Source of the DNA: Magnetococcales bacterium
GTDB lineage: Bacteria; Pseudomonadota; Magnetococcia; Magnetococcales; JADFWU01
Length of the DNA: 64,000 nucleotides
Assembly: GCA_015234045.1 (NCBI GenBank)
Contig: JADFWU010000011.1
Span: forward strand, 17,428 to 81,427
Direction: 5' to 3'
Part shown: positions 1 through 64,000 of the stretch, one piece after another
Position numbering within the stretch: the stretch's first letter is position 1
How the letters are laid out: every line of letters begins with the position of its first letter
Made by a program: the position numbers and the translations under genes
The notes under the pieces: generated by a model
The model's input: the letters and a program-made list of their open reading frames with translations, nothing else
What the model was told of the DNA's origin: nothing
Database searches by the model: none

Positions 1-2549
1 TCAGCAGCGATTCCCACCGAATCACTCAGCGTGTTGGCCAATCTTCGCGTAGCTGTACCCAACTCAGTGGCTGCCTGTTGAATCGATTCACCACTCATCT
101 GAATCGCACCATGGAGACTGGCATTGTCAGTGCTCAACCGTTTTTGTGAGGCATGTAATGCCTCAGCATTCTGCATGCTGTTGTTGAGCATCGCCGATGC
201 GGAGTGGCTCATATCGTCCATCTGTTGGGAGAGTCGATCAACCAACCTGCCCATACGATCCTCAAAGTTGCCGGACGTTGACTGTGTACCGCTGGAGGCT
301 CTGCTGACATCTTTCATCAGGTCGGGAATCACTGACAGATGCCGCCCCATCGACTCCTGGGAGGATTTCATACTTTCAATGGATGAGTGCAAAGTCGAAA
401 ACGCCTGCAACATCTGATCGGTCATCTGTTGTGAGGCGTGATTGATGCCCTCAAGCATACGATCATTATTCGTAGTCAACTGTGACAGCGTTCTGCTCTG
501 ACTGTCTCCTTTGTTATCTGCCGCCAACTGTCCAGACAACTGGGTCATGAATCCATCAAACTTGGTCTCCATACGGGTATGGAAACTGTGTAATCCTTCC
601 GTAAGCTGATGGACCTGATTGGCAATATCGGGCGTTGAGACCCCCAATTGACGCATCTCCGCCAATATCGACCGAACACTCTCGGATAGCGCACTCATCA
701 CCGTATGGGAGTGCTGTACCTGATCGTTGAACCGGCTGCTGAACTGTCCCATGGTATCAGAGACAGAATCAGCCACAGAGGGGGTGTTATCGCTTTTCTT
801 CATCTGTGCCAACATGGCGCTCATGCTGTCCGCCATGTCGCTGATGGCAATGCGCGTCTGCGCCATCTGATCACTGATCTGACTGCCCAGATCCTGCATA
901 CCCGTTGTTGCCGCTGTCGATTCTGCACCTGAACTGCTCGCTGCTGTGGTCATGGTACCAACAGCCTGCATCAGTTTTTCGGCGGTTTGGCTCAGCCCAT
1001 TGGCAGCGTGTGTCATCTGTTCACCAGCGCTGCTGACCACCTGGCCCAACGCCTTGGTATCGGTTCCAATCTGGGACTGAGAGTTTTGTAGGGATTGAAT
1101 GAACTGTTCGGATTGATCGAGCGCCTGGAGGTTGCCTGCCTTGCTCTGCTGCATCTGCTCCACCATGTCATCCATGGCGATCATATTGTCGCCAAACAGG
1201 GCATGGAACTGTTCAAAACGCTCTACCAGTTTCTCAGTGGAGACCAATATCTGCGGCGTGGTATTGAGTAGTAAAATCAGTTCGTCATGACCACTCTTCA
1301 TTCCAGATACCACACCAGCCAAATCGGTTACCGACTGTTCTAAGCGGTCTCCCAGATCCGATGTCGATTTCTTGAACTGCTCTGATATGGATTGGGTACT
1401 GGCTGCAAGCCTGTCCCGATCCTGTTGCACCATGTCACTCAGTTGCTTCTGAGTGGTCTCCTGAGCGGTTTGCCAGGAGGCAGTAATCGTATTGGTCTGC
1501 CGCTTGAGTGTTTCATTGATGCTGGTCAATGACTCGCCAAAGGTGGATAAGTGCTTACCAATGACACTCTCAGCTGATGCCTCTTTGGCTGCTGGAACCA
1601 CAACAGCAGCGGTGTTCTCAATAGAACCCGCAGGTGCCAAAAGCTGAACCGCCTGTACCATCTGATCAATGGATTGTTGAAATCGGCCCTGACCAAGATA
1701 ACTGTTTTTCGCTTCAGATACGGACAACGCAATGGTGCTATTGAAGATTTTCATTTGATTGGTCTGCTGGCGAAGCTCTTTAAACAGCCTTTCCTGGTTC
1801 TTACTGATGTCGGAGAGCGCCGTCTCCTCAGCAGGCTTGAGATCCAATCGACCAGTTAAGTTTAAAACAAAGCGACGAATCTGAAAGGAGACCCCATACA
1901 GCCGTCGTTTCTCCAAAAGCGAAAAAATGATCGACATGCTGATGCCGCAGATGGAGGTAAGAAATGCCAGTGAGGCACCTCCCATAAGGTCTCCCAGAGC
2001 AGCGCGCATCTCTTCCGGACCAGCATTCATACCTTTTTGGGCCAGATGAATACCCGCAACCAGACCGATAAAGGTTCCCAAAATGCCCAAACCGGTCAGC
2101 AGGTTGGGTATTGAGTTGTAGAGCCGGATGTTGAGATGGTTGTAGAGCAGACTGCGATCATGGAAAAAATAACCAGGATCAGCAGTAGTCGTAATCGGTT
2201 TGGGTTTTTCCGGCGGGGTATAGTTGAGATTATTGACGAATGTCTTCCAAGGCCCCTTCAGAATTGTCAACCTGGAATCAGCCAAATCCCTGTTAAACAC
2301 ATCCCAATTGATCGCAAACAGATACTTTCTGCGGATTTCGTGATCATCCGCATCTATTTCTGACCAATCATGCTCCTCTGGCAGATTTTCGGTGCGTCTC
2401 AACAGGCGCAGCCCACCGTTAATATGCCGAAGAACCTTGTTTGTCCTAAGATAGAGCGACAGAAGTGTAGCAAAAAAAACCGCACTGATAATCAGGCAGA
2501 AAATCGCGACCCCTGTCATACTGGAAAAAAAATGCGCAAAGGCGGTCAA
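1..2549 (-). CDS. ZorA-like MotA/TolQ/ExbB proton-channel protein, C-terminal end outside window
   Basis: The reading frame is open from a TTG start at 2549 to the left window edge, giving at least 849 residues. The start is supported by AGGAGAGTCCG directly before it; no ATG near the N-terminus fits better. Membrane segments are predicted at about residues 11-33, 148-170 and 186-212. The second holds the sequence LTGLGILGTFIGL, typical of the MotA/TolQ/ExbB channel core. Everything after about residue 240 is a Gln/Ser/Met-rich, heptad-like region with no other domain visible, resembling the tails of ZorA proteins. By family knowledge such proteins form pentameric inner-membrane stators that use ion flow to move a partner. 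The partner (an OmpA/MotB-like protein) would be expected further left and is not in the window. It lies 63 bp downstream of the Hpt-like gene and in line with the mam operon. Identification as the channel superfamily is solid; the role is unknown. Confidence 0.8.
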   Translation of the reverse strand, partial: MTAFAHFFSSMTGVAIFCLIISAVFFATLLSLYLRTNKVLRHINGGLRLLRRTENLPEEHDWSEIDADDHEIRRKYLFAINWDVFNRDLADSRLTILKGPWKTFVNNLNYTPPEKPKPITTTADPGYFFHDRSLLYNHLNIRLYNSIPNLLTGLGILGTFIGLVAGIHLAQKGMNAGPEEMRAALGDLMGGASLAFLTSICGISMSIIFSLLEKRRLYGVSFQIRRFVLNLTGRLDLKPAEETALSDISKNQERLFKELRQQTNQMKIFNSTIALSVSEAKNSYLGQGRFQQSIDQMVQAVQLLAPAGSIENTAAVVVPAAKEASAESVIGKHLSTFGESLTSINETLKRQTNTITASWQTAQETTQKQLSDMVQQDRDRLAASTQSISEQFKKSTSDLGDRLEQSVTDLAGVVSGMKSGHDELILLLNTTPQILVSTEKLVERFEQFHALFGDNMIAMDDMVEQMQQSKAGNLQALDQSEQFIQSLQNSQSQIGTDTKALGQVVSSAGEQMTHAANGLSQTAEKLMQAVGTMTTAASSSGAESTAATTGMQDLGSQISDQMAQTRIAISDMADSMSAMLAQMKKSDNTPSVADSVSDTMGQFSSRFNDQVQHSHTVMSALSESVRSILAEMRQLGVSTPDIANQVHQLTEGLHSFHTRMETKFDGFMTQLSGQLAADNKGDSQSRTLSQLTTNNDRMLEGINHASQQMTDQMLQAFSTLHSSIESMKSSQESMGRHLSVIPDLMKDVSRASSGTQSTSGNFEDRMGRLVDRLSQQMDDMSHSASAMLNNSMQNAEALHASQKRLSTDNASLHGAIQMSGESIQQAATELGTATRRLANTLSDSVGIAA

Positions 2550-2612
2550 CGGACTCTCCTATGTATTCCATTCCTGTCGGCAAGAATCGCCAGGAAATTG
2601 TTTTGCAACTAT

Positions 2613-5549
2613 CTACAAATATTTCAGCATGGCCCTTACACGGGTTGAGGATAAATCCCGAATGGTCAGGATACCATCCTCTTGTATACGCAACACATGG
2701 CTGAAGGAGAACCACTTGTCACTCACGACAATGAAAGCCTGCCAAAACTCAGGCGGAATACGGGCTGTACCATCGGACCGGAACCAATACATATAGCCCT
2801 GGCCTGATTCGGTCTGAAAAAACAGCCGCACATCGGCGATATTATCCGCTGTCAAAGTAAATGTCGTGCCTGCAGCGGAAAAAGTTCTGTCAATAAAGGC
2901 GCTGATATCGACAATAAGGTTATTTTTTTCATCTGTGCGAATAGCAACGATTGGCGTTGGCCCATCTGAGTCACTCAAGCGATAAGGAACGCGCCAAAGG
3001 CGGTTATAGTGTTTGAATTGATTGTTATAGGTCGCCAATATTTCTTCAGGCGTTTTCTTTGCTTCAGCAAACTGATCCGTACTCTGCGCTTCGGGATCAC
3101 TGCCCCCGGTTTGCCTATCGGTAAGAAAGGATTCTGTTCGCTGCACATCACCCCGTAATTCGGTCTGCTCTGCCGTGTCTATCAGGGCAATCCTATCATC
3201 CACATGTTCCTGTTCAACCTGTACAGTTTGAGGTGCTGCATTTTCAGCAGAAAGTTGCAAAGCCGTAGCAGCATCCCCTGATCCTGAAGCGTGCTCCGAC
3301 GCAAAACCTGGTTCTTGAAGCTGTTCATAGGGCGCGACAAGAGTTGACTCTCCGGCGGTCAGCGTTGAGGATTCATCGGCAAATATCGCCTCAACTTCCG
3401 CTGGCGTCTGTCCCATTGATGCTTCAATAGCTGACTGAAGATCATCCGCCACCGCTTGGCTGTCAACTATCGACTGAGTGTCATTAACAGCGGCATCAGT
3501 TACATCAACTGAGAGATCATCATCTGGAGACAACAGGGCAACCTGAGGCTGCTCCGAGTCAGGTTCAGTATCCGCCGAAGGCTTTTGTATCGCCTTGTTA
3601 TTGGACGGTTTCTGAACTACGGCATCAACCTGCTTGGCAGTGATACCTGATTTGGATACGGCAGGTCTGTTTTTACCCACTGCATCAGGCGTGTTGAGCA
3701 CAACCAGCGGCTCAGTGCTTTGCCCTCGGTCAATGAAATTGCTGATCGTATCACCATAAAACCAGATCAGGCCCACCAGTCCTGCTGCAATCGCACCGAA
3801 GGAGAACCATCCCACCATATTTCGTTTTGGACGGTATTCTTCATCGTAGAGACTCTCAGGCTCAGCCGCACGCTCATCCTGTTCCATCTCCTGTTCAGGC
3901 ACATTCCACATTTCCGCCGACGGATATAACTCTTCGACATGCCTGTCATCCAGTGACAGATGCTTGTCCAACAGCGGATAGGTCAGTTCCGATGAAACAA
4001 GGATATAGATGCGATCATCCGGGTATGACGACCAGTCCAGCTGCGCCAAACCTTCAGGTCGGGTATCCATGATGGCTGCAACCGGATCAAGCAGCTCACA
4101 CACATAGTTGTAGTGCACTTTCCGATTGATGGGATCGTTTGGCAGGATAATCTCAATGGAGAAAAACTGCAGATCACGCGCAGCAGCATTCTGAACTGTA
4201 CCAGGATAGTTGCTCAGATCAAAGATCTGCCTTGCCGCCCCTGTTTCTGATCTGCTGGACGCCCCCTCATCAGGCTTCTGACGGAATTGAGAGTCCTGTT
4301 CATCTTCAACGGGTTGTAGGATGTTTTCAATGCCTGCCACTGATCGCTGAACATCGAACGTATTAATCGAGCCTACATTGCCAAACAACGCAATAAGATC
4401 GTCAAACCCACCCTGTAGTGCGGATACCACTTTTAAATTCAATGGAATCGACTTATCTACTACAGAATCAATCAGTTGTTCCATTACCAGAGAGAGGCTG
4501 AGCGCATTGACAAGGTTAAAATGTTCGGAAGAGCCCCGTACAGCGCGCACCTGTTGGAGAATAAGATTGAACTCAATCAAATTCAGCGGCGCTTCAACCT
4601 CTACCTGATCCAGATGGGTGCGTCCACGCTCCAAATGTTTCAGTGCTTCCAATGTCACCTGATAAAGTTGTTTTCCGTCATTCTCATCCTCATTTTGGTC
4701 AGAGACGTCCATGGCAGGAACATCATCTGGTGGCGTTTGCACCTCAGATAAAGTCTCCTGCATCTCTTCCGTAACCGGGATGGCAACGATCCACGCATCC
4801 GGCAGTTGTGACAACGATACCAACAACTCTTTCTGAAGCAGTGAAGTAAACAGCAGATGAATCGGCGCATCCGAATCAGTGTCAAGCGTCAACCCTTCCT
4901 CAATGGGAGGAGTGGTATCAACGATGGTACCCACCGACATCAGGATATCGATCAAATCCCTCAGCGACTCGAACTGTTCCTCTCCTAAAATGGAGGGATG
5001 GATTGCAATGGCGTAGATCGCCCGATTCTGCTGCACAGCCCGTGCGACTATTTCTGGATAATGGCTCAGATCAAAAGGGATAGATCCAGTACTGGCTGCA
5101 CTATAAGCGGGTGGAGCATCATCCACTTCTGGAGACTCGACAGCGGAAAGAGCAGTCATAGCATCCTGCACATCAATGCTATCACTCACTGAAACATCCT
5201 CAAACAACTGCTGCAATGCTTCAAAGCCGATCAGCAGGCGATCAATCAATGATTGTGAAAAAATCAGTTGATCGTTTTCGACCTGCTCAAGCAACCGCTC
5301 CATCATGCGGGTCACACGAACGATATTGGTAAAATTAAAGAGCTCCGCAGAACCACGAATACTACGAACGCCGTGCAGCAATGGATGAATCGAACTGATA
5401 TCAACCTCATCCTCTTGGGGCACAACGAATTGCAGGCGTTGCAGGCAGTTGTCCAAAGAAGCGGTTGCCTCTTTGATAAAGAAGTCCAACTGCGTTGAGG
5501 TGGATTTTGAGACAAAACTATTTCTTTTTACGTCATCTGTTATAGACAT
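2613..5549 (-). CDS. Membrane protein with two degenerate Hpt-like domains
   Basis: About 978 residues. I chose ATG at 5549 because AAGGTGG sits 8 nt upstream; a TTG 27 nt earlier has no such site. Two CheA-like helical segments contain RSIRGSAELF (near residue 62) and RAVRGSSEHF (near residue 340). In true Hpt domains this place reads H-x-[ILV]-K-G-[SA]; here the phosphorylatable His is Arg in both copies. Each is followed by a segment like the inter-Hpt regions of large CheA/ChpA proteins (YPE/YPG, then a DP/LL-type strand). One membrane helix around residue 590-610 separates this cytoplasmic half from an acidic linker and a unique C-terminal domain of about 130 residues that should be periplasmic or intraluminal. 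It has no kinase or receiver part. It may be a phosphorylation-dead scaffold coupling the neighbouring receiver and STAS proteins to the ZorA-like channel; that is inference. Confidence 0.7.
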   Translation of the reverse strand: MSITDDVKRNSFVSKSTSTQLDFFIKEATASLDNCLQRLQFVVPQEDEVDISSIHPLLHGVRSIRGSAELFNFTNIVRVTRMMERLLEQVENDQLIFSQSLIDRLLIGFEALQQLFEDVSVSDSIDVQDAMTALSAVESPEVDDAPPAYSAASTGSIPFDLSHYPEIVARAVQQNRAIYAIAIHPSILGEEQFESLRDLIDILMSVGTIVDTTPPIEEGLTLDTDSDAPIHLLFTSLLQKELLVSLSQLPDAWIVAIPVTEEMQETLSEVQTPPDDVPAMDVSDQNEDENDGKQLYQVTLEALKHLERGRTHLDQVEVEAPLNLIEFNLILQQVRAVRGSSEHFNLVNALSLSLVMEQLIDSVVDKSIPLNLKVVSALQGGFDDLIALFGNVGSINTFDVQRSVAGIENILQPVEDEQDSQFRQKPDEGASSRSETGAARQIFDLSNYPGTVQNAAARDLQFFSIEIILPNDPINRKVHYNYVCELLDPVAAIMDTRPEGLAQLDWSSYPDDRIYILVSSELTYPLLDKHLSLDDRHVEELYPSAEMWNVPEQEMEQDERAAEPESLYDEEYRPKRNMVGWFSFGAIAAGLVGLIWFYGDTISNFIDRGQSTEPLVVLNTPDAVGKNRPAVSKSGITAKQVDAVVQKPSNNKAIQKPSADTEPDSEQPQVALLSPDDDLSVDVTDAAVNDTQSIVDSQAVADDLQSAIEASMGQTPAEVEAIFADESSTLTAGESTLVAPYEQLQEPGFASEHASGSGDAATALQLSAENAAPQTVQVEQEHVDDRIALIDTAEQTELRGDVQRTESFLTDRQTGGSDPEAQSTDQFAEAKKTPEEILATYNNQFKHYNRLWRVPYRLSDSDGPTPIVAIRTDEKNNLIVDISAFIDRTFSAAGTTFTLTADNIADVRLFFQTESGQGYMYWFRSDGTARIPPEFWQAFIVVSDKWFSFSHVLRIQEDGILTIRDLSSTRVRAMLKYL

Positions 5550-5620
5550 AATCAAATCCACCTTGAAAAACGTCAACGACTCCCCGATGATGACGACCTG
5601 AAATCATTCTTATATGAACA

Positions 5621-6562
5621 TCAGGAAAAATCGAGAAGCCGGCCTAATTTCACTTTTGCAAAAAGTTGTCTTACTCTACTGTTACTGTTAATGACTTTGA
5701 TGCGGCTCTTGTCGGTTCCATTGTGTCGAACCAACATCAGAATCGTCCCCAGTTCAGGCCGCTCAAGATGCTGAAGATTGGCAAAATCAAGTAAATAGTG
5801 CGTGTTTTCAGGACGATGCCGGTAAGCTGCAATGAACGCTTCACGACAGCTGGCATCAAACACCCCATTTACCCGAATGACAACCTGATCCTGCCCATCA
5901 TCGCGCTTCTCTTCTTCAACTTGAACTGTAATATTGGTATCAGTCAGCGTTTCGTAGTGCATATCCAGCTTAACAGCCGTCTGATCAATATGACTGTCTT
6001 GCACGGCTGTCTGTATTGCATTGTTGAAATTTACCAGTTTAATATCGCTTTTTTTTCCTTTGTTATGATCCGCCATCATCAACAACATACCGATACCTGA
6101 GGGGGTAATATCGGTTGCATTATGGAAGTCCAATAGATATTTAGTACCGGGTTTGTTGTTTCGATAGGCATCAACAAAATCGATCAGACAGTTCGCGTTG
6201 ACATGCCCTTTAAAATTGATTTTTATTCCATCTTCAAGGGGATGTATGTACTCAATACCGTTATTGATATGATAGGCGATACCTTTAAGCACGCTCTCTT
6301 TTTCCATGGAAATCACCGCAATACCATGGTTTTCCACACGTACTACCTTGGCCTTTTCCTGAATAAGAATATCGTCATGTTCCAACCGCAACAGCCCCTC
6401 CGCACCCTCATCCACCAAGCACGGTTTCTCCAAAATGATGAAAATGGAGTTGATACTGATCTCCTGGGCAATGCCGACACACCAGTTGAATTTGACTGGC
6501 ACACCACAATAATGGCGCTCCATTAATCGTGGTGCTATTGAAGATGTGGAGGTGGTGGTCAT
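5621..6562 (-). CDS. Tandem STAS-domain protein (anti-sigma antagonist-like)
   Basis: 313 residues; start ATG has AAGGAACC upstream. The first 105 residues form a beta-rich domain of PilZ-like appearance, although the RxxxR and D/NxSxxG motifs of c-di-GMP binders are not evident. Two STAS domains follow, at about 108-200 and 215-313. The first keeps the serine of the conserved loop (DITPSGIGMLL), the site phosphorylated in SpoIIAA-type proteins. The second has RPELG at the same place and so lacks it. By family knowledge STAS proteins act as phospho-switches that sequester partner kinases or anti-sigma factors; no such kinase is visible here. The gene sits between a receiver gene (20 bp gap) and the Hpt-like membrane protein, in line with the mam operon, which suggests a signalling role for that unit. 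Confidence 0.75.
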   Translation of the reverse strand: MTTTSTSSIAPRLMERHYCGVPVKFNWCVGIAQEISINSIFIILEKPCLVDEGAEGLLRLEHDDILIQEKAKVVRVENHGIAVISMEKESVLKGIAYHINNGIEYIHPLEDGIKINFKGHVNANCLIDFVDAYRNNKPGTKYLLDFHNATDITPSGIGMLLMMADHNKGKKSDIKLVNFNNAIQTAVQDSHIDQTAVKLDMHYETLTDTNITVQVEEEKRDDGQDQVVIRVNGVFDASCREAFIAAYRHRPENTHYLLDFANLQHLERPELGTILMLVRHNGTDKSRIKVINSNSRVRQLFAKVKLGRLLDFS

Positions 6563-6582
6563 AATGATGGTTCCTTTATCTG

Positions 6583-6990
6583 TTACCCTTCATCCTCTTC
6601 AACCAATCCATGTTCCAACAACTTATCCAGAAGCATCTGCCTGGTAATCGGCTTGGTCAGATAGTCAGCAGCACCGCCTTTGAAAAAGGACTGCATTGCC
6701 TGAATGGATGAATCCATTCCAGTCACCATGATGATCATGCACGGCTTTTGATCTGGTGCCAGCTCACTCTCAATGGCACGCATCCGCTGAACTGCCTTCT
6801 GGCCATCCATAACCGGCATGACGATATCCATTAGGACCAGATCGTAGGGTTCACCATCTTCCAGGTCGGCTTCAAACAGCTCCAACGCTGCTTTGCCATC
6901 ATTAACCATGTCACAGTCTGCATACGGTCGCAGAATATCGCGCAACAGTTTACGGTTGTTGAAATTATCGTCAGCAATCAAGACCTTCAT
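6583..6990 (-). CDS. CheY-like single-domain response regulator
   Basis: 135 residues consisting only of a receiver domain. The acidic pocket (ADD near residues 6-8), the phospho-acceptor Asp in LVLMDIVMP, the conserved Thr in VTG and the Lys in LTKPIT are all present, so it should be phosphorylatable. The start is marked by an excellent ribosome site, GGAGG, 6 nt before ATG. There is no output domain, so it must act by binding another protein. The adjoining STAS protein, Hpt-like membrane protein and channel are the obvious partners. No histidine kinase is encoded nearby on this strand. Confidence 0.92.
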   Translation of the reverse strand: MKVLIADDNFNNRKLLRDILRPYADCDMVNDGKAALELFEADLEDGEPYDLVLMDIVMPVMDGQKAVQRMRAIESELAPDQKPCMIIMVTGMDSSIQAMQSFFKGGAADYLTKPITRQMLLDKLLEHGLVEEDEG

Positions 6991-7076
6991 ATACTACCTC
7001 CGCACTGCCCCCCAGGCAGAGAAAGTTACCGAATAAACTGGAAGATCTGTTTTGGGTACTCTAAACAGATTCTCAG

Positions 7077-7661
7077 TTAAGTATTGCTACCCTGCCCCTT
7101 CTTTGCACTCTTCTGCTTCTCTTCAAGGCTTTCAATCGAGTGAGATAATCCATAAGCTATAAAGAACGGAATTTTATAAGCACGATGTCCGACCCTGATC
7201 AACAGGGATCCACGGCAGCTCTCCTGTTTCCAAATGACTTTGTACAGAATGAATTTTCCAGGTTCTGCTGAAAAAGTGATTTTGACCCGCCGCGCAATCT
7301 GGCTGCCAAATTCTACGCCCCGGTTTTTTCCCAACTCTTTCTGAATAAAGCCTTCAAGAATCGGCCACCAATTCGCCTTGGAAAGCTTGGAGGTCTGTTC
7401 CGTCTGCCCCAACCGCAACTGCACCGTTGCCGTTCTGGCAAACTCATGCTCGCTGATCAGGGTATTACTACCAAAACGGTTGTCCAGCGGCACCTCTTCT
7501 GTGGACAAGACGATCGGTGGCTCAGGATGAATGGTCTCCCGAATAAACTCAATAGAGGGCGCCTTGCTTGACTTATCATGGATAAATCGCTTGTGGAAAA
7601 GCTTCTTTCCAACAAATATCCCGGTAAGTGCCGCAACGCCAAATGTCACAAATGGAAGCAT
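7077..7661 (-). CDS. Membrane-anchored protein of unknown function, downstream of mamT
   Basis: 194 residues; ATG preceded by AGGGGC. An N-terminal membrane helix spans about residues 4-20, followed by a basic stretch (KKLFHKRFIHDKSSK), so the rest is probably cytoplasmic. The body is a mixed alpha/beta domain with a 'GVEFGSQIARRVKITFSAEPGKF' style beta region (about 110-150), which I do not recognise as a named family. It follows the coiled-coil gene at 7759-8622 in the same direction and precedes the receiver gene, so co-expression with the magnetosome operon is likely. No catalytic motif or heme-binding motif is visible. It is unlike MamU, which is a diacylglycerol-kinase-type protein and follows mamT in Magnetospirillum. 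Confidence 0.6.
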   Translation of the reverse strand: MLPFVTFGVAALTGIFVGKKLFHKRFIHDKSSKAPSIEFIRETIHPEPPIVLSTEEVPLDNRFGSNTLISEHEFARTATVQLRLGQTEQTSKLSKANWWPILEGFIQKELGKNRGVEFGSQIARRVKITFSAEPGKFILYKVIWKQESCRGSLLIRVGHRAYKIPFFIAYGLSHSIESLEEKQKSAKKGQGSNT

Positions 7662-7758
7662 CTGTTGCCCCTATTCCCGTCTATTCCAAGTGATACCGAT
7701 ATCCCTACGTTGAATGTGATCCTTATACCCCTATTTTGGCTATTGATACTGCTGTCGA

Positions 7759-8622
7759 TCAACCTGTTCCATCTTTTTGGATTCTCTCGTTATATACCGA
7801 CACCATCTGTTCCAAAATTTGAGGTAGATCAGCACTTAAGCGGAAGATCATGTCGTGAGCCTGGATCATATTGTCCAGGTTGCCCTTGAAAATTTCACCA
7901 ATCTTCTGGAACGGCACGGCAATGATCTTCAACTCCTGATGGGTCTTATCAAAGGACTTCTCAAAGTCCTTTATTTCAGTACCGATATTGACCAAGGTTT
8001 CATAGATCATCTGGTCGCTGGGTGGCTCTTCTGTATCAAGCAGTGCGCTCAACCGACTGATAGAGGTGGTTTTCAACTTCTCAGCCGCCAACCCTTCCTC
8101 TTCGATTGTCTTGATCAGCGGTTCCAGGTAGATCACCAGGCGCGGATCAATCCGTTTTTTTAACTCTTCAATCAGAGTACTTTGATCAGAGGACATTTTG
8201 ACCAGAACATCAGCCGGAATGGCATCACCACTTCCGGTAACAGCAGCTATGCCATCGTCTTCACCCGTTATCGGCTCAGCATTACCGGTCAGACGCGTGT
8301 GCATGATCGCGGTCAGTTTTTCAATATTCTTCAGACGCGCATCCAGTGCCTGAACGGTAGCATCCCCGCTGCTGCCAGCCAGTGCCCCACCCGCACCTAT
8401 GGCCGGAGATTTGCCTGTCTGATCAACCATGGTACCAGATGAGGCGGAGATTTGTTGAGCAATCCGCTCCATACGATCAAGTTTTGCGTCCAATTCCTGA
8501 AAACGCTGAGTCGAGGCCACATGCAATTCGACAATCTTGCCAATCAATCCCTCCATCACATTAATTCTGTTTTGGAAAGATGCTTCGCAGAATCCTTCTT
8601 GAATTCCTTTTTTCAGAGCCAT
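7759..8622 (-). CDS. Coiled-coil protein of unknown function, directly after mamT
   Basis: 287 residues; ATG with GGGAGAG upstream, 18 bp after the mamT stop. There is no signal peptide or membrane helix. A helical segment at about 18-60 with heptad spacing is followed by a Gly/Ala/Ser linker (about 63-95). A second long helical region then runs to the end and is rich in KLK/EEL/LEK heptads. I recognise no domain. The composition suggests an oligomeric cytoplasmic scaffold. Its position right behind mamT, with normal operon spacing, argues for a magnetosome-linked role, perhaps bridging the magnetosome genes and the signalling genes further downstream; this is inference only. Confidence 0.6.
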   Translation of the reverse strand: MALKKGIQEGFCEASFQNRINVMEGLIGKIVELHVASTQRFQELDAKLDRMERIAQQISASSGTMVDQTGKSPAIGAGGALAGSSGDATVQALDARLKNIEKLTAIMHTRLTGNAEPITGEDDGIAAVTGSGDAIPADVLVKMSSDQSTLIEELKKRIDPRLVIYLEPLIKTIEEEGLAAEKLKTTSISRLSALLDTEEPPSDQMIYETLVNIGTEIKDFEKSFDKTHQELKIIAVPFQKIGEIFKGNLDNMIQAHDMIFRLSADLPQILEQMVSVYNERIQKDGTG

Positions 8623-8640
8623 TGTGTCTCTCCCAAAAAC

Positions 8641-9147
8641 CTATTTGGTTTGAACCTGCACCAAAACATCATGACATTTGATACAGCGCCCTGATGCCGG
8701 ATGAGGCCGTGCTGAATCCGGCAGAATAGGCGGGCCAAATTTGGTAATCTCTTTTGACGCCCTCTCCCAGACTTTGGCAACCGGTGTTGCTGGTTGACTA
8801 CCGGCTGGAGCACCGCCTCGAATCAGATGACATTTGGTGCACGGCCCCCAATAGGGATGCGGCATTTTGGCACCCGGATTGATGCGCGGAATGCGTTTGA
8901 TCAACACCTTCGTCAACCGTCGTGGCTTAATGGCATCCTGAATCGGTGCCTGCAACGACGGTTGGGTCGGCTTGGGCAGTATCCCCAGAATTTCACCCCG
9001 CATTTGACGGCTCGGTCCACCCAATCCCAAACTATCTATGGACTTCTTTAAAGTCCCTTCGCTCATCAGTAACAGTCCGATTACGATAATCAGGGCAATC
9101 AGGCCCAACAAGGGCCAAATAGGGGGTCTGCCTTGGGGGTCATCCAT
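8641..9147 (-). CDS. mamT: MamT, magnetosome membrane protein with two magnetochrome heme motifs
   Basis: 168 residues. An N-terminal membrane helix spans about 11-29. Two magnetochrome motifs follow: HPYWGPCTKCH (CxxCH at 103-107) and HPASGRCIKCH (155-159), each with the His-Pro a few residues before the Cys pair that is characteristic of MamE/P/T/X. The heme part should sit in the periplasm or magnetosome lumen. By family knowledge MamT is a c-type cytochrome thought to tune the Fe(II)/Fe(III) balance during magnetite growth. The start lies 6 bp after the mamS stop, as in the canonical mamB-mamS-mamT order. Length matches other MamT proteins. Confidence 0.93.
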   Translation of the reverse strand: MDDPQGRPPIWPLLGLIALIIVIGLLLMSEGTLKKSIDSLGLGGPSRQMRGEILGILPKPTQPSLQAPIQDAIKPRRLTKVLIKRIPRINPGAKMPHPYWGPCTKCHLIRGGAPAGSQPATPVAKVWERASKEITKFGPPILPDSARPHPASGRCIKCHDVLVQVQTK

Positions 9148-9153
9148 GGATGA

Positions 9154-9831
9154 TCACCGAAACTTATTCGACCAGAAGGCGAACCCTTCATCATTACGCA
9201 GTAGGCACGGCTTGCCATTAATAACAATCTTTTTCGCATAGATCAGAGAAGATGGGGTCTTTTTATCCAACTGAAAACCGGCCCCTCTGACCTGTATATC
9301 ATGCGCCAAAGTACAGCCGGTGTACTCCAGAAACCAGCCAGGCGCGAGAGAGATGTGAAAATCCTCCTCAGCCGGTCCTTTGACCCAGACATGAATCTGA
9401 CCATCCCGCTCAGCAATCTCGGAAATCTGTTGTATGGCACCGCTGAATGAGACCTGCGGCAACCGCGTCAAAGGCACGATGCCCTGCTGCGGTTTGGTTT
9501 TTCGGTTCGGATTGCGCGGAACCGTCGAGTTAAATGCTGCTATGGGCTGCATGTGTGGCTGAATCAACGGCATCTGCAACTTGACCGTCTGCATGGCCGA
9601 TTGAGGATTGACCATGCTGACCGGCGCTTGTGCCTGTGCTGGTGCCATTGCCGATGTATCACTGCTCTGCGAAGGCAACAGCGACAACCCGCCAAAAATA
9701 GCCGGAGAACGCTGCTTCGGAGCCTCCCAGAAATCATCTGGAAACAGAGCAACAACAAATGAACCGATCAACAGGAATAATCCGAAGATGATGATCCACT
9801 CTGCGCCATTTATGGAACCACGCCTTTTCAA
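9154..9831 (-). CDS. mamS: MamS, magnetosome membrane protein
   Basis: 225 residues. I take a TTG start at 9831 because GAGTGAGGG, overlapping the mamB stop, lies 7 nt before it; no nearby ATG is as well placed. A single membrane helix spans about 12-28, then a Pro/Gln/Ala-rich linker and a C-terminal beta domain (about 125-225) without Cys-x-x-Cys-His motifs. The position between mamB and mamT and the N-anchored architecture match MamS of Magnetospirillum, whose loss gives small, misarranged crystals. It is somewhat longer than I expect for the family because of the linker. Assignment rests on synteny plus architecture more than on a specific motif. Confidence 0.8.
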   Translation of the reverse strand: MKRRGSINGAEWIIIFGLFLLIGSFVVALFPDDFWEAPKQRSPAIFGGLSLLPSQSSDTSAMAPAQAQAPVSMVNPQSAMQTVKLQMPLIQPHMQPIAAFNSTVPRNPNRKTKPQQGIVPLTRLPQVSFSGAIQQISEIAERDGQIHVWVKGPAEEDFHISLAPGWFLEYTGCTLAHDIQVRGAGFQLDKKTPSSLIYAKKIVINGKPCLLRNDEGFAFWSNKFR

Positions 9832-9841
9832 CGTTGTACCC

Positions 9842-10720
9842 TCACTCCATCACCGGTGAGAGTACAATCTGAATCTCACCGATATTGTCGAGTTTCTGAT
9901 TCAGTGTTTGCTTCAGTGCTTCAACAATCAAGTCGCCTTCAAACACTTTCAAATCATCATCCACCTGAACATCAATCTCCACATAAAGATCTTGACCGAG
10001 ACTACGTGCACGGAAGTAGTTAACCCCCATCACCTTGGGAAACTTGCGCACGATCTTGTAGATTACTTCCGATTCCAGAACCTCGGGTGTTGAATCCATC
10101 AGATTGCTCACCGATTCGGTCAACAACTCCGTACTGATACGCATCACCAAAACCGACACGGCAATGGCCGCCAACGGATCGGCTATCGGAAAGCCGAGAA
10201 AAGTAGCAAACACAATGCCCACCATCACACCAATGGAGGACAAAGCATCGGAGCGATTATCCCAGGCATTGGCCAAAATCGCCGGACTGTTATTTTCCGT
10301 TCCGACACAAAACTGATAGCGGTACATCAACTCGTTGGAAAAAACCGATACCAACGCACCAAAGAAAGCGATGTGTTCAGGTGAGTCATACTGGCCGAGA
10401 ATGATATCACGCACCGAGTTGACCATGATGACACAGGCACCGGCTAACAGAATCAACCCGACGATTCCCGACGATATGTGCTGAATCTTGCCATAACCAT
10501 AGGTGTGCTTTTCGTCTGCGGGCCTGTTGGAGATCCTCAGACTGATCATGGTCACGCCACTGGCGATGACATCCGCCATACTGTGAAAGGCATCGGCCAC
10601 CAAGGCGGCGCATCCGGTCATAACGCCTAATGCGCCTTTGAAAATAACCAGAAAGATGTTGGTGCCAATCGAATACCAGGTCACTACTTCGCGGCAGTCC
10701 GAACAATAATCGTATTTCAT
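9842..10720 (-). CDS. mamB: MamB, CDF-family magnetosome cation transporter
   Basis: 292 residues, a cation diffusion facilitator with six membrane helices and a C-terminal cytoplasmic domain ending in a ferredoxin-like fold (from about 205). The N-terminal CSDCREVVTW is typical of MamB, as is DAFHSMADV in helix 2 and WDNRSDALSS in helix 5, which carry the metal-binding Asp residues. By family knowledge MamB takes Fe(II) into the magnetosome lumen and is required for vesicle formation, partnered and stabilised by MamM. ATG overlaps the mamQ stop by 4 bp (ATGA), indicating translational coupling. mamR, which separates mamQ from mamB in Magnetospirillum, is absent. Confidence 0.95.
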   Translation of the reverse strand: MKYDYCSDCREVVTWYSIGTNIFLVIFKGALGVMTGCAALVADAFHSMADVIASGVTMISLRISNRPADEKHTYGYGKIQHISSGIVGLILLAGACVIMVNSVRDIILGQYDSPEHIAFFGALVSVFSNELMYRYQFCVGTENNSPAILANAWDNRSDALSSIGVMVGIVFATFLGFPIADPLAAIAVSVLVMRISTELLTESVSNLMDSTPEVLESEVIYKIVRKFPKVMGVNYFRARSLGQDLYVEIDVQVDDDLKVFEGDLIVEALKQTLNQKLDNIGEIQIVLSPVME

Positions 10721-11814
10721 GGTTCACCTTGATCCGACAAACCGGATCCATCCGGCTGTTTTGACGGCTGACCCAGCCCTTGTTCTCCCATAAAGGGGAA
10801 AAGGCCCGGTCTGTTCTGTTTCATCTGCATGGTCGGCAGAAGCCGGTTGAAGTTCTTTGATCTCAAGAGGACGTAATCCCCCTCGCCTTTGGCACCGGAT
10901 CGGAAGTATTCGTAGCGTTCAAAGCCGGTGATCTTGGCCAACAGATACCAGGGAAATGAGGAGATGAGAGTATTGAATATTCTCACCTGCTCATTATATT
11001 CATCACGTCGGTTCGCAATCCGGTTTTCAATCTCTACCAGCTTGTCCATCACCATTTGATAGGTGGTGGAGGTTTTGATATCCGGGTACTGCTCAACCAC
11101 TGCCAATAGACGACTCATTGCTGACAGTCCGGTGCTGTTCATGATCTTGTCCAACGGCGATGATGAGGCACTTTTATCCGCCTTCAGCGCATCGGGTTTA
11201 GTTGCTGAACCGTCTGTCTCAACCCCGGCAGTGGCAGAAGAGTCAGCCACACTCCCTTCGACGGCTGGCGCTGTTTCTCCAGCCCCTTCCAGAACAGCGC
11301 TTGGCGCTTCTGGGACGGCAGAGAGATCCGCAGCCGATGGAGATTGGCCCAGCGCGCCGTTGTTCATCCCTGCAACACCGGTTAAATTCGTCGGGCTGTT
11401 CGGCGTGATGGCCGAAGGCCGCATCTTGTGCAGCAGACCAGAACGTACATCCGCCACATGACGGAACACCTCCTGCTCCAATGCCGCCTGATTGAGCGCC
11501 AGATTGACCAGATTGCCCATCAGGTTTTCCCGCCGTTGTAATGCATCTTCAATATGTCCGGCCGAGGAGAGTACTTGCTCTTCCAATGAAACAAACCGGT
11601 TGAAGTTATAAAGCGTCGTAACACCGAAAACCAATATGGAGACGATAGAAAGAAACACCACCAGATTCTGAGACTTGATCGGAGGCAGGCGCAGATTGTT
11701 CGAGCGCGACTCCTCCGCATAGAGCTGCCGCATCAGCTTTTTCATCTGATGCACGCGCGCACTATTGTCCGTTTCCGGCCCCAATGCCTCCATATCGTTA
11801 TTAAATCTGACCAT
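10717..11814 (-). CDS. mamQ: MamQ, LemA-family magnetosome protein
   Basis: 365 residues. After a hydrophilic N-terminus a membrane helix spans about 51-71. The LemA fold follows, with the family signatures in 'QYPDIKTSTTYQMVMDKL' and 'NRRDEYNEQVRIFN...FP' in the region of about 235-300. A Gly/Ala/Ser-rich insertion (about 135-210) makes it longer than typical MamQ proteins of roughly 270 residues. By family knowledge MamQ is essential for magnetosome vesicle formation, together with MamB, MamI and MamL. It overlaps mamB by 4 bp and follows mamA by 17 bp. Confidence 0.92.
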   Translation of the reverse strand: MVRFNNDMEALGPETDNSARVHQMKKLMRQLYAEESRSNNLRLPPIKSQNLVVFLSIVSILVFGVTTLYNFNRFVSLEEQVLSSAGHIEDALQRRENLMGNLVNLALNQAALEQEVFRHVADVRSGLLHKMRPSAITPNSPTNLTGVAGMNNGALGQSPSAADLSAVPEAPSAVLEGAGETAPAVEGSVADSSATAGVETDGSATKPDALKADKSASSSPLDKIMNSTGLSAMSRLLAVVEQYPDIKTSTTYQMVMDKLVEIENRIANRRDEYNEQVRIFNTLISSFPWYLLAKITGFERYEYFRSGAKGEGDYVLLRSKNFNRLLPTMQMKQNRPGLFPFMGEQGLGQPSKQPDGSGLSDQGEP

Positions 11815-11831
11815 CGTCAGCGTGTCCGCCC

Positions 11832-12494
11832 TTAGCTAGAGATCTTATTCTCTTTGATTTCAGCCGTCTTTTTGAAAAAGACAATCGCTTCGTCATGCTT
11901 GCCCTGCTGGTCCAGAACAAAGCCGATTGACTGGTAGACTTTGGTTTCACTAGGACGGATCGCCAAAGCTTTCTCAAACGCTTCTAACGCTTTGTCATAC
12001 TCTTTAATATGATCATAAGCGAGTCCCAAGCGGTAGTTGAGGTTGAAGTTTTCAGGATTGTTCTCCACCCCCTTGGCCAATACACCAGCCGCCTTTTCAA
12101 AATCCTTGGCTTGCAGATAGGCCATACCCAATATGGAACAGACACGTGCACTTGAGGAATCCTTTTCGATCACCTTCTCCAGCAAGGCGATACCATCCTT
12201 GGTGCGATCGGTCTTGAAGTAGCAATACCCCAGGTGAAACAGCACATCTTCATCATCGGCATGGTGGACCAACACCGGCTCAAGCTGCTGAATCGCTAAG
12301 GCGTAGCGACCAGCCCGTGTGTGTTGAATGCCACGATCCCGATAAAAATCAAGTCGCAACTCTCCATCCACTGAGAAAACTGAATTAAATCCCCTGATGC
12401 TCGACTCAGCAATCCGTTTAAGAACCCGAGAAACGGAAAATGTAAAGAGACTCAACTCATCTACAAAACTTCCAGAGTTGGACTTATGGCTCAT
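11832..12494 (-). CDS. mamA: MamA, TPR scaffold of the magnetosome
   Basis: 220 residues made of about five to six tetratricopeptide repeats from residue 50 on. Typical unit features, such as 'A..LG..Y....DYEKA...' and the closing 'AIRPSETKVYQSIGFVLDQQGKHDEA', are visible. There is no signal peptide or membrane helix. By family knowledge MamA self-assembles on the cytoplasmic face of the magnetosome through its TPRs and recruits other proteins. Its position between mamP and mamQ is the canonical one. The 50-residue N-terminal extension ahead of the repeats has the usual length. Confidence 0.92.
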   Translation of the reverse strand: MSHKSNSGSFVDELSLFTFSVSRVLKRIAESSIRGFNSVFSVDGELRLDFYRDRGIQHTRAGRYALAIQQLEPVLVHHADDEDVLFHLGYCYFKTDRTKDGIALLEKVIEKDSSSARVCSILGMAYLQAKDFEKAAGVLAKGVENNPENFNLNYRLGLAYDHIKEYDKALEAFEKALAIRPSETKVYQSIGFVLDQQGKHDEAIVFFKKTAEIKENKISS

Positions 12495-12516
12495 TGATCG
12501 TGTTCCTTCTTCACAC

Positions 12517-13308
12517 TTAGTTGGTGATCATCACATGACAGGCTTTACACGGACCACGGTCCTGATGCGGCCTCGGCGCGTCAACAGAGATCGGCGGTGG
12601 CGGCAGGATAATTCCATCCGGGTCTGGCACCATGTGCCCTGTTGTGCCAACGGTATGACACCGAGTACAGGGTCCACGATACGGATGTGGCATAATTTCT
12701 CCCGGCAGAATCATCGGCGCCGTCTCCACCTGGGCATAGCCCAGATTATCTTCTGCACTCATAACAAATATCTTCTGCACACCCTTCCGATAAACGGTCA
12801 TCGCCACGGAACGGCGTGCTTGTACTCTTTTGGAGACCTCAAGTAGATCATCCAGACTCTTGACCCGAGTTGCGTTGACAACCATCAATATATCCGCGGC
12901 CAACAAACCCGAAAGCGCCGCATTGAGCGACACCTCATCAATCAATAACCCTTCCAGCTTGGCCGGCAGCTTGAGCTTTTTTTTGATCTCACTGCTTAAA
13001 GGAATCGCTTCCAACCCCTGCCAATGCGCTTCTGAAAGCTGGACTTCCTTGGCAATAAACGGCTTGAGCGGTGGTGCGTTTTTCATAGGCCGCGCAACCA
13101 TCATCTCACCGCGATTAAACGCCACTGTCTGCCCCAAACCAGCTGGTGAGATGGCTGAAGCCGTACCACCACCCATCACAGCCGGTGTCTGCGCAGTGCT
13201 TGCCTCAGGCAACTGATCATAATCCGGGGAGATAAACAGCGCACTCACCAGCCCCGCCAGCACAACAACCAAGCCGACAGCGACAATCATCGAGCCTGTC
13301 AGCCTCAT
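12517..13308 (-). CDS. mamP: MamP, PDZ and magnetochrome iron oxidase
   Basis: 263 residues from an ATG that overlaps the mamO stop (ATATGA); a longer frame starting inside mamO is not needed. Membrane anchor at about 6-26. A PDZ domain lies at about 95-190 with [15 protein letters not shown] as the carboxylate-binding side. Two magnetochrome motifs follow: [11 protein letters not shown] (CxxCH 214-218) and [11 protein letters not shown] (254-258). In the crystal structure known from the family, MamP is a dimer with a self-plugged PDZ and an acidic crucible that binds and oxidises Fe(II). The position after mamO and before mamA fits; the length matches. Confidence 0.95.
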
Positions 13309-15335
13309 ATGACAAACATCCTCACCGCAATAATGAACATCAAAAACGCATAGATCCAACGCAGAGCGTTCAATGGGAACAGAGTGGTCAACTTAGCGCC
13401 GATCAATCCACCCACATAAGCTCCCGGCAACATAATCAAACCCATGATCAGTGGCGTCTGCAATTCAAATGAACCGGATTGGACGCCGTGTATAATGGCG
13501 ACTATCGAACCGGTCAGCGATGCATAAAACACCAGCACAGCACTATTGGCAATCGCAGTTCGCAGCGGTAATTTTGCGACATAGCGTTGCAATGGCACTT
13601 CAATTACGCCACCGGTAATACCGAGGATGCCACTGATCAGTCCCATGGGTAGCCCTAACAGACCATGCATCGGCTTCTGACTGGTATCCGCATCACCTAG
13701 CTCACTATCCCATGACTGCTTCTCTATCGTCCGCGTGCCAAAAAAGCGCTGTAGTTTGGACCTAAACGGCGCATTCGCATTAACCACCGAGGGGTCGATT
13801 CCCTTTTTACGTTGATTGGACTCAAAAATCTCAACTAACATCTTGATGCTAAGCAGAACGGCAAAAATACCCAACAACCACTGAACCGTGGTCTTGCTGA
13901 GTATATTGCCGATAAAGTATCCAACAACGACACCACCAACCGCCCAGGGAATCAGTGGCTTGATCGCACTGAAGCGAACCAATCCCTCACGATGGTAGCG
14001 CAGTGCCGCAGCACCATAGATGATGATATTGGTCAAATAAGCCACAGGCCGTACCAACAGCAGACCGTAGCCAAACAACCACATCAGACCGGTCACTTTG
14101 ATAATGCCGCCGCCCATGGTCATCATGCCGCCACTGATGCCTGAAATAAGTCCTAAAAAAATCAAACCTGCAAAATCATTTAATGAATAACCGAGAACCC
14201 GAAATATGGGTTGATCGTTTGGATCAGCAAAAACAACACCGTTCATGGGATTAACATTGGTCGCCACATTGATGCCCAGTTGGGTATCCATCCTCGCCTT
14301 GGCCAACTGCCACCAACGATCTGCCGGACGTTGAGAAGCAGGATCTGAGACACCAGGCCCCAACACTGCTCCCGGCTCTGTACCGGGAACAGTCATGGCG
14401 ACATTGACAGGACCTGCTGACGCAGGTCCGGCCTGTGCTGGAAGCAGATTGGCTGGCGCTAGCCGTGCTGCTTGAGGAAATTTCACCAACTCTTGAAAGT
14501 GGCGAATTAACGTCTGAGCAGGAATGGCGTAGCCCATCATCTGACCCGAAGCCGTGTTGACAACAATATTGATGCCGACCAGCTCATTATTATTATTGAC
14601 CAGTGGGCCACCGCTTTGAGACCAATGATTGATGGCGTCTGTGGCAATCAGGTGGGTCAACTGGGTCTTGCCGACAATCACCGGTTGTTTCACAGCCTTA
14701 CGCGCCACTGTTCCCATCTGACGCACCGCTTGCTGACCACGGGGATCGCCCAACGCCACGACTGGATCGCCGATGCGTAGGGTTCCCCGTTTAGCAATGG
14801 GCAGGTAGGGAAAAGTATCCTGGGAAATCATCTTTAACAACGCCAGATTGTGTTCGGGTGCGACCTTGACGATCTTGGCGTTGTAAGGACGTGGACCCTG
14901 GGGCGTCTGCACCTGAATCATAATCCCTTTAAAATTCTGGATCTGATGCAGGGCGGTAACCACATACCCCTTGGGACTGACAATCACACCAGATCCCGCA
15001 CTGAGATAACTGTCGGGTGGATTGCCCGGCATGGGATCTTTTGGCTTAACCGCAACATTGACCAGCGCCGAACGCGCCAACAACCCAGTCGGTGGCGGGA
15101 CGGGCTGAGCCGGCGGGGTCAAAGCAACACCCATGGCATCCAGAAAGGGAGAAGACTCCACCGCATCCATTGGATCGGAAAAGAGTTGTCGGCCTTCCAG
15201 CAGGTCATCATGCTCCATGAGCAGATGCATGCTCCATGTCAGCGTTCCGATATAGAAGATCAGCAGAAGTACTGCAGGTATCTTCCATCCCAAAACGCAG
15301 AATGGCGTTAATGGTTTCTTTGTATATCTTTTCAT
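13305..15335 (-). CDS. mamO: MamO, protease-like domain fused to a TauE-type membrane domain
   Basis: 676 residues. N-terminal membrane helix at about 17-37; trypsin/HtrA-like domain at about 85-290; then a seven- to eight-helix TauE/SafE-like transporter domain from about 390 to the end. In the protease part His130 (TALHQ) and Ser241 (WSQSGGPL) are present, but the usual catalytic Asp is Asn163 (EHNLALLK, against RDLALLK in MamE). Family knowledge says MamO of Magnetospirillum is a non-catalytic metal-binding pseudoprotease required for magnetite nucleation and for MamE activation. The altered triad here agrees with a degenerate enzyme, though a different residue is lost. No mamN lies between mamM and mamO; the gap is 24 bp. 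Confidence 0.95.
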
Positions 15336-15359
15336 GCTCCACGCCTGATAAAGATCATG

Positions 15360-16355
15360 TCAATCTGACGAGCTGACGGGTTGTTGCTTGTCCAGCCCCT
15401 GAATTTGTTGACTCTCCTGATCAACTTGTTCACGCAGGACAGAAATTTCCTTCTTGATCTCACCAAACTCCGGCAGGCTCCCTTCTGCTGATCGGAATTG
15501 AATGGTGATATCGCCCACATGGGGAATACTCTCGATCAACCGCTGTTCCACCTGAAGGCTGACCGCATTGGCATCGCCAATGGAGATATCCGGATTGACT
15601 CCGATTTCAAGGAAAATCCAAACTTCCTGACCAACACGACGGGTGCGAATGTTTTCAATGCGTTGAACACCATCCACATTTTCAGAAACTTCCTGGATAT
15701 GCTGAACCACCTCTGGAGAGGCCGCGTCATCCATCAAGCCTTTATAGGAGTCAAGAATCACCTGACCGCCGAGATAGAGCAGATGAATACACTCGAATAC
15801 CGCTACTGCCGTATCAAGCCATGGCATGCCCAGATAGTGTGAGCCAATGATACCGAGCGCCACTGCCAGTGAGGACCAACCATCCGCCTCATGATGCTGG
15901 GAGAGCACCATCACCATGGGACTGTTTATGTTGTGGGCCACACAGCGGGTGTAGTAGCGGAGATAGATATTGACCGCTACGATAAAAACCGCCGTCCACA
16001 GCGCGATCAGATGGGGTGTCTGATGTTCTGTTTCCATCAGATTTCCGGCTGCATAGATCAGAAACAGCAGTGTGACCACCACCAAAATGATGCCGATCAC
16101 CATTGAGAGCAGAAACTCGATCTTGCCGTAACCAAACCGATGCTCATCATCCAAGGGCTTTTTGGCAAACTTGAGCCCCAAAATGATCAAGAACGATGTG
16201 ATGACATCTTTGCCGGAATAGAGCGCGTCAACCAACAACGCATGTGAGCCCGACAGGATGCCGACAAAGATTTTTAATACGGAAAGCGCCAGATTGGTCA
16301 ATAGACCAACCCAACCGACAAACCGATAACAGACTATGCATTTCGCGTAACTCAT
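15360..16355 (-). CDS. mamM: MamM, CDF-family magnetosome cation transporter
   Basis: 331 residues, the second cation diffusion facilitator of the operon. Six membrane helices are followed by a cytoplasmic domain from about 215. Helix 2 carries LLVDALYSGKDV: the Tyr/Asp pair replacing the usual His/Asp is a MamM feature, whereas MamB here has DAFHSMAD. HHEADGWSS in helix 5 supplies further metal ligands. By family knowledge MamM stabilises MamB and controls crystal number and size, with metal binding in the C-terminal domain closing the dimer. The last 30 residues are a Gln-rich hydrophilic tail. Confidence 0.94.
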   Translation of the reverse strand: MSYAKCIVCYRFVGWVGLLTNLALSVLKIFVGILSGSHALLVDALYSGKDVITSFLIILGLKFAKKPLDDEHRFGYGKIEFLLSMVIGIILVVVTLLFLIYAAGNLMETEHQTPHLIALWTAVFIVAVNIYLRYYTRCVAHNINSPMVMVLSQHHEADGWSSLAVALGIIGSHYLGMPWLDTAVAVFECIHLLYLGGQVILDSYKGLMDDAASPEVVQHIQEVSENVDGVQRIENIRTRRVGQEVWIFLEIGVNPDISIGDANAVSLQVEQRLIESIPHVGDITIQFRSAEGSLPEFGEIKKEISVLREQVDQESQQIQGLDKQQPVSSSD

Positions 16356-16470
16356 GGACGAGTATTCTTCTTCTATCTAACGTACATGAAAAGGGGACAG
16401 GACTCCCCTTACACCCCTGACCATGAAAGATCACCGCATGACTTTCATAGTAATCGTCATGAGACAGAGA

Positions 16471-16674
16471 TCAGTCTCTGGGAAACCGTCTTGTGCGACG
16501 GGTAACAAGCCGCAACGTCGCCAGCGCAAATCCGAAAATGATGGCTCCGACAATAACGAGAATCAGTGGAATTTCCACAGCCGGCCCAAAGATGAAGCGA
16601 ACCGGTACGATCATCAAGTTTTGCGAAGCAAATGCCAGAACAAAAATGGCTATAATCAGGTAAACAATTGCCAT
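16471..16674 (-). CDS. mamL: MamL, small magnetosome membrane protein
   Basis: 67 residues with two membrane helices (about 3-20 and 36-56) and a strongly basic C-terminal tail (RLVTRRTRRFPRD). This is the LapA-like layout of MamL, in which the amphipathic basic tail is thought to help bend the inner membrane during vesicle formation. It lies directly before mamM, as in Magnetospirillum, although the gap to mamM is about 115 bp and holds no gene I can support. Small size and position make the assignment good. Confidence 0.85.
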   Translation of the reverse strand: MAIVYLIIAIFVLAFASQNLMIVPVRFIFGPAVEIPLILVIVGAIIFGFALATLRLVTRRTRRFPRD

Positions 16675-16729
16675 TATTTCACTACATCCTGATACGACAT
16701 CACCTTCAGATGGGCTGTACTATCCATAT

Positions 16730-17056
16730 TTACAGTTTTTCTGCCCAATTACCGACCACTGGGAACTTCCAAGCACGTCCCATGATCACCGACATCACTC
16801 CGATAATGGAGAGCACGATACAGATAAAACTGGACATGCCGAAAAACAGTCTGCCGATCCCTGGAATGACCAGGGTATAGACTGCCAACACTTCCCAGAT
16901 CCACAAGACCACGCCCTGCCGACTGTGAAATCGTACATATTCGTCGCTGCGATTCAGCAATAGAGCCACCAGGGAGAGAATCCCAAAATAACTCATCGCG
17001 GCCAGCACCTTGGCCGATAGAGTGGGCTCTACCCGCAACACATTTGATTGATCCAT
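16730..17056 (-). CDS. mamF: MamF/MmsF-family membrane protein, copy inside the mamAB set
   Basis: 108 residues from ATG 17056, chosen because GGAG lies 8 nt upstream; ATG 17062 lies too close to it. Three membrane helices (about 17-34, 47-66, 72-95) of the DUF4870 type, with the family signature RFHSRQGVVLWIWE between helices 1 and 2. By family knowledge MamF and MmsF are abundant magnetosome membrane proteins that self-assemble and influence crystal size and shape. It sits between mamK and mamL, a position not used in Magnetospirillum. A second copy lies at 24013-24351; which of the two corresponds to MamF and which to MmsF cannot be settled by eye. Confidence 0.85.
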   Translation of the reverse strand: MDQSNVLRVEPTLSAKVLAAMSYFGILSLVALLLNRSDEYVRFHSRQGVVLWIWEVLAVYTLVIPGIGRLFFGMSSFICIVLSIIGVMSVIMGRAWKFPVVGNWAEKL

Positions 17057-17107
17057 TCTCATCACTCCAATTGTTCAGCTGTCACTATCGATAGAATCGA
17101 CAGGTAA

Positions 17108-18148
17108 TCAGCTACCGGTGACCTGTCCAACCTGTTCCCAATACTCTGGTGGCAACTCAGAGGCCAGTTTCAAGGCGCCGGCACTACCTGAATAATCAGG
17201 ATCTGCAACACACTGAACCAGCACTTCGCCATACTCTTTCATCTGGTTCATGATCATCTCTTCAATACCTTTGATGGCAGCGCCACCTCCGGTCAGATAG
17301 ATATTTTTCAGTGCTTCGCTCTGGTCTTCCGGATCAAACACCATGATCAATGTTTGCAGGTGTTCAACAATCTCAGCCACAATGGTTTCACAGGCCACAC
17401 GAAGCTCTTCGGTGATATCGCTCTTGACCGGTTTACCATCAATACGCAGCTCAAGTTCGATCACCTCTTCGGCTTCACCGACAAAAGCGTAATCTTCCTT
17501 GATTTTACGTGCCAGATGCTTGGTAAACTGAACATTGGGATATTTATCAATGATCAGGTTTTTCAGAACAAAATCTATATAGTTGCCCGCCTTGAGCACA
17601 GTCACCTGCTCTTCCATACCGGGAATAATACCCTTCATGGCACAGATGTCCGTGGTGCCGGCACCAATATCAATAATAATAGCATTGTTCAGCTTGCCGA
17701 TCTGGTAGGCGACCATGAACGGCTCGGAAACTACCATGGAGAGTGACATCAACTCACCGGTGATCTTCAGCAACTGGTTTTTATTGAACAGTGAGGCGCG
17801 CGCAGGCACACCGACAACGCCGCAAATACGGTCGCCCGGCTGTGGGTTGGCCTCATTGATCATATTTTTGATCAATAGTTTGGCTGCTTCAGCAGCCTGA
17901 TCATTGGCTTCCTTGAGAACCCCATCCTCCAAAGGATAATGGAGATCCAGATAGGATTGCCGCTGTAGCGCCTCTTCACCGATGACATGAGAACGTCCCA
18001 TCAGTTTCACACCGATGATATCCTTGGGATAACCAACCACCGAGTGGGTCACTGCCTTGGTGCCCCGACTGGACATCATCATGGTGCGGGAGGTCCCCAG
18101 GTCGATGCCAAGGAGAAGGGTATTGTTTGGGTGGCTCATATTCTTCAT
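17108..18148 (-). CDS. mamK: MamK, actin-like magnetosome filament protein
   Basis: 346 residues. Actin/Hsp70-fold nucleotide motifs are clear: phosphate 1 GIDLGTSRT near residue 14, phosphate 2 IIDIGAGTTD near 163, and the adenosine motif LTGGGAAIKG near 287. The start ATG has GGAG 9 nt upstream. By family knowledge MamK forms cytoplasmic filaments that align magnetosomes and position the chain at division, with MamJ as linker in Magnetospirillum. Its upstream neighbour here is a repetitive MamJ-like protein, which keeps the mamJ-mamK arrangement. Length is normal. Confidence 0.96.
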   Translation of the reverse strand: MKNMSHPNNTLLLGIDLGTSRTMMMSSRGTKAVTHSVVGYPKDIIGVKLMGRSHVIGEEALQRQSYLDLHYPLEDGVLKEANDQAAEAAKLLIKNMINEANPQPGDRICGVVGVPARASLFNKNQLLKITGELMSLSMVVSEPFMVAYQIGKLNNAIIIDIGAGTTDICAMKGIIPGMEEQVTVLKAGNYIDFVLKNLIIDKYPNVQFTKHLARKIKEDYAFVGEAEEVIELELRIDGKPVKSDITEELRVACETIVAEIVEHLQTLIMVFDPEDQSEALKNIYLTGGGAAIKGIEEMIMNQMKEYGEVLVQCVADPDYSGSAGALKLASELPPEYWEQVGQVTGS

Positions 18149-18226
18149 CTGATCTCACTCCACTGAATCATCTCGTTCGTTTTGAAGAACTGTGACAGTT
18201 CAACACCGCTCAGGATATCGTTTATT

Positions 18227-20125
18227 CTATTCTTGTTCGTCCGATTTTCCTGACGATCTAAAGGATCGAAAGATAGCGCTGGTTACGGAAACTATAGGCA
18301 TGGTAATCACACCGATTGAACCTATAGCGATATTGCCACTGCCCTTGATAATTTCACCAGCACCATGAACAACCTCTTCAGCGCCACTCACAAGACGGCC
18401 TGCCATCTTTCCAGTACCGCTCTCGTTCGGTTCAGTCGGCTGTTCTACGGATTTCTTGCCGGACTCACCACCCATAAGAGAGCTGCCTACATTCACAACA
18501 CCGCCGACCATATCGCCCAGGGCGTTGTAAATTCCTCGTCCAAGTGACTCGACAACAACATCCACTGAACCATCTGGATTCACCCGGCGGGTTAAACTGG
18601 CCGGACGGCTTCCCCCAGGTCCTGAACCAGCCTCTCCTGGCATTTCATACTCTTCACCTTGAAGATGCTTGAGAAAGGCTTCCTGAACCTCAATCTGTTG
18701 GGCAGAACGGTAAGGCTCCGGCTCCATATCGCGATAGGCCATCCCATGAACACGCAGTTCTGGTGGAATCAGACCAAACGGCTTCTCTTCAACTACCTGT
18801 TCATCGTCGGTCGTCGCCACATCTTCCGTTCCTGGTTTTTGTACATCAGCTGCCGCAGCTGCCGCAGGTGCCGCTGCCGCAGGTGCTGCTGCCACAGGTG
18901 CCGCTGCCGCAGTTGCCGATCTTTCCACTTTGGGAGGGGCACCACTGAGTTTCTGATCAAGAAAGCTTTGGAACTTGGCTTCCGATTCGCTCAGTGTTCT
19001 TGGCTCGGCAACCTTGGGTTTTTCCACATCTTTTGGTTGCATATCTTTCCTTGCGACCTCTTGTTTCCCCTTTTGTTCAATCGACTTTCTGGCATCTTCA
19101 CGAATCGCCTGCAAAATACGCTCTTTTTCAGCCTGTTCAACAATTGATGCCTCCGAACCCTGCTGAGCTGTAGCTGGCATACCAGCCTTCTTGCCGACTT
19201 TAGGGGGCACGCGTCTGGGCTTGGGCCTTTTGGTCTTCACCTTGGGTATAACTGGTTTTTCAAATGGCTTTTTGCCTCTACCATTAGCGCCACGTTGGCC
19301 GAACCTCTGGGCCTCTTTCGAGCCGTTTGTACTTTTGGTCTCAGCAGAACCGAATGGTTTCGACTTTGGAAATGGCTTGGACTCAGCACCTTTGGCTTCA
19401 CCAGGCGCGTCATCATCAAACTCAATACCAAACGGTTTTGATTTTGGCAGTTTTTTCGCCGTCGTTTTTGGTAGCGGCTTGGGTAACGTTCTCTTGGCTG
19501 CAATATCCAGTTTTTTGTCCTCAGGCTTATCGTCACCACTGGGCTTTGATGCTGCAAAGAGCTTCGCACCTGGTGTTAATTCGCCCTTGCCTACCTCTGC
19601 CTTATCAGTCTTGATCTCTTTTTCATCAGAAGGTCTGGATTTCTTGCCTCTTTTGCCACCCTTCGACGGCCAAGTCGATTTAGCAGCTTTGGCATCCTTC
19701 TTCTTTTCAGCAGTGGAACTGTCCACCTTGTTGTCATCCTTTGCCTTCTGTTCAGCAGATCCAGCAGACTTTTCATCCTTCTTATCGGTAGGTTTATCTG
19801 CTTTATCCGCTTTTTTGTCGTCTGCCTTTACAGTATCGGTGGACTCAGAAGAGTCCTTTGTAGCCACTGGAGGCTGTAATGCATCAAGCAGTTTTTTCTC
19901 TGCTTCTGATTGTTGTTCAATATTTTTTTTGGAAGTTCTACTCTTTTTTCCCATAGCCTTATCCTCTAAAGACGAGACCTTATCCTCTAAAGACGAGACC
20001 TTATCATTCGGCGTTTGTTTTCCTTCAGGTATAGAAGGATCACCTCCTTGTGACCAACCAGATTGTGCGCCATCCACGGTTTGGGGTGCTGTTTTACCCG
20101 CTTCATCTTTCCAAGATCTGGTCAT
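18227..20125 (-). CDS. Repetitive low-complexity protein in the mamJ position
   Basis: 632 residues; ATG has GGGAG 6 nt upstream. Most of the protein is Lys/Ala/Pro/Ser/Glu-rich and probably disordered. It has a duplicated SSLEDKV unit near residue 45, several KSKPFG motifs (about 230-290) and an Ala/Pro run (about 415-445). The last 150 residues are different: Gly-rich with a short hydrophobic patch IAIGSIGVITMPIVSV, then a basic end, which could contact the membrane. It lies between mamE and mamK, exactly where mamJ sits in Magnetospirillum. MamJ is also low-complexity with a hydrophobic C-terminus and tethers magnetosomes to MamK, but MamJ is strongly acidic while this one is mixed-charge. 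No sequence homology is claimed; same role is inference. Confidence 0.7.
   Translation of the reverse strand: MTRSWKDEAGKTAPQTVDGAQSGWSQGGDPSIPEGKQTPNDKVSSLEDKVSSLEDKAMGKKSRTSKKNIEQQSEAEKKLLDALQPPVATKDSSESTDTVKADDKKADKADKPTDKKDEKSAGSAEQKAKDDNKVDSSTAEKKKDAKAAKSTWPSKGGKRGKKSRPSDEKEIKTDKAEVGKGELTPGAKLFAASKPSGDDKPEDKKLDIAAKRTLPKPLPKTTAKKLPKSKPFGIEFDDDAPGEAKGAESKPFPKSKPFGSAETKSTNGSKEAQRFGQRGANGRGKKPFEKPVIPKVKTKRPKPRRVPPKVGKKAGMPATAQQGSEASIVEQAEKERILQAIREDARKSIEQKGKQEVARKDMQPKDVEKPKVAEPRTLSESEAKFQSFLDQKLSGAPPKVERSATAAAAPVAAAPAAAAPAAAAAADVQKPGTEDVATTDDEQVVEEKPFGLIPPELRVHGMAYRDMEPEPYRSAQQIEVQEAFLKHLQGEEYEMPGEAGSGPGGSRPASLTRRVNPDGSVDVVVESLGRGIYNALGDMVGGVVNVGSSLMGGESGKKSVEQPTEPNESGTGKMAGRLVSGAEEVVHGAGEIIKGSGNIAIGSIGVITMPIVSVTSAIFRSFRSSGKSDEQE
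19959..20000 (-). repeat. 21-bp tandem duplication inside the mamJ-like gene
   Basis: Two exact 21-bp copies, 19959-19979 and 19980-20000 (ttatcctctaaagacgagacc), encode the repeated SSLEDKV heptapeptide. The exact identity indicates a recent in-frame duplication in a low-complexity gene. Confidence 0.9.
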
Positions 20126-20179
20126 ATTTTTCTCCCAAAATACGATGCATCACAATCAGTACAGTTAACAGTAACTACA

Positions 20180-22312
20180 CTATCTCAGGGTGACAAACAT
20201 CCGTCGGCCATTACGATCGATATCAAATAAAATGGACTGTTGTTTTTTTGCTGCATTAATCGCTTTATCGAGTTTGACGTTGCTATTGACGGGCATATTA
20301 TTTATGGAAACAACGATATCGCTGTTCCGTATACCGGCCATATCAGCAGCTAAGCCTGGATCAAGCTCAATAATTTCAGCGCCTTTTTTCCCTTTAAGCG
20401 CAGGGTTTTTCATAATTGCTGCTTTGTTGATAACCACAAGTTCCATCCCCTGCCACTCAAACTCTGTTGGTACAGGGGCCGCAGGCTTTTTTGCAGGCAC
20501 CGCCTTTGTGGTTTGCTTTCGTTGTGCGGTCTGCCGGGTCACTGGCTGTTGAATCATGATCGTACGCTGAGGCGGTGTTGCCACGACCAGCGGCCCCGCC
20601 TGTGCAGGCGTTTGGAACAATGGGTTGGTTGATTTGGCTGGATAGATGACGAATAAATCCATACGCTGCCCCTGTCGCATGATGGAAAAACGCAGCTCAT
20701 CTCCGGGACTGTACTGTGTTGAGATCCGCCTTTGAATCGTCTCAGGAGTCCGTACCCAGCGACCATCCAGCTTGAAGATCACATCACCAACGGCTAATCC
20801 GCCCTTTTCTCCCGCAAATCCAGGCTGAACACCTTGGACAAAAACCCCATTTGGAAATGGCAGCTTGGTACGTTCGGCAAGCAGTTTATCCAATGCGCTG
20901 AAGGTCACTCCGATGGGAGAAACATTCGGCGCTGGCGGAACCGCAACGTATTGGCCCAATTTTCCGGCTTGCATCGGCGGAGACTGAACAGGTTGTGTTG
21001 GCGTCTCCGGCTGTGTGGCTTGCGGGTCAAAACCTGGCAGAGCCAAACTGGGCAGGTTGAAGTTCACCTGCTGCCCACCACCATTTAAAATGGGGTGACA
21101 GTTGGAACAAGCGCCTCGGTCATCATGGGGCATGATGGCGTTTTTCGGAATCGGAGGGGCTGTTTGCGTTTTAGCCGCCACCATCTGACCCAAGCCTGCA
21201 TTCATGGGTTGGATTTTAGGCAGTTGGATCACCTCTTCGACAAAATCGACTACATGATTGGCCGGTACAGCAAAACCAACACCCGAAAATGCACGCGTTG
21301 GCGAATAGATCGCGGTATTGATACCAATCACCGTTCCCTTATTCGATACCAGCGGTCCACCGGAGTTACCCTGGTTGATGGCAGCATCTGTCTGGATCAA
21401 CCCTTTATGGACTGTCCCTTCAATGACAACTGATTTACGGATCGCCGAGACCACCCCTTTGCTGACAGTCTGCTCCAGACCAAACGGGCATCCAACGGTG
21501 ATAACAGGATCACCAAGATTGACCACTTCACCCCGTCCTAGCGCGGCTGTTTTCAACGGCTTGTTCGAGTCGATTTTCAACAACGCCAAATCGCGGGCTT
21601 CATCCAGTCGAATCACCTGGGCCGGCAAACGACGGCTACCGTTGTCACTGTAGACGGTGACAAACACATTCTTGGACTGCTCAACCACATGATAGTTAGT
21701 AACAATGTAACCATCTTCAGTTATGATGACACCGGAACCAATGCTCTGGATTGATACGCCGGTAAACGGCTGAGCAAATTGCAGCGGAGAAGCGGGCTGT
21801 GGCGCTGGCGCAGCGGCTATTGAACCATTCGGTCCCTGGGTGCTGACATTGACCACACTGGTCAACATGGATTTGACAATACTTGGAAAGGGCAAAACCG
21901 GTGCATCTGCGACCGATCTCATCGCTGGCAACTGTGGTAATTGCGGTTGCAGAAATGACGGAGCGCCCATCATATCAACCGGTGCAGCCACATTTTGCAA
22001 GATGGGCTCTGGGAACAGCGTCCCCATACTCGGTGTGTTGGCAAAGCCCTGTAAAGCAACCGGGTTACCTGCAGCGACACCTTGTTGAGTCGGCATTGCC
22101 GGCGGCATGACAGGTGACGCAGGCGATTGGGCCACAACGGGTCCAGTCGGAACGGCACTCTGTGCTGTCTGGTTGGCTTTATAGATGTTCAAATACCAGT
22201 AGCTGGCGATCATGACACCAACCGCTACCACCCACAGCAAGTGGAGGTATTTGACCATGCTTTTGCCGCAATAATTGTCGTCATTAAAATCTAAATTGAG
22301 CATGCGTATCAC
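20180..22312 (-). CDS. mamE: MamE, HtrA-type protease with magnetochrome and two PDZ domains
   Basis: 710 residues from GTG 22312, which overlaps the mamI stop (GTGA); ATG at 22303 is an alternative. Membrane anchor at about 22-41. A Pro/Gln-rich linker leads to a trypsin-like domain (about 185-365) with an intact triad: His208 (TNYHVV), Asp241 (ARDLALL), Ser317 (GNSGGP). One magnetochrome motif follows, HDDRGACSNCH (CxxCH 402-406); PDZ domains lie at about 465-570 and 630-710. By family knowledge MamE cleaves itself, MamO and MamP and both localises proteins and promotes crystal maturation. Magnetospirillum MamE has two CxxCH motifs; only one is present here. Confidence 0.96.
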   Translation of the reverse strand: MIRMLNLDFNDDNYCGKSMVKYLHLLWVVAVGVMIASYWYLNIYKANQTAQSAVPTGPVVAQSPASPVMPPAMPTQQGVAAGNPVALQGFANTPSMGTLFPEPILQNVAAPVDMMGAPSFLQPQLPQLPAMRSVADAPVLPFPSIVKSMLTSVVNVSTQGPNGSIAAAPAPQPASPLQFAQPFTGVSIQSIGSGVIITEDGYIVTNYHVVEQSKNVFVTVYSDNGSRRLPAQVIRLDEARDLALLKIDSNKPLKTAALGRGEVVNLGDPVITVGCPFGLEQTVSKGVVSAIRKSVVIEGTVHKGLIQTDAAINQGNSGGPLVSNKGTVIGINTAIYSPTRAFSGVGFAVPANHVVDFVEEVIQLPKIQPMNAGLGQMVAAKTQTAPPIPKNAIMPHDDRGACSNCHPILNGGGQQVNFNLPSLALPGFDPQATQPETPTQPVQSPPMQAGKLGQYVAVPPAPNVSPIGVTFSALDKLLAERTKLPFPNGVFVQGVQPGFAGEKGGLAVGDVIFKLDGRWVRTPETIQRRISTQYSPGDELRFSIMRQGQRMDLFVIYPAKSTNPLFQTPAQAGPLVVATPPQRTIMIQQPVTRQTAQRKQTTKAVPAKKPAAPVPTEFEWQGMELVVINKAAIMKNPALKGKKGAEIIELDPGLAADMAGIRNSDIVVSINNMPVNSNVKLDKAINAAKKQQSILFDIDRNGRRMFVTLR

Positions 22313-22536
22313 TCACCCGTTTTAGGGTCGTCCTCCATCAAATCCTCATCCGGTTCACTTGGAGAGGGAATTGATTCACGGATTCTTGTGACTCCGGCAC
22401 CGATGGCAACCAAGCCGAGCAGGGTCAACACAATGGGCATGAGACCGCGCAGAATCTCAACCACAGACCACCACCACGCGGATAGGCCCCACAGACCTAA
22501 CGCCAACGCCACCAACCCAAAGACTATTGTAAGCAT
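22309..22536 (-). CDS. mamI: MamI, small magnetosome membrane protein
   Basis: 75 residues with two membrane helices (about 1-20 and 27-50) and an acidic tail (SEPDEDLMEDDP). The first helix contains LALGLWGLSAWWWSV, a strongly conserved MamI signature. By family knowledge MamI is needed for vesicle formation from the inner membrane and has been linked to magnetite nucleation. It lies between mamH and mamE as usual and overlaps mamE, suggesting coupled translation. Confidence 0.94.
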   Translation of the reverse strand: MLTIVFGLVALALGLWGLSAWWWSVVEILRGLMPIVLTLLGLVAIGAGVTRIRESIPSPSEPDEDLMEDDPKTGE

Positions 22537-22655
22537 GTCATACAGTTCCTTGCTTGTTGATCACCTGCAACTATTTCACGAAGGGGGAAAACGTTCTCCA
22601 CCCGTCAACCCTGACAGTCACGCTGTAGCTGTCAGGGTGGCTATCCTTCTTTCAA

Positions 22656-23999
22656 CTACTCAAACTCAAGTGGCGGCAGTTCAATTTGTGAATCATCCGA
22701 GACGCTTGAAACGTCCGAGCCACTCTTTTCCACATAGCGCATCACAATCAGCGCATAGGCAACGATTAAAAAGTTGATAATACCGGTGAATATGAACGGT
22801 ACCGTCGGTCCAACCCAATCGAACAACAACCCACCGACAAGCAAAAAGAAAATGATACCGATACTGCCAACGGTGTTAAAAACACCAAGAACCGATCCAC
22901 GTATCTCTTCAGGAGCCAGATCAAGCACCAGGATCTGTGGCGCTAGAATACAGCCCGCCTGTCCCAATCCCATCAACGCGCCTGGCAGCAAAATCCACCA
23001 ACTGAATGGATTGTCCAACAGACCGATGGAGGTAAATCCAGCACCGGAAAAAAACAGCCCCAGTGCAGTGGCCTGAACCCGGCCCAAAATCTCAATCAAA
23101 CGCCCCCAAAAAGGGATCGAGATCAAGACGACCAACCCGATAAAGCCGATGACAAAGCCCGCTTGTGACGCAGCTTGTGCATGATCCAACATCGGCAACA
23201 GGTCGGCAAAATAGATGAACCAGGTCATCAAAAACAGACCGACAATCACCATGTCGTTACGGGCGGTAAATGCCGACAAAAAACTGAGCTGCAATCCCCG
23301 TTCGCGTTTAACCAGTTGCCAGATCTCCCGCAGTGGGAATTTGCGCTCTGGTTTTGGTGACGAGAGTTCTGCCAACAGATTGTGCGCAATCCAAGCACCG
23401 GCGAAAGCGATCACTGCTGCCAGCAGCATGGTTGTCGGAACGCCCAAATGTTTAGGCAGCTGCATCAGAACGGCGTATACCAAAGTGACGCCGAATGCCA
23501 TCATGAATCCCACTTTAGCCAGAATGCGGGGGCGCTCTTCGGGTTCGGTATAATCACCGGTCAATGTTGACAATTGCGGCCAGACTGCCGTGGTGCCCAA
23601 CGACATCAGAATACGCGCCAAGTAGAACAACATCAGCGCGTTGATGCCCAATATCAGACCGAATGTCTGACCAAATGGCAGCATCAACGCTGACAAACCC
23701 GCCATCAGAAAACCAAACACCAGAATTGGAACCCGGCCAAACTTATCCGACAAATACCCGAGATAACCAACGACAACCAGATCAACCAACTCGGTGATCA
23801 TTTGAATATTGGCATTGATAAACCCGGCATTCTCCCGGTCCAGCCCCAACACACTACTCAGATAGAGCGGCTGCATGGCCAACACAAGAGTCATGAATAT
23901 CATGACTAGAGCAACAACCAAATAGAGGGCATTGTGATGTTGCTCATCCAGGTCGCTGGTTGTCTTGACTGTGCCCTTTTTCGGCATGTGTCCGTCCAT
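22656..23999 (-). CDS. mamH: MamH, major facilitator superfamily magnetosome transporter
   Basis: 447 residues from ATG 23999, 13 bp after the preceding stop; a longer frame would start inside the upstream gene. Twelve membrane helices of the MFS fold are visible, with the loop 2-3 signature GYLSDKFGRVPIL near residue 90. By family knowledge MamH is thought to carry iron into magnetosomes, overlapping with MamZ. It stands at the head of mamH-I-E as in Magnetospirillum. The acidic C-terminal tail (VSSVSDDSQIELPPLEFE) is cytoplasmic. Substrate is not deducible from sequence. Confidence 0.92.
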   Translation of the reverse strand: MDGHMPKKGTVKTTSDLDEQHHNALYLVVALVMIFMTLVLAMQPLYLSSVLGLDRENAGFINANIQMITELVDLVVVGYLGYLSDKFGRVPILVFGFLMAGLSALMLPFGQTFGLILGINALMLFYLARILMSLGTTAVWPQLSTLTGDYTEPEERPRILAKVGFMMAFGVTLVYAVLMQLPKHLGVPTTMLLAAVIAFAGAWIAHNLLAELSSPKPERKFPLREIWQLVKRERGLQLSFLSAFTARNDMVIVGLFLMTWFIYFADLLPMLDHAQAASQAGFVIGFIGLVVLISIPFWGRLIEILGRVQATALGLFFSGAGFTSIGLLDNPFSWWILLPGALMGLGQAGCILAPQILVLDLAPEEIRGSVLGVFNTVGSIGIIFFLLVGGLLFDWVGPTVPFIFTGIINFLIVAYALIVMRYVEKSGSDVSSVSDDSQIELPPLEFE

Positions 24000-24012
24000 G
24001 GTAATTTCTGAA

Positions 24013-24351
24013 TTACAAACGGCTGGACAGGATGTAAATAATGGGTAACCGCCAAGCACGCCCCAAAACAACAGACACCATTCCAATCAAGCTGAGCGCT
24101 GCAATTACCGTGGCCGAGAAACTAAAGAAAAATGGCCCGATTACCGGTATGTGCATGGCAAAAATCGAAATCACGCCCCAGATCCATAGCACCAATCCCT
24201 GACGTGCATGAAAATAGACATACTCATCTTCCTTATTAAGAACCAGAGGTACAACGCACAAAACGCTCAGGTAGCTCAGCATCGCCATAAAGATGCTTTT
24301 GCCTTTTTTGGAAACTTGGACGATATGTTTCTTTGCTGCACGTGCCGGCAT
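24013..24351 (-). CDS. mmsF: MamF/MmsF-family membrane protein, copy beside mamD
   Basis: 112 residues; ATG with AAGGAATGACAG immediately upstream. Three membrane helices of the DUF4870 type and the signature YFHARQGLVLWIWG, closely matching the copy at 16730-17056 (RFHSRQGVVLWIWE). The N-terminal 18 residues are strongly basic. It lies between mamD and mamH. By family knowledge such proteins assemble in the magnetosome membrane and affect crystal size and shape. The symbol is provisional: adjacency to mamD would equally suit the name mamF. Confidence 0.82.
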   Translation of the reverse strand: MPARAAKKHIVQVSKKGKSIFMAMLSYLSVLCVVPLVLNKEDEYVYFHARQGLVLWIWGVISIFAMHIPVIGPFFFSFSATVIAALSLIGMVSVVLGRAWRLPIIYILSSRL

Positions 24352-24455
24352 CTGTCATTCCTTTTTCGTCATAATTCGGATTCAAACAGAATAATGCAAC
24401 CTGCAAAAGTCCGTCGAACAACAAGACAGACTTTTGCCCGTAAGCGATACAAATT

Positions 24456-25412
24456 TTAGCTGATCGCCTCTTCCAACTCACTCACGCCTTCAGGACGGTT
24501 CAAGTAGCTGTAGACACCAACGCCAAGAACAGCAATCGCGCCAACCAGGGCAATCGGCCCCAGTGATCCGAGACCAAGCCCCAAACCAAGGCTGGATCCT
24601 GCGGCACTAGCAGCGGCACCTTTGGCTACCGCTGCACCACTACCAGAGACAGCACCAGCAGAACCAGCAGCTTTAGCACCCGCTGCGCCCGCTGCAGCAC
24701 CTGCTGCGCCAACCCCAACCAGAGCACCCTTACCGGACATCATGGCCTTGCCGCCTACAACACCCTTTGCTGCCAACGCACAACCGGCACCAGTCCCAGC
24801 ACCACCTTTGGCACCAGCGAGACACGCCTTACCTGCTACCCCTTTAGCCATGGCACCTTTTGCGGCTGCACCTTTTGCGGCTGCACCTTTTGCGGCTGCA
24901 CCTTTTGCGGCTGCGCCCTTAGCGGCTGCGCCTTTTGCAGCGGCTGCACCTTCAGCACCTTCAACTTCACCCATGGCGACGTTGAGCCACCAACCGCTTT
25001 TGGCTTTTGCAGCTCCGGTTCCGGCTGCACCTGCTTTTGCAGCTCCGGTTCCGGCTGTACCCGCTTTTGCAGCCACACCGGCACCTGCCGCACCTTTGGC
25101 CATTGCCGCAGCTTTGGAGGAGTGTAGAACCAACCACTTATTGGCTGCGGCCCCACCGAGAGGTGTCTCACCCACGACCACTGTTTTACCAACGATAGAG
25201 CTCAACAAGCCCATCTGTTTGGCCCCTTCCAGTTTCAGAGCCACCATCCCCTTACCAGCAACCGTGCCAGTACTGGGATGCAGAAACAGCCAATTGGCCA
25301 TTCCATTACCCGATGCAACTGTTTTGCCGACTACAAAACTCTTGCCGGTCATCAAAGGGATCTGGCCCGCTTGCGCGCCACCGAGTTTAAACATCATTGT
25401 TTCTGCTGCCAT
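24456..25412 (-). CDS. mamD: MamD (Mms7)-type magnetosome crystal-growth protein
   Basis: 318 residues from ATG 25412, preceded by GGAGCG; GTG 25415 is an alternative. The N-terminal 110 residues hold two copies of a 'GKxxVVGxT...NWLxLHxS' unit. The middle is an Ala/Gly/Lys-rich repeat region with GAAKAGAAGT and KGAAA tandem units. The C-terminus has the LGLGLGLGSLGPIALVG segment that defines the Mms6/MamD/MamG group, followed by a membrane helix and a short tail ending in SELEEAIS. By family knowledge these proteins bind the magnetite surface tightly and shape the crystal. The acidic C-terminal cluster of Mms6 is nearly missing, which favours MamD. It is the first gene of the mam cluster; its promoter must lie in the AT-rich 25.4-25.9 kb gap. 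Confidence 0.88.
   Translation of the reverse strand: MAAETMMFKLGGAQAGQIPLMTGKSFVVGKTVASGNGMANWLFLHPSTGTVAGKGMVALKLEGAKQMGLLSSIVGKTVVVGETPLGGAAANKWLVLHSSKAAAMAKGAAGAGVAAKAGTAGTGAAKAGAAGTGAAKAKSGWWLNVAMGEVEGAEGAAAAKGAAAKGAAAKGAAAKGAAAKGAAAKGAMAKGVAGKACLAGAKGGAGTGAGCALAAKGVVGGKAMMSGKGALVGVGAAGAAAGAAGAKAAGSAGAVSGSGAAVAKGAAASAAGSSLGLGLGLGSLGPIALVGAIAVLGVGVYSYLNRPEGVSELEEAIS
24853..24942 (-). repeat. 15-bp tandem repeat inside mamD
   Basis: A 15-bp unit (gcaccttttgcggct on the plus strand) is repeated about six times with small changes, encoding KGAAA pentapeptides. The first copies are identical in sequence, so recent slippage is likely and copy number may differ between strains. Confidence 0.85.
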
Positions 25413-25916
25413 CACAAACGCTCCATCTAGAAGGGTTCAAGTCCGGTTCCAGGCTCCCATAGTCACCCTATGAAACACCTCAATCGTTTTTTTTAAATGA
25501 ATAACTCAATAAAAAAGCAAACAAAACTACAAAAAAAATGGTGAAATGCATTCATACTAACAATAACCTGCACACCCGAAGATACACTTCATGAAAAGCC
25601 ACAGTCCATATTTGTGACTCTGTCCTAATTTATGAGGCCATCACTCTTTTGGTAGAGGCTTGTTAAACGTGCTTATAAGTATAGCTGATAAGTGCAATCA
25701 ATCCAGTAAAAAATTTTAAACAAGCTGATCAAAAAACAAGCATTTACGATACGTAATGGGAATGAGTTTCATTAAAGAGGCCGTTTATTAAGATCACTCC
25801 AGTCCAAGCAGGAAACATACTACTTATTATCTACATAAAATCCCAATCTCTTTTAAAAAAAAAAAAAAAAATATGGTCAATTGGTAAATTTTATATTGAT
25901 ATTTAAAAATAACAAT
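25413..25916. other. AT-rich intergenic region upstream of the mam cluster
   Basis: No gene is supported here. It separates the start of mamD (minus strand) from the end of the sodium:alanine symporter gene, so it should hold the main promoter of the mam cluster. I could not single out a convincing -35/-10 pair on the minus strand. A run of about 16 A residues lies at 25855-25872, with no hairpin next to it that would make a clear terminator for the symporter gene. Confidence 0.5.
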
Positions 25917-27251
25917 TCAGTCTAGAAAAAGAGATAATTTTTTTCGCAAACTGGTGAGATTGATCAATGTAATGTAGGTGAGTGGGACCAGATGGACAAT
26001 AAGCATCAGTCCAATCAACACATCCCCAACCGACCAGATGAATGCAACAGGGAAAAAAGGTCCGCAGAAGGTAACAGCGCTGAAAAACCAACGGTAGAAC
26101 ATAACGTTACGCCCACCGAGATAGACAAAACAACGCTCTGAAAAATGTGCCCAACTGATCATTGTTGTGAATGCAAACAAAATCAGGCTGACCAAAACCA
26201 CCAACTGTCCAATACCACCCAAAGCCGTGGAAAAAGCCGACACCGTTAGATAAGCGCCTGTAATTTCACGCCAATCACCAACCGACAACACCACCAATCC
26301 GGTTATTGAACAGATGATAATGGTATCAATAAAAGGCACTAAGGCAGCCAGAAAGGCACCACGTGCCGGATGGTCGGTGTTGGCACCTTGCAGAAAAGGC
26401 GCAATCCCGATACCGGAACCATGGGAGAATACACCACGTGAAACCCCATACTGAATCGCCTGCATCACCGTATAGCCGATTAAACCACCTGCTACCGAAT
26501 AGGGTTGAAAGGCATAATGAAACACCAACCCCAGCGCCTCAAGTGTTCTCAGCGGGCTGCCCAGCAGAATGATCAGCCCCATAACGACATATAGCAAGAG
26601 CATCCACGGCGCTATAGTGGTACTGAAGCGTACGATGGATTGAATACCCCCCACCACCACCACACCAACCAGGAAACAGAGCACCACTGCCACCAACAGG
26701 GTTGGCACACCAAGTTGATTGGTCACAGCATGAGCGACTGAGTTCGCCTGAATAATATTGGCGGTGACCAGTCCTTTCACCAATATCAAACCGGCCAAAA
26801 CCATCGACAGTTTCGCCCAACTTCGCGGCAAAAAACGCTCCATGTAGGACATGGGTGTTGCAAAAAGGCGTGGATCTTTCTTCTCATTGCTGATGATGGC
26901 GAAGTAGGCAGAACACATACGAAAGGCGGTGCCAGCCAGCGCTGACATCCACATCCAGAACAGCGCACCCGGCCCGCCGAGATGAATCGCAGTCCCCACA
27001 CCAGCCAAATTCCCTACGCCGATGCTGGTGGCAAGGGCAGCGATAAAGGCCGATTTATGATCAATATGGTGTTTATCAAGACCCGCAGACGTGACATTCG
27101 GCCACCAACGGCGCACAGATAGCGCACCACGCCAGGAGAGCCCGCGCGTGACGATCAGTAGCAGAAATCCGATTTCAAGATAGATAAGACTGAGAAATGG
27201 ATTCCATATAAATGAAGCCAACCAGGTCATAGACAACCAATAGACGAGCAA
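25917..27251 (-). CDS. Sodium:alanine symporter family (AGCS) protein
   Basis: About 444 residues; the first possible start is TTG 27251, and ATG 27230 is equally likely because no clear ribosome site precedes either. About ten to eleven membrane helices. The family signature is present: GVFSHGSGIGIAPFLQGA near residue 275, together with the N-terminal 'ATSIGVGNLAGVGTAIHLGGPGALFW' type region that carries sodium- and substrate-binding residues. By family knowledge it imports alanine or glycine with sodium. It is a monocistronic gene lying just outside the mam cluster and has no visible link to magnetosomes. The 3' end is close to the AT-rich gap. Confidence 0.9.
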   Translation of the reverse strand: MLVYWLSMTWLASFIWNPFLSLIYLEIGFLLLIVTRGLSWRGALSVRRWWPNVTSAGLDKHHIDHKSAFIAALATSIGVGNLAGVGTAIHLGGPGALFWMWMSALAGTAFRMCSAYFAIISNEKKDPRLFATPMSYMERFLPRSWAKLSMVLAGLILVKGLVTANIIQANSVAHAVTNQLGVPTLLVAVVLCFLVGVVVVGGIQSIVRFSTTIAPWMLLLYVVMGLIILLGSPLRTLEALGLVFHYAFQPYSVAGGLIGYTVMQAIQYGVSRGVFSHGSGIGIAPFLQGANTDHPARGAFLAALVPFIDTIIICSITGLVVLSVGDWREITGAYLTVSAFSTALGGIGQLVVLVSLILFAFTTMISWAHFSERCFVYLGGRNVMFYRWFFSAVTFCGPFFPVAFIWSVGDVLIGLMLIVHLVPLTYITLINLTSLRKKLSLFLD

Positions 27252-27377
27252 ATGGTTTATGGATTTCAGGCAAAAAAGTGTGTGTTTAAAACGTTACACC
27301 ATATTTTAGCATGAGTCCATCAATCCACTACACGTATAGGGCCACTAACGAGGATGAAACATACCAATTGTGCCCGG

Positions 27378-27527
27378 TCAATACATCGGCCTAGTTAACA
27401 AAATAAACACTGCAAACAATGCACTAGCCACAACTCCAATGGCAGCAATGTATAGCATGAATGCAAATGGGTGAGACGCCAGGTAGGCATCCTTTTCGTC
27501 TTTGGATGGAAAATGATAATGGGACAT
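27378..27527 (-). CDS. Small single-helix membrane protein, 49 residues
   Basis: A short frame with a very strong ribosome site (AAGGAGGAGCG 5 nt before ATG). The sequence begins MSHYHFPSKDEKDAYLASH, then has one membrane helix (about 22-44) and ends LTRPMY. I do not recognise it; the layout of a His/charged N-terminus plus one helix is common among small subunits of respiratory complexes. It is transcribed away from the DUF2202 gene, with a perfect inverted repeat between them, so the two may share control. Confidence 0.65.
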   Translation of the reverse strand: MSHYHFPSKDEKDAYLASHPFAFMLYIAAIGVVASALFAVFILLTRPMY

Positions 27528-27584
27528 GATCGCTCCTCCTTGTTACTTTTGGACAGTATGTTCCATTATTTAGTTTCCAGGCCA

Positions 27585-27626
27585 GAGTCAAACTATTTAT
27601 ATTTATTACTATAAATAGTTTGACTC
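27585..27626. promoter_or_regulatory. Perfect 17-bp inverted repeat between divergent genes
   Basis: Arms gagtcaaactatttata (27585-27601) and its exact reverse complement (27610-27626) flank an 8-nt loop. It lies 58 bp upstream of the 49-residue gene and 22 bp upstream of the DUF2202 gene, which diverge. As no gene ends here it is not a terminator. It could be an operator for a dimeric regulator or a hairpin at the 5' end of the transcripts. Confidence 0.8.
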
Positions 27627-27647
27627 TCAGGCTATGATTCTATTGCT

Positions 27648-28475
27648 GTGACACATTTCAATTCTGGAGCCAGATCTGTGAAAGATAAATTGCAAGATTA
27701 TGATGTCATTGAGATTCATGAAGACAAGCCCACACGTCAGTCACGCCCTTCATCATGCCATAGACATCCAGATCAGGGACAAAAACTACTGATTGGAGCA
27801 ACCATCGCTGTTGCCATAATCGCACTGGCGCTCTCCTTTCTTGACATCCAAAAGGATGACAGTAAGGCACCCGCACCAAACGTCATCATCCCCACGACCA
27901 TGCTCCAGCCCGTTGCCATGCCCATGGCCAACCAAGTCACCCCCCCTTCTGAAACAGACAAAACCCACCTTCTCTACATGCGTGAAGAGGAAAAACTGGC
28001 GCGGGATGTCTATCAACAACTTTTTCAACACTGGAAACTCACCCTATTCAGCAGTATCGCACGCGCTGAACAGAGACACATGAATGCTGTCGGCCAACTG
28101 ATCACCCGTTTCAGCCTGCCTGATCCGGTCGGTACCAACGGCATCGGCGTTTTCCAACATCAAAAACTCGCTACACTCTATTCGGATCTGATGGCCCGCG
28201 GAAAACGCTCCATTACTGAGGCATTACGCGTCGGCGCTCTTATCGAAGAGATCGACATCCTGGATTTGGAAGCAGGCCTGAAGACCACAAACCAGCCTGA
28301 TATTCAACGGGTGTTCCGAAATATTCAACGTGGCTCCACCAATCATTTGCGGACCTTTGCCCATGGTCTTGAGTTACGTGGTGAAATCTATCAGCCCATC
28401 AAACTCACGAAAGATTCATTCAATGCCATTCTTCACAGTCCAACAGATACTGGATTCTTTGCAAACGGTCAGTAA
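27648..28475 (+). CDS. Membrane-anchored DUF2202 ferritin-like protein
   Basis: 275 residues from a GTG start; GTG 27678 (VKDKLQDY) is an alternative start. After a hydrophilic N-terminus there is one membrane helix (about 47-66), a short Pro-rich linker, and a DUF2202 domain at about 105-265. The domain shows the helix motifs expected of a ferritin-like four-helix bundle: EEEKLARDVY, RAEQRHMNAV, LIEEIDILDLE and STNHLRTFAHGLE. The repeated Glu and ExxH patterns are likely metal ligands. By family knowledge the domain is ferritin-like but its activity is not well defined. The bundle should face the periplasm. Its place between the mam cluster and feoAB suggests an iron or oxygen-related role, which is inference. 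Confidence 0.85.
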   Translation: MTHFNSGARSVKDKLQDYDVIEIHEDKPTRQSRPSSCHRHPDQGQKLLIGATIAVAIIALALSFLDIQKDDSKAPAPNVIIPTTMLQPVAMPMANQVTPPSETDKTHLLYMREEEKLARDVYQQLFQHWKLTLFSSIARAEQRHMNAVGQLITRFSLPDPVGTNGIGVFQHQKLATLYSDLMARGKRSITEALRVGALIEEIDILDLEAGLKTTNQPDIQRVFRNIQRGSTNHLRTFAHGLELRGEIYQPIKLTKDSFNAILHSPTDTGFFANGQ

Positions 28476-28558
28476 AAGAGCCCCACTTCTTTTAACTTCA
28501 AAGACGCGTCGTCTTTTTAACAAGGCAAGCCACCAAATTATCATTTTGAGGTCTAATC

Positions 28559-29389
28559 ATGGGTGCAAAACTAGATATCAATGTCGCTAGAATGATTCAC
28601 CTAAATTGGGAGTTGGATCTTGAAGCCTTGATTGAAAAACGACAGCCCATCGAAAACCTTACCTCCTATCAAGATTGCGACCTTGGACTGTGGCTTCATG
28701 GTGACGGGCTACACACCCTCGGCTCATTCAGTGCCATCCGACAGCTTGTCATGGTTCATAAACGCTTTCATGAAACTGTCGATAGCGTGGCAAAAATGAC
28801 GTCGGACCATGACAAACGTGAAGGACTCTCTGAAGTGCGTACCCTTAGCCGAGAGGTGATCTATCTACTGACTCAAGCTGAAATGGAATACCTCAATGCC
28901 CATGATCAAGGTATCGGTTTGAACCAGCCAATGTTCAAGCTCTGGGACCGTTTATTTGGCAGACGTGAAGAGAAAATGACCCAACAGGCAATGCTCGACG
29001 TCAGTCATGCCCGCCTACTCCATCTCAAATGGGTTCAAAGCATGCCCCAAGCTTTTCGCAATCATGGACACGGCATGAACCTGGATACTGCAGAACTCTG
29101 CTCTCTCGGCGTTTGGATTCATGCGGTTGGCCTTAAGAAATACGGTCAAATTCAAGAGATTAACCAGCTAGATGAGACCCACCAGGCATTTCACGAATAT
29201 ACCGCAAACACACTGACTGCCCTGCGCAATAAGCAGGATAGTGCAGCCACCCACACCTTCGCAGAGGTCCATCGTCTTAGCCGTGAAATCATCTACCTGC
29301 TGTCATTAGTAGAATATAAACTGCTTGATTCCAGCGCCGTCAAACGCACCAAAACGATTTTGCCGTTCTTTTGGAAAAAATCAGGTTAA
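28559..29389 (+). CDS. Protein made of two CZB (chemoreceptor zinc-binding) domains
   Basis: 276 residues; ATG with GAGG upstream. There is no receptor, kinase or cyclase part: the protein consists of two CZB domains, about 8-130 and 142-262. Each has the His-x5-8-W start (HLNWELDLEAL; HLKWVQSMPQAF), the Cys of the zinc site in CDLGLWLHG and CSLGVWIHA, and the closing HxxFH (HKRFHETV; HQAFHEYT). By family knowledge CZB domains sense zinc or oxidants such as hypochlorous acid through the Zn-Cys core and are normally fused to chemoreceptors or diguanylate cyclases. A free-standing tandem form probably acts in trans. It follows the DUF2202 gene by 83 bp, on the same strand. Confidence 0.88.
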   Translation: MGAKLDINVARMIHLNWELDLEALIEKRQPIENLTSYQDCDLGLWLHGDGLHTLGSFSAIRQLVMVHKRFHETVDSVAKMTSDHDKREGLSEVRTLSREVIYLLTQAEMEYLNAHDQGIGLNQPMFKLWDRLFGRREEKMTQQAMLDVSHARLLHLKWVQSMPQAFRNHGHGMNLDTAELCSLGVWIHAVGLKKYGQIQEINQLDETHQAFHEYTANTLTALRNKQDSAATHTFAEVHRLSREIIYLLSLVEYKLLDSSAVKRTKTILPFFWKKSG

Positions 29390-29698
29390 TCCATGCGTAT
29401 TGGAAAAGCACACCCATAGCCTTTTTCAACGTCTTAACAAGAAAATATGAATTCTACACTCTCAACCTAATCAATAAGTTGCTGTGTTATGATTTTGCAA
29501 AAACATGCCTGTTTTGTATCCCGTTTTGCTATTAACGAGCTGTTATTTTAAGGAAACACGGGAACTGGTCATAAGGCGCCTTCCTTACTGCTGTAACGAA
29601 CAAAGAATCTTGAAATGCAGATCAATTTTTTATAAAGTAGTTCAGCATTAATTGGTATTTATTCTTATTATCATTTGTATTCATATAAGAGCCGCATA
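29390..29698 (+). promoter_or_regulatory. feoAB upstream region with possible promoter and Fur box
   Basis: No gene is visible. At about 29659-29680 the sequence ttattcttattatcatttgtat resembles the AT-rich 7-1-7 Fur operator (half TTATCATT present). Upstream, TTGAAA near 29610 and TAAAGT about 17 bp later could be -35 and -10 elements. Iron control of feoAB is usual in bacteria, so a Fur site is expected here. The match is partial and judged by eye. Confidence 0.4.
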
Positions 29699-29977
29699 AT
29701 GAAAACATGGAAGAAAAAAACACTCCACAAAGCAAAAAAGCGTGGTGATAACGTGACTCTTGCCGACCTGAAACAGGGTGAAAAAGCCCTTATTATGGAC
29801 CTCAAAGTAGACAATAGCGACGCCAGCCGACTGGTTGCCCTTGGTATTGTCAAAGGTGCAGAGGTTGCTTTGGATAAAAAAGCGCCCATGGGCGATCCGC
29901 GCATTTACTCGGTGGTAGGCTACCGACTGGCTCTACGCAATGACATTGCACAACGGATTGTTGTTGCGCCCTTTTGA
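29699..29977 (+). CDS. feoA: FeoA, SH3-like regulator of ferrous iron uptake
   Basis: 92 residues from ATG 29699; an upstream TTG at 29675 is less likely. A very basic N-terminus of about 22 residues (KTWKKKTLHKAKKRG) precedes the SH3-like FeoA domain with LADLKQGEKA, RLVALGIVKGAEV and the closing YRLALRNDIAQRIVV. By family knowledge FeoA binds the cytoplasmic side of FeoB and is needed for Fe(II) import. It precedes feoB by 55 bp. The Lys-rich extension is longer than in E. coli FeoA. Confidence 0.92.
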   Translation: MKTWKKKTLHKAKKRGDNVTLADLKQGEKALIMDLKVDNSDASRLVALGIVKGAEVALDKKAPMGDPRIYSVVGYRLALRNDIAQRIVVAPF

Positions 29978-30032
29978 GACCTGCCGCATCGCCAATGCAT
30001 ACTCTTTGACACCACTGTTTTGAGGATCCTGG

Positions 30033-32174
30033 ATGTCCGACGCTCCCCGTATAATTACCGTGGCTTTGGTCGGCAACCCCAACTGCGGCAAGACAACGCT
30101 ATTCAACAAACTAGCCGATACAAATGCCACCGTTGGCAACTATCCTCGGGTTACGGTAGAGCTTCAGGAAAAACATTTTGAACACAACGGCTGGCGAATA
30201 TGCTTGGTGGACCTGCCTGGAATATACTCGCTCACTTCAAAATCACCGGATGAGCAGATCAGCCGAGAGTTTCTGCGCGAAGAGCAGGCGGATGTACTGC
30301 TTAACATCCTGGACGCTGCCAATCTCGAAAGATCACTTTTTCTGACGACCCAACTACTGGAATTGGGACAATCCACAGTCTTCGCATTCAATATGATTGA
30401 CGAAGCAAAAAAACAGGGTATCAGCCTGGCCTTGGATGATTTATCTTCCATGTTAGGTGGACCCGCAATTCAAACCGCGGCTGTTAAGGGCAAAGGATTA
30501 GATCTCTTACTGGATGCAGTCATCGCCCAGGCCCAAATTCCCCATGAAGAGATTGTCACCACGCCCATTTCCTACGATACCCATCTTGAATCATCTGTGG
30601 TCAAAATTCAGGATATGGTCCATAAGCTATACCCCGATACTCTAGATCACCACCAGACCCGTTGGTTAGCTATCAAGTTAATGGAAGGAGATGACGCTCT
30701 TCAGGGTTACGACAATGATTACAGCCATATCATAGAGATGGTTCGCCGTGAACGTTATGATTTGGAGCGTAGCCATGGCGACAGCTGTGAGACCATGTTT
30801 GCTCATGCCCGCTTTGGCTTTATTCATGGGCTACTTTCAGAAGTTCGAACTGTCTCCATTGATCCCTTAAAACATTTTGAGCTGACAAGCAAAATCGATA
30901 GCCTGTTGCTCCATCGTTTATTAGGATTACCGCTGTTTCTACTCATCATGTGGACAATGTTCAAGGCCACATTCTCCCTGGGTAACATACCCGCAGGTTG
31001 GATTGAACACGGTGTGGAATGGATTACTGACCATATCAGCGCCCTTATGTCCAAAGGACTGCTGCATGATCTACTGATTGATGGCATTTTTGCCGGCATG
31101 GGCGCTGTGGTGGTTTTCCTGCCCTATATATTGATTTTATTCTTTTTTATTGCTCTCTTTAGCGAAACAGGCTACCTCGCCCGCTCCTCTTTTCTCCTGG
31201 ATCGGATGATGCATACTTTCGGACTGCACGGAAAAGCATTTATCCCATTGGTCATGGGTTTTGGCTGCAATGTTCCAGCTGTCATGGCAAGTCGCACCAT
31301 CGAAAGCCCCAAAGCACGCCTGATTGCCATATTGATCAACCCGTTCATGTCTTGTGCACAACGATTGCCTGCGTTTATCCTATTTAGTGGTGCTTTTTTT
31401 GCCGAATATGCAGGACAAGCCATTTTTTCCATGTATATGATCAGCATCGTCACTGCCATGGGAGCCGCAGTAATCCTCAGCCGATTCGTCATTCGTGGTG
31501 GTACAGAATCCTTTGTCATGGAGCTGCCGCCCTACCGCGTGCCAAGCATAGACTCCATCCTGTTTCACATGTGGGAAAAAGCCTACGACTTCGTTCGCAT
31601 GGTAGGCGGGGTCATCGTCATTGGCTCCATTCTGATCTGGTTCCTGCAGGCATTTCCTCAGGAGATCGACTACAGCCAGGATTATCAACAGGCGATCACC
31701 CGGATTGAAGCACAATCCGAAAGCGCCCAGCGGAATGAGTCCCTCACCAATCTGCGCACCCAACAAGAGTTGGAACGCATGTCCAAAAGCTATCTGGGCC
31801 AGGCAGGTCAAGCCATCAGCCCAATCTTTGCTCCCTTGGGTTTTGACTGGAAAGATACCGTAGCCATCGTCTCAGGATTCTTTGCCAAAGAGGTGGTGGT
31901 AGCCAGTTATGCCGTGCTCTATACAAATAACGCAGATGAAAGCGGTAATGCGTCAGAAGGACTCCGTAACGCTCTTTCCCAGGCCATGACCCCAGTCACA
32001 GCCTTTGCCATGATGGTATTTCTACTCCTGTATGCACCGTGTCTCTCCACTGTGGCTGCCATCAAAAGGGAAACCAAAAGCTGGGGATGGGCAGGATTCT
32101 CCATTCTGTTCTCTCTATCTATCGCCTATCTTCTGGCCTTCGCTGTCGTCACTGTAGGTCACTGGATCATATAG
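30033..32174 (+). CDS. feoB: FeoB, ferrous iron transporter with G domain
   Basis: 713 residues. Cytoplasmic GTPase domain at the N-terminus with G1 GNPNCGKTTLFN near residue 14, G3 DLPGIYSL near 60 and G4 NMID near 125; then the NFeoB helical domain; then the membrane part from about 285 with two gate regions (FGCNVPAVMASRTIE and the later GFFAKEVVVASYAVLY). These match FeoB across bacteria. It imports Fe(II) across the inner membrane. Magnetotactic bacteria need high iron flux, and feoB copies are linked to magnetosome islands in some species; the short distance to the mam cluster here fits that. No feoC follows. Confidence 0.96.
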   Translation: MSDAPRIITVALVGNPNCGKTTLFNKLADTNATVGNYPRVTVELQEKHFEHNGWRICLVDLPGIYSLTSKSPDEQISREFLREEQADVLLNILDAANLERSLFLTTQLLELGQSTVFAFNMIDEAKKQGISLALDDLSSMLGGPAIQTAAVKGKGLDLLLDAVIAQAQIPHEEIVTTPISYDTHLESSVVKIQDMVHKLYPDTLDHHQTRWLAIKLMEGDDALQGYDNDYSHIIEMVRRERYDLERSHGDSCETMFAHARFGFIHGLLSEVRTVSIDPLKHFELTSKIDSLLLHRLLGLPLFLLIMWTMFKATFSLGNIPAGWIEHGVEWITDHISALMSKGLLHDLLIDGIFAGMGAVVVFLPYILILFFFIALFSETGYLARSSFLLDRMMHTFGLHGKAFIPLVMGFGCNVPAVMASRTIESPKARLIAILINPFMSCAQRLPAFILFSGAFFAEYAGQAIFSMYMISIVTAMGAAVILSRFVIRGGTESFVMELPPYRVPSIDSILFHMWEKAYDFVRMVGGVIVIGSILIWFLQAFPQEIDYSQDYQQAITRIEAQSESAQRNESLTNLRTQQELERMSKSYLGQAGQAISPIFAPLGFDWKDTVAIVSGFFAKEVVVASYAVLYTNNADESGNASEGLRNALSQAMTPVTAFAMMVFLLLYAPCLSTVAAIKRETKSWGWAGFSILFSLSIAYLLAFAVVTVGHWII

Positions 32175-32301
32175 TAGGGTGGTCAGGATATTTCAGTTTG
32201 AAATATATAAACACAGCTCTGTTCAAAATGAGACAGCTATTGTCAATTTGAGTGGAGGTCCTGGTAATATTTTTGCGCCGCTTTTGATATGCGAATCAGA
32301 G

Positions 32302-32823
32302 CTACCGACCATTTAATACTGTTCCAAACTTAGTGAAACACTGTTTAAACCAAGCCATCAACGCCTCCTTCTCTTTCTTATTTGACAATAAAACGAGAAC
32401 ATTAACGAATGACCTATTAGGACTTATATTAAAATGTATTGTATGATTGAAATAAACTAGAGACATTATTTCAGGGAACAGTAAGTTGCTCCATTTGCAA
32501 ACAGAAGATGGAGAGGGCAGCAGTATCAATATTGTATTATCATCGCCTTGATCTATTGTGTTTAGGCTTTTCTCTACCCAAGGCAATATTAATGAATAAG
32601 GCGGATTCAAAAATATTGTTCTATATTTTGTCCAATCCCTATCAAGCCCATCATCAAGAACATTGAACTCAACTTGTGCATACTTTTCCTTGCTATCACT
32701 ATATATTGGAATACATGGATCTAAATCTATATGACCATTATAAAACCCAGATATTTCATCTAAAATATATTTTGGAGTTTTGAATTGATTTTCATAATTT
32801 CTTCTTGTTTTCGTTGAAATCAT
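32302..32823 (-). CDS. Dam-family DNA N6-adenine methyltransferase (phage type)
   Basis: 173 residues. The N-terminal FKTPKYILDEIS and HIDLDPC, then the catalytic motif FLNPPYS near residue 93, match the small phage-type Dam methylases that act on adenine (NPPY is the motif IV form). The central region is consistent with the S-adenosylmethionine fold; no restriction enzyme is adjacent. Base composition is more AT-rich than the flanking housekeeping genes, which supports acquisition with a mobile element. Its ATG overlaps a stop codon ending an upstream IS630 remnant (ATGA), so it has lost any native upstream region. Probable phage origin. Confidence 0.82.
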   Translation of the reverse strand: MISTKTRRNYENQFKTPKYILDEISGFYNGHIDLDPCIPIYSDSKEKYAQVEFNVLDDGLDRDWTKYRTIFLNPPYSLILPWVEKSLNTIDQGDDNTILILLPSPSSVCKWSNLLFPEIMSLVYFNHTIHFNISPNRSFVNVLVLLSNKKEKEALMAWFKQCFTKFGTVLNGR

Positions 32824-32825
32824 AT

Positions 32826-33412
32826 TTCAACTCCATTATCAAGAATATTGCCAGCTCGAAATACTGGTGGATTATAACCCAAATCAAAAGCAACAGGAGC
32901 CAACCATTCTCTTCGCCGTTGAGCCATGATTAAGTTGGTTCGTTTACGCTTACTTCCAGAGACCTATCCATAGACTTTTTTTCCTTCTCGGTGCCCAGAC
33001 ACTCCCTAGATTCACCTCTTCTTCAAATCCACTTTCATCAAAGTAAACATTATATTTCTTTGCCATATAGCAATATCGACGCAGCTTAGATAAATAGCCC
33101 TCTCTTTTATTGTGTTTTTTTCGCCCCCCCATCTTCTTCAGCGCAGCGCTGATTGTGCTCATATGTACGCAAAAGTGCGCCGCCGGTTCTCGCTGCAAGG
33201 CGCCTAGGAAAGCATCTACATGGGCTGCAAACTCTTTCTTGTTGAGCTTACGATCACAATTTTCCGAGCTGTTGGTTCCAGGTTTGACCGGTTAAGCCAA
33301 TTGTAGATAGTTGCCCGACTGAGTTTAAATAAGACCGCAGCATATGTCTTGCGCCCGCCTGCATCAACGAAGTCTATTACACGTTCTCATAGTTCAATAT
33401 CGTAGCTAATAA
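32826..33412 (-). pseudogene. IS630-family transposase remnant
   Basis: Pieces of an IS630 transposase can be read in several frames. The N-terminal helix-turn-helix part (GGRKTYAAVLFKLSRATIYNWLNR) has an in-frame TGA near 33392. The middle has AALKKMGGRKKHNKREGY and the first catalytic Asp in YFDESGFEEE. The C-terminal piece RTNLIMAQRRREWLAPV lies in another frame. The second half of the DDE domain is lost and the sequence runs into the methylase gene. The element is dead through nonsense, frameshift and truncation. Confidence 0.8.
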
Positions 33413-33459
33413 TGCAATATTATAGCATGTCTAGCTCTAAATTTGACCTACTATAGCGT

Positions 33460-33645
33460 TCCAGGATGTTGTGCATCTGGTGGGAATCATTGTTCAACAC
33501 TGCGGCCTGCCAGAACATGAAAGCGCCCGCAAAAAAGCTGATATGCCGTCTGATGATCCACTGGTCAATGCATTGGTCAGAGCGTGCCATTGGGACAAGA
33601 TGTTGGATAATGTGAAAAGCGAACTTTCATGGGGATATGACTGAG
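33460..33645 (+). pseudogene. Fragment of an unidentified gene
   Basis: An open frame with no start codon context encodes about 61 residues (FQDVVHLVGIIVQHCGLPEH near its start, ending SELSWGYD). It begins right after the IS630 remnant and looks like the 3' end of a gene cut by that element. I do not recognise the family. Confidence 0.35.
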
Positions 33646-33665
33646 CTATACCCGTTAAGAGGTGT

Positions 33666-34422
33666 TCATTTTTGCTCGCTCTTACGTACCAAAGCCGAGA
33701 TTACTGGCATATAAAGAGGGTCGCGCAACTCCAAACCAATCCCACTATTTCCGTCTATACGGTTTACCACACATGCACGGGGCTTATCATCAGATAATGG
33801 CAGGAGATGAATAATGCCTTTATCATGAACTTTTATCCATTTTGGCAAGGGGGGGGGGGAAATCAATAAACAATCCTTGTTCTCCAGCATCATGAAGTAA
33901 TCCAGTAATTCCTTTCTTTCCTGAAAATTCTATCAACGCCCGCCCTTCAAGTCTGATTCTTGGTGCTCTTGAGTTTATTTCGTCAGGGTTTGATGCCATG
34001 TAACGCCGTGATTTTCTGTCAACGACCAAAATATGATTGCACAACCATTCTATAAGAACGTCGAACATTTTTTGCGCTATTTGACAGGCTTTTAAATGGT
34101 CGCTTACAAAGACTTTTTCACGCAATATTGCGCTGTCTTTTTGAAATCTTCGATGGGCGAGAATATGACTATTTAAATTCGGGTTTTTGTTTTTCCTCAT
34201 AAGAGCTTCTTCAAAACCAAGGTGTTCACTGACAAAGGCTTCAAGCTCTAAAACGCTCACTTCAATTTCGGTTTGGTTTGCTCCGCCTTGGATTTGCTCT
34301 AACATCCCGGTAGCTAGTCGAAACAGCTTCTCATGCTGTTGATCTATTGAACTTATCCCAAGCTTCAAATCTTGATCGAAATCTAACTTGGCACCGCCAT
34401 AGTCTATTGTCAGATGAGACAT
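33666..34422 (-). pseudogene. Hemerythrin-PilZ protein, frame interrupted at an 11-G run
   Basis: ATG 34422 has AAAGGAAAG upstream. Residues 5-140 form a bacteriohemerythrin domain with the di-iron ligand pattern (H in DQQHEKLF, HLGFEE, HILAHRRF, CNHILVVD). A PilZ domain follows, starting at RRYMASNPDE and continuing with a G-rich strand. At 33849-33859 a run of 11 G (C on the coding strand) shifts the frame so that translation stops 12 codons later. With 10 C the frame continues into PKWIKVHDKGI and a normal PilZ end at 33666. It may be a phase-variable gene, a real mutation or a sequencing error. Known hemerythrins bind O2; PilZ domains bind c-di-GMP, though the RxxxR motif is only partly visible (RKSRR). 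Confidence 0.75.
33849..33859. repeat. Mononucleotide run of 11 G
   Basis: The longest G run in the window, placed inside the hemerythrin-PilZ reading frame. One base less would restore a full-length protein of about 251 residues. Runs of this length are prone to slipped-strand changes in cells and to base-calling errors in sequencing. Confidence 0.9.
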
Positions 34423-34549
34423 AAGCTTTCCTTTGTTCAGAAACAAGGACATCAATCAGTCATAGTACCCCATCTGTATACTTCACTGCACAGACTTGAA
34501 TGATGAATCCCTCTCTAACGTATGCAACTGTAGATAGTCTGATGGCTAA

Positions 34550-34807
34550 GTGAATAATCATTTCCCACAAGCGGCATTAAGGGAAGTGAAATGGTTCTAC
34601 CTGAATATCGGGCTGAAAAGAATCATGCAACCTCTTGCCCACACCCTGCGTCTCAACAGTCTGGCTCCGGATATTGTCGAGGCGACCCTGTATGGTAAAA
34701 AACCGGAGGCCTTGACTCTGAAGGTGTTGAGGAAGCCGACTCCTCTGGCTTACTGTAAGCAGCGGGAGTTTTATGGAAAGAACAATCCATTGATTAATAT
34801 CATATAA
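34550..34807 (+). pseudogene. C-terminal remnant of a large serine recombinase
   Basis: The 85-residue frame contains LAHTLRLNSLAPDIVEATLYGK followed by PEALTLKVL, which resembles the conserved tail of resolvase/invertase-type site-specific recombinases ('LAPDIVEAILDGRQPxxLTL'). The catalytic serine domain and the zinc-ribbon part are missing. The first 20 residues do not match the family. Considered a decayed mobile-element remnant. Confidence 0.5.
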
Positions 34808-34843
34808 TCCCAACCACTCTGGAAATCTGACCTGACTATATAC

Positions 34844-34872
34844 TATAATTCCTCCTTTTTCCCTGAAGGAGT
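34844..34872 (+). promoter_or_regulatory. Cold shock gene -10 box and ribosome site
   Basis: A perfect TATAAT lies at 34844-34849 and AAGGAG at about 34864-34870, roughly 12 nt before the ATG. No strong -35 box is visible. Confidence 0.45.
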
Positions 34873-34881
34873 TTGCACATC

Positions 34882-35094
34882 ATGTCAGAACGCGAAACCG
34901 GCACCGTCAAATGGTTCAACGATGAAAAAGGCTTTGGATTCATTCAACGTGACTCAGGCCAAGGCGATGCCTTTGTTCACCATTCCGCTATTTCCGGCAG
35001 TGGCTTTAAATCCCTCTCTGAAGATCAGAAAGTTGAGTTCGGAGTTGAGGCTGGACCAAAAGGACCGGCTGCTAAAGATGTAGTTGCTATCTAA
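34882..35094 (+). CDS. CspA-family cold shock protein
   Basis: 70 residues, a single cold shock domain. RNP1 (KGFGFIQ) and RNP2 (DAFVHHSAI) are intact, and [15 protein letters not shown] opens the domain. By family knowledge these small beta-barrel proteins bind single-stranded nucleic acid and act as RNA chaperones. ATG 34882 is preceded by AAGGAG. The gene stands alone with its own -10 box and terminator in the middle of mobile-element remnants. Confidence 0.95.
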
Positions 35095-35123
35095 ACCGCA
35101 CCCAGCAAGTTGATTCCATCAAG

Positions 35124-35150
35124 GCCATCCTACTCAGGGTGGCTTTTTTG
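35124..35150 (+). terminator. Rho-independent terminator of the cold shock gene
   Basis: gccatcc (35124-35130) pairs with gggtggc (35137-35143, one G-T pair) across a 6-nt loop and is followed by six T. Confidence 0.85.
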
Positions 35151-35160
35151 GTTTCTCTGG

Positions 35161-35358
35161 TCAGTCCGTCACCGCAATGTCCTGCAACACCTCACCACTC
35201 ACAGCAAACCCGGTTACACTGCCTTCAATTGATGTGAAGTCGCCATCATTATCGACCTGGATATCATAGGTCTGATCGGTGTCGAGACCATCAACCGTAT
35301 AGGCTCCGGACTGATCCGCTACGACGGCGTTGATGAAGTTGTCATCGACAAAGATCAT
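35161..35358 (-). pseudogene. 3' remnant of a Ca-binding or surface-repeat protein
   Basis: About 65 residues containing DQSGAYTVDGLDTDQTYDI and DNDGDFTSIEG, resembling beta-sandwich (Cna-B/SdrD-like) repeats of surface proteins. It is cut at its 5' side by the integrase fragment on the other strand. Not functional by itself. Confidence 0.4.
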
Positions 35359-35374
35359 GGTGTTGCAGCGTTCT

Positions 35375-35570
35375 GGTCGTCGCCCAGAACTCACTCCTTT
35401 CGACCGTCTCCTATGGATACTTCTCGCCAAGTTCTGGGATGGCTGGGAAGGTAGCCTGGAAATCATCCAGCCAGATACCGTGAAACAAATGGAAGCAGAA
35501 GGACTGGCTCGCCATCATCACCGAGAAACATTGGAAGAACCTGGGCGGACGACCTCAGATACAAAGTGTC
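35375..35570 (+). pseudogene. Integrase/transposase (IS481/IS3-type) N-terminal fragment
   Basis: GRRPELTPFDRLLWILLAKF followed by W..SLEIIQPDTV matches the start of rve-type integrases that read 'RRPRLTxxDRLFWVLLSRxW..W..AL.IVQPDTVxxWHR'. After the PDTV the frame shifts and no DDE domain follows. A dead fragment. Confidence 0.6.
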
Positions 35571-35581
35571 TGATTTTGTGA

Positions 35582-38434
35582 TCACGTGGACCGTGTGAAT
35601 TCAATCAGCGCAACCGTTTTTTCGACCAAAATGCCAATCCGACCCAGCAGGGTTTGAGCTTCACCCCAATCACCCATTTCAGCCAATCCTCGTAACCGTA
35701 ATACCTGTGACGCCACCCGAGAGGCACCGATCTCTTTTGAGATTTTTCTCAAATCAGGCAGAATGGTCTCAACCGATTGAATTTTTTTATCATCAACTGC
35801 CGTTTGCAACTGCTCCACCAGTTTTGGCACCACCTTAATAAACAACTGTTTACGTGCGATCAACGTCTCATCATCGACATCGACGGACTTGAGCTTTATC
35901 GGCACCGCTGGTTTGTCTTTCTTATCTTTTTTATCCAACCTATAGGGCTCTATTAGGTTCAGCAGATCATTTACCTGATACGGCTTACTTAAATAACCGT
36001 CCATTCCAACCTCATGACACTTGTTTTCCTCCCCACGCAACAGGTTGGCAGTCACAGCTAAAATGGGAATATCCGGATTGATTCCGGAATCATGTGAGGC
36101 GTTTCGAATGCGACGGGTCGCCTCAAAGCCATCCATCTCCGGCATCTGTAAATCCATTAAAATCAGATCGTAGGTTGCATTCGGCAGCATCGATAGAGCC
36201 TCACCGCCATGATTGGCAATATCAACATGACAACCATTTTTCTTCAAAATCGACACAGCCAGCTTTTGATTATGTGGCAGATCTTCAACTAGCAAAATGT
36301 TCAGGGAGGCTTGTTTCACTTGTAGTTTGAGCGTTTTTTTGGCGGTCGACTCAGGCGCTTTATCAATCCGCTTGAGCAGTGCCGCTATCTTCTGTGTCAG
36401 ATAAAAACGTTTGATCGGTGTTTTGATTAATATAGCATCATTAGCCCACAGATGTTTACAATCGTGCGAGATTGAACGATTACTTGGAAGAAGGATGATA
36501 ACATGACCACGACTGCCTGAATGATGATTGCCCCCAGTCAGAACAGGCAGATCTACCTCCATGAATGATATATCCAGCAGGACAAGATCAAATGGGTTTT
36601 GGTCCCGAGCTGCTTGATCCAATGAGTCAACCAAACCTTGAGCATCGCAAGCCTCATGAATGGTCGCGCCAAAATAATCCAACGTTTTATGGACAATGGC
36701 ACGACCGGAATCATGGCCATCCGCTAAAAGAACCCGAACTTCCTTCAGCAAATTCGAATCTTTGAGAGTGCGACTGCGGAGGTTTTGTCCACTGTAAAAA
36801 ACACAAGACTCCTTTTTGCGCTCTCCCAGTTCAAACTGTGCCGTAAAATGGAATGTACTGCCCTTGTCTTTTTCACTATCAACCCAGATGTTACCATTCA
36901 TCATATTGACAAAGTGTTGACTAATAGTCAGTCCTAGCCCCGTACCGCCATATTTGCGTGAAATGGATCTGTCCTCCTGGGAAAAACTTTGAAAAATTTG
37001 GTCAATTTTATCTGCAGAGATGCCAATACCGGTGTCGGAAACAGATACCAATAAGCGAACAGAACTCGCTTTGACAAAGCGATCCAGTTTAACATGTAAA
37101 ACAATCTCACCTTGCTCGGTAAACTTGATTGCATTGTTGGTGAGATTGATCAGAATCTGTTTTAAACGTAAAGGGTCACCAACAAGATTGGTTGGAATGT
37201 CCCAGTCAATATCACAGTAGAGCGCTATCCCTTTCTGATTAGCATCGATTGCCAAAGTTTCGGCGATGTCTTCGATTTGACCAATCAGATCAAAATGGGC
37301 CTTCTCTAACTTCATCTGCCCAGACTCAATCTTGGACATATCCAGAATATTGTTGATGAGTTCCAGCAGAGTGTGTGAGGAGTTTTGAACAATCTTGATA
37401 TTGTCCAGCTCCTCTTCGCGGGTCAGATCTGTTGTCACGATCAAATCTGTCAACCCAATGATCGCATTGAGTGGGCTACGGATTTCATGACTCATATTGG
37501 CCAAAAACTCGCTTTTCGCCTTTGATGCTTGATCGGAGTATGCTCGTTTGATCAAGTTGGCGATGGTGATACCAACTGAAAACAGGTCGGATGCAAACAA
37601 CGATTCGCTCTCAAAATCGGCTTCAACTTTGAGTACCAGCAGTCCCATCTGTTCATCCAGATGGCCGAGCGGGACATAAAGTGCATTATTTGCAGAGCAC
37701 TTTTCGCAGGTCCCGTTTTTCTGATAAAGATTACTTTTCAGTTCCAACGTTTCCCGACAGGGACACACAATGGATGAATCCAGCTCGCAATGATGACATG
37801 CCTTCATTTGAGGCATGTTGTGCTCAGCCATCAGAATCAGCGTATCGTAACCTTTTTCCACACAGGTCAGAAAGATGGCCCCACTAGGCGGTGAGGAAAG
37901 ATGAGGCATTTCCAACAAATGCGTCAATACATTCTGAAGCTGTTTATCAAGCGGTGCGTCCTGTAATGAAATCACAAGTAAATTGTTGATCAATACATGA
38001 AAATGCAACGCACTGACAAAACTGGCTTGAACCTCATCCCGGTCATGGCAAGCAACACCGCTTTGATCTTTCAATTCGTCGATTGTCCATTGGGACTTTT
38101 GCTGCTGTTTTTTGTAAGATGTCACATCGGACAACTGATACAACCAATCCGACTGTGGATCACTCGCATCAATATGGGTGATGGATATCCGATACCACAT
38201 CCCCAAATCGGGCCATTCCAGCTCCATGATCCCAGGATCATCAAGGTTACAAAGCGGGCATTCCATCGGTGATGTGGATGGATTGTGAAATAGGTCATGA
38301 ACAGCCTGGCCTTCCAACATGTTCACCGATTGACCAACCAGCTCTCCCGCCTTTTGATTGCCGCGAACAATGGTTCCATTCCGGCGTACCTGCAAAACTG
38401 GTTCTGGCAGATTATTGAACAGTTGATCCAACAT
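35582..38434 (-). CDS. Hybrid sensor histidine kinase with PAS, GAF-like and two receiver domains
   Basis: 950 residues from ATG 38434, which has GGAGAG 3-4 nt upstream. Order: PAS (1-110, with a CPLC pair), a GAF-like domain (about 140-300) with Cys-rich loops ([14 protein letters not shown] and CEKCSANN), HisKA with [13 protein letters not shown] near 330, and HATPase_c with N, G1 (DTGIGI) and G2 (GTGLGL). A degenerate receiver follows ([17 protein letters not shown]), then a full receiver ([20 protein letters not shown]) and a helical C-terminal segment. There are no membrane helices, so it senses in the cytoplasm. The Cys clusters suggest a metal or redox input. Partner regulators are not adjacent. 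Confidence 0.93.
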
Positions 38435-38519
38435 TATCTCTCCAAAGTGGCTCTCAGCGAACCTCAATATTCAGAATTCTCAGCATACGAGGTGCATAAT
38501 ACCAGAACCATAGTGTCCG

Positions 38520-38792
38520 TCGATACGTGAAGGCCTTGGGGCCATTGGTATCGCCAGGACTTTTTATGTTGCTGGTCGCATTGGCAGTAGGCTCTATGAC
38601 CCGGATGATCCATTTGCCAAAGCGCATACAGCCGATGATCACCATTTCTGTCTGGATCATTTCCATCTCAAGTTGCTACGTTTACCGGGGATTATGAAAA
38701 CACCTCCCGGACACCGCTTAGCCAAAGAACGGGTCGCCTTCATGCATGCCTTCCTCGATCAGCTGGAGGCAGAACTCTCCAGCCCTCAGTGA
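38520..38792 (+). pseudogene. C-terminal remnant of an HD-domain hydrolase
   Basis: An open frame without a start gives REGLGAIGIARTFYVAGRIG, then DPDDPFA, HHFCLDHFHLKLLRLP and AFLDQLEAELSS before the stop at 38792. This is the C-terminal third of the widespread YedJ-like HD phosphohydrolases (typically about 200-220 residues). The HD metal-binding half is absent. Confidence 0.65.
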
Positions 38793-39131
38793 TCAAACTT
38801 ACAAAGAACCGATTTCCCTTACCTTGACGATATTCAATGCATCGCCTGGTGGCTTAGGTTCGCTGTCAGCACATTTCGGTTGCACAAAAAAAACTGCAAA
38901 CCGTTTAAGTACAGCAATAACACGTGATTTATTTAACATGCTGTTTCTGAGAACATTTTTTAGCGAGGTCGGGCTGCGAGGTCGGATTCGCATCCGACCA
39001 CACCTTTTTCAGAATATGGGCAGACAGAGAAGGGTTCGGGCAGTATCGAGAGAGGAGCCGACCACGACAGAGAATACAGGGCAAAGCACCCTATCGCCGT
39101 AACCGTTGAATTCATTTGGATTTTCGCGCAT
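38793..39131. other. Intergenic region, no gene supported
   Basis: Frames exist on both strands but none has a credible start, ribosome site or familiar sequence. It separates the HD remnant from the terminator of tRNA-Ala. Confidence 0.5.
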
Positions 39132-39157
39132 AAAAAAACCGCCCAGAGGGCGGTTTC
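39132..39157 (-). terminator. Rho-independent terminator of tRNA-Ala
   Basis: On the minus strand aaaccgccc and gggcggttt form a perfect 9-bp stem with a 4-nt loop, followed by T residues. It lies about 30 bp past the tRNA 3' end. Confidence 0.9.
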
Positions 39158-39188
39158 TGTATCAGGGATGTTCCCTGTTATTTTTATT

Positions 39189-39264
39189 TGGTGGAGCCAG
39201 GCGGGATCGAACCGCCGACCTCTTGAATGCCATTCAAGCACTCTCCCAGCTGAGCTATGGCCCC
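39189..39264 (-). tRNA. tRNA-Ala, anticodon GGC
   Basis: 76 nt including encoded CCA. The acceptor begins GGGGCCA and pairs with TGGCTCC; the D arm is AGCTCAGCTGGGAGAG; the anticodon stem CTTGA/TCAAG encloses ATGGCAT with anticodon GGC; the T arm GGCGGTTCGATCCCGCC is complete. All arms fold in cloverleaf form. A good promoter lies upstream and a terminator downstream. Its 3' end faces the region of mobile-element remnants, so it may have served as an integration site. Confidence 0.98.
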
Positions 39265-39284
39265 GTACCAGTTGTTGAAGGCGG

Positions 39285-39314
39285 ATACTACCTACTTGGG
39301 CGGGGTACTGTCAA
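39285..39314 (-). promoter_or_regulatory. Sigma-70-type promoter of tRNA-Ala
   Basis: On the minus strand a perfect TTGACA (39314-39309) and TAGTAT (39290-39285) are separated by 18 bp. The -10 lies about 20 bp before the tRNA 5' end. Confidence 0.75.
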
Positions 39315-39385
39315 CAGGGAAAAATATATTCAATCCTGTTTCAGAAGGGGGTGTTTCAGTGGGGTGAATATGATAATCTGAGAAG

Positions 39386-40876
39386 ATGATTAAACCGTCC
39401 GTCACAGAGTTCCAGCAGCTGGCTGAACAGGGAAGCATTGTCCCCGTTTTTCGGGAGATCCTGGCTGACCTGGACACACCGGTTTCCGCTTTCTTGAAAG
39501 TCGCGGAAGGCAAACCCTATGCCTTTCTGCTTGAATCTGTTCAAGGTGGTGAGAAATGGGGACGCTACAGTCTCCTTGGTGTTGATCCTGCCGCTATTTT
39601 TCAAATTGAAGGGCGTCGGGTGGAAATTCAGTATCCCGACCGGCCTGAAGAAATCATTGAGGATTGCGATCCCATTGATACCTTCAGGACCTTTATGGAT
39701 CGTTATAAACCGGTTCCGCTGCCTGATCTGCCGCGCTTTCACGGTGGTGCTGTAGGCTATTTCGGTTATGATATCGTCCGCTGTTTTGAAGATATTCCCA
39801 ACAATAATCCCGACCCGCTTCAAACACCGGATGGGCTGTTTATGCTCACCGATACCGTGCTGATCTTTGATAACCTTTTGGGAAAACTCAAAGTCGTTGT
39901 CAATGCGCGGGTTGATGGTGATCTCTCCTTGGAAGTTGTCTATCGTGATGCATGCGCTCGCATTGACACGATTGTTGACACTCTGAGACAACCGCTACCT
40001 CCTTTGCCTATTACTTCGGACCTTGGCCGGGTTTCTGAATCAGATTTTAAATCCGAAATGAGCCGTGAGGCGTTCGAAGATGCTGTCGTAAAAGCCAAAA
40101 AGTATATCGCTGCGGGCGATATCATGCAGGTCGTGCTTTCTCAACGACTCTCCATACCATTTCCGCACACACCCATCGCACTCTATCGCGCACTGCGCAC
40201 CACCAATCCTTCACCCTATCTGTTTTTGATGCGGCTTAAGGATTTTTCACTGGTGGGGTCCAGTCCAGAGATCCTGGTACGACAGGAAGGCGAAATAGCT
40301 ACTGTTCGTCCCATTGCTGGTACGCGCCCACGCGGCGAAACTGTTGAAGCCGATCTCACTCTTGAGAATGAACTTCTGGACGACCCAAAAGAACGCGCTG
40401 AACATATCATGCTGGTGGATCTGGGCCGTAACGACCTGGGACGCATTGCTGAAATTGGTTCTGTCTCTGTGACCGAGCAGTTCATTATTGAACGCTACTC
40501 CCACGTGATGCACATTGTCTCCAATGTAGAAGCTCAGCTGAAAAAGGATCTGGACAGCTTTGATATCATTGCAGCCACTTTCCCAGCTGGCACAGTAAGT
40601 GGTGCGCCCAAGATTCGCGCCATGGAGATCATTGATGAGCTGGAAGTGTCCAAACGGGGTGCCTATGCTGGTGCAGTGGGTTACATCTCCTACTCTGGCC
40701 ACATGGATCTGGCAATCACCATCCGCACAGCTGTCATAAAAGACGAAACACTATTTATTCAGGCAGGGGCTGGCATTGTTGCCGACTCCCAACCTGATCG
40801 AGAGTTTGACGAAACCATGAACAAGGCACGTGCGGTTTTTAAGGCCGTTGATCTTGTCCAACGTGGGATGGAGTAG
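39386..40876 (+). CDS. trpE: Anthranilate synthase component I
   Basis: 496 residues. Uses glutamine-derived ammonia (through TrpG) and chorismate to make anthranilate, the first step of tryptophan synthesis. The N-terminal LLES motif of the Trp feedback site is present near residue 48. The chorismate-binding core shows SPEILVR, GTRPRGE, HIMLVDLGRNDLGRI, GTVSGAPKIRAMEIIDELE and IQAGAGIVADSQP. It starts a tight trpE-G-D-C-F cluster. I see no leader peptide with Trp codons or attenuator in the 120 bp before the start, which also contain the divergent tRNA promoter. Confidence 0.97.
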   Translation: MIKPSVTEFQQLAEQGSIVPVFREILADLDTPVSAFLKVAEGKPYAFLLESVQGGEKWGRYSLLGVDPAAIFQIEGRRVEIQYPDRPEEIIEDCDPIDTFRTFMDRYKPVPLPDLPRFHGGAVGYFGYDIVRCFEDIPNNNPDPLQTPDGLFMLTDTVLIFDNLLGKLKVVVNARVDGDLSLEVVYRDACARIDTIVDTLRQPLPPLPITSDLGRVSESDFKSEMSREAFEDAVVKAKKYIAAGDIMQVVLSQRLSIPFPHTPIALYRALRTTNPSPYLFLMRLKDFSLVGSSPEILVRQEGEIATVRPIAGTRPRGETVEADLTLENELLDDPKERAEHIMLVDLGRNDLGRIAEIGSVSVTEQFIIERYSHVMHIVSNVEAQLKKDLDSFDIIAATFPAGTVSGAPKIRAMEIIDELEVSKRGAYAGAVGYISYSGHMDLAITIRTAVIKDETLFIQAGAGIVADSQPDREFDETMNKARAVFKAVDLVQRGME

Positions 40877-40882
40877 GCTGTC

Positions 40883-41446
40883 ATGCTGGTGATGATCGAC
40901 AACTATGACTCCTTTACCTACAATCTGGTACAGTATTTCGGTGAGTTAGATACCGAGGTAAAGGTCTTTCGTAACGACAAAGTAACCATTGAAGAGATCG
41001 AAGCGCTCAAGCCAGACCATATCTGCCTCTCGCCCGGCCCATGCACACCCAATGAAGCGGGCATTACCATACAAGCCATCAATCACTTTGCCGGCAAGAT
41101 TCCACTTCTCGGTGTCTGTCTGGGGCATCAGGCCATTGGTCAGGCGTTTGGTGGTAAAGTGGTTCGCGCTCCGCATGTGATGCATGGCAAGACCTCTCCG
41201 ATACACCATCGGGATGCGGGCGTTTTTGCCGACCTGCCCCACCCGCTCAGTGCGACACGCTATCACTCGTTGGTTGTAGATCGGGACTCTCTGCCCGTTT
41301 GTCTGAAAGTCACCGCATGGACCGAAGACGGTCTCGTGATGGGCCTGAAACATAAAACGCTGGCGGTAGAAGGGGTACAGTTTCACCCGGAATCCATTCT
41401 CACTGAACGCGGCCATGATCTTCTGAAGAATTTTCTCAGACAATAG
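40883..41446 (+). CDS. trpG: Anthranilate synthase component II (glutamine amidotransferase)
   Basis: 187 residues, class I glutamine amidotransferase. The catalytic Cys lies in [10 protein letters not shown] near residue 79, and the His-Glu pair in VQFHPES near 169. The oxyanion and glutamine-binding loop [12 protein letters not shown] is intact. It supplies ammonia to TrpE; in some bacteria the same subunit also serves PabB. It starts 6 bp after trpE. Confidence 0.97.
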
Positions 41447-41500
41447 CCTGTCTCGCCATTATCCCTCGGTGATGGAAGCCATACTCACTAGGACACGCTC

Positions 41501-42532
41501 ATGACCCAGATTCAACAAGCCCTTGCCAAAATCGTAGACAATCAGAACCTCTCGCAGGAAGAGGCGTGCCAGGTCATGGATCAAATCATGTCCGGCGCGG
41601 CCACTGAGGCTCAGATTGGTGCCTATATCACCGCACTACGCATGAAAGGCGAAACCGTTGATGAAATCGCCGGATCTGCACAAGCCATGCGTGACAAATC
41701 CACAAAAATCGCTGCCCAAGGCACTGTTGTGGATACCTGTGGAACTGGCGGGGACTCCTCTGGTTCATTCAACATCTCCACGACCACCGCCTTTGTGGTA
41801 GCTGCTTGTGGCATTACCGTAGCCAAACATGGCAACCGATCCATTTCATCAAAAAGCGGATCAGCAGATGTACTGAAAGCATTAGGTGTCAACATTGAAG
41901 CGGAGTTGGCTGTTGTTGAAAAATGTTTGGAAAAAGCGGGCATCGGTTTTATGTTCGCGCCACGCCATCACGGCGCGATGAAATATGCCATGGGACCACG
42001 CACACAACTGGCACTGCGCACGGTTTTCAATCTATTGGGACCATTAACAAACCCTGCTTCAGCACCATACCAACTGCTTGGTGTATTCAGTCCAGACTGG
42101 ACCGAACCGTTGGCCAAGGTTTTGGGCCGAATCGGCTCCAAACGCGCCATGGTGGTTCATGGTCATGATGGACTGGATGAGATCACACTCACGGACACCA
42201 CTCGCGTTTCCGAACTGCATGAAGATGGGTCGGTCACCACCTACGACCTTGATCCACGTGAATACGGACTACAATTGACTTCAGCCGATGCCCTCAAAGG
42301 CGGTGATGCCGAAACAAACGCTGCAATCACCAAGCGCATTCTAAACAACGAAGCAGGACCAATGCGGGATATCGTTGTACTCAACGCAGGCGCTGCGGTC
42401 TATGTCTCCGGCATGGCGGACACCCTTAAAACCGGCATTGATATGGCACATATTGCATTAGAAAGCGGTCGTGCCATGCAACGGTTGGAGCAATTAATTC
42501 ACTTCTCCAATCTCGCTGTAGACGACCTGTAA
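41501..42532 (+). CDS. trpD: Anthranilate phosphoribosyltransferase
   Basis: 343 residues. Transfers phosphoribose from PRPP to anthranilate. The family motifs are clear: [17 protein letters not shown] for PRPP binding near residue 79, [21 protein letters not shown]-type sequence near 107, and LGPLTNPA near 170. AGGA precedes the ATG. Third gene of the trp cluster, 54 bp after trpG. Confidence 0.97.
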   Translation: [343 protein letters not shown]

Positions 42533-42546
42533 GAGAAAAGCCAATC

Positions 42547-43365
42547 ATGTCCGTACCCAACATACTCCAGCGCATTATGACGCGTAAGCAAGAAGAGGTT
42601 TCCGAACGGCGTGCAACGCATTCGGAATCAGCACTACTCTCTCGCATCACCGAACAGTCACCAACCCGTGGCTTTGCTGAAGCGTTGCGCAACACAGTCA
42701 ATCAGCGCCGACCAGCCATTATTGCCGAAGTAAAACGGGCCTCGCCTTCCAGAGGAATGATTCACCCTAATGTGGACAATTTTGATCCCGCGTTAATCGC
42801 CTCTGGCTATGAGAAAAATGGTGCAGTCTGCCTCTCTTGTCTGACTGACAAGGATTTTTTTAAAGGCGATGATCGATTTATTGCGCCTATTCGTGAGGCA
42901 GGCACTTTGCCGATATTGCGTAAGGATTTTCTTTACGATCCTTACCAGGTACTGGAAGCGCGTGCCATTGGTGCTGATGCGATCCTGTTGATCATGGCGG
43001 TTCTGTCACGTTCTCAAGCCCAAGAGCTTGAATCAGCGGCTTTTGAACAGGGATTGGACGTGCTGGTAGAAGTGCATGATGAAGCAGAACTCGAAGCCGC
43101 CCATGATCTGAAAACACCATTATTGGGCATTAACAATCGTAACCTGAAAACGTTCGAAACCACCTTACAAACGACGCTCGACCTGATGGCTCGAGCTGAT
43201 GATCAGCGTATTGTAATCTCTGAAAGCGGCATTCAGAATGCCAGCGACATCAATCACCTGATGAAAAATGGCGTATTCTCGTTTTTAATCGGCGCATCGT
43301 TCATGCGTGACGCTGATCCAGGTGCAGCGTTAGCCACTATGCTTAAGGATGTGCAGGCTTCATGA
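42547..43365 (+). CDS. trpC: Indole-3-glycerol-phosphate synthase
   Basis: 272 residues, TIM barrel. Key motifs are IIAEVKRASPSRG near residue 58 (with the catalytic Lys), LRKDFLYDPYQV near 122, GINNRNLKTF near 195 and SESGI near 221. It converts carboxyphenylaminodeoxyribulose phosphate to indole-glycerol phosphate. It is not fused to TrpF, unlike in E. coli, and overlaps trpF by 4 bp. Confidence 0.97.
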   Translation: MSVPNILQRIMTRKQEEVSERRATHSESALLSRITEQSPTRGFAEALRNTVNQRRPAIIAEVKRASPSRGMIHPNVDNFDPALIASGYEKNGAVCLSCLTDKDFFKGDDRFIAPIREAGTLPILRKDFLYDPYQVLEARAIGADAILLIMAVLSRSQAQELESAAFEQGLDVLVEVHDEAELEAAHDLKTPLLGINNRNLKTFETTLQTTLDLMARADDQRIVISESGIQNASDINHLMKNGVFSFLIGASFMRDADPGAALATMLKDVQAS

Positions 43366-43997
43366 GCCGGGTACGCATCAAAGTGTGTGGCATCACCCGT
43401 CCATCGGATCTTGATGCCGCTGTTGAAGCGGGTGTCGATGCGGTTGGTTTTGTTTTTTTTGAACGCTCACCGCGTAACGTGACAGTGGAACAAGCAGCAG
43501 CATTGTCCAAACGACTGCCACCCTTTGTCAGTGCGGTTGGGCTGTTTGTAAATGCGGGACGCGATGAGATTCAACGGATTACTGATTTATGTCCATTGGA
43601 CATCATTCAGCTGCATGGTGATGAAACACCAGCGGATTGTCTGAATCTGCCAAGACGTGTTGTCAAAGCGATTCGAGTTGCAACTGCGGAAGATCTCCAG
43701 GGACTTGACCGCTATCCGCTCTCCGGTCTATTGCTGGATGCCAAAGTGGCAAAAGCCTATGGTGGCACTGGAACAGCGTTTGACTGGGACTTGTTGGCGA
43801 ACTATCAACCACCGCATCCGTTGATTTTAGCGGGTGGTTTGGGGCCGGATAATGTTGCTGAAGCGGTTGAGCGCGTGCGCCCTTTTGCGGTAGATGTTTC
43901 CAGCGGGGTTGAATCTGCACCAGGAATCAAGGATCCTAAGAAGATTCGGCGCTTTGTACAACAAACCCGAGATGCCGAGAAAAATATCAGGCTATAA
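43362..43997 (+). CDS. trpF: Phosphoribosylanthranilate isomerase
   Basis: 211 residues, TIM barrel. The catalytic Cys is in KVCGITRPSD near residue 9 and the Asp in LLDAK near 127; VGFVFFERSPRNV, DIIQLHGDE, LAGGLGPDNV and DVSSGVES are typical. ATG overlaps the trpC stop (ATGA). The next genes are accD and folC, whereas many proteobacteria have trpB and trpA between trpF and accD; these are not in the window. Confidence 0.97.
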   Translation: MSRVRIKVCGITRPSDLDAAVEAGVDAVGFVFFERSPRNVTVEQAAALSKRLPPFVSAVGLFVNAGRDEIQRITDLCPLDIIQLHGDETPADCLNLPRRVVKAIRVATAEDLQGLDRYPLSGLLLDAKVAKAYGGTGTAFDWDLLANYQPPHPLILAGGLGPDNVAEAVERVRPFAVDVSSGVESAPGIKDPKKIRRFVQQTRDAEKNIRL

Positions 43998-44061
43998 TAG
44001 CAAAATGGCCCATTTGACCATTTCTGAACCACAACACACTTAACCACAGGCGGACAGTATC

Positions 44062-45057
44062 ATGGCGGTGCTTCCCAATGACGGCTCAACCATCAACTGG
44101 TTGACCCGAATCATCAAACCAAAAATCAAGGGCAACAGCAAACGCACCAGCCCGCGTGAAGGCTTATGGAAAAAGTGTCCCAGCTGTGGACAAGCGTTAT
44201 TCCATACGGAGCTTGAGCGAAATCTGGATGTCTGCCGTCACTGCCAGCACCATTTTCGCGTCTCCAGCATGCGGCGCATGGAAATGACTTTGGATTCGGA
44301 TGGACGTGAAGAGCTATTCCCCGCCCTATACCCTTCTGACCCTTTGAAATTTAAAGACATCAAGCGCTATCGGGACCGCGTCAAAGATGCACAGAAAAGC
44401 AGCGGAACCAATGATGCCGCCCGTGTGGTCAAAGGTTCCATCAAGGGTGTTCCTGCGGTTGTCACCTCATTTGAATTTGGTTTCATGGCGGGTTCCATGG
44501 GCTCGGTTGTCGGTGCGAAAATCGCGCATGGCGCATTGGCAGCGGTTGAGAACAAGTGTGGATTCATTACCTTTGCCGCTTCTGGTGGCGCACGCATGCA
44601 GGAAGGTATTCTCTCCTTGATGCAGATGGCCAAGACATCTGCCGCATTGACCAAACTGGAAGCCGCTGGCCTGCCGTATATCTCCGTACTCACTGACCCC
44701 ACAACCGGTGGTGTCACTGCCTCTTTTGCCATGTTGGGCGATGTTATCCTGGCCGAGCCAAACGCTTTGATCTGTTTTGCTGGCCCTCGGGTGATTGAGC
44801 AAACTATCCGTGAAAAATTGCCGGAAGGCTTCCAACGCAGTGAATATCTGTTGGATCACGGATTTTTGGATGCCATTTGTCACCGCAAAGATCTACGCAA
44901 TACGCTGGCTGACATTCTATCCCGACTGACAGGCTTCCCAGTGGAAACCATCCGCACCAGCGGTGATGTCCCTCTGAAGCCCAAGCCAGAACCACCAATA
45001 GAACCACCAGCACCTGATCTTCGTCGGGCTGAGGCCGATGCCGAACCCTCATCCTGA
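44062..45057 (+). CDS. accD: Acetyl-CoA carboxylase carboxyltransferase subunit beta
   Basis: 331 residues. The N-terminal zinc ribbon has four Cys (CPSCG ... CRHCQ, about 39-62). The crotonase-type core follows, with SGGARMQEGILSLMQMAKT and LTDPTTGGVTASFAMLGD. With AccA it transfers the carboxyl group from biotin carboxyl carrier protein to acetyl-CoA, the first step of fatty acid synthesis. The C-terminal 30 residues are Pro-rich. It overlaps folC by 20 bp, a common accD-folC arrangement. Confidence 0.97.
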   Translation: MAVLPNDGSTINWLTRIIKPKIKGNSKRTSPREGLWKKCPSCGQALFHTELERNLDVCRHCQHHFRVSSMRRMEMTLDSDGREELFPALYPSDPLKFKDIKRYRDRVKDAQKSSGTNDAARVVKGSIKGVPAVVTSFEFGFMAGSMGSVVGAKIAHGALAAVENKCGFITFAASGGARMQEGILSLMQMAKTSAALTKLEAAGLPYISVLTDPTTGGVTASFAMLGDVILAEPNALICFAGPRVIEQTIREKLPEGFQRSEYLLDHGFLDAICHRKDLRNTLADILSRLTGFPVETIRTSGDVPLKPKPEPPIEPPAPDLRRAEADAEPSS

Positions 45058-46354
45058 CACTATTCAGGAAGCTGACACCATAGAACACCGGCTCGATGCC
45101 CTGCTCAAGCAGACCGAGGCCCTTTCGGATCAACCAATGGTGTTCGGTCTTGAACGCACCGAACACCTATTGGCTCGATTGGACAATCCGCACCATGGAC
45201 TGAACATTGTTCATGTGGCAGGCACAAATGGCAAAGGCTCGGTCATTGCCTTCATGACGGCGATGCTCATACAGGCAGGCATGACCGTCTACAGCCACAC
45301 ATCACCCCATCTGAACCACATCACCGAGCGCTATAGGATCAACGGAAAACCGGTAACATCATCCCAGCTTCATAATTTATTGGAAGAGATATTAGCCATC
45401 AATGCCGGAGAGTCCATCACCTCTTTTGAGTTGATGACCGTTGTAGCTTTGGTCCTATTTGCCCGTTTAACGAAACCAAAATCTCATAGCCCCTCTATCA
45501 TCCTTCTGGAAACAGGGCTCGGTGGTCGTTTGGACGCTACAAACGTAGTCACGCCCCTACTCTCGGTGATCACGGCTATCTCGCTGGACCACACCGATTT
45601 TTTAGGCAACACCCTCTCTGCCATTGCCGCAGAAAAAGCGGGCATCATAAAAAAAGGCCGCCCAGTCGTAGCGGCTCCTGCCCATGATGAAGCCTCTTCC
45701 ATTATCCAAGCCTATGCCAATAACCAAGGCGCTTCACTTTGGTTGGCCGGACGTGATTTTCATTTTGATCAAACCAAAAACGGTTGGCGCTATCAGGACC
45801 AGATTGGTCAGATTTCACTACCCAATCCAGCATTAACCGGCCAACATCAATTTGATAACGCAGCCCTTGCCATTGCAGCTGTACGCAAACTCATTCAATT
45901 GGGCCTCATTCCCGATCAATCCGACTGTTACCAAGCCATCAGCAAAGCCCAATGGCCTGGCCGTCTGGAACAGATATCAACAACACCAGCCATCTGGTTG
46001 GATGGCGCTCACAACCCAGCCGCAGCCCAAGCCCTGGCCACGGCCTGGACTCAATTGAACCACACACCAACGCTCATGATCTTCTCGGCATTGGCGGATA
46101 AAGAGATTGACCGCATGGTTGAGATCCTGGCCCCTTTGGCGGATCAGGTGATAATCACACCTCTATCCTCACCACGCGCAGCAACAATCCAAACGCTGAA
46201 AGAAGCTTGGGAAAGACAACAAATCAAAACAATCACCACTCAACACCCTGAACAGGCAGTGGAACAAGCGCGAAAGCTTGTCAATAAGGAAGACTCTATT
46301 CTGGTGTGCGGGTCTCTTGATCTGGTCGGAGTAGTCAGGAAATTTATTGCCTGA
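45038..46354 (+). CDS. folC: Folylpolyglutamate/dihydrofolate synthase
   Basis: 438 residues, Mur-ligase fold. The ATP loop is HVAGTNGKGSV near residue 63, with SPHLNHITER, the Mg-binding LETGLGGRLDATN and LDGAHNPAA near 330 all intact. It adds glutamate to dihydropteroate and folates. The start overlaps the end of accD in another frame. It closes this plus-strand housekeeping run; the next gene points the other way. Confidence 0.96.
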   Translation: MPNPHPDTIQEADTIEHRLDALLKQTEALSDQPMVFGLERTEHLLARLDNPHHGLNIVHVAGTNGKGSVIAFMTAMLIQAGMTVYSHTSPHLNHITERYRINGKPVTSSQLHNLLEEILAINAGESITSFELMTVVALVLFARLTKPKSHSPSIILLETGLGGRLDATNVVTPLLSVITAISLDHTDFLGNTLSAIAAEKAGIIKKGRPVVAAPAHDEASSIIQAYANNQGASLWLAGRDFHFDQTKNGWRYQDQIGQISLPNPALTGQHQFDNAALAIAAVRKLIQLGLIPDQSDCYQAISKAQWPGRLEQISTTPAIWLDGAHNPAAAQALATAWTQLNHTPTLMIFSALADKEIDRMVEILAPLADQVIITPLSSPRAATIQTLKEAWERQQIKTITTQHPEQAVEQARKLVNKEDSILVCGSLDLVGVVRKFIA

Positions 46355-46366
46355 CATAATGATCTA

Positions 46367-46915
46367 TTATGCAATTACTCGACGAACACCAGAGACAAAT
46401 GTGTTAAAACTGGTAGAACAATTATTCTCCAGATCCATGTGTGGACCGATAGCCCTTGAGCCCGCTATTTTTTGGTATTCTGTAGCAATTCTGGTGAGTT
46501 CCTGAACTGGGTTGCCCAGCCGATCCGGTGTTCTATACTTACGTTTATTCTGCATTTTTGACAGCCCATTGATGGCCATCCCTTTTTCTACGGCCTTCAA
46601 ATCCCCAAGATACCAGCTTTCCAACTCTCGACAGGCGATGCGAATCAGCACGCCTGTTTTGTTAGCCTGTTTGCAAAGATCGACCAACTTATTTTTCAGT
46701 TGATAACAGTCTGCACCATCACGATCTTGCAGCACCACAAATCGTGCATCCTGTGATTGCCACGCTTTTAAACGTCTGGGCATTTTTTTTGCAAGATCCT
46801 GTTTCCCTTCGAACACCAAATAGCGAATACGCACATCCTCTGGCACAAACCGAGGCAACACGCCCTTAAGCATCTCTTTTGCGGAAGGTTCCTCCAGTAA
46901 AAACACCAATTCCAT
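46367..46915 (-). CDS. DUF4276-family protein, partner of an AAA ATPase
   Basis: 182 residues. The pattern LVFLLEEPSAKEML at the start, VVLQDRDGADC near 72 and ACRELESWYLGD near 107 fits DUF4276, whose acidic motifs resemble a TOPRIM-type nuclease site. No transmembrane or signal segment is seen. It begins 2 bp after the stop of the ATPase gene, so the pair is one operon. By family knowledge such ATPase plus DUF4276 pairs occur widely and patchily, and related ATPase-TOPRIM pairs act in phage defence. Function here is unproved. Confidence 0.8.
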   Translation of the reverse strand: MELVFLLEEPSAKEMLKGVLPRFVPEDVRIRYLVFEGKQDLAKKMPRRLKAWQSQDARFVVLQDRDGADCYQLKNKLVDLCKQANKTGVLIRIACRELESWYLGDLKAVEKGMAINGLSKMQNKRKYRTPDRLGNPVQELTRIATEYQKIAGSRAIGPHMDLENNCSTSFNTFVSGVRRVIA

Positions 46916-46917
46916 AC

Positions 46918-48108
46918 TTACGGCTCCACACTTTCAAACAGACCTTCTTTCCACAGATACCCCATCTGATCGCCTGCATCCATACAAGCTTTAACCTGAG
47001 GATCATCCTGAGCACGCTGTATATGAGTCAAGCCCTCTTTTTTACTCAGCCAAAAGACCTCATCCACTCCCAAGGCATTCATAAAATCCGGTGAATGTGT
47101 AGAGACAAACACCTGTCCACCTCGATTGGCATAGCTGCGGAACTCTTCGGCCAACTCCCAAAGCAATGAAGGATAGAGCTGATTTTCAGGCTCTTCGACA
47201 CACAGAAGAGGATGTGGATTGGGATCGTATAACAGAATCAAATAAGCGAACATCTTAATGGTGCCATCTGAGACATGGCGGGCTAGAAAGGGATCTTCAA
47301 AAGCACCATCTTTGAATTTAAGAAGAACGCGCCCTTCTTCAGTGATCTTTGTTTCTACATTTTCAATGCCTGGGACGCGCGCTGACAGCTTGGCCAAAAT
47401 GGTCTGAAACTGTTGTTGGTGATGGGCATGAAGAAACTCCGTCACCAAAGAGAGATTCTCACCCTCAGTGGAGAGATGTTCTGCATAGCCCGCTTCTTGT
47501 TCCGGCCTAGCACGATTAATATGGAAATCAGACACATGCCAATTTTCGATTAAATCACCGAGCACACGTACAGCCGGAAACTCTTTAAACTGTGACAATC
47601 CGCGCACCGCTAGGATATCCGGTGATTTTAATGTCTGATCTTTGCGCTCCAACAGTTTGATATCATCAATATCCTCCAACTCATTGGTAACCGCGCTACC
47701 AACCCCTTTTTTAAAGTCCAGAAAATGCCAAGGCTGACCATGAGAACCGCGACGATATTTTAAGATTTCCCTCTCGACTACCGGCATACGGCTCTTTTTA
47801 TCATTATCAATCGAAAGGAAATAGGTCACCAAAGGCTGCCCCGGTTTCTCCCGAAATTTCAGGGTAATCTCAATAGGCCCTTTTGTGCCGCGACTGCGTA
47901 CTTCATCCAATCCACGATTTCCACCCAATTTATGAAGCGCAGTACGTATATTGCTTGTAAACGCTTCTTTAAGGAAACCAAACAGATGAAACAGAGTAGA
48001 TTTACCGGTGCCATTTGCGCCTATAAAAACACAAAGGCGCGGCAATTGATCAATTTCCATATCTGCAAAAGCACGAAATCGCTTTAGCTTGATCGATTCA
48101 ATTTGCAT
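46918..48108 (-). CDS. AAA/SMC-like ATPase (OLD/AAA_21 type)
   Basis: 396 residues from ATG 48108, after GGGGCGA; an earlier TTG frame begins directly behind the previous stop. Walker A is FIGANGTGKSTLFHL near residue 27. A long middle insertion follows. The signature and Walker B are in LLCVEEPENQLYP near 315, and the switch His in VSTHSPDFM near 348. This is the RecF/SMC-like ABC ATPase group found in OLD, Gabija-like and PARIS-like systems. It is followed at once by the DUF4276 gene. The pair lies 30 bp downstream of the radical SAM gene and may share its transcript. Confidence 0.85.
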   Translation of the reverse strand: MQIESIKLKRFRAFADMEIDQLPRLCVFIGANGTGKSTLFHLFGFLKEAFTSNIRTALHKLGGNRGLDEVRSRGTKGPIEITLKFREKPGQPLVTYFLSIDNDKKSRMPVVEREILKYRRGSHGQPWHFLDFKKGVGSAVTNELEDIDDIKLLERKDQTLKSPDILAVRGLSQFKEFPAVRVLGDLIENWHVSDFHINRARPEQEAGYAEHLSTEGENLSLVTEFLHAHHQQQFQTILAKLSARVPGIENVETKITEEGRVLLKFKDGAFEDPFLARHVSDGTIKMFAYLILLYDPNPHPLLCVEEPENQLYPSLLWELAEEFRSYANRGGQVFVSTHSPDFMNALGVDEVFWLSKKEGLTHIQRAQDDPQVKACMDAGDQMGYLWKEGLFESVEP

Positions 48109-48138
48109 TGGTTTTTCGCCCCTATTACGCCTATCCAA

Positions 48139-50256
48139 CTACGCCTTGGAAGTCCCCACCACGGTGTTCTTAAACTGACGCGCCAAAACAAACATGACAC
48201 CAACAAAAAAGCGATAGAACCGCTGTGGTGTGTTCAGACCTCGGACATGTTCCCACAGTTTAGAGGGGCGGAAATAGAACTTTCGGTAGGCGTATTTTTG
48301 CAGTTTGAGGATATCTTCCTGGGAGAGGGTTTCCAGGTGGTGGACTGGTGCTGAGTAGGTGCCGTAGAGGGAGTAGTCCCGGCTGTCTACCAAGCCTTGT
48401 TCATCCAATTGATAGTAGGCTTCACTGCCGGGATAGGGTTTTAGAATTAGGAATCGTGCGGTTTTGACGTTTAATTCCATAGCGAAGTCGATGGTTTTGT
48501 GGATGCCTTCTCGCGTATCACCGGGCAGCCCGAACATGAAGAAGCCCCAGGTGTCCAAACCCACTTCCTTAGCCAAGCGCACGGCGCGGCGGACGCGGTC
48601 CAGGCTGACACCTTTTTTGGCAATGTCCAACACATCGGTATCGCCGGATTCAATGCCAAAGCCGACATTACGCAAACCCGCATCACGTAACAGAGTCAGA
48701 ATCTCTTTGGAGACCATATCCGCTCGTAGGCCGTTGGCCACTTGCAGGCGCAGTTCATACGGTTCATTGATCAACAGCGTACACAGCTCACGCACAAAGC
48801 GTTTATTGGCGGTAAGCACGTCATCCATAAAATGGATCTCTTTGACACCGTAATCATTTACCAACAGGCGAATCTCTGCCAACACGTTTTGAGGCGAGCG
48901 AAAACGGGTCCGCCGCCCAAAGATATTCTTGGTCAAACAATAGGTACACAGACCAGGACAGCCACGGGAAACAATAATCACACCGGTGGGCGAATACTCT
49001 GCATCCGCAGGATCGTAGCGGTGTAGGTTTTTGACCTTATGATGTGCTGGCAGTGGATAATCATCCAGATTCGGCGTTAAACGCCGCTCACCACTGGCGG
49101 TTATGTTACCATTATTATCTTTGAAGACGACACCACGCACTGAGGAAAAATCCTCTGCCTTGGCCATAATGGCATCCACCAACTCAACAGCCGTACACTC
49201 CGCCTCACCGACCACGACAAAATCAAACATCGGCTCTTTGGCACACTCCAGGCTATCCACAGTGGCGTGAATCCCGCCGAGCATTACTGGAATATTATTA
49301 AACTGCGCCTTCGCCTTCTGGGCGATCTCCTGCGCATTAGGATAAGTCGGTGTTGTCGCGGTAAGGCCAAGGATATCAAAGCCGATTTGGGCGATATGGT
49401 TGAGCACATCATCCACATCCATCTCATCGGCATCCATATCGATCACTTCAACGGTGTGACCGGCTTTTTCCAACATGGCAGCGATCCAGAGCGTGCCCAA
49501 TGCCGGATAAGCGGGATTGATTTTGATGCCATAGACATTAAATTGACTGGGCACAACCAGCAATACCCGACCCAAGGTGCGCGGCTGACTGAGAATATAG
49601 TCAACGGTTTCCTCTTCGGACAGCGCTTTAGGCGCAACTGGCGTATTGAGATCAATACTGCTGAACGTACGTCCTTCAACGCTTTTTTTAGTGTAGCCCA
49701 TGGAGATTTCGGTCAACCTGGCCTGATTTTCAATCAAAGGCCGATTAACCAAAAAAGGATCATCCGCTGCGGGCATGGCATGAGCATCGGGAATCAGTCG
49801 CGCCATCAACGTTGGCAGATCATCCATGGCCAGCACATAGTGACTGGCACCAAACTCATGAAAGAAACCATGATCCAGCGTGGCTCCATCCAGCGTCAAC
49901 ACCGCGTTACGGGCACGTGGAAAATGATAGAGACAGCGTTGCGTTATCTCAACAAGATCAAAGGTCGCACACTGTTCACCGGCAATAATGAACAGCTCTG
50001 GCTCACCTTTATACTCACTAGTGAGATAGAACACCGCCTCTTCGACATTCTGTTCCTCCTCATCGATAATCAACGCCTCAAGATAGATATCGGCAGGTGA
50101 ACAGAGCGTTGTGAGCTGCATTCGAATGGCAGTAAGCTGTTGCTCGGAGAGCGCAGAGGAGAGCAGTGCGACAACGGCGGTCAATTCGGTTTTTCCCAGA
50201 TTGACACCACTCTCTACACGTCGTTGTCGTGGCATTCCAAGAGGCGCTGTTTGCAT
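48139..50256 (-). CDS. B12-binding-domain radical SAM protein
   Basis: 705 residues. An N-terminal unique region (about 1-210) precedes a cobalamin-binding-like Rossmann domain (about 230-375: YPALGTLWIAAMLEKAGHTV ... ILGLTATTPTY ... VMLGGIHAT). A radical SAM domain follows (about 420-640) with the cluster motif SRGCPGLCTYC (CxxxCxxC) and GFGIESGD. The base-off DxHxxG cobalamin motif is not seen, as is common in this class. The tail (about 650-705) is helical and basic. By family knowledge such enzymes methylate or rearrange lipids, hopanoids and natural products; the substrate is unknown. Confidence 0.88.
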   Translation of the reverse strand: MQTAPLGMPRQRRVESGVNLGKTELTAVVALLSSALSEQQLTAIRMQLTTLCSPADIYLEALIIDEEEQNVEEAVFYLTSEYKGEPELFIIAGEQCATFDLVEITQRCLYHFPRARNAVLTLDGATLDHGFFHEFGASHYVLAMDDLPTLMARLIPDAHAMPAADDPFLVNRPLIENQARLTEISMGYTKKSVEGRTFSSIDLNTPVAPKALSEEETVDYILSQPRTLGRVLLVVPSQFNVYGIKINPAYPALGTLWIAAMLEKAGHTVEVIDMDADEMDVDDVLNHIAQIGFDILGLTATTPTYPNAQEIAQKAKAQFNNIPVMLGGIHATVDSLECAKEPMFDFVVVGEAECTAVELVDAIMAKAEDFSSVRGVVFKDNNGNITASGERRLTPNLDDYPLPAHHKVKNLHRYDPADAEYSPTGVIIVSRGCPGLCTYCLTKNIFGRRTRFRSPQNVLAEIRLLVNDYGVKEIHFMDDVLTANKRFVRELCTLLINEPYELRLQVANGLRADMVSKEILTLLRDAGLRNVGFGIESGDTDVLDIAKKGVSLDRVRRAVRLAKEVGLDTWGFFMFGLPGDTREGIHKTIDFAMELNVKTARFLILKPYPGSEAYYQLDEQGLVDSRDYSLYGTYSAPVHHLETLSQEDILKLQKYAYRKFYFRPSKLWEHVRGLNTPQRFYRFFVGVMFVLARQFKNTVVGTSKA

Positions 50257-50470
50257 CGTTCTATCGCTTTCCGTTTATAAAGTTGCCTGGCCAACCGGTT
50301 GATGATCGAATAGGCTCGAGGGATTGTTTACTAAGGATGATGACTTGGAGAAAAGCATGAATCAGACCGATCATAGCGAATTTTTGCGCTCTTGGTGATC
50401 TTTTTTTTGAATTTCACGGTAACTATTCGGTTTTATGGCCTGCAAATCGTGTCAAAATTGAAAAATCAAA

Positions 50471-50526
50471 AAAAAACGGGTTGCCCAAGAGCGGCTCACA
50501 CGCCCTTGATCCAACCCGTTTTTATA
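50471..50526 (-). terminator. Probable terminator after the chemoreceptor gene
   Basis: Inverted arms aaaaacgggttg and caacccgttttt enclose about 30 nt, with a run of T after the stem on the minus strand. It lies just past the chemoreceptor stop. The loop is long but partly self-pairing. Confidence 0.6.
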
Positions 50527-50542
50527 CGCCACTACCACTATA

Positions 50543-53200
50543 TTAACACTGAAACCGACCTAACAACTGGTTCAGCTTATCTGCCACTGCGTTCATTTTT
50601 CCCGATCCTTCATGCACATCATGGCTGACATTGTTCATCTGTCCAGCCGTGTTGGTTAGTGTTTCCATGGTATCGCTGATCTCTTCGGAAGCACGGTACA
50701 CCTCACCAACATTACGACTGATATCAGAAGCAGCACTGGCTGAATCTGACACAGTCTGTGCAACGGCTTCCAGTCCGGTAGAGACATCACCCACATTTCG
50801 GCTTACCTCATCCATACCGGTTGAAATCTCTTGCACACTGTGACTCACCGCAGCAATACCAGAACTTGCTTCATCGACATTATTGGACACGCCGTGAATC
50901 TGCCCGGAAACATCGCTCATAGAGCCGGACATACTCATCATGGTATCGCCCTGCTCATCCATGGCGTACAGGATTTCTTCATTGGCTTGACTGATATGGT
51001 CGATGGCATCGGTAACCGATTTGGTCACACTGGCGACCTCCTCGGTATGGGTACGAATGTCATTGATTTTTTCGGAGATCATCTGAGTGGCATCACTGGT
51101 TTGACGAGCCAGATCTTTCACCTCATTGGCAACAACGGAGAACCCTTTACCCGCTTCGCCCGCACCGGCCGCTTCAATAGAAGCATTGAGGGCCAGCATA
51201 TTGGTCTGTTCGGCAATATTATTGATAATCTCAATAACATTGCCAATCTCTTCAGCCGAGCCCATCAACCGTTCCATCACTGCAACCGTTTGACCGGTCT
51301 GATGTTTTGCATTTCTGGAATCTTCGGTAGCACCTTTACATTTTTGACGTACAGCGTTGAGCGACTCTGTGATCTCTTCGACAGACATAACCACAGAATC
51401 AACATCCTTACTGGCACGAACTGCCGAATCACTGACATTCGCCATATTGGCACTGGCCTGTCCAGAGGCAGAAGCGATATTGCCCAACATGGTATTGGAC
51501 TCTTGCGTAGAAGTAGAGATGGTACCCATATTACTGCTGAACTGTGCGACAGAACTTGCCACACTATTCATATTGCCGCTCATCTGCTCTACCGCTGCGG
51601 AAATGGTGTTCATATTGGTGGAAGACTCATGCGCGGCACTGGATACAGCGCTGATCTGATCGCGCATTTCATCTGACATGCCGGTCATATTATCCGATAT
51701 GTCACTCAAAGATTGGGACACCATTTTAACCACTTCAGCATCTTGCTTGATCGTGCCGATGATCTCCTGAATAATCTCAACAAATCGATTGAACCACTGG
51801 GCCACCTCGCCCACCTCATCCTGTCCGGTAATTTTCAAACGCTTGGTCAGATCAGGATTATCACCATCGGCAAACACTTGAAGAGCATCGCACAACGCAT
51901 TGATTGGCCGGGTAATGGAGATTGTATTGATCATGGTCAACGCGGCACCGAACAGAATACCAATGACGAACAGAATCTGTGACATCATCACACCGGCATC
52001 AGCATCCGCTTTGGTAGAGATCAGAATTTCTTCCATCAGCTTCTCACCATCGCTGAGAATATCCTCAATCATCGGTTCAATGGTGTGAATGGCTTCACGC
52101 ATTTCAACAATCTGCGCGTCAACTATTTGATTTTGTTTGACCAGATTAAGAAATGCCATTTCATATAGTTCAAGATTTTTGGCAACCAGCACTTTCACAT
52201 CATCTTTAATTTGGGCTTCATCCACACTGACGCGAATATCAATCAGAGTTGATTTAAGGGCATCTACATATTTTTGACTACCACGCATGATGTAATCTTT
52301 TTCATGACGTCGCGCCATCAAAAGATCACGCCAGATATTGGGAATATAATGATTATTCAACACATCCTCGACCTCATGGGCCGCAGCGCTCATATTTTTA
52401 TAGCGCGGATCATTCAACCCAATCGTTTCACCGGACAAACGCGGTCCGGCATAGCCACCAAAAGCTGATTTATATTGGGCAACCAGATTGGATAACGTGG
52501 TAACCAACTCTTCACCAATACGAGAAACGGCAACATGGTCGAAAAAGAGTTGCTGTGTTTTTTTGAATTTCTTGATGTATTTGCGACTACCTCGAACAAC
52601 GAAGTCTTTTTCATTGCGACGCAGTTCACCCAAATCAATCTTCAATTGGGCAACATCAAAATCACTGAGCGCTTCGGATACGGTATGTGCAGCCGAACGG
52701 AACTGACCTTGCAGGCCGGATTTATGGTCATACCCTTTGATCTTCCATGCGGCGGCGACTTTTTCAAAGGAGTTGAGATAGATCAGGGCATTATTTTTGA
52801 AGTTTACAGCATCCTCTTGAAGCATGGCGGAAATTTCACTGACTCCATCATCCTCTTCCAAATGCCTGCCAACAGCGCCTACGCCCTCCGCTTCCTTGAT
52901 TAGATTTTCGATGGCCTCACGCACTTGTACAACATACTTGTCATCGCGCCGCATCAGAAAATCTTTTTCCCGCCGCCGAGCTTGCAGCATCCAGTAACTG
53001 ATACCACGCGCACGCTGTTTCAGCTCAACACCGGTATCAAGCAGGTGTTCGTACCCTTCCTGAGTTTCCCAGACTGTCATCTGAAAATTGCCGACAACAA
53101 ACAAGAAAACCACACCAACCAGCCCGGAAATCAAAACAATACGCGGCATTAACCGCATATTGTTGAAACGCGCCAACAACGACTTGCTATTGGATGACAT
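50543..53200 (-). CDS. Methyl-accepting chemotaxis protein with a triplicated HBM-like sensor
   Basis: 885 residues. Membrane helices at about 18-38 and 405-428 enclose a periplasmic helical sensor of about 365 residues. The sensor contains three copies of an R-R-x-E-K-D-[FY]-x-[MV]-R-x4-K-Y-[VI] motif at about 74-90, 193-209 and 296-311. Two such motifs mark the HBM (helical bimodular) domain, so one module seems to have been added. HAMP at about 430-485. The signalling hairpin tip ALNASIEAAGAGEAGKGFSVVANEV is complete, but the coiled coil is extended by Ser/Met-rich repeats. By family knowledge HBM receptors sense organic acids. There is no CheR-docking pentapeptide at the C-terminus. Confidence 0.95.
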   Translation of the reverse strand: MSSNSKSLLARFNNMRLMPRIVLISGLVGVVFLFVVGNFQMTVWETQEGYEHLLDTGVELKQRARGISYWMLQARRREKDFLMRRDDKYVVQVREAIENLIKEAEGVGAVGRHLEEDDGVSEISAMLQEDAVNFKNNALIYLNSFEKVAAAWKIKGYDHKSGLQGQFRSAAHTVSEALSDFDVAQLKIDLGELRRNEKDFVVRGSRKYIKKFKKTQQLFFDHVAVSRIGEELVTTLSNLVAQYKSAFGGYAGPRLSGETIGLNDPRYKNMSAAAHEVEDVLNNHYIPNIWRDLLMARRHEKDYIMRGSQKYVDALKSTLIDIRVSVDEAQIKDDVKVLVAKNLELYEMAFLNLVKQNQIVDAQIVEMREAIHTIEPMIEDILSDGEKLMEEILISTKADADAGVMMSQILFVIGILFGAALTMINTISITRPINALCDALQVFADGDNPDLTKRLKITGQDEVGEVAQWFNRFVEIIQEIIGTIKQDAEVVKMVSQSLSDISDNMTGMSDEMRDQISAVSSAAHESSTNMNTISAAVEQMSGNMNSVASSVAQFSSNMGTISTSTQESNTMLGNIASASGQASANMANVSDSAVRASKDVDSVVMSVEEITESLNAVRQKCKGATEDSRNAKHQTGQTVAVMERLMGSAEEIGNVIEIINNIAEQTNMLALNASIEAAGAGEAGKGFSVVANEVKDLARQTSDATQMISEKINDIRTHTEEVASVTKSVTDAIDHISQANEEILYAMDEQGDTMMSMSGSMSDVSGQIHGVSNNVDEASSGIAAVSHSVQEISTGMDEVSRNVGDVSTGLEAVAQTVSDSASAASDISRNVGEVYRASEEISDTMETLTNTAGQMNNVSHDVHEGSGKMNAVADKLNQLLGRFQC

Positions 53201-54021
53201 ACCCTCGACCCCATGACGGAATAATAATTTCAGGCCCTCATATCTGACATCTGACTGAAATCACAATGACAATAAGTCCGGCCTTGCCAAAACCGGGTGT
53301 TTAATAGCTCACAAAAATGCCTCAAACCGTGAATCTGTTTGAATCTGGATGCGCCATGTCTCGGTGAATTGTTTGCCAATCTCTCATTGGAGGGCGACTA
53401 AAAAAACAGAGCGCCCCTAAAGCTATGAATTGACCAAACTTATCACAATTTCAGACATCTTGATAACGCTACAAAGCTATCCAACCAACAACATTAATCA
53501 CCCAAACCGGACAAAGCAACAAAAACCTGAAAGACCTCATCAAGACATTGAATGATTCTAAGTTATCGGAACCAGTTTTCCGCGAGGATAATAAACCCAG
53601 CCAACAAAATCAAATTAATACTTAAATAACAGTGAACTGTTGACATAAAAATAGAAACAAACAGCCGGGAACGCAATAACAGAAGACAACAAACACGCTA
53701 CTGACCATTGAAAAGGTGATGCTTTTTTATGTGGCGATCCAATATTAAATAGGCTTTTCGCAATTGCCGACATATAAGTTTGCTTTCCATATCACGCCAT
53801 GCGCTCCTTGACACACATCGGAGGAATGAACCAGACATCCTCACTATTTGTCCAACTTATTAATAGATCAGCAAAACATGCTACCGAATCGCCGTAAACA
53901 TCCACCAGAACTTTCACGGCCATCTATGGGAGAAACTGTTTCACGATTAGGAGTTACCACCATGTCCGCCCTGATGTACGATCAACTCCATCCGTTATCC
54001 AAACCGAAGGAGACAAACACG
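53201..54021. other. Intergenic region, no gene supported
   Basis: About 650 to 820 bp between the divergent chemoreceptor and nuclease genes, AT-rich, without a frame that has both a ribosome site and a familiar product. Promoters of both genes must lie here; none stands out. If the nuclease starts at ATG 53962 the region ends there. Confidence 0.5.
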
Positions 54022-54573
54022 ATGAAACCGGCCCTTCAATGGGGCTTATCCGTGGTGGCCATGCTGTTGCTGATCGCTGGGGTATGGTGGTTTCAGCTGG
54101 TTAGCCAGTCACCGGGGTCATGGACAGGCAACGCAACGGTTCTGGATGGCGATCATCTTAAAATAAGGGATCAATTGATACGTCTGGAAGGGATGGATGC
54201 GTGGGAGCCGGCTCAAGGCTGCCCGGATGCCACAGGAGAACTCTATCCCTGTGGCGAATCAGCCACAGCCTTTATGCAACTTTTATTGAAAGATGAAACT
54301 GTTACCTGCACACAAACAAGCCGTGATCGATTCAAGCGCCCAATTGCTTCCTGTGAATTTTCCGGCAATGATATCGGCAGTATTATGGTCAGAAGCGGCC
54401 ACGCTGTGGTCACATGGTCCAAGCGCTATCGCCAGGAAGAGCTGTGGGCAAAGAAGTGGCGTGTTGGTGGATGGCGTGGTTGGCCGGAACAAGAACCGGT
54501 ACTGCCCAAATGGTGGCGCTGGAAACACCGGGACAAAGTCAACCCGGAACACCCTTATCGGGCATTTCAATAA
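54022..54573 (+). CDS. Membrane-anchored staphylococcal-nuclease-like protein
   Basis: 183 residues from ATG 54022, which has AAGGAG 9 nt upstream; ATG 53962 (AGGAGTTACC upstream) is a second candidate. One membrane helix at about 7-27 is followed by an SNase domain. It shows the expected order VLDGDHLKIRDQLIRLEGMDAWE, GESATAFMQLLL, VTCTQTSRDRFKRPIASCEF and the closing AVVTWSKRY. The catalytic Asp (DGD) and Arg residues are present. Such proteins are thermonucleases acting outside the inner membrane. Two Cys near QGCPDATGELYPCG could form a disulphide. Confidence 0.85.
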   Translation: MKPALQWGLSVVAMLLLIAGVWWFQLVSQSPGSWTGNATVLDGDHLKIRDQLIRLEGMDAWEPAQGCPDATGELYPCGESATAFMQLLLKDETVTCTQTSRDRFKRPIASCEFSGNDIGSIMVRSGHAVVTWSKRYRQEELWAKKWRVGGWRGWPEQEPVLPKWWRWKHRDKVNPEHPYRAFQ

Positions 54574-54608
54574 AGATAAGAGTCACGCAATTGAATGAAT
54601 TTTGTACC

Positions 54609-54721
54609 CGTCATTCTCGCGGAAGCGGGAATCCAGTTTGGTTTTCTGCCCCTGAATTTCAGCTTCTGCGGGAATGCCGGCACACGCTTTGATGCCTGTT
54701 TCAACCGGCAATTGCGTAACG
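54609..54721. repeat. Dispersed repeat, copy A
   Basis: Contains cgtcattctcgcggaagcgggaat (54609-54632) and a 28-bp block (54694-54721, gcctgtttcaaccggcaatt followed by gcgtaacg) that recurs exactly at 60297-60324. Lies in a 207-bp gap after the nuclease gene. No coding capacity. Confidence 0.75.
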
Positions 54722-54780
54722 CCTAAAACAGCCAAAGAAAGGACTCAACGCGCCTCCCTTAGGGCCACGGAAAAAACACC

Positions 54781-56094
54781 CTACCCCGCTGGAAAGCGAT
54801 GGATATTCCTGGAGATAATATTTGTCCGAACCTGATTGGAATGCCGCATAAGCTGACTCTGATTCCACATCAGGTTACTACGCTGAAGAAAATCCCGCTC
54901 TGAAAAGAGCTGATTGAATTTCAGCGTGTCGTACTGTATTTGGGTTTCGAGTTTTTCCAAATGGATAATAAGCTGTCCAGAAAGTTCATTGAGCAGATTC
55001 ATCTCCTCCAGCAGACGGAGAATACTCATCTCTTTAACAGCCATGCGCACCAAATTAGCGCCAGCCCTATGCAGCGCTGAATGTGCGGCTTCCATATCTG
55101 TAAAACCTTGATACTGTTTAAAGACTTGACCTGCTCCATAGTACCATTTACCAAGATTACAGTGTTGATGATTTGAGTATTGCCTTACCAACATATCAAC
55201 ATCTATTTTCTTTTTTTCCTGTTTGGACATATCAACCAGATAGCTCACCTCTTCCAGGATATCCTTACGCCATTCCATATGATCCAATTGAATCAGGTGC
55301 AACAATCCGCTGGGATTTCCTTTCCACTGACGTTTATTTGTAATTTCGAGTAATTGTTCAAACTCTACCGGCCTGCTCAACCAATATCCCTGCCCATAGG
55401 AACATCCCATACGCATCAGCTTTTCATAGCAGAGCTTATCCTCTATGCCCTCTGCTACAGTAGTCATATTGAGCATTCGTGCCATCCGAATACTGGAAGA
55501 GACGATACGCTCCTTTTTCTTATTTGTCATGAGACCAGCAACGATACTTCTATCCAGCTTCAACCGTGAAAAGGGCAGATTGGATAGAACCTCAAGTGAC
55601 GTATAGCCCGTGCCAAAGTCATCAATTGAAATTGTAACGCCACTCGCCGCCAGTTGTGCAAGCCTGTTTTGCACCTGTTTCGGCGATTTGATAATTGTCC
55701 GCTCGGTAATTTCCAACTCCAGAAGAGAAGCATCCAACTTATTGCTTTCTATTAGATCGCGCAGATAGTCCAGTAGTTGATCATCTTCGAGATCCTGATA
55801 GGTAATATTGACAGCAATCGGTATTGGACGCTGTGTCAGTTTCATTATATGCAGCTGTTTCACTGCATTATCAATAGCAATCTGGGTAATCTGTCTGATC
55901 AAACCCTGCTGTTCTGCATAAGGAATAAAACTGTCAGGACCGATTATGACACCATTGGCGCTTTGCCAACGGATAAGCGCTTCAGCCCCGGAAACCAGCC
56001 CCGTTGCCATGGACACCTTGGGCTGATAAACAAACACGAACTCTTTATTTTGCACCGCTTCACTAAACAACACAGCATTCATTTGAATGGACAT
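54781..56094 (-). CDS. EAL phosphodiesterase fused to a CZB zinc-binding domain
   Basis: 437 residues from ATG 56094 with a weak AAGAG; an upstream TTG is less likely. EAL domain at about 10-265 with every catalytic motif: GAEALIRW (EAL at 38-40), VNIT, LELEITE, DDFGTGYTSL, KLDRS, AEGIE and GQGYWLSRP. It should hydrolyse cyclic di-GMP. A CZB domain at about 282-385 has QLDHMEWRKDI, the zinc-site QHCNLGKWYYG and HSALHRAG. The rest is helical. CZB with EAL is an unusual combination; CZB usually joins chemoreceptors or GGDEF. Zinc or oxidant levels could set phosphodiesterase activity. It follows the cNMP/receiver gene on the same strand. Confidence 0.9.
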   Translation of the reverse strand: MSIQMNAVLFSEAVQNKEFVFVYQPKVSMATGLVSGAEALIRWQSANGVIIGPDSFIPYAEQQGLIRQITQIAIDNAVKQLHIMKLTQRPIPIAVNITYQDLEDDQLLDYLRDLIESNKLDASLLELEITERTIIKSPKQVQNRLAQLAASGVTISIDDFGTGYTSLEVLSNLPFSRLKLDRSIVAGLMTNKKKERIVSSSIRMARMLNMTTVAEGIEDKLCYEKLMRMGCSYGQGYWLSRPVEFEQLLEITNKRQWKGNPSGLLHLIQLDHMEWRKDILEEVSYLVDMSKQEKKKIDVDMLVRQYSNHQHCNLGKWYYGAGQVFKQYQGFTDMEAAHSALHRAGANLVRMAVKEMSILRLLEEMNLLNELSGQLIIHLEKLETQIQYDTLKFNQLFSERDFLQRSNLMWNQSQLMRHSNQVRTNIISRNIHRFPAG

Positions 56095-56311
56095 AGCTCT
56101 TGACCTGTGGATACAAAAACTTGAAGAGGATTTTTTGAGGGCGGTCATCATCAACACAGGAAACAACGTAGTCCGTCATTTCCCGATCAAACGGGTAGCC
56201 ATGATATGTGGGCAGCATGAGGTGCTTCACGGCGATAATGAGGGTAGATGGAGGTATCCACCCTGTTTAACTAACGACTTCTAACTCTGTTCATGGAGAG
56301 CGATAGAGAGG

Positions 56312-57367
56312 TTATGGACTGTTGAATGGCGTAACAACACGCGCCAGACACGGCGACCACCTGGAAGCCATCCATGAACGGAGTCGATGCATTTTGCTGT
56401 GTCTATACTCTGGATTAAAACCGGAAACCGCACAAAAATCATTTGCAGACACAACAGGAAACCGGAACCTTTGTCGCTCAACAGCAAACTGAAGGACACG
56501 TTTAAGCATCTCTGAATTTGTACGATTTTTCACCAGAAAATCCTGAGCTCCACAGTGAACCGCACGCCTGGACCAGCTGGCATTATCCGTCCCGGAGAGA
56601 ATGATAATCGGTGTCTCAGGATAACGCTGATAAAGGCTGACAAAACTACTCAGACCACGACTATCCGGTAGATTGAGATCCATCAGAATCACATCGTATT
56701 TGTTTTCTTGGAGCAGATTCAGAGCACTGCCCAAACTTTCCGCAACGTTCAAAGCATGCGAAAAGGAGACTTCATCCTGTTCATTTTCTGTTTCAGCTTT
56801 TTTCAGCCAATTTTTCACCAAGGCAATAAAATCCGGGTCATCCTCCACCAGTAGAATATGGTGCCGCACGCTGAAATCATGAACATTGAGTAACTGACGG
56901 CCATCATCTGGCTCAGTGGAATGATAATCACCCTGGTTGCGAATTTCACCACGCGGTTGAAGGTCCAAGCCATGGCGCATTGAGCGTGCCATTTCCAGCC
57001 AGCGTTCCCGCTCCGAATCGAGATCATGGATTTTCTGTGCCATATGCTGAACTATGCGAAAAGCAACGGAAGGATTACTATGGAACTGTTGAAAAAGGGT
57101 GTGAGCATCCATGCGGATGAGATACCCCTCTTCAACCATGCGGGCAGAAGTTGTTCGGCGCTTATCGGCGGTGAACAGTGCCGTTTCGCCGAACAGTTCA
57201 CCAGGGCCGACATCGGCCATCTTTTTGGTTCGTCCACCATTTGTACTGACCAGCTCAACACGCCCACTTTGGACGATGTACATACTTTTTGCCAAACTTT
57301 CCTGCTGAAAAATACGCACCCCGGCCGGATAGTGTTTGCCCAGTTGACGTGTTGGAAAGATGGCCAT
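56312..57367 (-). CDS. Cyclic-nucleotide-binding plus receiver-domain protein
   Basis: 351 residues. Cyclic-nucleotide-binding beta-barrel at about 5-120 with VGPGELFGETALF and the RRTTSARM end of the phosphate cassette. Linker, then a receiver domain at about 170-300 with LLVEDDPDF, the acceptor Asp in VILMDLNLP, and K in FLVKNR. The last 50 residues are basic and Trp-rich. There is no HTH or enzymatic domain, so it likely acts as a protein-interaction switch integrating cAMP or c-di-GMP with phosphorylation. It precedes the EAL-CZB gene by about 217 bp, in the same direction. Confidence 0.88.
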   Translation of the reverse strand: MAIFPTRQLGKHYPAGVRIFQQESLAKSMYIVQSGRVELVSTNGGRTKKMADVGPGELFGETALFTADKRRTTSARMVEEGYLIRMDAHTLFQQFHSNPSVAFRIVQHMAQKIHDLDSERERWLEMARSMRHGLDLQPRGEIRNQGDYHSTEPDDGRQLLNVHDFSVRHHILLVEDDPDFIALVKNWLKKAETENEQDEVSFSHALNVAESLGSALNLLQENKYDVILMDLNLPDSRGLSSFVSLYQRYPETPIIILSGTDNASWSRRAVHCGAQDFLVKNRTNSEMLKRVLQFAVERQRFRFPVVSANDFCAVSGFNPEYRHSKMHRLRSWMASRWSPCLARVVTPFNSP

Positions 57368-57536
57368 GAATTACCCCAGAGGCGTTTCTAGTAATTGTTC
57401 ATGGCCACCATTATAACAGTTAAATATTAAGGGCACGTGAAAGGCGTGTAAAATCTCTCCGAAAAACAAACAGTTCAAAAAATCACACAACGTTCAGAAT
57501 CAGAGAAAACCGGCCCTTCTCTGCCACGCAGAAGTT

Positions 57537-59408
57537 TTATTTATCCACATCCATTTCCAACCAGGCATCTTCACTATCGGTTTCAATACGTCTGCGGATT
57601 TTATCGTATTCAACCTGAGAGCGCTTCATCAATACCTGTCCCTGGGCCATAATCTCTTTACGCTGCTTTTCATTCACGCTGACCGTAAATAGCCGCTTGA
57701 GCGGATTGCCTTGGAACTTGTAATAATAGGCGCGCAAAATGGTTCGCGCCTTGTCACAGGTATTACTCAGATTGGTCAATACGCCTTTAACCTGCTCAAC
57801 ATTACCATGCTTGACCAAACCATAAGCCAGAATCATTGAGGCTGTAGAGTCCATGGTAACCTGTTTGAATGCACGGATTATATCATCAGGATTTCCTCGA
57901 TGAACGAGTTCTGACATGATAATTTCACCAGCTGCACTATGGTCGGAAACATGGCGCTCCAACACTTGCAACAAGCTGGCATCCGGTGCTTTACCTACAA
58001 AACGCGCAATCAAAATGGCCAACGCACGGGAAGATTCACCGCGCATATAGGTCTTTAGAACCGCAATTGCATTGACCATTTCATTGATGGAGGTGCTGCG
58101 GTCGGCAATCTGGGTTGCCATTTTCACCGAACCTTGGGCATTGTCCTGCATATAGCCCAAGCTTTGGATAAAGTCATTCACCGTGCCACGTTCAACCAAA
58201 CGCTGAATCAAACGGCTCTGAAGCTCTGGATAGTTCTGTGTCCAGTTTAACGCCTCAATAACCCGCTCGCTTGGGAATGCCGTCACCACATGGTCGGTCA
58301 ACTGCATTAGCATAGGTGAGTTGGGCGGTAGGATTTGGAACAACTCCAAAATGGTTTTGAAGTGTTTACGCTCCAAAATAGCATCGAACAGAATTTCAAT
58401 GCCCGCTTGTTCTTTCAGGCCAAGCAGGTGTTTGAATGCAAAAAGCAGATCCGGGCTATGTGCTTTTTGAGCCATACCCTGGATAATCTCCTTACGAATC
58501 GTCTCATTGGCATGCCACTCCATGAGATAGACCAACATCTCTTCGACATTACCATCACGAATCGCTTCGTAAATGTCCGGCATTTCATCTTCCATGGCAC
58601 CGCGTTTGAAATCGCACTCACGCAACATTTCATCGGTATCCAGCTCGGCATCCTCTTCTCGAGAACGCTTCACCTCTTCAGTAATAAAATCAACCACATC
58701 ACTGAATTTACCTTTGTAACCCATGGCAATCATCATGATTTCAATGCCGGCGATCTCTTGTAGCGCACCATCACCACCACGCACACGAGAGACCCGACGC
58801 ACCACACCATTCACCGGGATTTCATAGGATGATCCGCCAGCACCCTGGACCATGATCTCCATTTTGATAAAGTCTTCACCTTTCAATTTATTCAGAAAGG
58901 CATCGCCACCCGCCTCTTTAAAGCCCGGCACTTTGTAGGAGAATGAAAGCCCACCCATGCCGATATCGGTTATCCTTGCCCGAAACGGTGCGCCCCTTTT
59001 TTTGCGTATTTCTGTCTCAAGTTCGATGGTTGACGGCACCCGAACGCGATTATGTGCGCGTACTTTCTTCATTCCCAGCGCTGTAGGAAAGCTCACCTCA
59101 GCATACAGAAGATCGCCCGACTTTCCGGTCTGTATGAAGGTACTGGTCAAATCAATCAGATCGCCATCCATTTGAAAAAACATTTTCAAATTCATATCCG
59201 GCTTCAGCTTGCGGACCACACTCCCTTCGGGAATGGAGAGAATCAGTGAACGCTTTCTGGCCAGATTGCCGTCCTTACAGATGAAATAGGCGTTAAACTT
59301 GCCAGCACCACCCATAATGACATCAACAACAACCTGCTCCCGCACGGCCAAACGCATGATTCGGATAATGTCCGCCGATGATTTGACTTGCTCTTTAACC
59401 TTCAACAT
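57537..59408 (-). CDS. PilZ/YcgR-like protein with helical-repeat C-terminus
   Basis: 623 residues from ATG 59408 with GGAG 10 nt upstream. A YcgR-like N-terminal domain (about 10-110) precedes a PilZ domain (about 110-235) with RAHNRVRVP (RxxxR motif) and DIGMGGLSF (D-x-[SG]-xxG), so cyclic di-GMP binding is likely. From about 250 the protein is helical, with units of 30-40 residues (for example LAFKHLLGLKEQAGIEILF, FKTILELFQILPP), reminiscent of HEAT-like repeats. By family knowledge YcgR-type proteins brake the flagellar motor when bound to c-di-GMP; the long repeat part may bind another partner. The plus-strand genes beyond it diverge. Confidence 0.85.
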   Translation of the reverse strand: MLKVKEQVKSSADIIRIMRLAVREQVVVDVIMGGAGKFNAYFICKDGNLARKRSLILSIPEGSVVRKLKPDMNLKMFFQMDGDLIDLTSTFIQTGKSGDLLYAEVSFPTALGMKKVRAHNRVRVPSTIELETEIRKKRGAPFRARITDIGMGGLSFSYKVPGFKEAGGDAFLNKLKGEDFIKMEIMVQGAGGSSYEIPVNGVVRRVSRVRGGDGALQEIAGIEIMMIAMGYKGKFSDVVDFITEEVKRSREEDAELDTDEMLRECDFKRGAMEDEMPDIYEAIRDGNVEEMLVYLMEWHANETIRKEIIQGMAQKAHSPDLLFAFKHLLGLKEQAGIEILFDAILERKHFKTILELFQILPPNSPMLMQLTDHVVTAFPSERVIEALNWTQNYPELQSRLIQRLVERGTVNDFIQSLGYMQDNAQGSVKMATQIADRSTSINEMVNAIAVLKTYMRGESSRALAILIARFVGKAPDASLLQVLERHVSDHSAAGEIIMSELVHRGNPDDIIRAFKQVTMDSTASMILAYGLVKHGNVEQVKGVLTNLSNTCDKARTILRAYYYKFQGNPLKRLFTVSVNEKQRKEIMAQGQVLMKRSQVEYDKIRRRIETDSEDAWLEMDVDK

Positions 59409-59772
59409 GATCAATTTGCTCCGCTAAACTGCTCTGCCCCTTCCATGGACCCCGGTGCCCTGGTCGAGGATATCAAAGCCGCCTCTTCACAACCTGTTTG
59501 GAAACACTGGGTTCCCATTCCTGGTGCAGGCTCTCAGTTGGATCTTAATCCACCAACAGTACCACAAACTCAAGCGCTATCTACACCTTTCACTTGTGTG
59601 TCCTGTACGGATTAATCCTCCTGACAAAAAAATCGGTTATTATTTTCGATGGACAAGACGATACTATTCCTTGAAACTGTTTTTAGCGATTCAAGGGCCT
59701 TAAAAAAAAACAGATCAGGCCCCAAAGATTCAATTTAATAGCCCATCTGGATTAACATCCTGGGAGGAAACG
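59409..59772. other. Intergenic region, no gene supported
   Basis: Separates the divergent PilZ gene and the small secreted protein. Short frames exist on the plus strand but none has a ribosome site or recognisable product. No clear promoter stands out. Confidence 0.5.
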
Positions 59773-60228
59773 ATGATCTCACGCCTTGTAACGGCTCTGA
59801 CCACCGCTTTATTCATCAGTTTGATCAGCCTATCGGTTCAAGCCGGTGGATTTCTTTTCCATGACACCAAATCACCACCCAAAGTACAAACAATACCGCC
59901 CATGGCCGTCACACCCACTCTGGTTGCGCCACAAGCACCGATGATCCTCTATCCGACGATACAACAAACCGCCGTACCGATGATCATCACACCAAGCGCA
60001 CCCATCGTGGCCGCTCCGACTGTACCACAGGCCTATGTCTCAACACCTCACCCATCCTATCCGCATTCCATTGCGCTCCATCCCTACGCCGTAGCACCAC
60101 AACCCTATGTCATGGCACCACTACCCATGATGGCTCCGGCACCAACGTTTATACCGGCACAGCCAGCCAAACCACTGGAAATGCATAGCTACCCTGGTGT
60201 TCCGGGGCGTTACTTTGAGGTTGAATAG
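59773..60228 (+). CDS. Small secreted Pro-rich protein
   Basis: 151 residues; GGGAGG precedes ATG by 6 nt. A signal peptide of about 24 residues (ending SVQAGG) is followed by a Pro/Ala/Tyr/Met-rich sequence with many APxP, PHPY and MAP elements. No globular domain or lipobox Cys is visible. It is probably an exported, disordered or surface-associated protein. It ends EVE near a dispersed repeat copy. Confidence 0.75.
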   Translation: MISRLVTALTTALFISLISLSVQAGGFLFHDTKSPPKVQTIPPMAVTPTLVAPQAPMILYPTIQQTAVPMIITPSAPIVAAPTVPQAYVSTPHPSYPHSIALHPYAVAPQPYVMAPLPMMAPAPTFIPAQPAKPLEMHSYPGVPGRYFEVE

Positions 60229-60253
60229 TCTGAGTTGAACGACTTTTGCATCT

Positions 60254-60324
60254 GTCATTCCCGCAGAAGCGGGAATGACAGCTACACACTGTTATGGCCT
60301 GTTTCAACCGGCAATTGCGTAACG
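60254..60324. repeat. Dispersed repeat, copy B
   Basis: gtcattcccgcagaagcgggaatgac (60254-60279) is a hairpin; the 28-bp block at 60297-60324 matches that of copy A exactly. The distance between the two parts is 17 bp here and about 60 bp in copy A, so the elements differ by an indel. Confidence 0.8.
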
Positions 60325-60359
60325 TCCGACACGCTCCGAAAAAACAGATAACGCCCCTG

Positions 60360-63035
60360 TCATTTCCGCCCACTCTTGGCCCGCCAACTGGCGATCCACT
60401 GTTTCGCGGTATCCTGTTCAGCCCTGCTCAACGCACGGTAGATCTGTTTCTGCAACCGCTCTGCCTGGCTTCGATCCCGTCCCGGTGGCAACCTGTCCAG
60501 ACTCAACGTTACCCACATAAACGCCCGCACTGGATTACGCCGAACCCCGACCCCTTCAGAATACATCACACCCAACCGAAGCCGAGCAAAACCAGATCCC
60601 TGTTGTGCGGCCAGGCCGTACCAACGCGCCGCCTCACGCAAATTATAGGGCACACCATCCGCCCCTTCAGCATGAAGCAATCCCATGCGCTCCTGTGCTT
60701 CCATCACGCCATTTCCTGCCGCTTCACGGAACCACTGTAACGATTTTTCCGGTTGAGCTGGATATCCGGGCCGCCCCTGGAGATAGACCATGGCCAGATC
60801 AAATTGAGCGCGTGCGATGCCTTGCATCGCGGCGCTGTAGAGCCATTTTACGCCCTCTTCGACATCCGTCTTATCCAATCCCTTGCCTTCAAGCAGTAGT
60901 TTTGCCAGTGCATACTGTGCTTGAGAGATGCCCTGTTCAGAGGCTTTTCCATACCATTCAACCGCTTTTTTATTGTCTTGAAACACACCCAATCCACGGG
61001 TATACATCCACGCCAGGTAATATTGTGCTAAAGGGTGTCCCTGAATAGCGGCCCGTTTATACCAATCAGTGGCTTTGGTTTGATTGGCCTCCACGCCTTT
61101 ACCTTGGGCATACATCCGACCCAGTTTATATTGTGCTTCCCGGTGTCCACGCGCAGCGGCACGCCAATACCACTCCCACGCCTCACTTTCATTGCGTGCA
61201 ACGCCTTTACCCTCTTGATAGAGTCCGGCAAGATTGACCTGAGCATCCAGGTGATCTTTTTCCGCCGCCTGACGATACCAACGCGCGGCTTCGGTGGGAT
61301 TAGCGGCAGTGCCTCGTCCTTCGGCATACATGACACCCAGATTATTCCAGGCATCGACCACATCATGTTTGGCGGATTCCTGATACCAGCGTAGCGCCAC
61401 TGCATCATCGTGCTCGACACCGACCCCTTGAGAAAACAGCAAACCGAGATTGTATTGAGCAAGGCCATGATCTTTTCTGGCGGCTTTATCGAAAAGAACC
61501 GCCGCACGCGCCAAATCCGCTTCAACGCCGTTTCCATTCAGATACTGTTTTGCCAAACGGTATTGGGCTTCGACATGTCCTTGATCTGCGGCCCGGTTGA
61601 ACATATCCGCCGCTTTATGGAGATCTCTGGAAAGGCTTTTTTCATCGGCAAAGCGTTCACCAACGCGGAACTGCGCCTCAGGATGGCCCCCTTCCGCTGC
61701 ACGCAGATACCATTTCACCGCCTCGGGATAGTCGCGCATCACGCCTTCACCACGATCATAGATATCCGCCACGCGAAACTGTGCTTCAACCCGCCCTTGT
61801 TCACCGGCCAGCCGATACCATTTCAGCGCCTCGGCCACATCTTTATCAACACCTTGCCCTTGATCGAACATCCGTGCAACGCGCATCTGAGCATCAGGAT
61901 TGCCCTGTTGAGCCGCCTCACGCAGCCAGCGCAGGGACTCCCGTTGATCAGGCAACAATTCACCGCCTTGTGAAAGCATTGTACCTAAACGGTGCTGTGC
62001 GGCAGCATGCCCCTGTTTACCGGCTTTTTTAAGCCAGACTTGTGCTTTTTGGGGATCTTTCTCGACACCAGCGCCATCCAGATACGCCATAGCCAGTTTA
62101 TATTGTGCCGCTGGCAATCCTTTTTCAGCCGCCTTGCGGAACCACTTCAGCCCCTCTTGAGGATTGGGCGCAATACCTTTTCCTTCGGCATAGAGCACGC
62201 CTAGATTATATTGATCCAGCGCCGAGCCGTTCTCTATGGAGCGTCCATACCAGTCCAACCCTTTGGCGACATCACGATTGACACCCTGGCCTTTCTTATA
62301 GAGAGAGCCTAACGCCGCTTGAGCCGGTGCATACCCTTTCTGCGCCGCCTTTTTAAACAGCGCTGCGGCCTTCTCCACATCCTTCTGAACACCTGAACCA
62401 CGCAACAACGCCTGAGCCATTCGATAAGAGGCTTCTACATGACCCTTGCCCGCCGCCATCTCAAACCATTGATAAGCGGATTTCGGATCTTTCTCGACAC
62501 CGCGCCCCTCTGATTTCATGTTGGCCAGAGCGACAGCGGCATCGACCACACTCTCTTCAGCGGCTTTTTGATACCATTTTGCCGCCTCGGTTGGGTCTTT
62601 TTCCGCGCCTTGGCCGTTGTCCAGCATGTACCCCAAGGCGTGCATGGCTTCTGGGATGCCGGCTTCAGAGGCCTTTCTAAACCATTTCACTGCCAGAACA
62701 GGATCTTTAGGCGTACCGTGGCCGTTTCGATGGATCAAACCGAGGCTGTATTGTGCTTCTGAATGATTCTGGTCCGCAGCCTGTTGAAACCATCTCAGCG
62801 CCTCAAGATAGTTCTTTGCCGTACCGCGTCCTTGGTAATAGAGAAAGCCCAAAGCGTGCTGTGCATCGGCACTCCCTGATTCGGCAACCGGTGTTAACGT
62901 GGCGATGGCGCTCTTATACTTGCCCGCCTGCAACGCCGCCATACCCGCCGACAAACCACCCGCATCAGCCGCCCAAACCGCACTGGAGAACAGCAGCAGG
63001 ATTCCCATCAATCCCATCCAAACTTTTGATCCCAT
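60360..63035 (-). CDS. Large secreted Sel1-repeat protein
   Basis: 891 residues from ATG 63035 (GGGAG 8 nt upstream; a TTG 15 nt earlier is not needed). A signal peptide of about 22 residues ends AVWA. Almost the whole mature protein is made of 36-residue Sel1-like repeats, about two dozen of them, with the typical A-x-x-x-L-G-x-[ML]-[YL]-x-x-G-x-G-[VT] and A-x-x-W-[YF]-x-x-A-A units. The end (SRAEQDTAKQWIASW) is a short non-repeat helix. By family knowledge Sel1 proteins are protein-interaction scaffolds, often exported. The number of units is unusually high. No partner gene is adjacent. Confidence 0.93.
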   Translation of the reverse strand: MGSKVWMGLMGILLLFSSAVWAADAGGLSAGMAALQAGKYKSAIATLTPVAESGSADAQHALGFLYYQGRGTAKNYLEALRWFQQAADQNHSEAQYSLGLIHRNGHGTPKDPVLAVKWFRKASEAGIPEAMHALGYMLDNGQGAEKDPTEAAKWYQKAAEESVVDAAVALANMKSEGRGVEKDPKSAYQWFEMAAGKGHVEASYRMAQALLRGSGVQKDVEKAAALFKKAAQKGYAPAQAALGSLYKKGQGVNRDVAKGLDWYGRSIENGSALDQYNLGVLYAEGKGIAPNPQEGLKWFRKAAEKGLPAAQYKLAMAYLDGAGVEKDPQKAQVWLKKAGKQGHAAAQHRLGTMLSQGGELLPDQRESLRWLREAAQQGNPDAQMRVARMFDQGQGVDKDVAEALKWYRLAGEQGRVEAQFRVADIYDRGEGVMRDYPEAVKWYLRAAEGGHPEAQFRVGERFADEKSLSRDLHKAADMFNRAADQGHVEAQYRLAKQYLNGNGVEADLARAAVLFDKAARKDHGLAQYNLGLLFSQGVGVEHDDAVALRWYQESAKHDVVDAWNNLGVMYAEGRGTAANPTEAARWYRQAAEKDHLDAQVNLAGLYQEGKGVARNESEAWEWYWRAAARGHREAQYKLGRMYAQGKGVEANQTKATDWYKRAAIQGHPLAQYYLAWMYTRGLGVFQDNKKAVEWYGKASEQGISQAQYALAKLLLEGKGLDKTDVEEGVKWLYSAAMQGIARAQFDLAMVYLQGRPGYPAQPEKSLQWFREAAGNGVMEAQERMGLLHAEGADGVPYNLREAARWYGLAAQQGSGFARLRLGVMYSEGVGVRRNPVRAFMWVTLSLDRLPPGRDRSQAERLQKQIYRALSRAEQDTAKQWIASWRAKSGRK

Positions 63036-63390
63036 CAGTGCATCTCCCAACCTGTTTTTCTTTTTGATCTTTCATGAATGGCGAAGCGCCAGCCGCTTGT
63101 GTCCCATCGGCAGACTGAATCGGTATATCCTACATTTATATTTTAACATAAGACAGAACGCCAACCTGTTGTGGTGCGCACACCCTTTGCTGGCGCTATT
63201 TTTTGACACATCCCAAAGAACCGACAGATAGAAATTCATGCAGTGCATATCCCAAGAAACCCACCCTTTACAGGATAATATAAACTTGTCCTATCAAACC
63301 AACATCTTGTCCCCTTGAGACCATGCCATACGGCCTGATTTCGGGAAAAAATCACCGACTCCGACACATGGCACGGATGTTGTTATATAC
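63036..63390. other. Intergenic region, no gene supported
   Basis: Lies between the divergent Sel1 gene and the orphan gene at 63391. Nothing recognisable; short plus-strand frames lack ribosome sites. It should hold promoters for both neighbours. Confidence 0.45.
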
Positions 63391-63837
63391 ATGTCAGCAA
63401 GAAGAAAAAGACAACTAAAAAAAACGGCACCGTTTGATCGCGGTTTTACTAAGTATTATTGCGGAGTACTCCCTGAAATGGGCAAACTATCTCTCCCCTT
63501 TTTCGAAACATCTCGAATTCATCGTTATTTGATGGTCAATCATCAAGAAGTTAAAATGACGCCAAGACAGCCTGACAGTCATTATGATCTTCAGATGATC
63601 GAGGAAGACACACTTTCTGAAAAGATGATGTCCAGAGTCCAACCGATTAATCACGGACTTCCTAACAACTTTTCCGTTGCATTCGATATTTATGAAAACG
63701 GAACTTACGAAACATCACGCGAAAATCGTGATTTATTTCTACATAAAGATGAGATTCTTCTTTTAGATGCCGGTATTATTGATCGTGACTGTTCGGATAT
63801 AAACACACCGCAGTTTGATTTTATTCCTACTGAATAA
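63391..63837 (+). CDS. Orphan protein of 148 residues
   Basis: A complete frame starting MSARRKRQLKKTAPFDRGFT, with no signal peptide, membrane segment or known domain. The N-terminus is basic; the C-terminal two thirds are acidic with a NFSVAFDIYENGTYE strand-rich section. No strong ribosome site precedes the ATG. A strong terminator follows 27 bp later, which supports it being expressed. I do not recognise it. Confidence 0.6.
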   Translation: MSARRKRQLKKTAPFDRGFTKYYCGVLPEMGKLSLPFFETSRIHRYLMVNHQEVKMTPRQPDSHYDLQMIEEDTLSEKMMSRVQPINHGLPNNFSVAFDIYENGTYETSRENRDLFLHKDEILLLDAGIIDRDCSDINTPQFDFIPTE

Positions 63838-63864
63838 TTTATTTTGTCGAACCCTGTGCCCTAT

Positions 63865-63894
63865 CAAAAAAGCCCGATTATTCGGGCTTTTTTG
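63865..63894. terminator. Bidirectional rho-independent terminator
   Basis: caaaaaagcccga (63865-63877) and its exact complement tcgggcttttttg (63882-63894) form a 13-bp stem with a 4-nt loop and U-rich ends on both strands. Confidence 0.92.
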
Positions 63895-63938
63895 ATTGAG
63901 TTATGAGTTACACAGTTGGTGGTCTGTCTGTGTTTTGC

Positions 63939-64000
63939 GCCGCTTCGCGGCTATGCCTTCGGCATGCCAGCCCTTTGGGCTGGGACGGCTGCTACGCAGC
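63939..64000. repeat. Array of four perfect hairpins with 3-nt loops
   Basis: Four palindromes in a row: gccgc-ttc-gcggc (63939-63951), atgcc-ttc-ggcat (63953-63965), ccagccc-ttt-gggctgg (63967-63983) and gctgc-tac-gcagc (63988-64000). Spacers are 1, 1 and 4 nt. The array reaches the window edge and may continue. Confidence 0.85.

What the first reader, a model, noticed from the sequence alone, without database searches (positions are those of the whole stretch)
1..6990. ZorA-like proton channel and phospho-signalling genes attached to the magnetosome operon
Directly downstream of mamT and two orphan genes, on the same strand and with short gaps, lie a CheY-like receiver, a tandem STAS protein, an Hpt-like membrane protein and a ZorA-like MotA/TolQ/ExbB channel with a tail over 600 residues long. 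In the sequence the channel core (LTGLGILGTFIGL) and the three-helix layout are clear. By family knowledge such channels are ion-driven motors needing an OmpA/MotB-like partner, as in Zorya defence, Tol-Pal and the flagellum. A motor of this kind linked to magnetosome genes is not something I know to be described. It might act in chain positioning, magnetosome-to-wall coupling or magnetotaxis; alternatively a Zorya-like defence system is simply adjacent.
Basis: partly seen in the sequence, partly recalled or inferred. Interest (0 to 1): 0.85.

Follow-up and report, generated by a model that had tools for sequence, protein, structure and literature searches.

The report
Zorya-derived ion motor in magnetosome islands
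Some bacteria that build internal compass needles carry, inside their compass gene island, a motor derived from the phage-defence system Zorya, with its DNA-attack parts gone and signalling parts in their place; the motor has been inherited together with the compass genes.

Summary
The window cuts through a run of genes on one strand: mamT, orf287, orf194, a CheY-like receiver, a tandem-STAS protein, a degenerate-Hpt membrane protein, zorA, zorB and a zorC-like gene (the last two and the end of zorA lie left of the window). Left of zorC come mamZ, mamX, a mamI fusion and mamD, so the set sits inside the magnetosome island.

ZorA and ZorB keep the ion-path and peptidoglycan-binding residues. 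The ZorA tail is up to twice the usual length. ZorC has lost the EH signature; a CheA-P1-like domain replaces it. ZorD is absent from the genome.

The same set occurs in 17 of 47 relatives in the order, exactly those with one magnetosome-cluster type. It has three arrangements, evolves with MamO beyond host distance, and moved with the cluster in one recent transfer. Its ZorB forms one clade beside type I Zorya.

Best reading: a captured Zorya motor, no longer a defence system, switched by phospho-signalling and serving magnetosomes, most likely in positioning or anchoring (the target is inferred). Three of these genes were noted in 2019 in Ca. Magnetaquicoccus and two related genomes, but not recognised as Zorya-like.

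The parts
1..2549 (-). zorA-like gene, 1154 aa in all, MotA/TolQ/ExbB core and very long coiled tail; its first part is in the window, the rest lies left of it (contig C20:16512-19976; window = C20 minus 17427). Directly after it, outside the window: zorB-like gene C20:15567-16499 (310 aa, TM plus OmpA-type wall-binding domain) and zorC-like gene C20:14227-15570 (447 aa, ZorC N-terminal part 1-311 fused to a CheA-P1/Hpt-like domain 317-446)
   Evidence: ZorA: PADLOC ZorA1 7e-54, three hydropathy TM helices, core motifs conserved. ZorB: PADLOC ZorB1 2e-71, OmpA 3e-7, D24, H197, L215, R219, R275, R280 invariant in 16 of 16. ZorC: PADLOC ZorC1 5e-45 over 2-311 only, Pfam Hpt 6e-7 at 320-414, CheA P1 by profile and by model, 1tqg TM 0.84
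2613..5576 (-). degenerate-Hpt membrane protein, 987 aa: two Hpt-like repeats with Arg at the His site, one TM (588-606), long linker, folded C-terminal domain
   Evidence: Hpt 7e-4; Arg in 18 of 18 relatives; TM; C-terminal domain pLDDT 92.8, no PDB match
5621..6562 (-). tandem-STAS protein, 313 aa, with an unassigned N-terminal domain; first STAS keeps Ser before Gly, second does not
   Evidence: STAS_2 5e-8, two stretches; alignment
6583..6990 (-). single-domain CheY-like receiver, 135 aa; best conserved member of the signalling part (62-70% identity)
   Evidence: Response_reg 8e-20; acidic pair, phospho-Asp, Thr and Lys conserved; identities
7077..7661 (-). orf194, protein of unknown family with a hydrophobic N-terminus, conserved with the set
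   Evidence: no Pfam hit; 39-46% identity in relatives
7759..8622 (-). orf287, unknown family, conserved directly after mamT
8641..9147 (-). mamT (magnetochrome protein), the last core mam gene before the set
   Evidence: PF18509 6e-19
28559..29389 (+). CZB (zinc-binding) protein, 276 aa; its counterpart lies between the Hpt-like gene and zorA in G016 and G039
   Evidence: PF13682 3e-17; 31% identity, 2e-45 to the G016 protein
35582..38467 (-). hybrid histidine kinase, 961 aa, likely counterpart of the kinase that sits between orf194 and the receiver in relatives
   Evidence: best hit of the relatives' kinase in this genome, 546 bits against 390 for the next; PAS-HisKA-HATPase-receiver

Best explanation
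A type I Zorya motor was captured once by a Magnetococcales magnetosome island and turned from defence to magnetosome service. Shown by sequence: ZorA and ZorB keep the ion path and the wall-binding residues, so they should form an ion-driven 5:2 motor in the inner membrane with ZorB anchored to peptidoglycan and a ZorA rod in the cytoplasm. Shown: the rod is longer (ZorA 1154-1610 aa against 446-874 elsewhere), ZorC has lost its EH core and carries a CheA-P1-like domain, and ZorD is gone. Inferred: the P1-like domain docks the CheY-like receiver (or the kinase), so the hybrid kinase, receiver, STAS and degenerate-Hpt membrane protein switch the motor on or off, or read its state. Inferred, less certain: the output is mechanical, the rod holding or moving magnetosomes (through MamK or maq1-type linkers) relative to the cell wall. 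Step estimates: belongs to the magnetosome island and is not a defence system 0.85; ion-driven and wall-anchored 0.85; under receiver control 0.6; positioning or anchoring of magnetosomes 0.35.
For: Exact co-occurrence: full-length tandem-STAS gene in 17 relatives, the same 17 that have MamK at 70% identity or more; close ZorB in 15 of them, the two misses being fragmented or incomplete genomes. Three arrangements, always at the mam operon: after mamT (G000, G016, G039), upstream of mamH on the same strand (G003, G026, G041), or divergent from mamH (G001, G006, G013, G021, G029, G038, G046). Magnetosome genes on both sides here: mamT/S/B and mamZ/X/I/D. Distances track MamO with RpoB held constant, partial r 0.88, permutation p 0.0005, n=10. 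UR-1 and WMHbinv6: rpoB DNA 84%, mam operon 95.5%, zor region 96.2%. dN/dS 0.04-0.19 for zorA, zorB and zorC. One ZorB clade, 100/100, beside type I Zorya. EH residues conserved in 40 canonical ZorCs lie in the part that is missing. P1 fold. D24 and the wall-binding residues are essential in Zorya (PMC11890865).
Against: No transcript, mutant or localisation. The phospho-His site of the ZorC P1-like domain is His in only 5 of 15 (present in the window protein) and Asn, Gln or Arg in the rest, so classical phosphotransfer is not the common mechanism. Magnetosome positioning rests on gene company and on one phenotype: UR-1 (G041) has clustered magnetosomes (PMC6783814), and chain-forming MC-1 (probably G010) lacks the set; that is two strains. 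The 17 relatives share one origin of the set, so they are not independent events. Islands can carry unrelated passengers.
Confidence: 0.5

Rival explanations
1. Magnetosensory or taxis signalling: the motor complex is a mechanical sensor. Torque or load on magnetosomes, or wall strain, changes ZorAB state, and the P1-like domain passes this to the receiver, which acts on the flagella or on gene expression.
For: Receiver is single-domain like CheY and is the best conserved part; P1-like domain matches CheA P1, including the CheA3-P1/CheY6 complex; CZB and PAS sensors travel with the set. Zorya itself is thought to sense wall disturbance (PMC11890865).
Against: No chemoreceptor, CheW or CheA catalytic domain in the set; phospho-His mostly lost in ZorC; no test of a link to flagella.
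Confidence: 0.25
2. It is still an anti-phage system of a new subtype that guards or rides on the magnetosome island, with an unknown effector instead of ZorD.
For: Homology to ZorA, ZorB and ZorC; mobile islands often carry defence genes; Zorya type II works without ZorC and ZorD (PMC11890865).
Against: No ZorD or nuclease in or beside the set; EH core lost in all 15; found only with one mam cluster type, 18 of 18 ZorB rows; canonical Zorya in the same order is separate.
Confidence: 0.1
3. Envelope or iron-uptake energiser: the motor works like Ton or Tol and powers periplasmic or outer-membrane steps of iron supply for magnetite, with the TonB-like membrane protein (TM, proline-rich spacer, folded end) as the periplasmic arm.
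For: FeoB, a metal-repressor/FeoA fusion and CDF transporters are neighbours in several relatives, and feoB is 30 kb away here; topology of the Hpt-like membrane protein.
Against: ZorB ends in a wall-binding OmpA domain; the conserved novelty is on the cytoplasmic side (tail, P1 domain); the C-terminal domain of the membrane protein does not match TonB or any PDB fold.
Confidence: 0.1

Closest known systems
Zorya type I anti-phage system (ZorABCD)
   Same: ZorA core with cytoplasmic tail, ZorB with ion-path Asp and wall-binding residues, gene order A-B-C, ZorC N-terminal part; ZorB is sister to Thiohalocapsa, Vibrio and Shewanella type I ZorB
   Different: No ZorD; ZorC lacks the EH core and has a CheA-P1-like end; ZorA up to twice as long; always in one type of magnetosome island with kinase, receiver, STAS and degenerate-Hpt genes
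Genes noted in the magnetosome island of Ca. Magnetaquicoccus inordinatus UR-1, WMHbinv6 and WMHbin3 (Koziaeva et al. 2019, PMC6783814)
   Same: The same locus: EH-signature, MotB and apolipoprotein-like genes, plus genes after mamT described as hypothetical and chemotaxis proteins
   Different: Not recognised there as Zorya or as a motor; reported in three genomes only; loss of the EH core, the P1-like fusion, the spread over six families and the co-inheritance are new here
Flagellar stator MotAB and gliding motor AglRQS
   Same: Ion-driven inner-membrane motors; MotB is wall-anchored and AglRQS drives a cytoplasmic machine (general knowledge)
   Different: Sequence is Zorya-type; a MotA- and OmpA-family gene pair lies elsewhere in this genome on contig C94; tail over 600 residues
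CheA P1 / Hpt phosphotransfer domains and pseudo-Hpt proteins
   Same: Fold of the ZorC C-terminus (TM 0.79-0.84 to CheA P1)
   Different: Phospho-His kept in 5 of 15 ZorC proteins, Arg in 18 of 18 of the membrane protein; fused to a Zorya adaptor

Membership tests
Zorya type I | ZorA: MotA/TolQ/ExbB core with long cytoplasmic tail | tested here: met
   PDLC00605 7e-54; NCBIfam ZorA_1 169 bits, below its cut-off of 190; core motifs
Zorya type I | ZorB: TM Asp (D24) and wall-binding residues | tested here: met
   D24, H197, L215, R219, R275, R280 in 16 of 16; essential equivalents in PMC11890865
Zorya type I | ZorC with EH signature (Glu and His of the C-terminal core) | tested here: not met
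   PADLOC matches stop at 308-311 of about 460 positions; E406, H409, H446 of canonical ZorC lie beyond; replaced by P1-like domain
Zorya type I | ZorD SNF2 helicase/nuclease beside ZorC | tested here: not met
   none in the own genome; full ZorD in relatives only at other loci, mostly beside canonical Zorya
Zorya type I | protection against phage | not testable with these tools
   needs plaque assays
Magnetosome gene cluster | conserved position and co-inheritance with mam genes across species | tested here: met
Magnetosome gene cluster | needed for magnetosome formation, arrangement or function | not testable with these tools
   no mutant or cultured strain available here
Hpt / CheA P1 phosphotransfer domain | four-helix bundle fold | tested here: met
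   ZorC C-terminus
Hpt / CheA P1 phosphotransfer domain | conserved phospho-accepting His | tested here: not met
   ZorC: H in 5 of 15, including the window genome's; membrane protein: Arg in 18 of 18

The most novel reading that the evidence does not exclude
An anti-phage rotary motor was converted into an organelle machine: a wall-anchored, ion-driven motor with a rod perhaps 130-200 nm long that, under receiver control, positions or clamps magnetosomes (or reads magnetic torque on them). It would be a powered cytomotive system for a bacterial organelle that is not a cytoskeletal filament.
Probability: 0.35. Interest if true: 0.95.

Novelty: new variant of a known kind. Interest (0 to 1): 0.82.

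Why it matters
How magnetotactic cocci arrange their magnetosomes without MamJ and MamY, and whether they sense magnetic torque actively, are open questions; this gives a concrete set of genes, with point mutants to test (ZorB D24, receiver Asp). It would also be a clear case of a phage-defence motor taken over for cell organisation, and it warns that ZorA/ZorB hits called as defence by annotation tools may not be defence.

Tried and rejected
Zorya defence by adjacency: rejected on missing ZorD, missing EH core and separate tree position. Phosphorelay through the Hpt domains: weakened, because the His is missing in most ZorC and in all membrane-protein copies. Kinase absent from this genome: first thought so from the gene order, then found 29 kb away on the same contig. 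Two 'Thiotrichales' genomes with the set seemed to break the link with magnetosomes; both carry MamK at 69%. A first RpoB comparison gave near-zero correlation because wrong frames were picked for some genomes; redone with checked frames. Fold search for the C-terminal domain of the membrane protein gave nothing usable. The Nature paper on Zorya structure (PMC11946911) is not held. PilZ-like look of the N-terminus of the STAS protein: by eye only, no Pfam hit, not claimed. Sigma-70 and terminator scans: not above chance.

Full report
What is there. The window is contig C20, 17428-81427, of a 3.65 Mb draft genome. Reading leftwards on the minus strand from the mam operon come mamT, orf287, orf194, a CheY-like receiver, a tandem-STAS protein, a degenerate-Hpt membrane protein and zorA. 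Taking the DNA left of the window shows the rest: zorA is 1154 aa, then zorB (310 aa, +12 bp) and a zorC-like gene (447 aa, overlapping by 4 bp). After that the strand changes: mamZ, mamX, a MamI-YeiH fusion, a GTPase and MamD. The set is therefore enclosed by magnetosome genes. To the right are mamS, mamB, mamQ, mamA, mamP, mamO, mamM, mamK, mamE and mamH.

What the proteins are. ZorA, ZorB and ZorC match PADLOC models of type I Zorya at 7e-54, 2e-71 and 5e-45. NCBIfam is more cautious: ZorA scores 169 bits against a cut-off of 190. ZorB keeps D24 and the residues whose equivalents are needed for wall binding and defence in Zorya (H197, L215, R219, R275, R280; invariant in 16 sequences; PMC11890865; the correspondence rests on the profile alignment to the solved ZorB and on residue spacing). 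The ZorA core keeps the Thr/Ser motifs of the ion path. The relatives' ZorA proteins are 1177-1610 aa, against 446-874 aa in canonical systems, leaving out two short fragments. If the tail is continuous helix at 0.15 nm per residue, the rod would be roughly 130-200 nm (inference).

What was lost and gained. Every ZorC model match stops near residue 311. In 40 canonical ZorC proteins the conserved residues beyond that point include E406, H409 and H446 (numbering of L095), which I take as the EH signature. In this family that part is replaced by a domain that matches CheA P1 by sequence and by predicted structure (1tqg TM 0.84, 1i5n TM 0.79). The phospho-His position is His in 5 of 15, the window genome's included, and Asn, Gln or Arg in the rest. 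ZorD is absent from this genome; full ZorD genes in the order are few, lie on other contigs than the island, and mostly stand beside canonical Zorya genes.

The signalling part. The receiver is the best conserved signalling gene (62-70% identity) and keeps the catalytic residues. The membrane protein has Arg instead of His in all 18 members, one TM helix, a proline-rich linker in most, and a folded C-terminal domain of unknown fold (pLDDT 92.8, no PDB match). The tandem-STAS protein keeps the Ser before Gly in its first STAS domain only. In 17 relatives a PAS-HisKA-HATPase-receiver kinase stands in front of the receiver gene (domains scanned in three of them); in the window genome its likely counterpart is at 35582-38467 of the window, and a CZB protein found next to zorA in G016 and G039 is at 28559-29389.

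Link with magnetosomes. Among 47 other genomes of the order, the tandem-STAS gene occurs full length in 17; these are exactly the 17 with MamK at 70% identity or more to the window's, while 28 others have only MamK of 50-63% and two have none. Close ZorB (50-56%) is in 15 of the 17; the two without are fragmented (G034) or 57% complete (G047). In a scan of 84,980 species the 14 best ZorB matches are Magnetococcales, counting two records labelled Thiotrichales that prove to have the same MamK type at 69%; below them identity drops to 40% and less. Three arrangements occur, all at the mam operon: after mamT on the same strand, before mamH on the same strand, or divergent from mamH. The genus-level pattern is patchy: G012 has the set and the cluster type, while G024, of the same genus and 96% identical in RpoB, has neither.

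Co-inheritance. Protein distances of ZorB, ZorC, receiver, STAS and the Hpt-like protein follow those of MamO (r 0.91-0.94), as closely as MamB does (0.90). With RpoB distance held constant the partial correlation is 0.88-0.89 (n=10-12, p at the permutation floor; MamB 0.82). UR-1 and WMHbinv6 differ by 16% in rpoB DNA but by only 4.5% in the mam operon and 3.8% in the zor region, so the set moved with the island in the recent transfer that Koziaeva et al. inferred (PMC6783814). dN/dS is 0.04-0.19 for zorA, zorB and zorC, close to mamO at 0.09-0.15. The 17 relatives are not independent events; the patchy distribution implies a few independent gains or losses of the whole island type.

Origin. 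In a maximum-likelihood tree of 93 ZorB proteins the 18 magnetosome-linked ones are one clade (100/100), sister (97/86) to type I Zorya of Thiohalocapsa, Vibrio and Shewanella; Zorya of other Magnetococcales loci falls elsewhere. The root is arbitrary, so capture of a Zorya by the island is the simplest reading, not a proof.

Mechanism. Shown: ion-path and wall-anchor residues, longer rod, loss of the DNA-attack parts, gain of a P1-like domain, constant company of a kinase-receiver-STAS set and of mam genes. Inferred: the P1-like domain docks the receiver, so the signalling set switches the motor or reads it. Inferred with less weight: the rod acts on magnetosomes. UR-1, which carries the set, has clustered rather than chained magnetosomes, and its authors suspected unknown genes in the island (PMC6783814). 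G010, a single contig of 4,719,581 bp that I take to be the chain-forming Magnetococcus marinus MC-1 (identification from general knowledge of its size), lacks it. Two strains do not make a test.

Prior knowledge. Koziaeva et al. listed the EH-signature, MotB and apolipoprotein-like genes in three genomes. No held paper contains both 'magnetosome' and 'Zorya'. New here: the Zorya identity, the truncated EH part with P1-like fusion, the presence in six families, the match with one island type, and the co-inheritance.

Noticed in passing
L099, L101, L102, L104, L106, L107 (Vibrio, Ferrimonas): Zorya-like loci with two motors in tandem: two ZorA, two ZorB and one ZorC-like gene plus small unknown genes; looks like an undescribed double-motor variant.
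   Followed up: partly
L004:9498-11102 (contig C20, left of the window): A protein whose N-terminus matches MamI (2.7e-17) fused to a YeiH-family transporter, directly before mamX.
   Followed up: partly
window 18227-20125: Counterpart of maq1 (between mamE and mamK), thought specific to Magnetaquicoccaceae; related proteins occur at the same place in the other families with this island type.
   Followed up: partly
L089 (KR_bin-4016), L094 (KR_bin-0880): Genomes labelled Thiotrichales that carry MamK at 69% and the magnetosome-type ZorB; probably mislabelled Magnetococcales.
   Followed up: yes
G041 (UR-1) and G026 (WMHbinv6), Hpt-like membrane gene: Synonymous distance only 0.002, while neighbouring genes differ by 0.03-0.5; a local recent exchange.
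   Followed up: no
window 33823-34455: Hemerythrin-domain protein with an extra C-terminal domain, near the kinase gene.
   Followed up: no
L093:4399-5094: Fusion of an iron-dependent repressor C-terminal domain with FeoA, next to feoB and the zor genes in WMHbinv6.
   Followed up: no
L004:4636-5709: Gene with a masked stretch (translated as X) near the left end of the contig.
   Followed up: no
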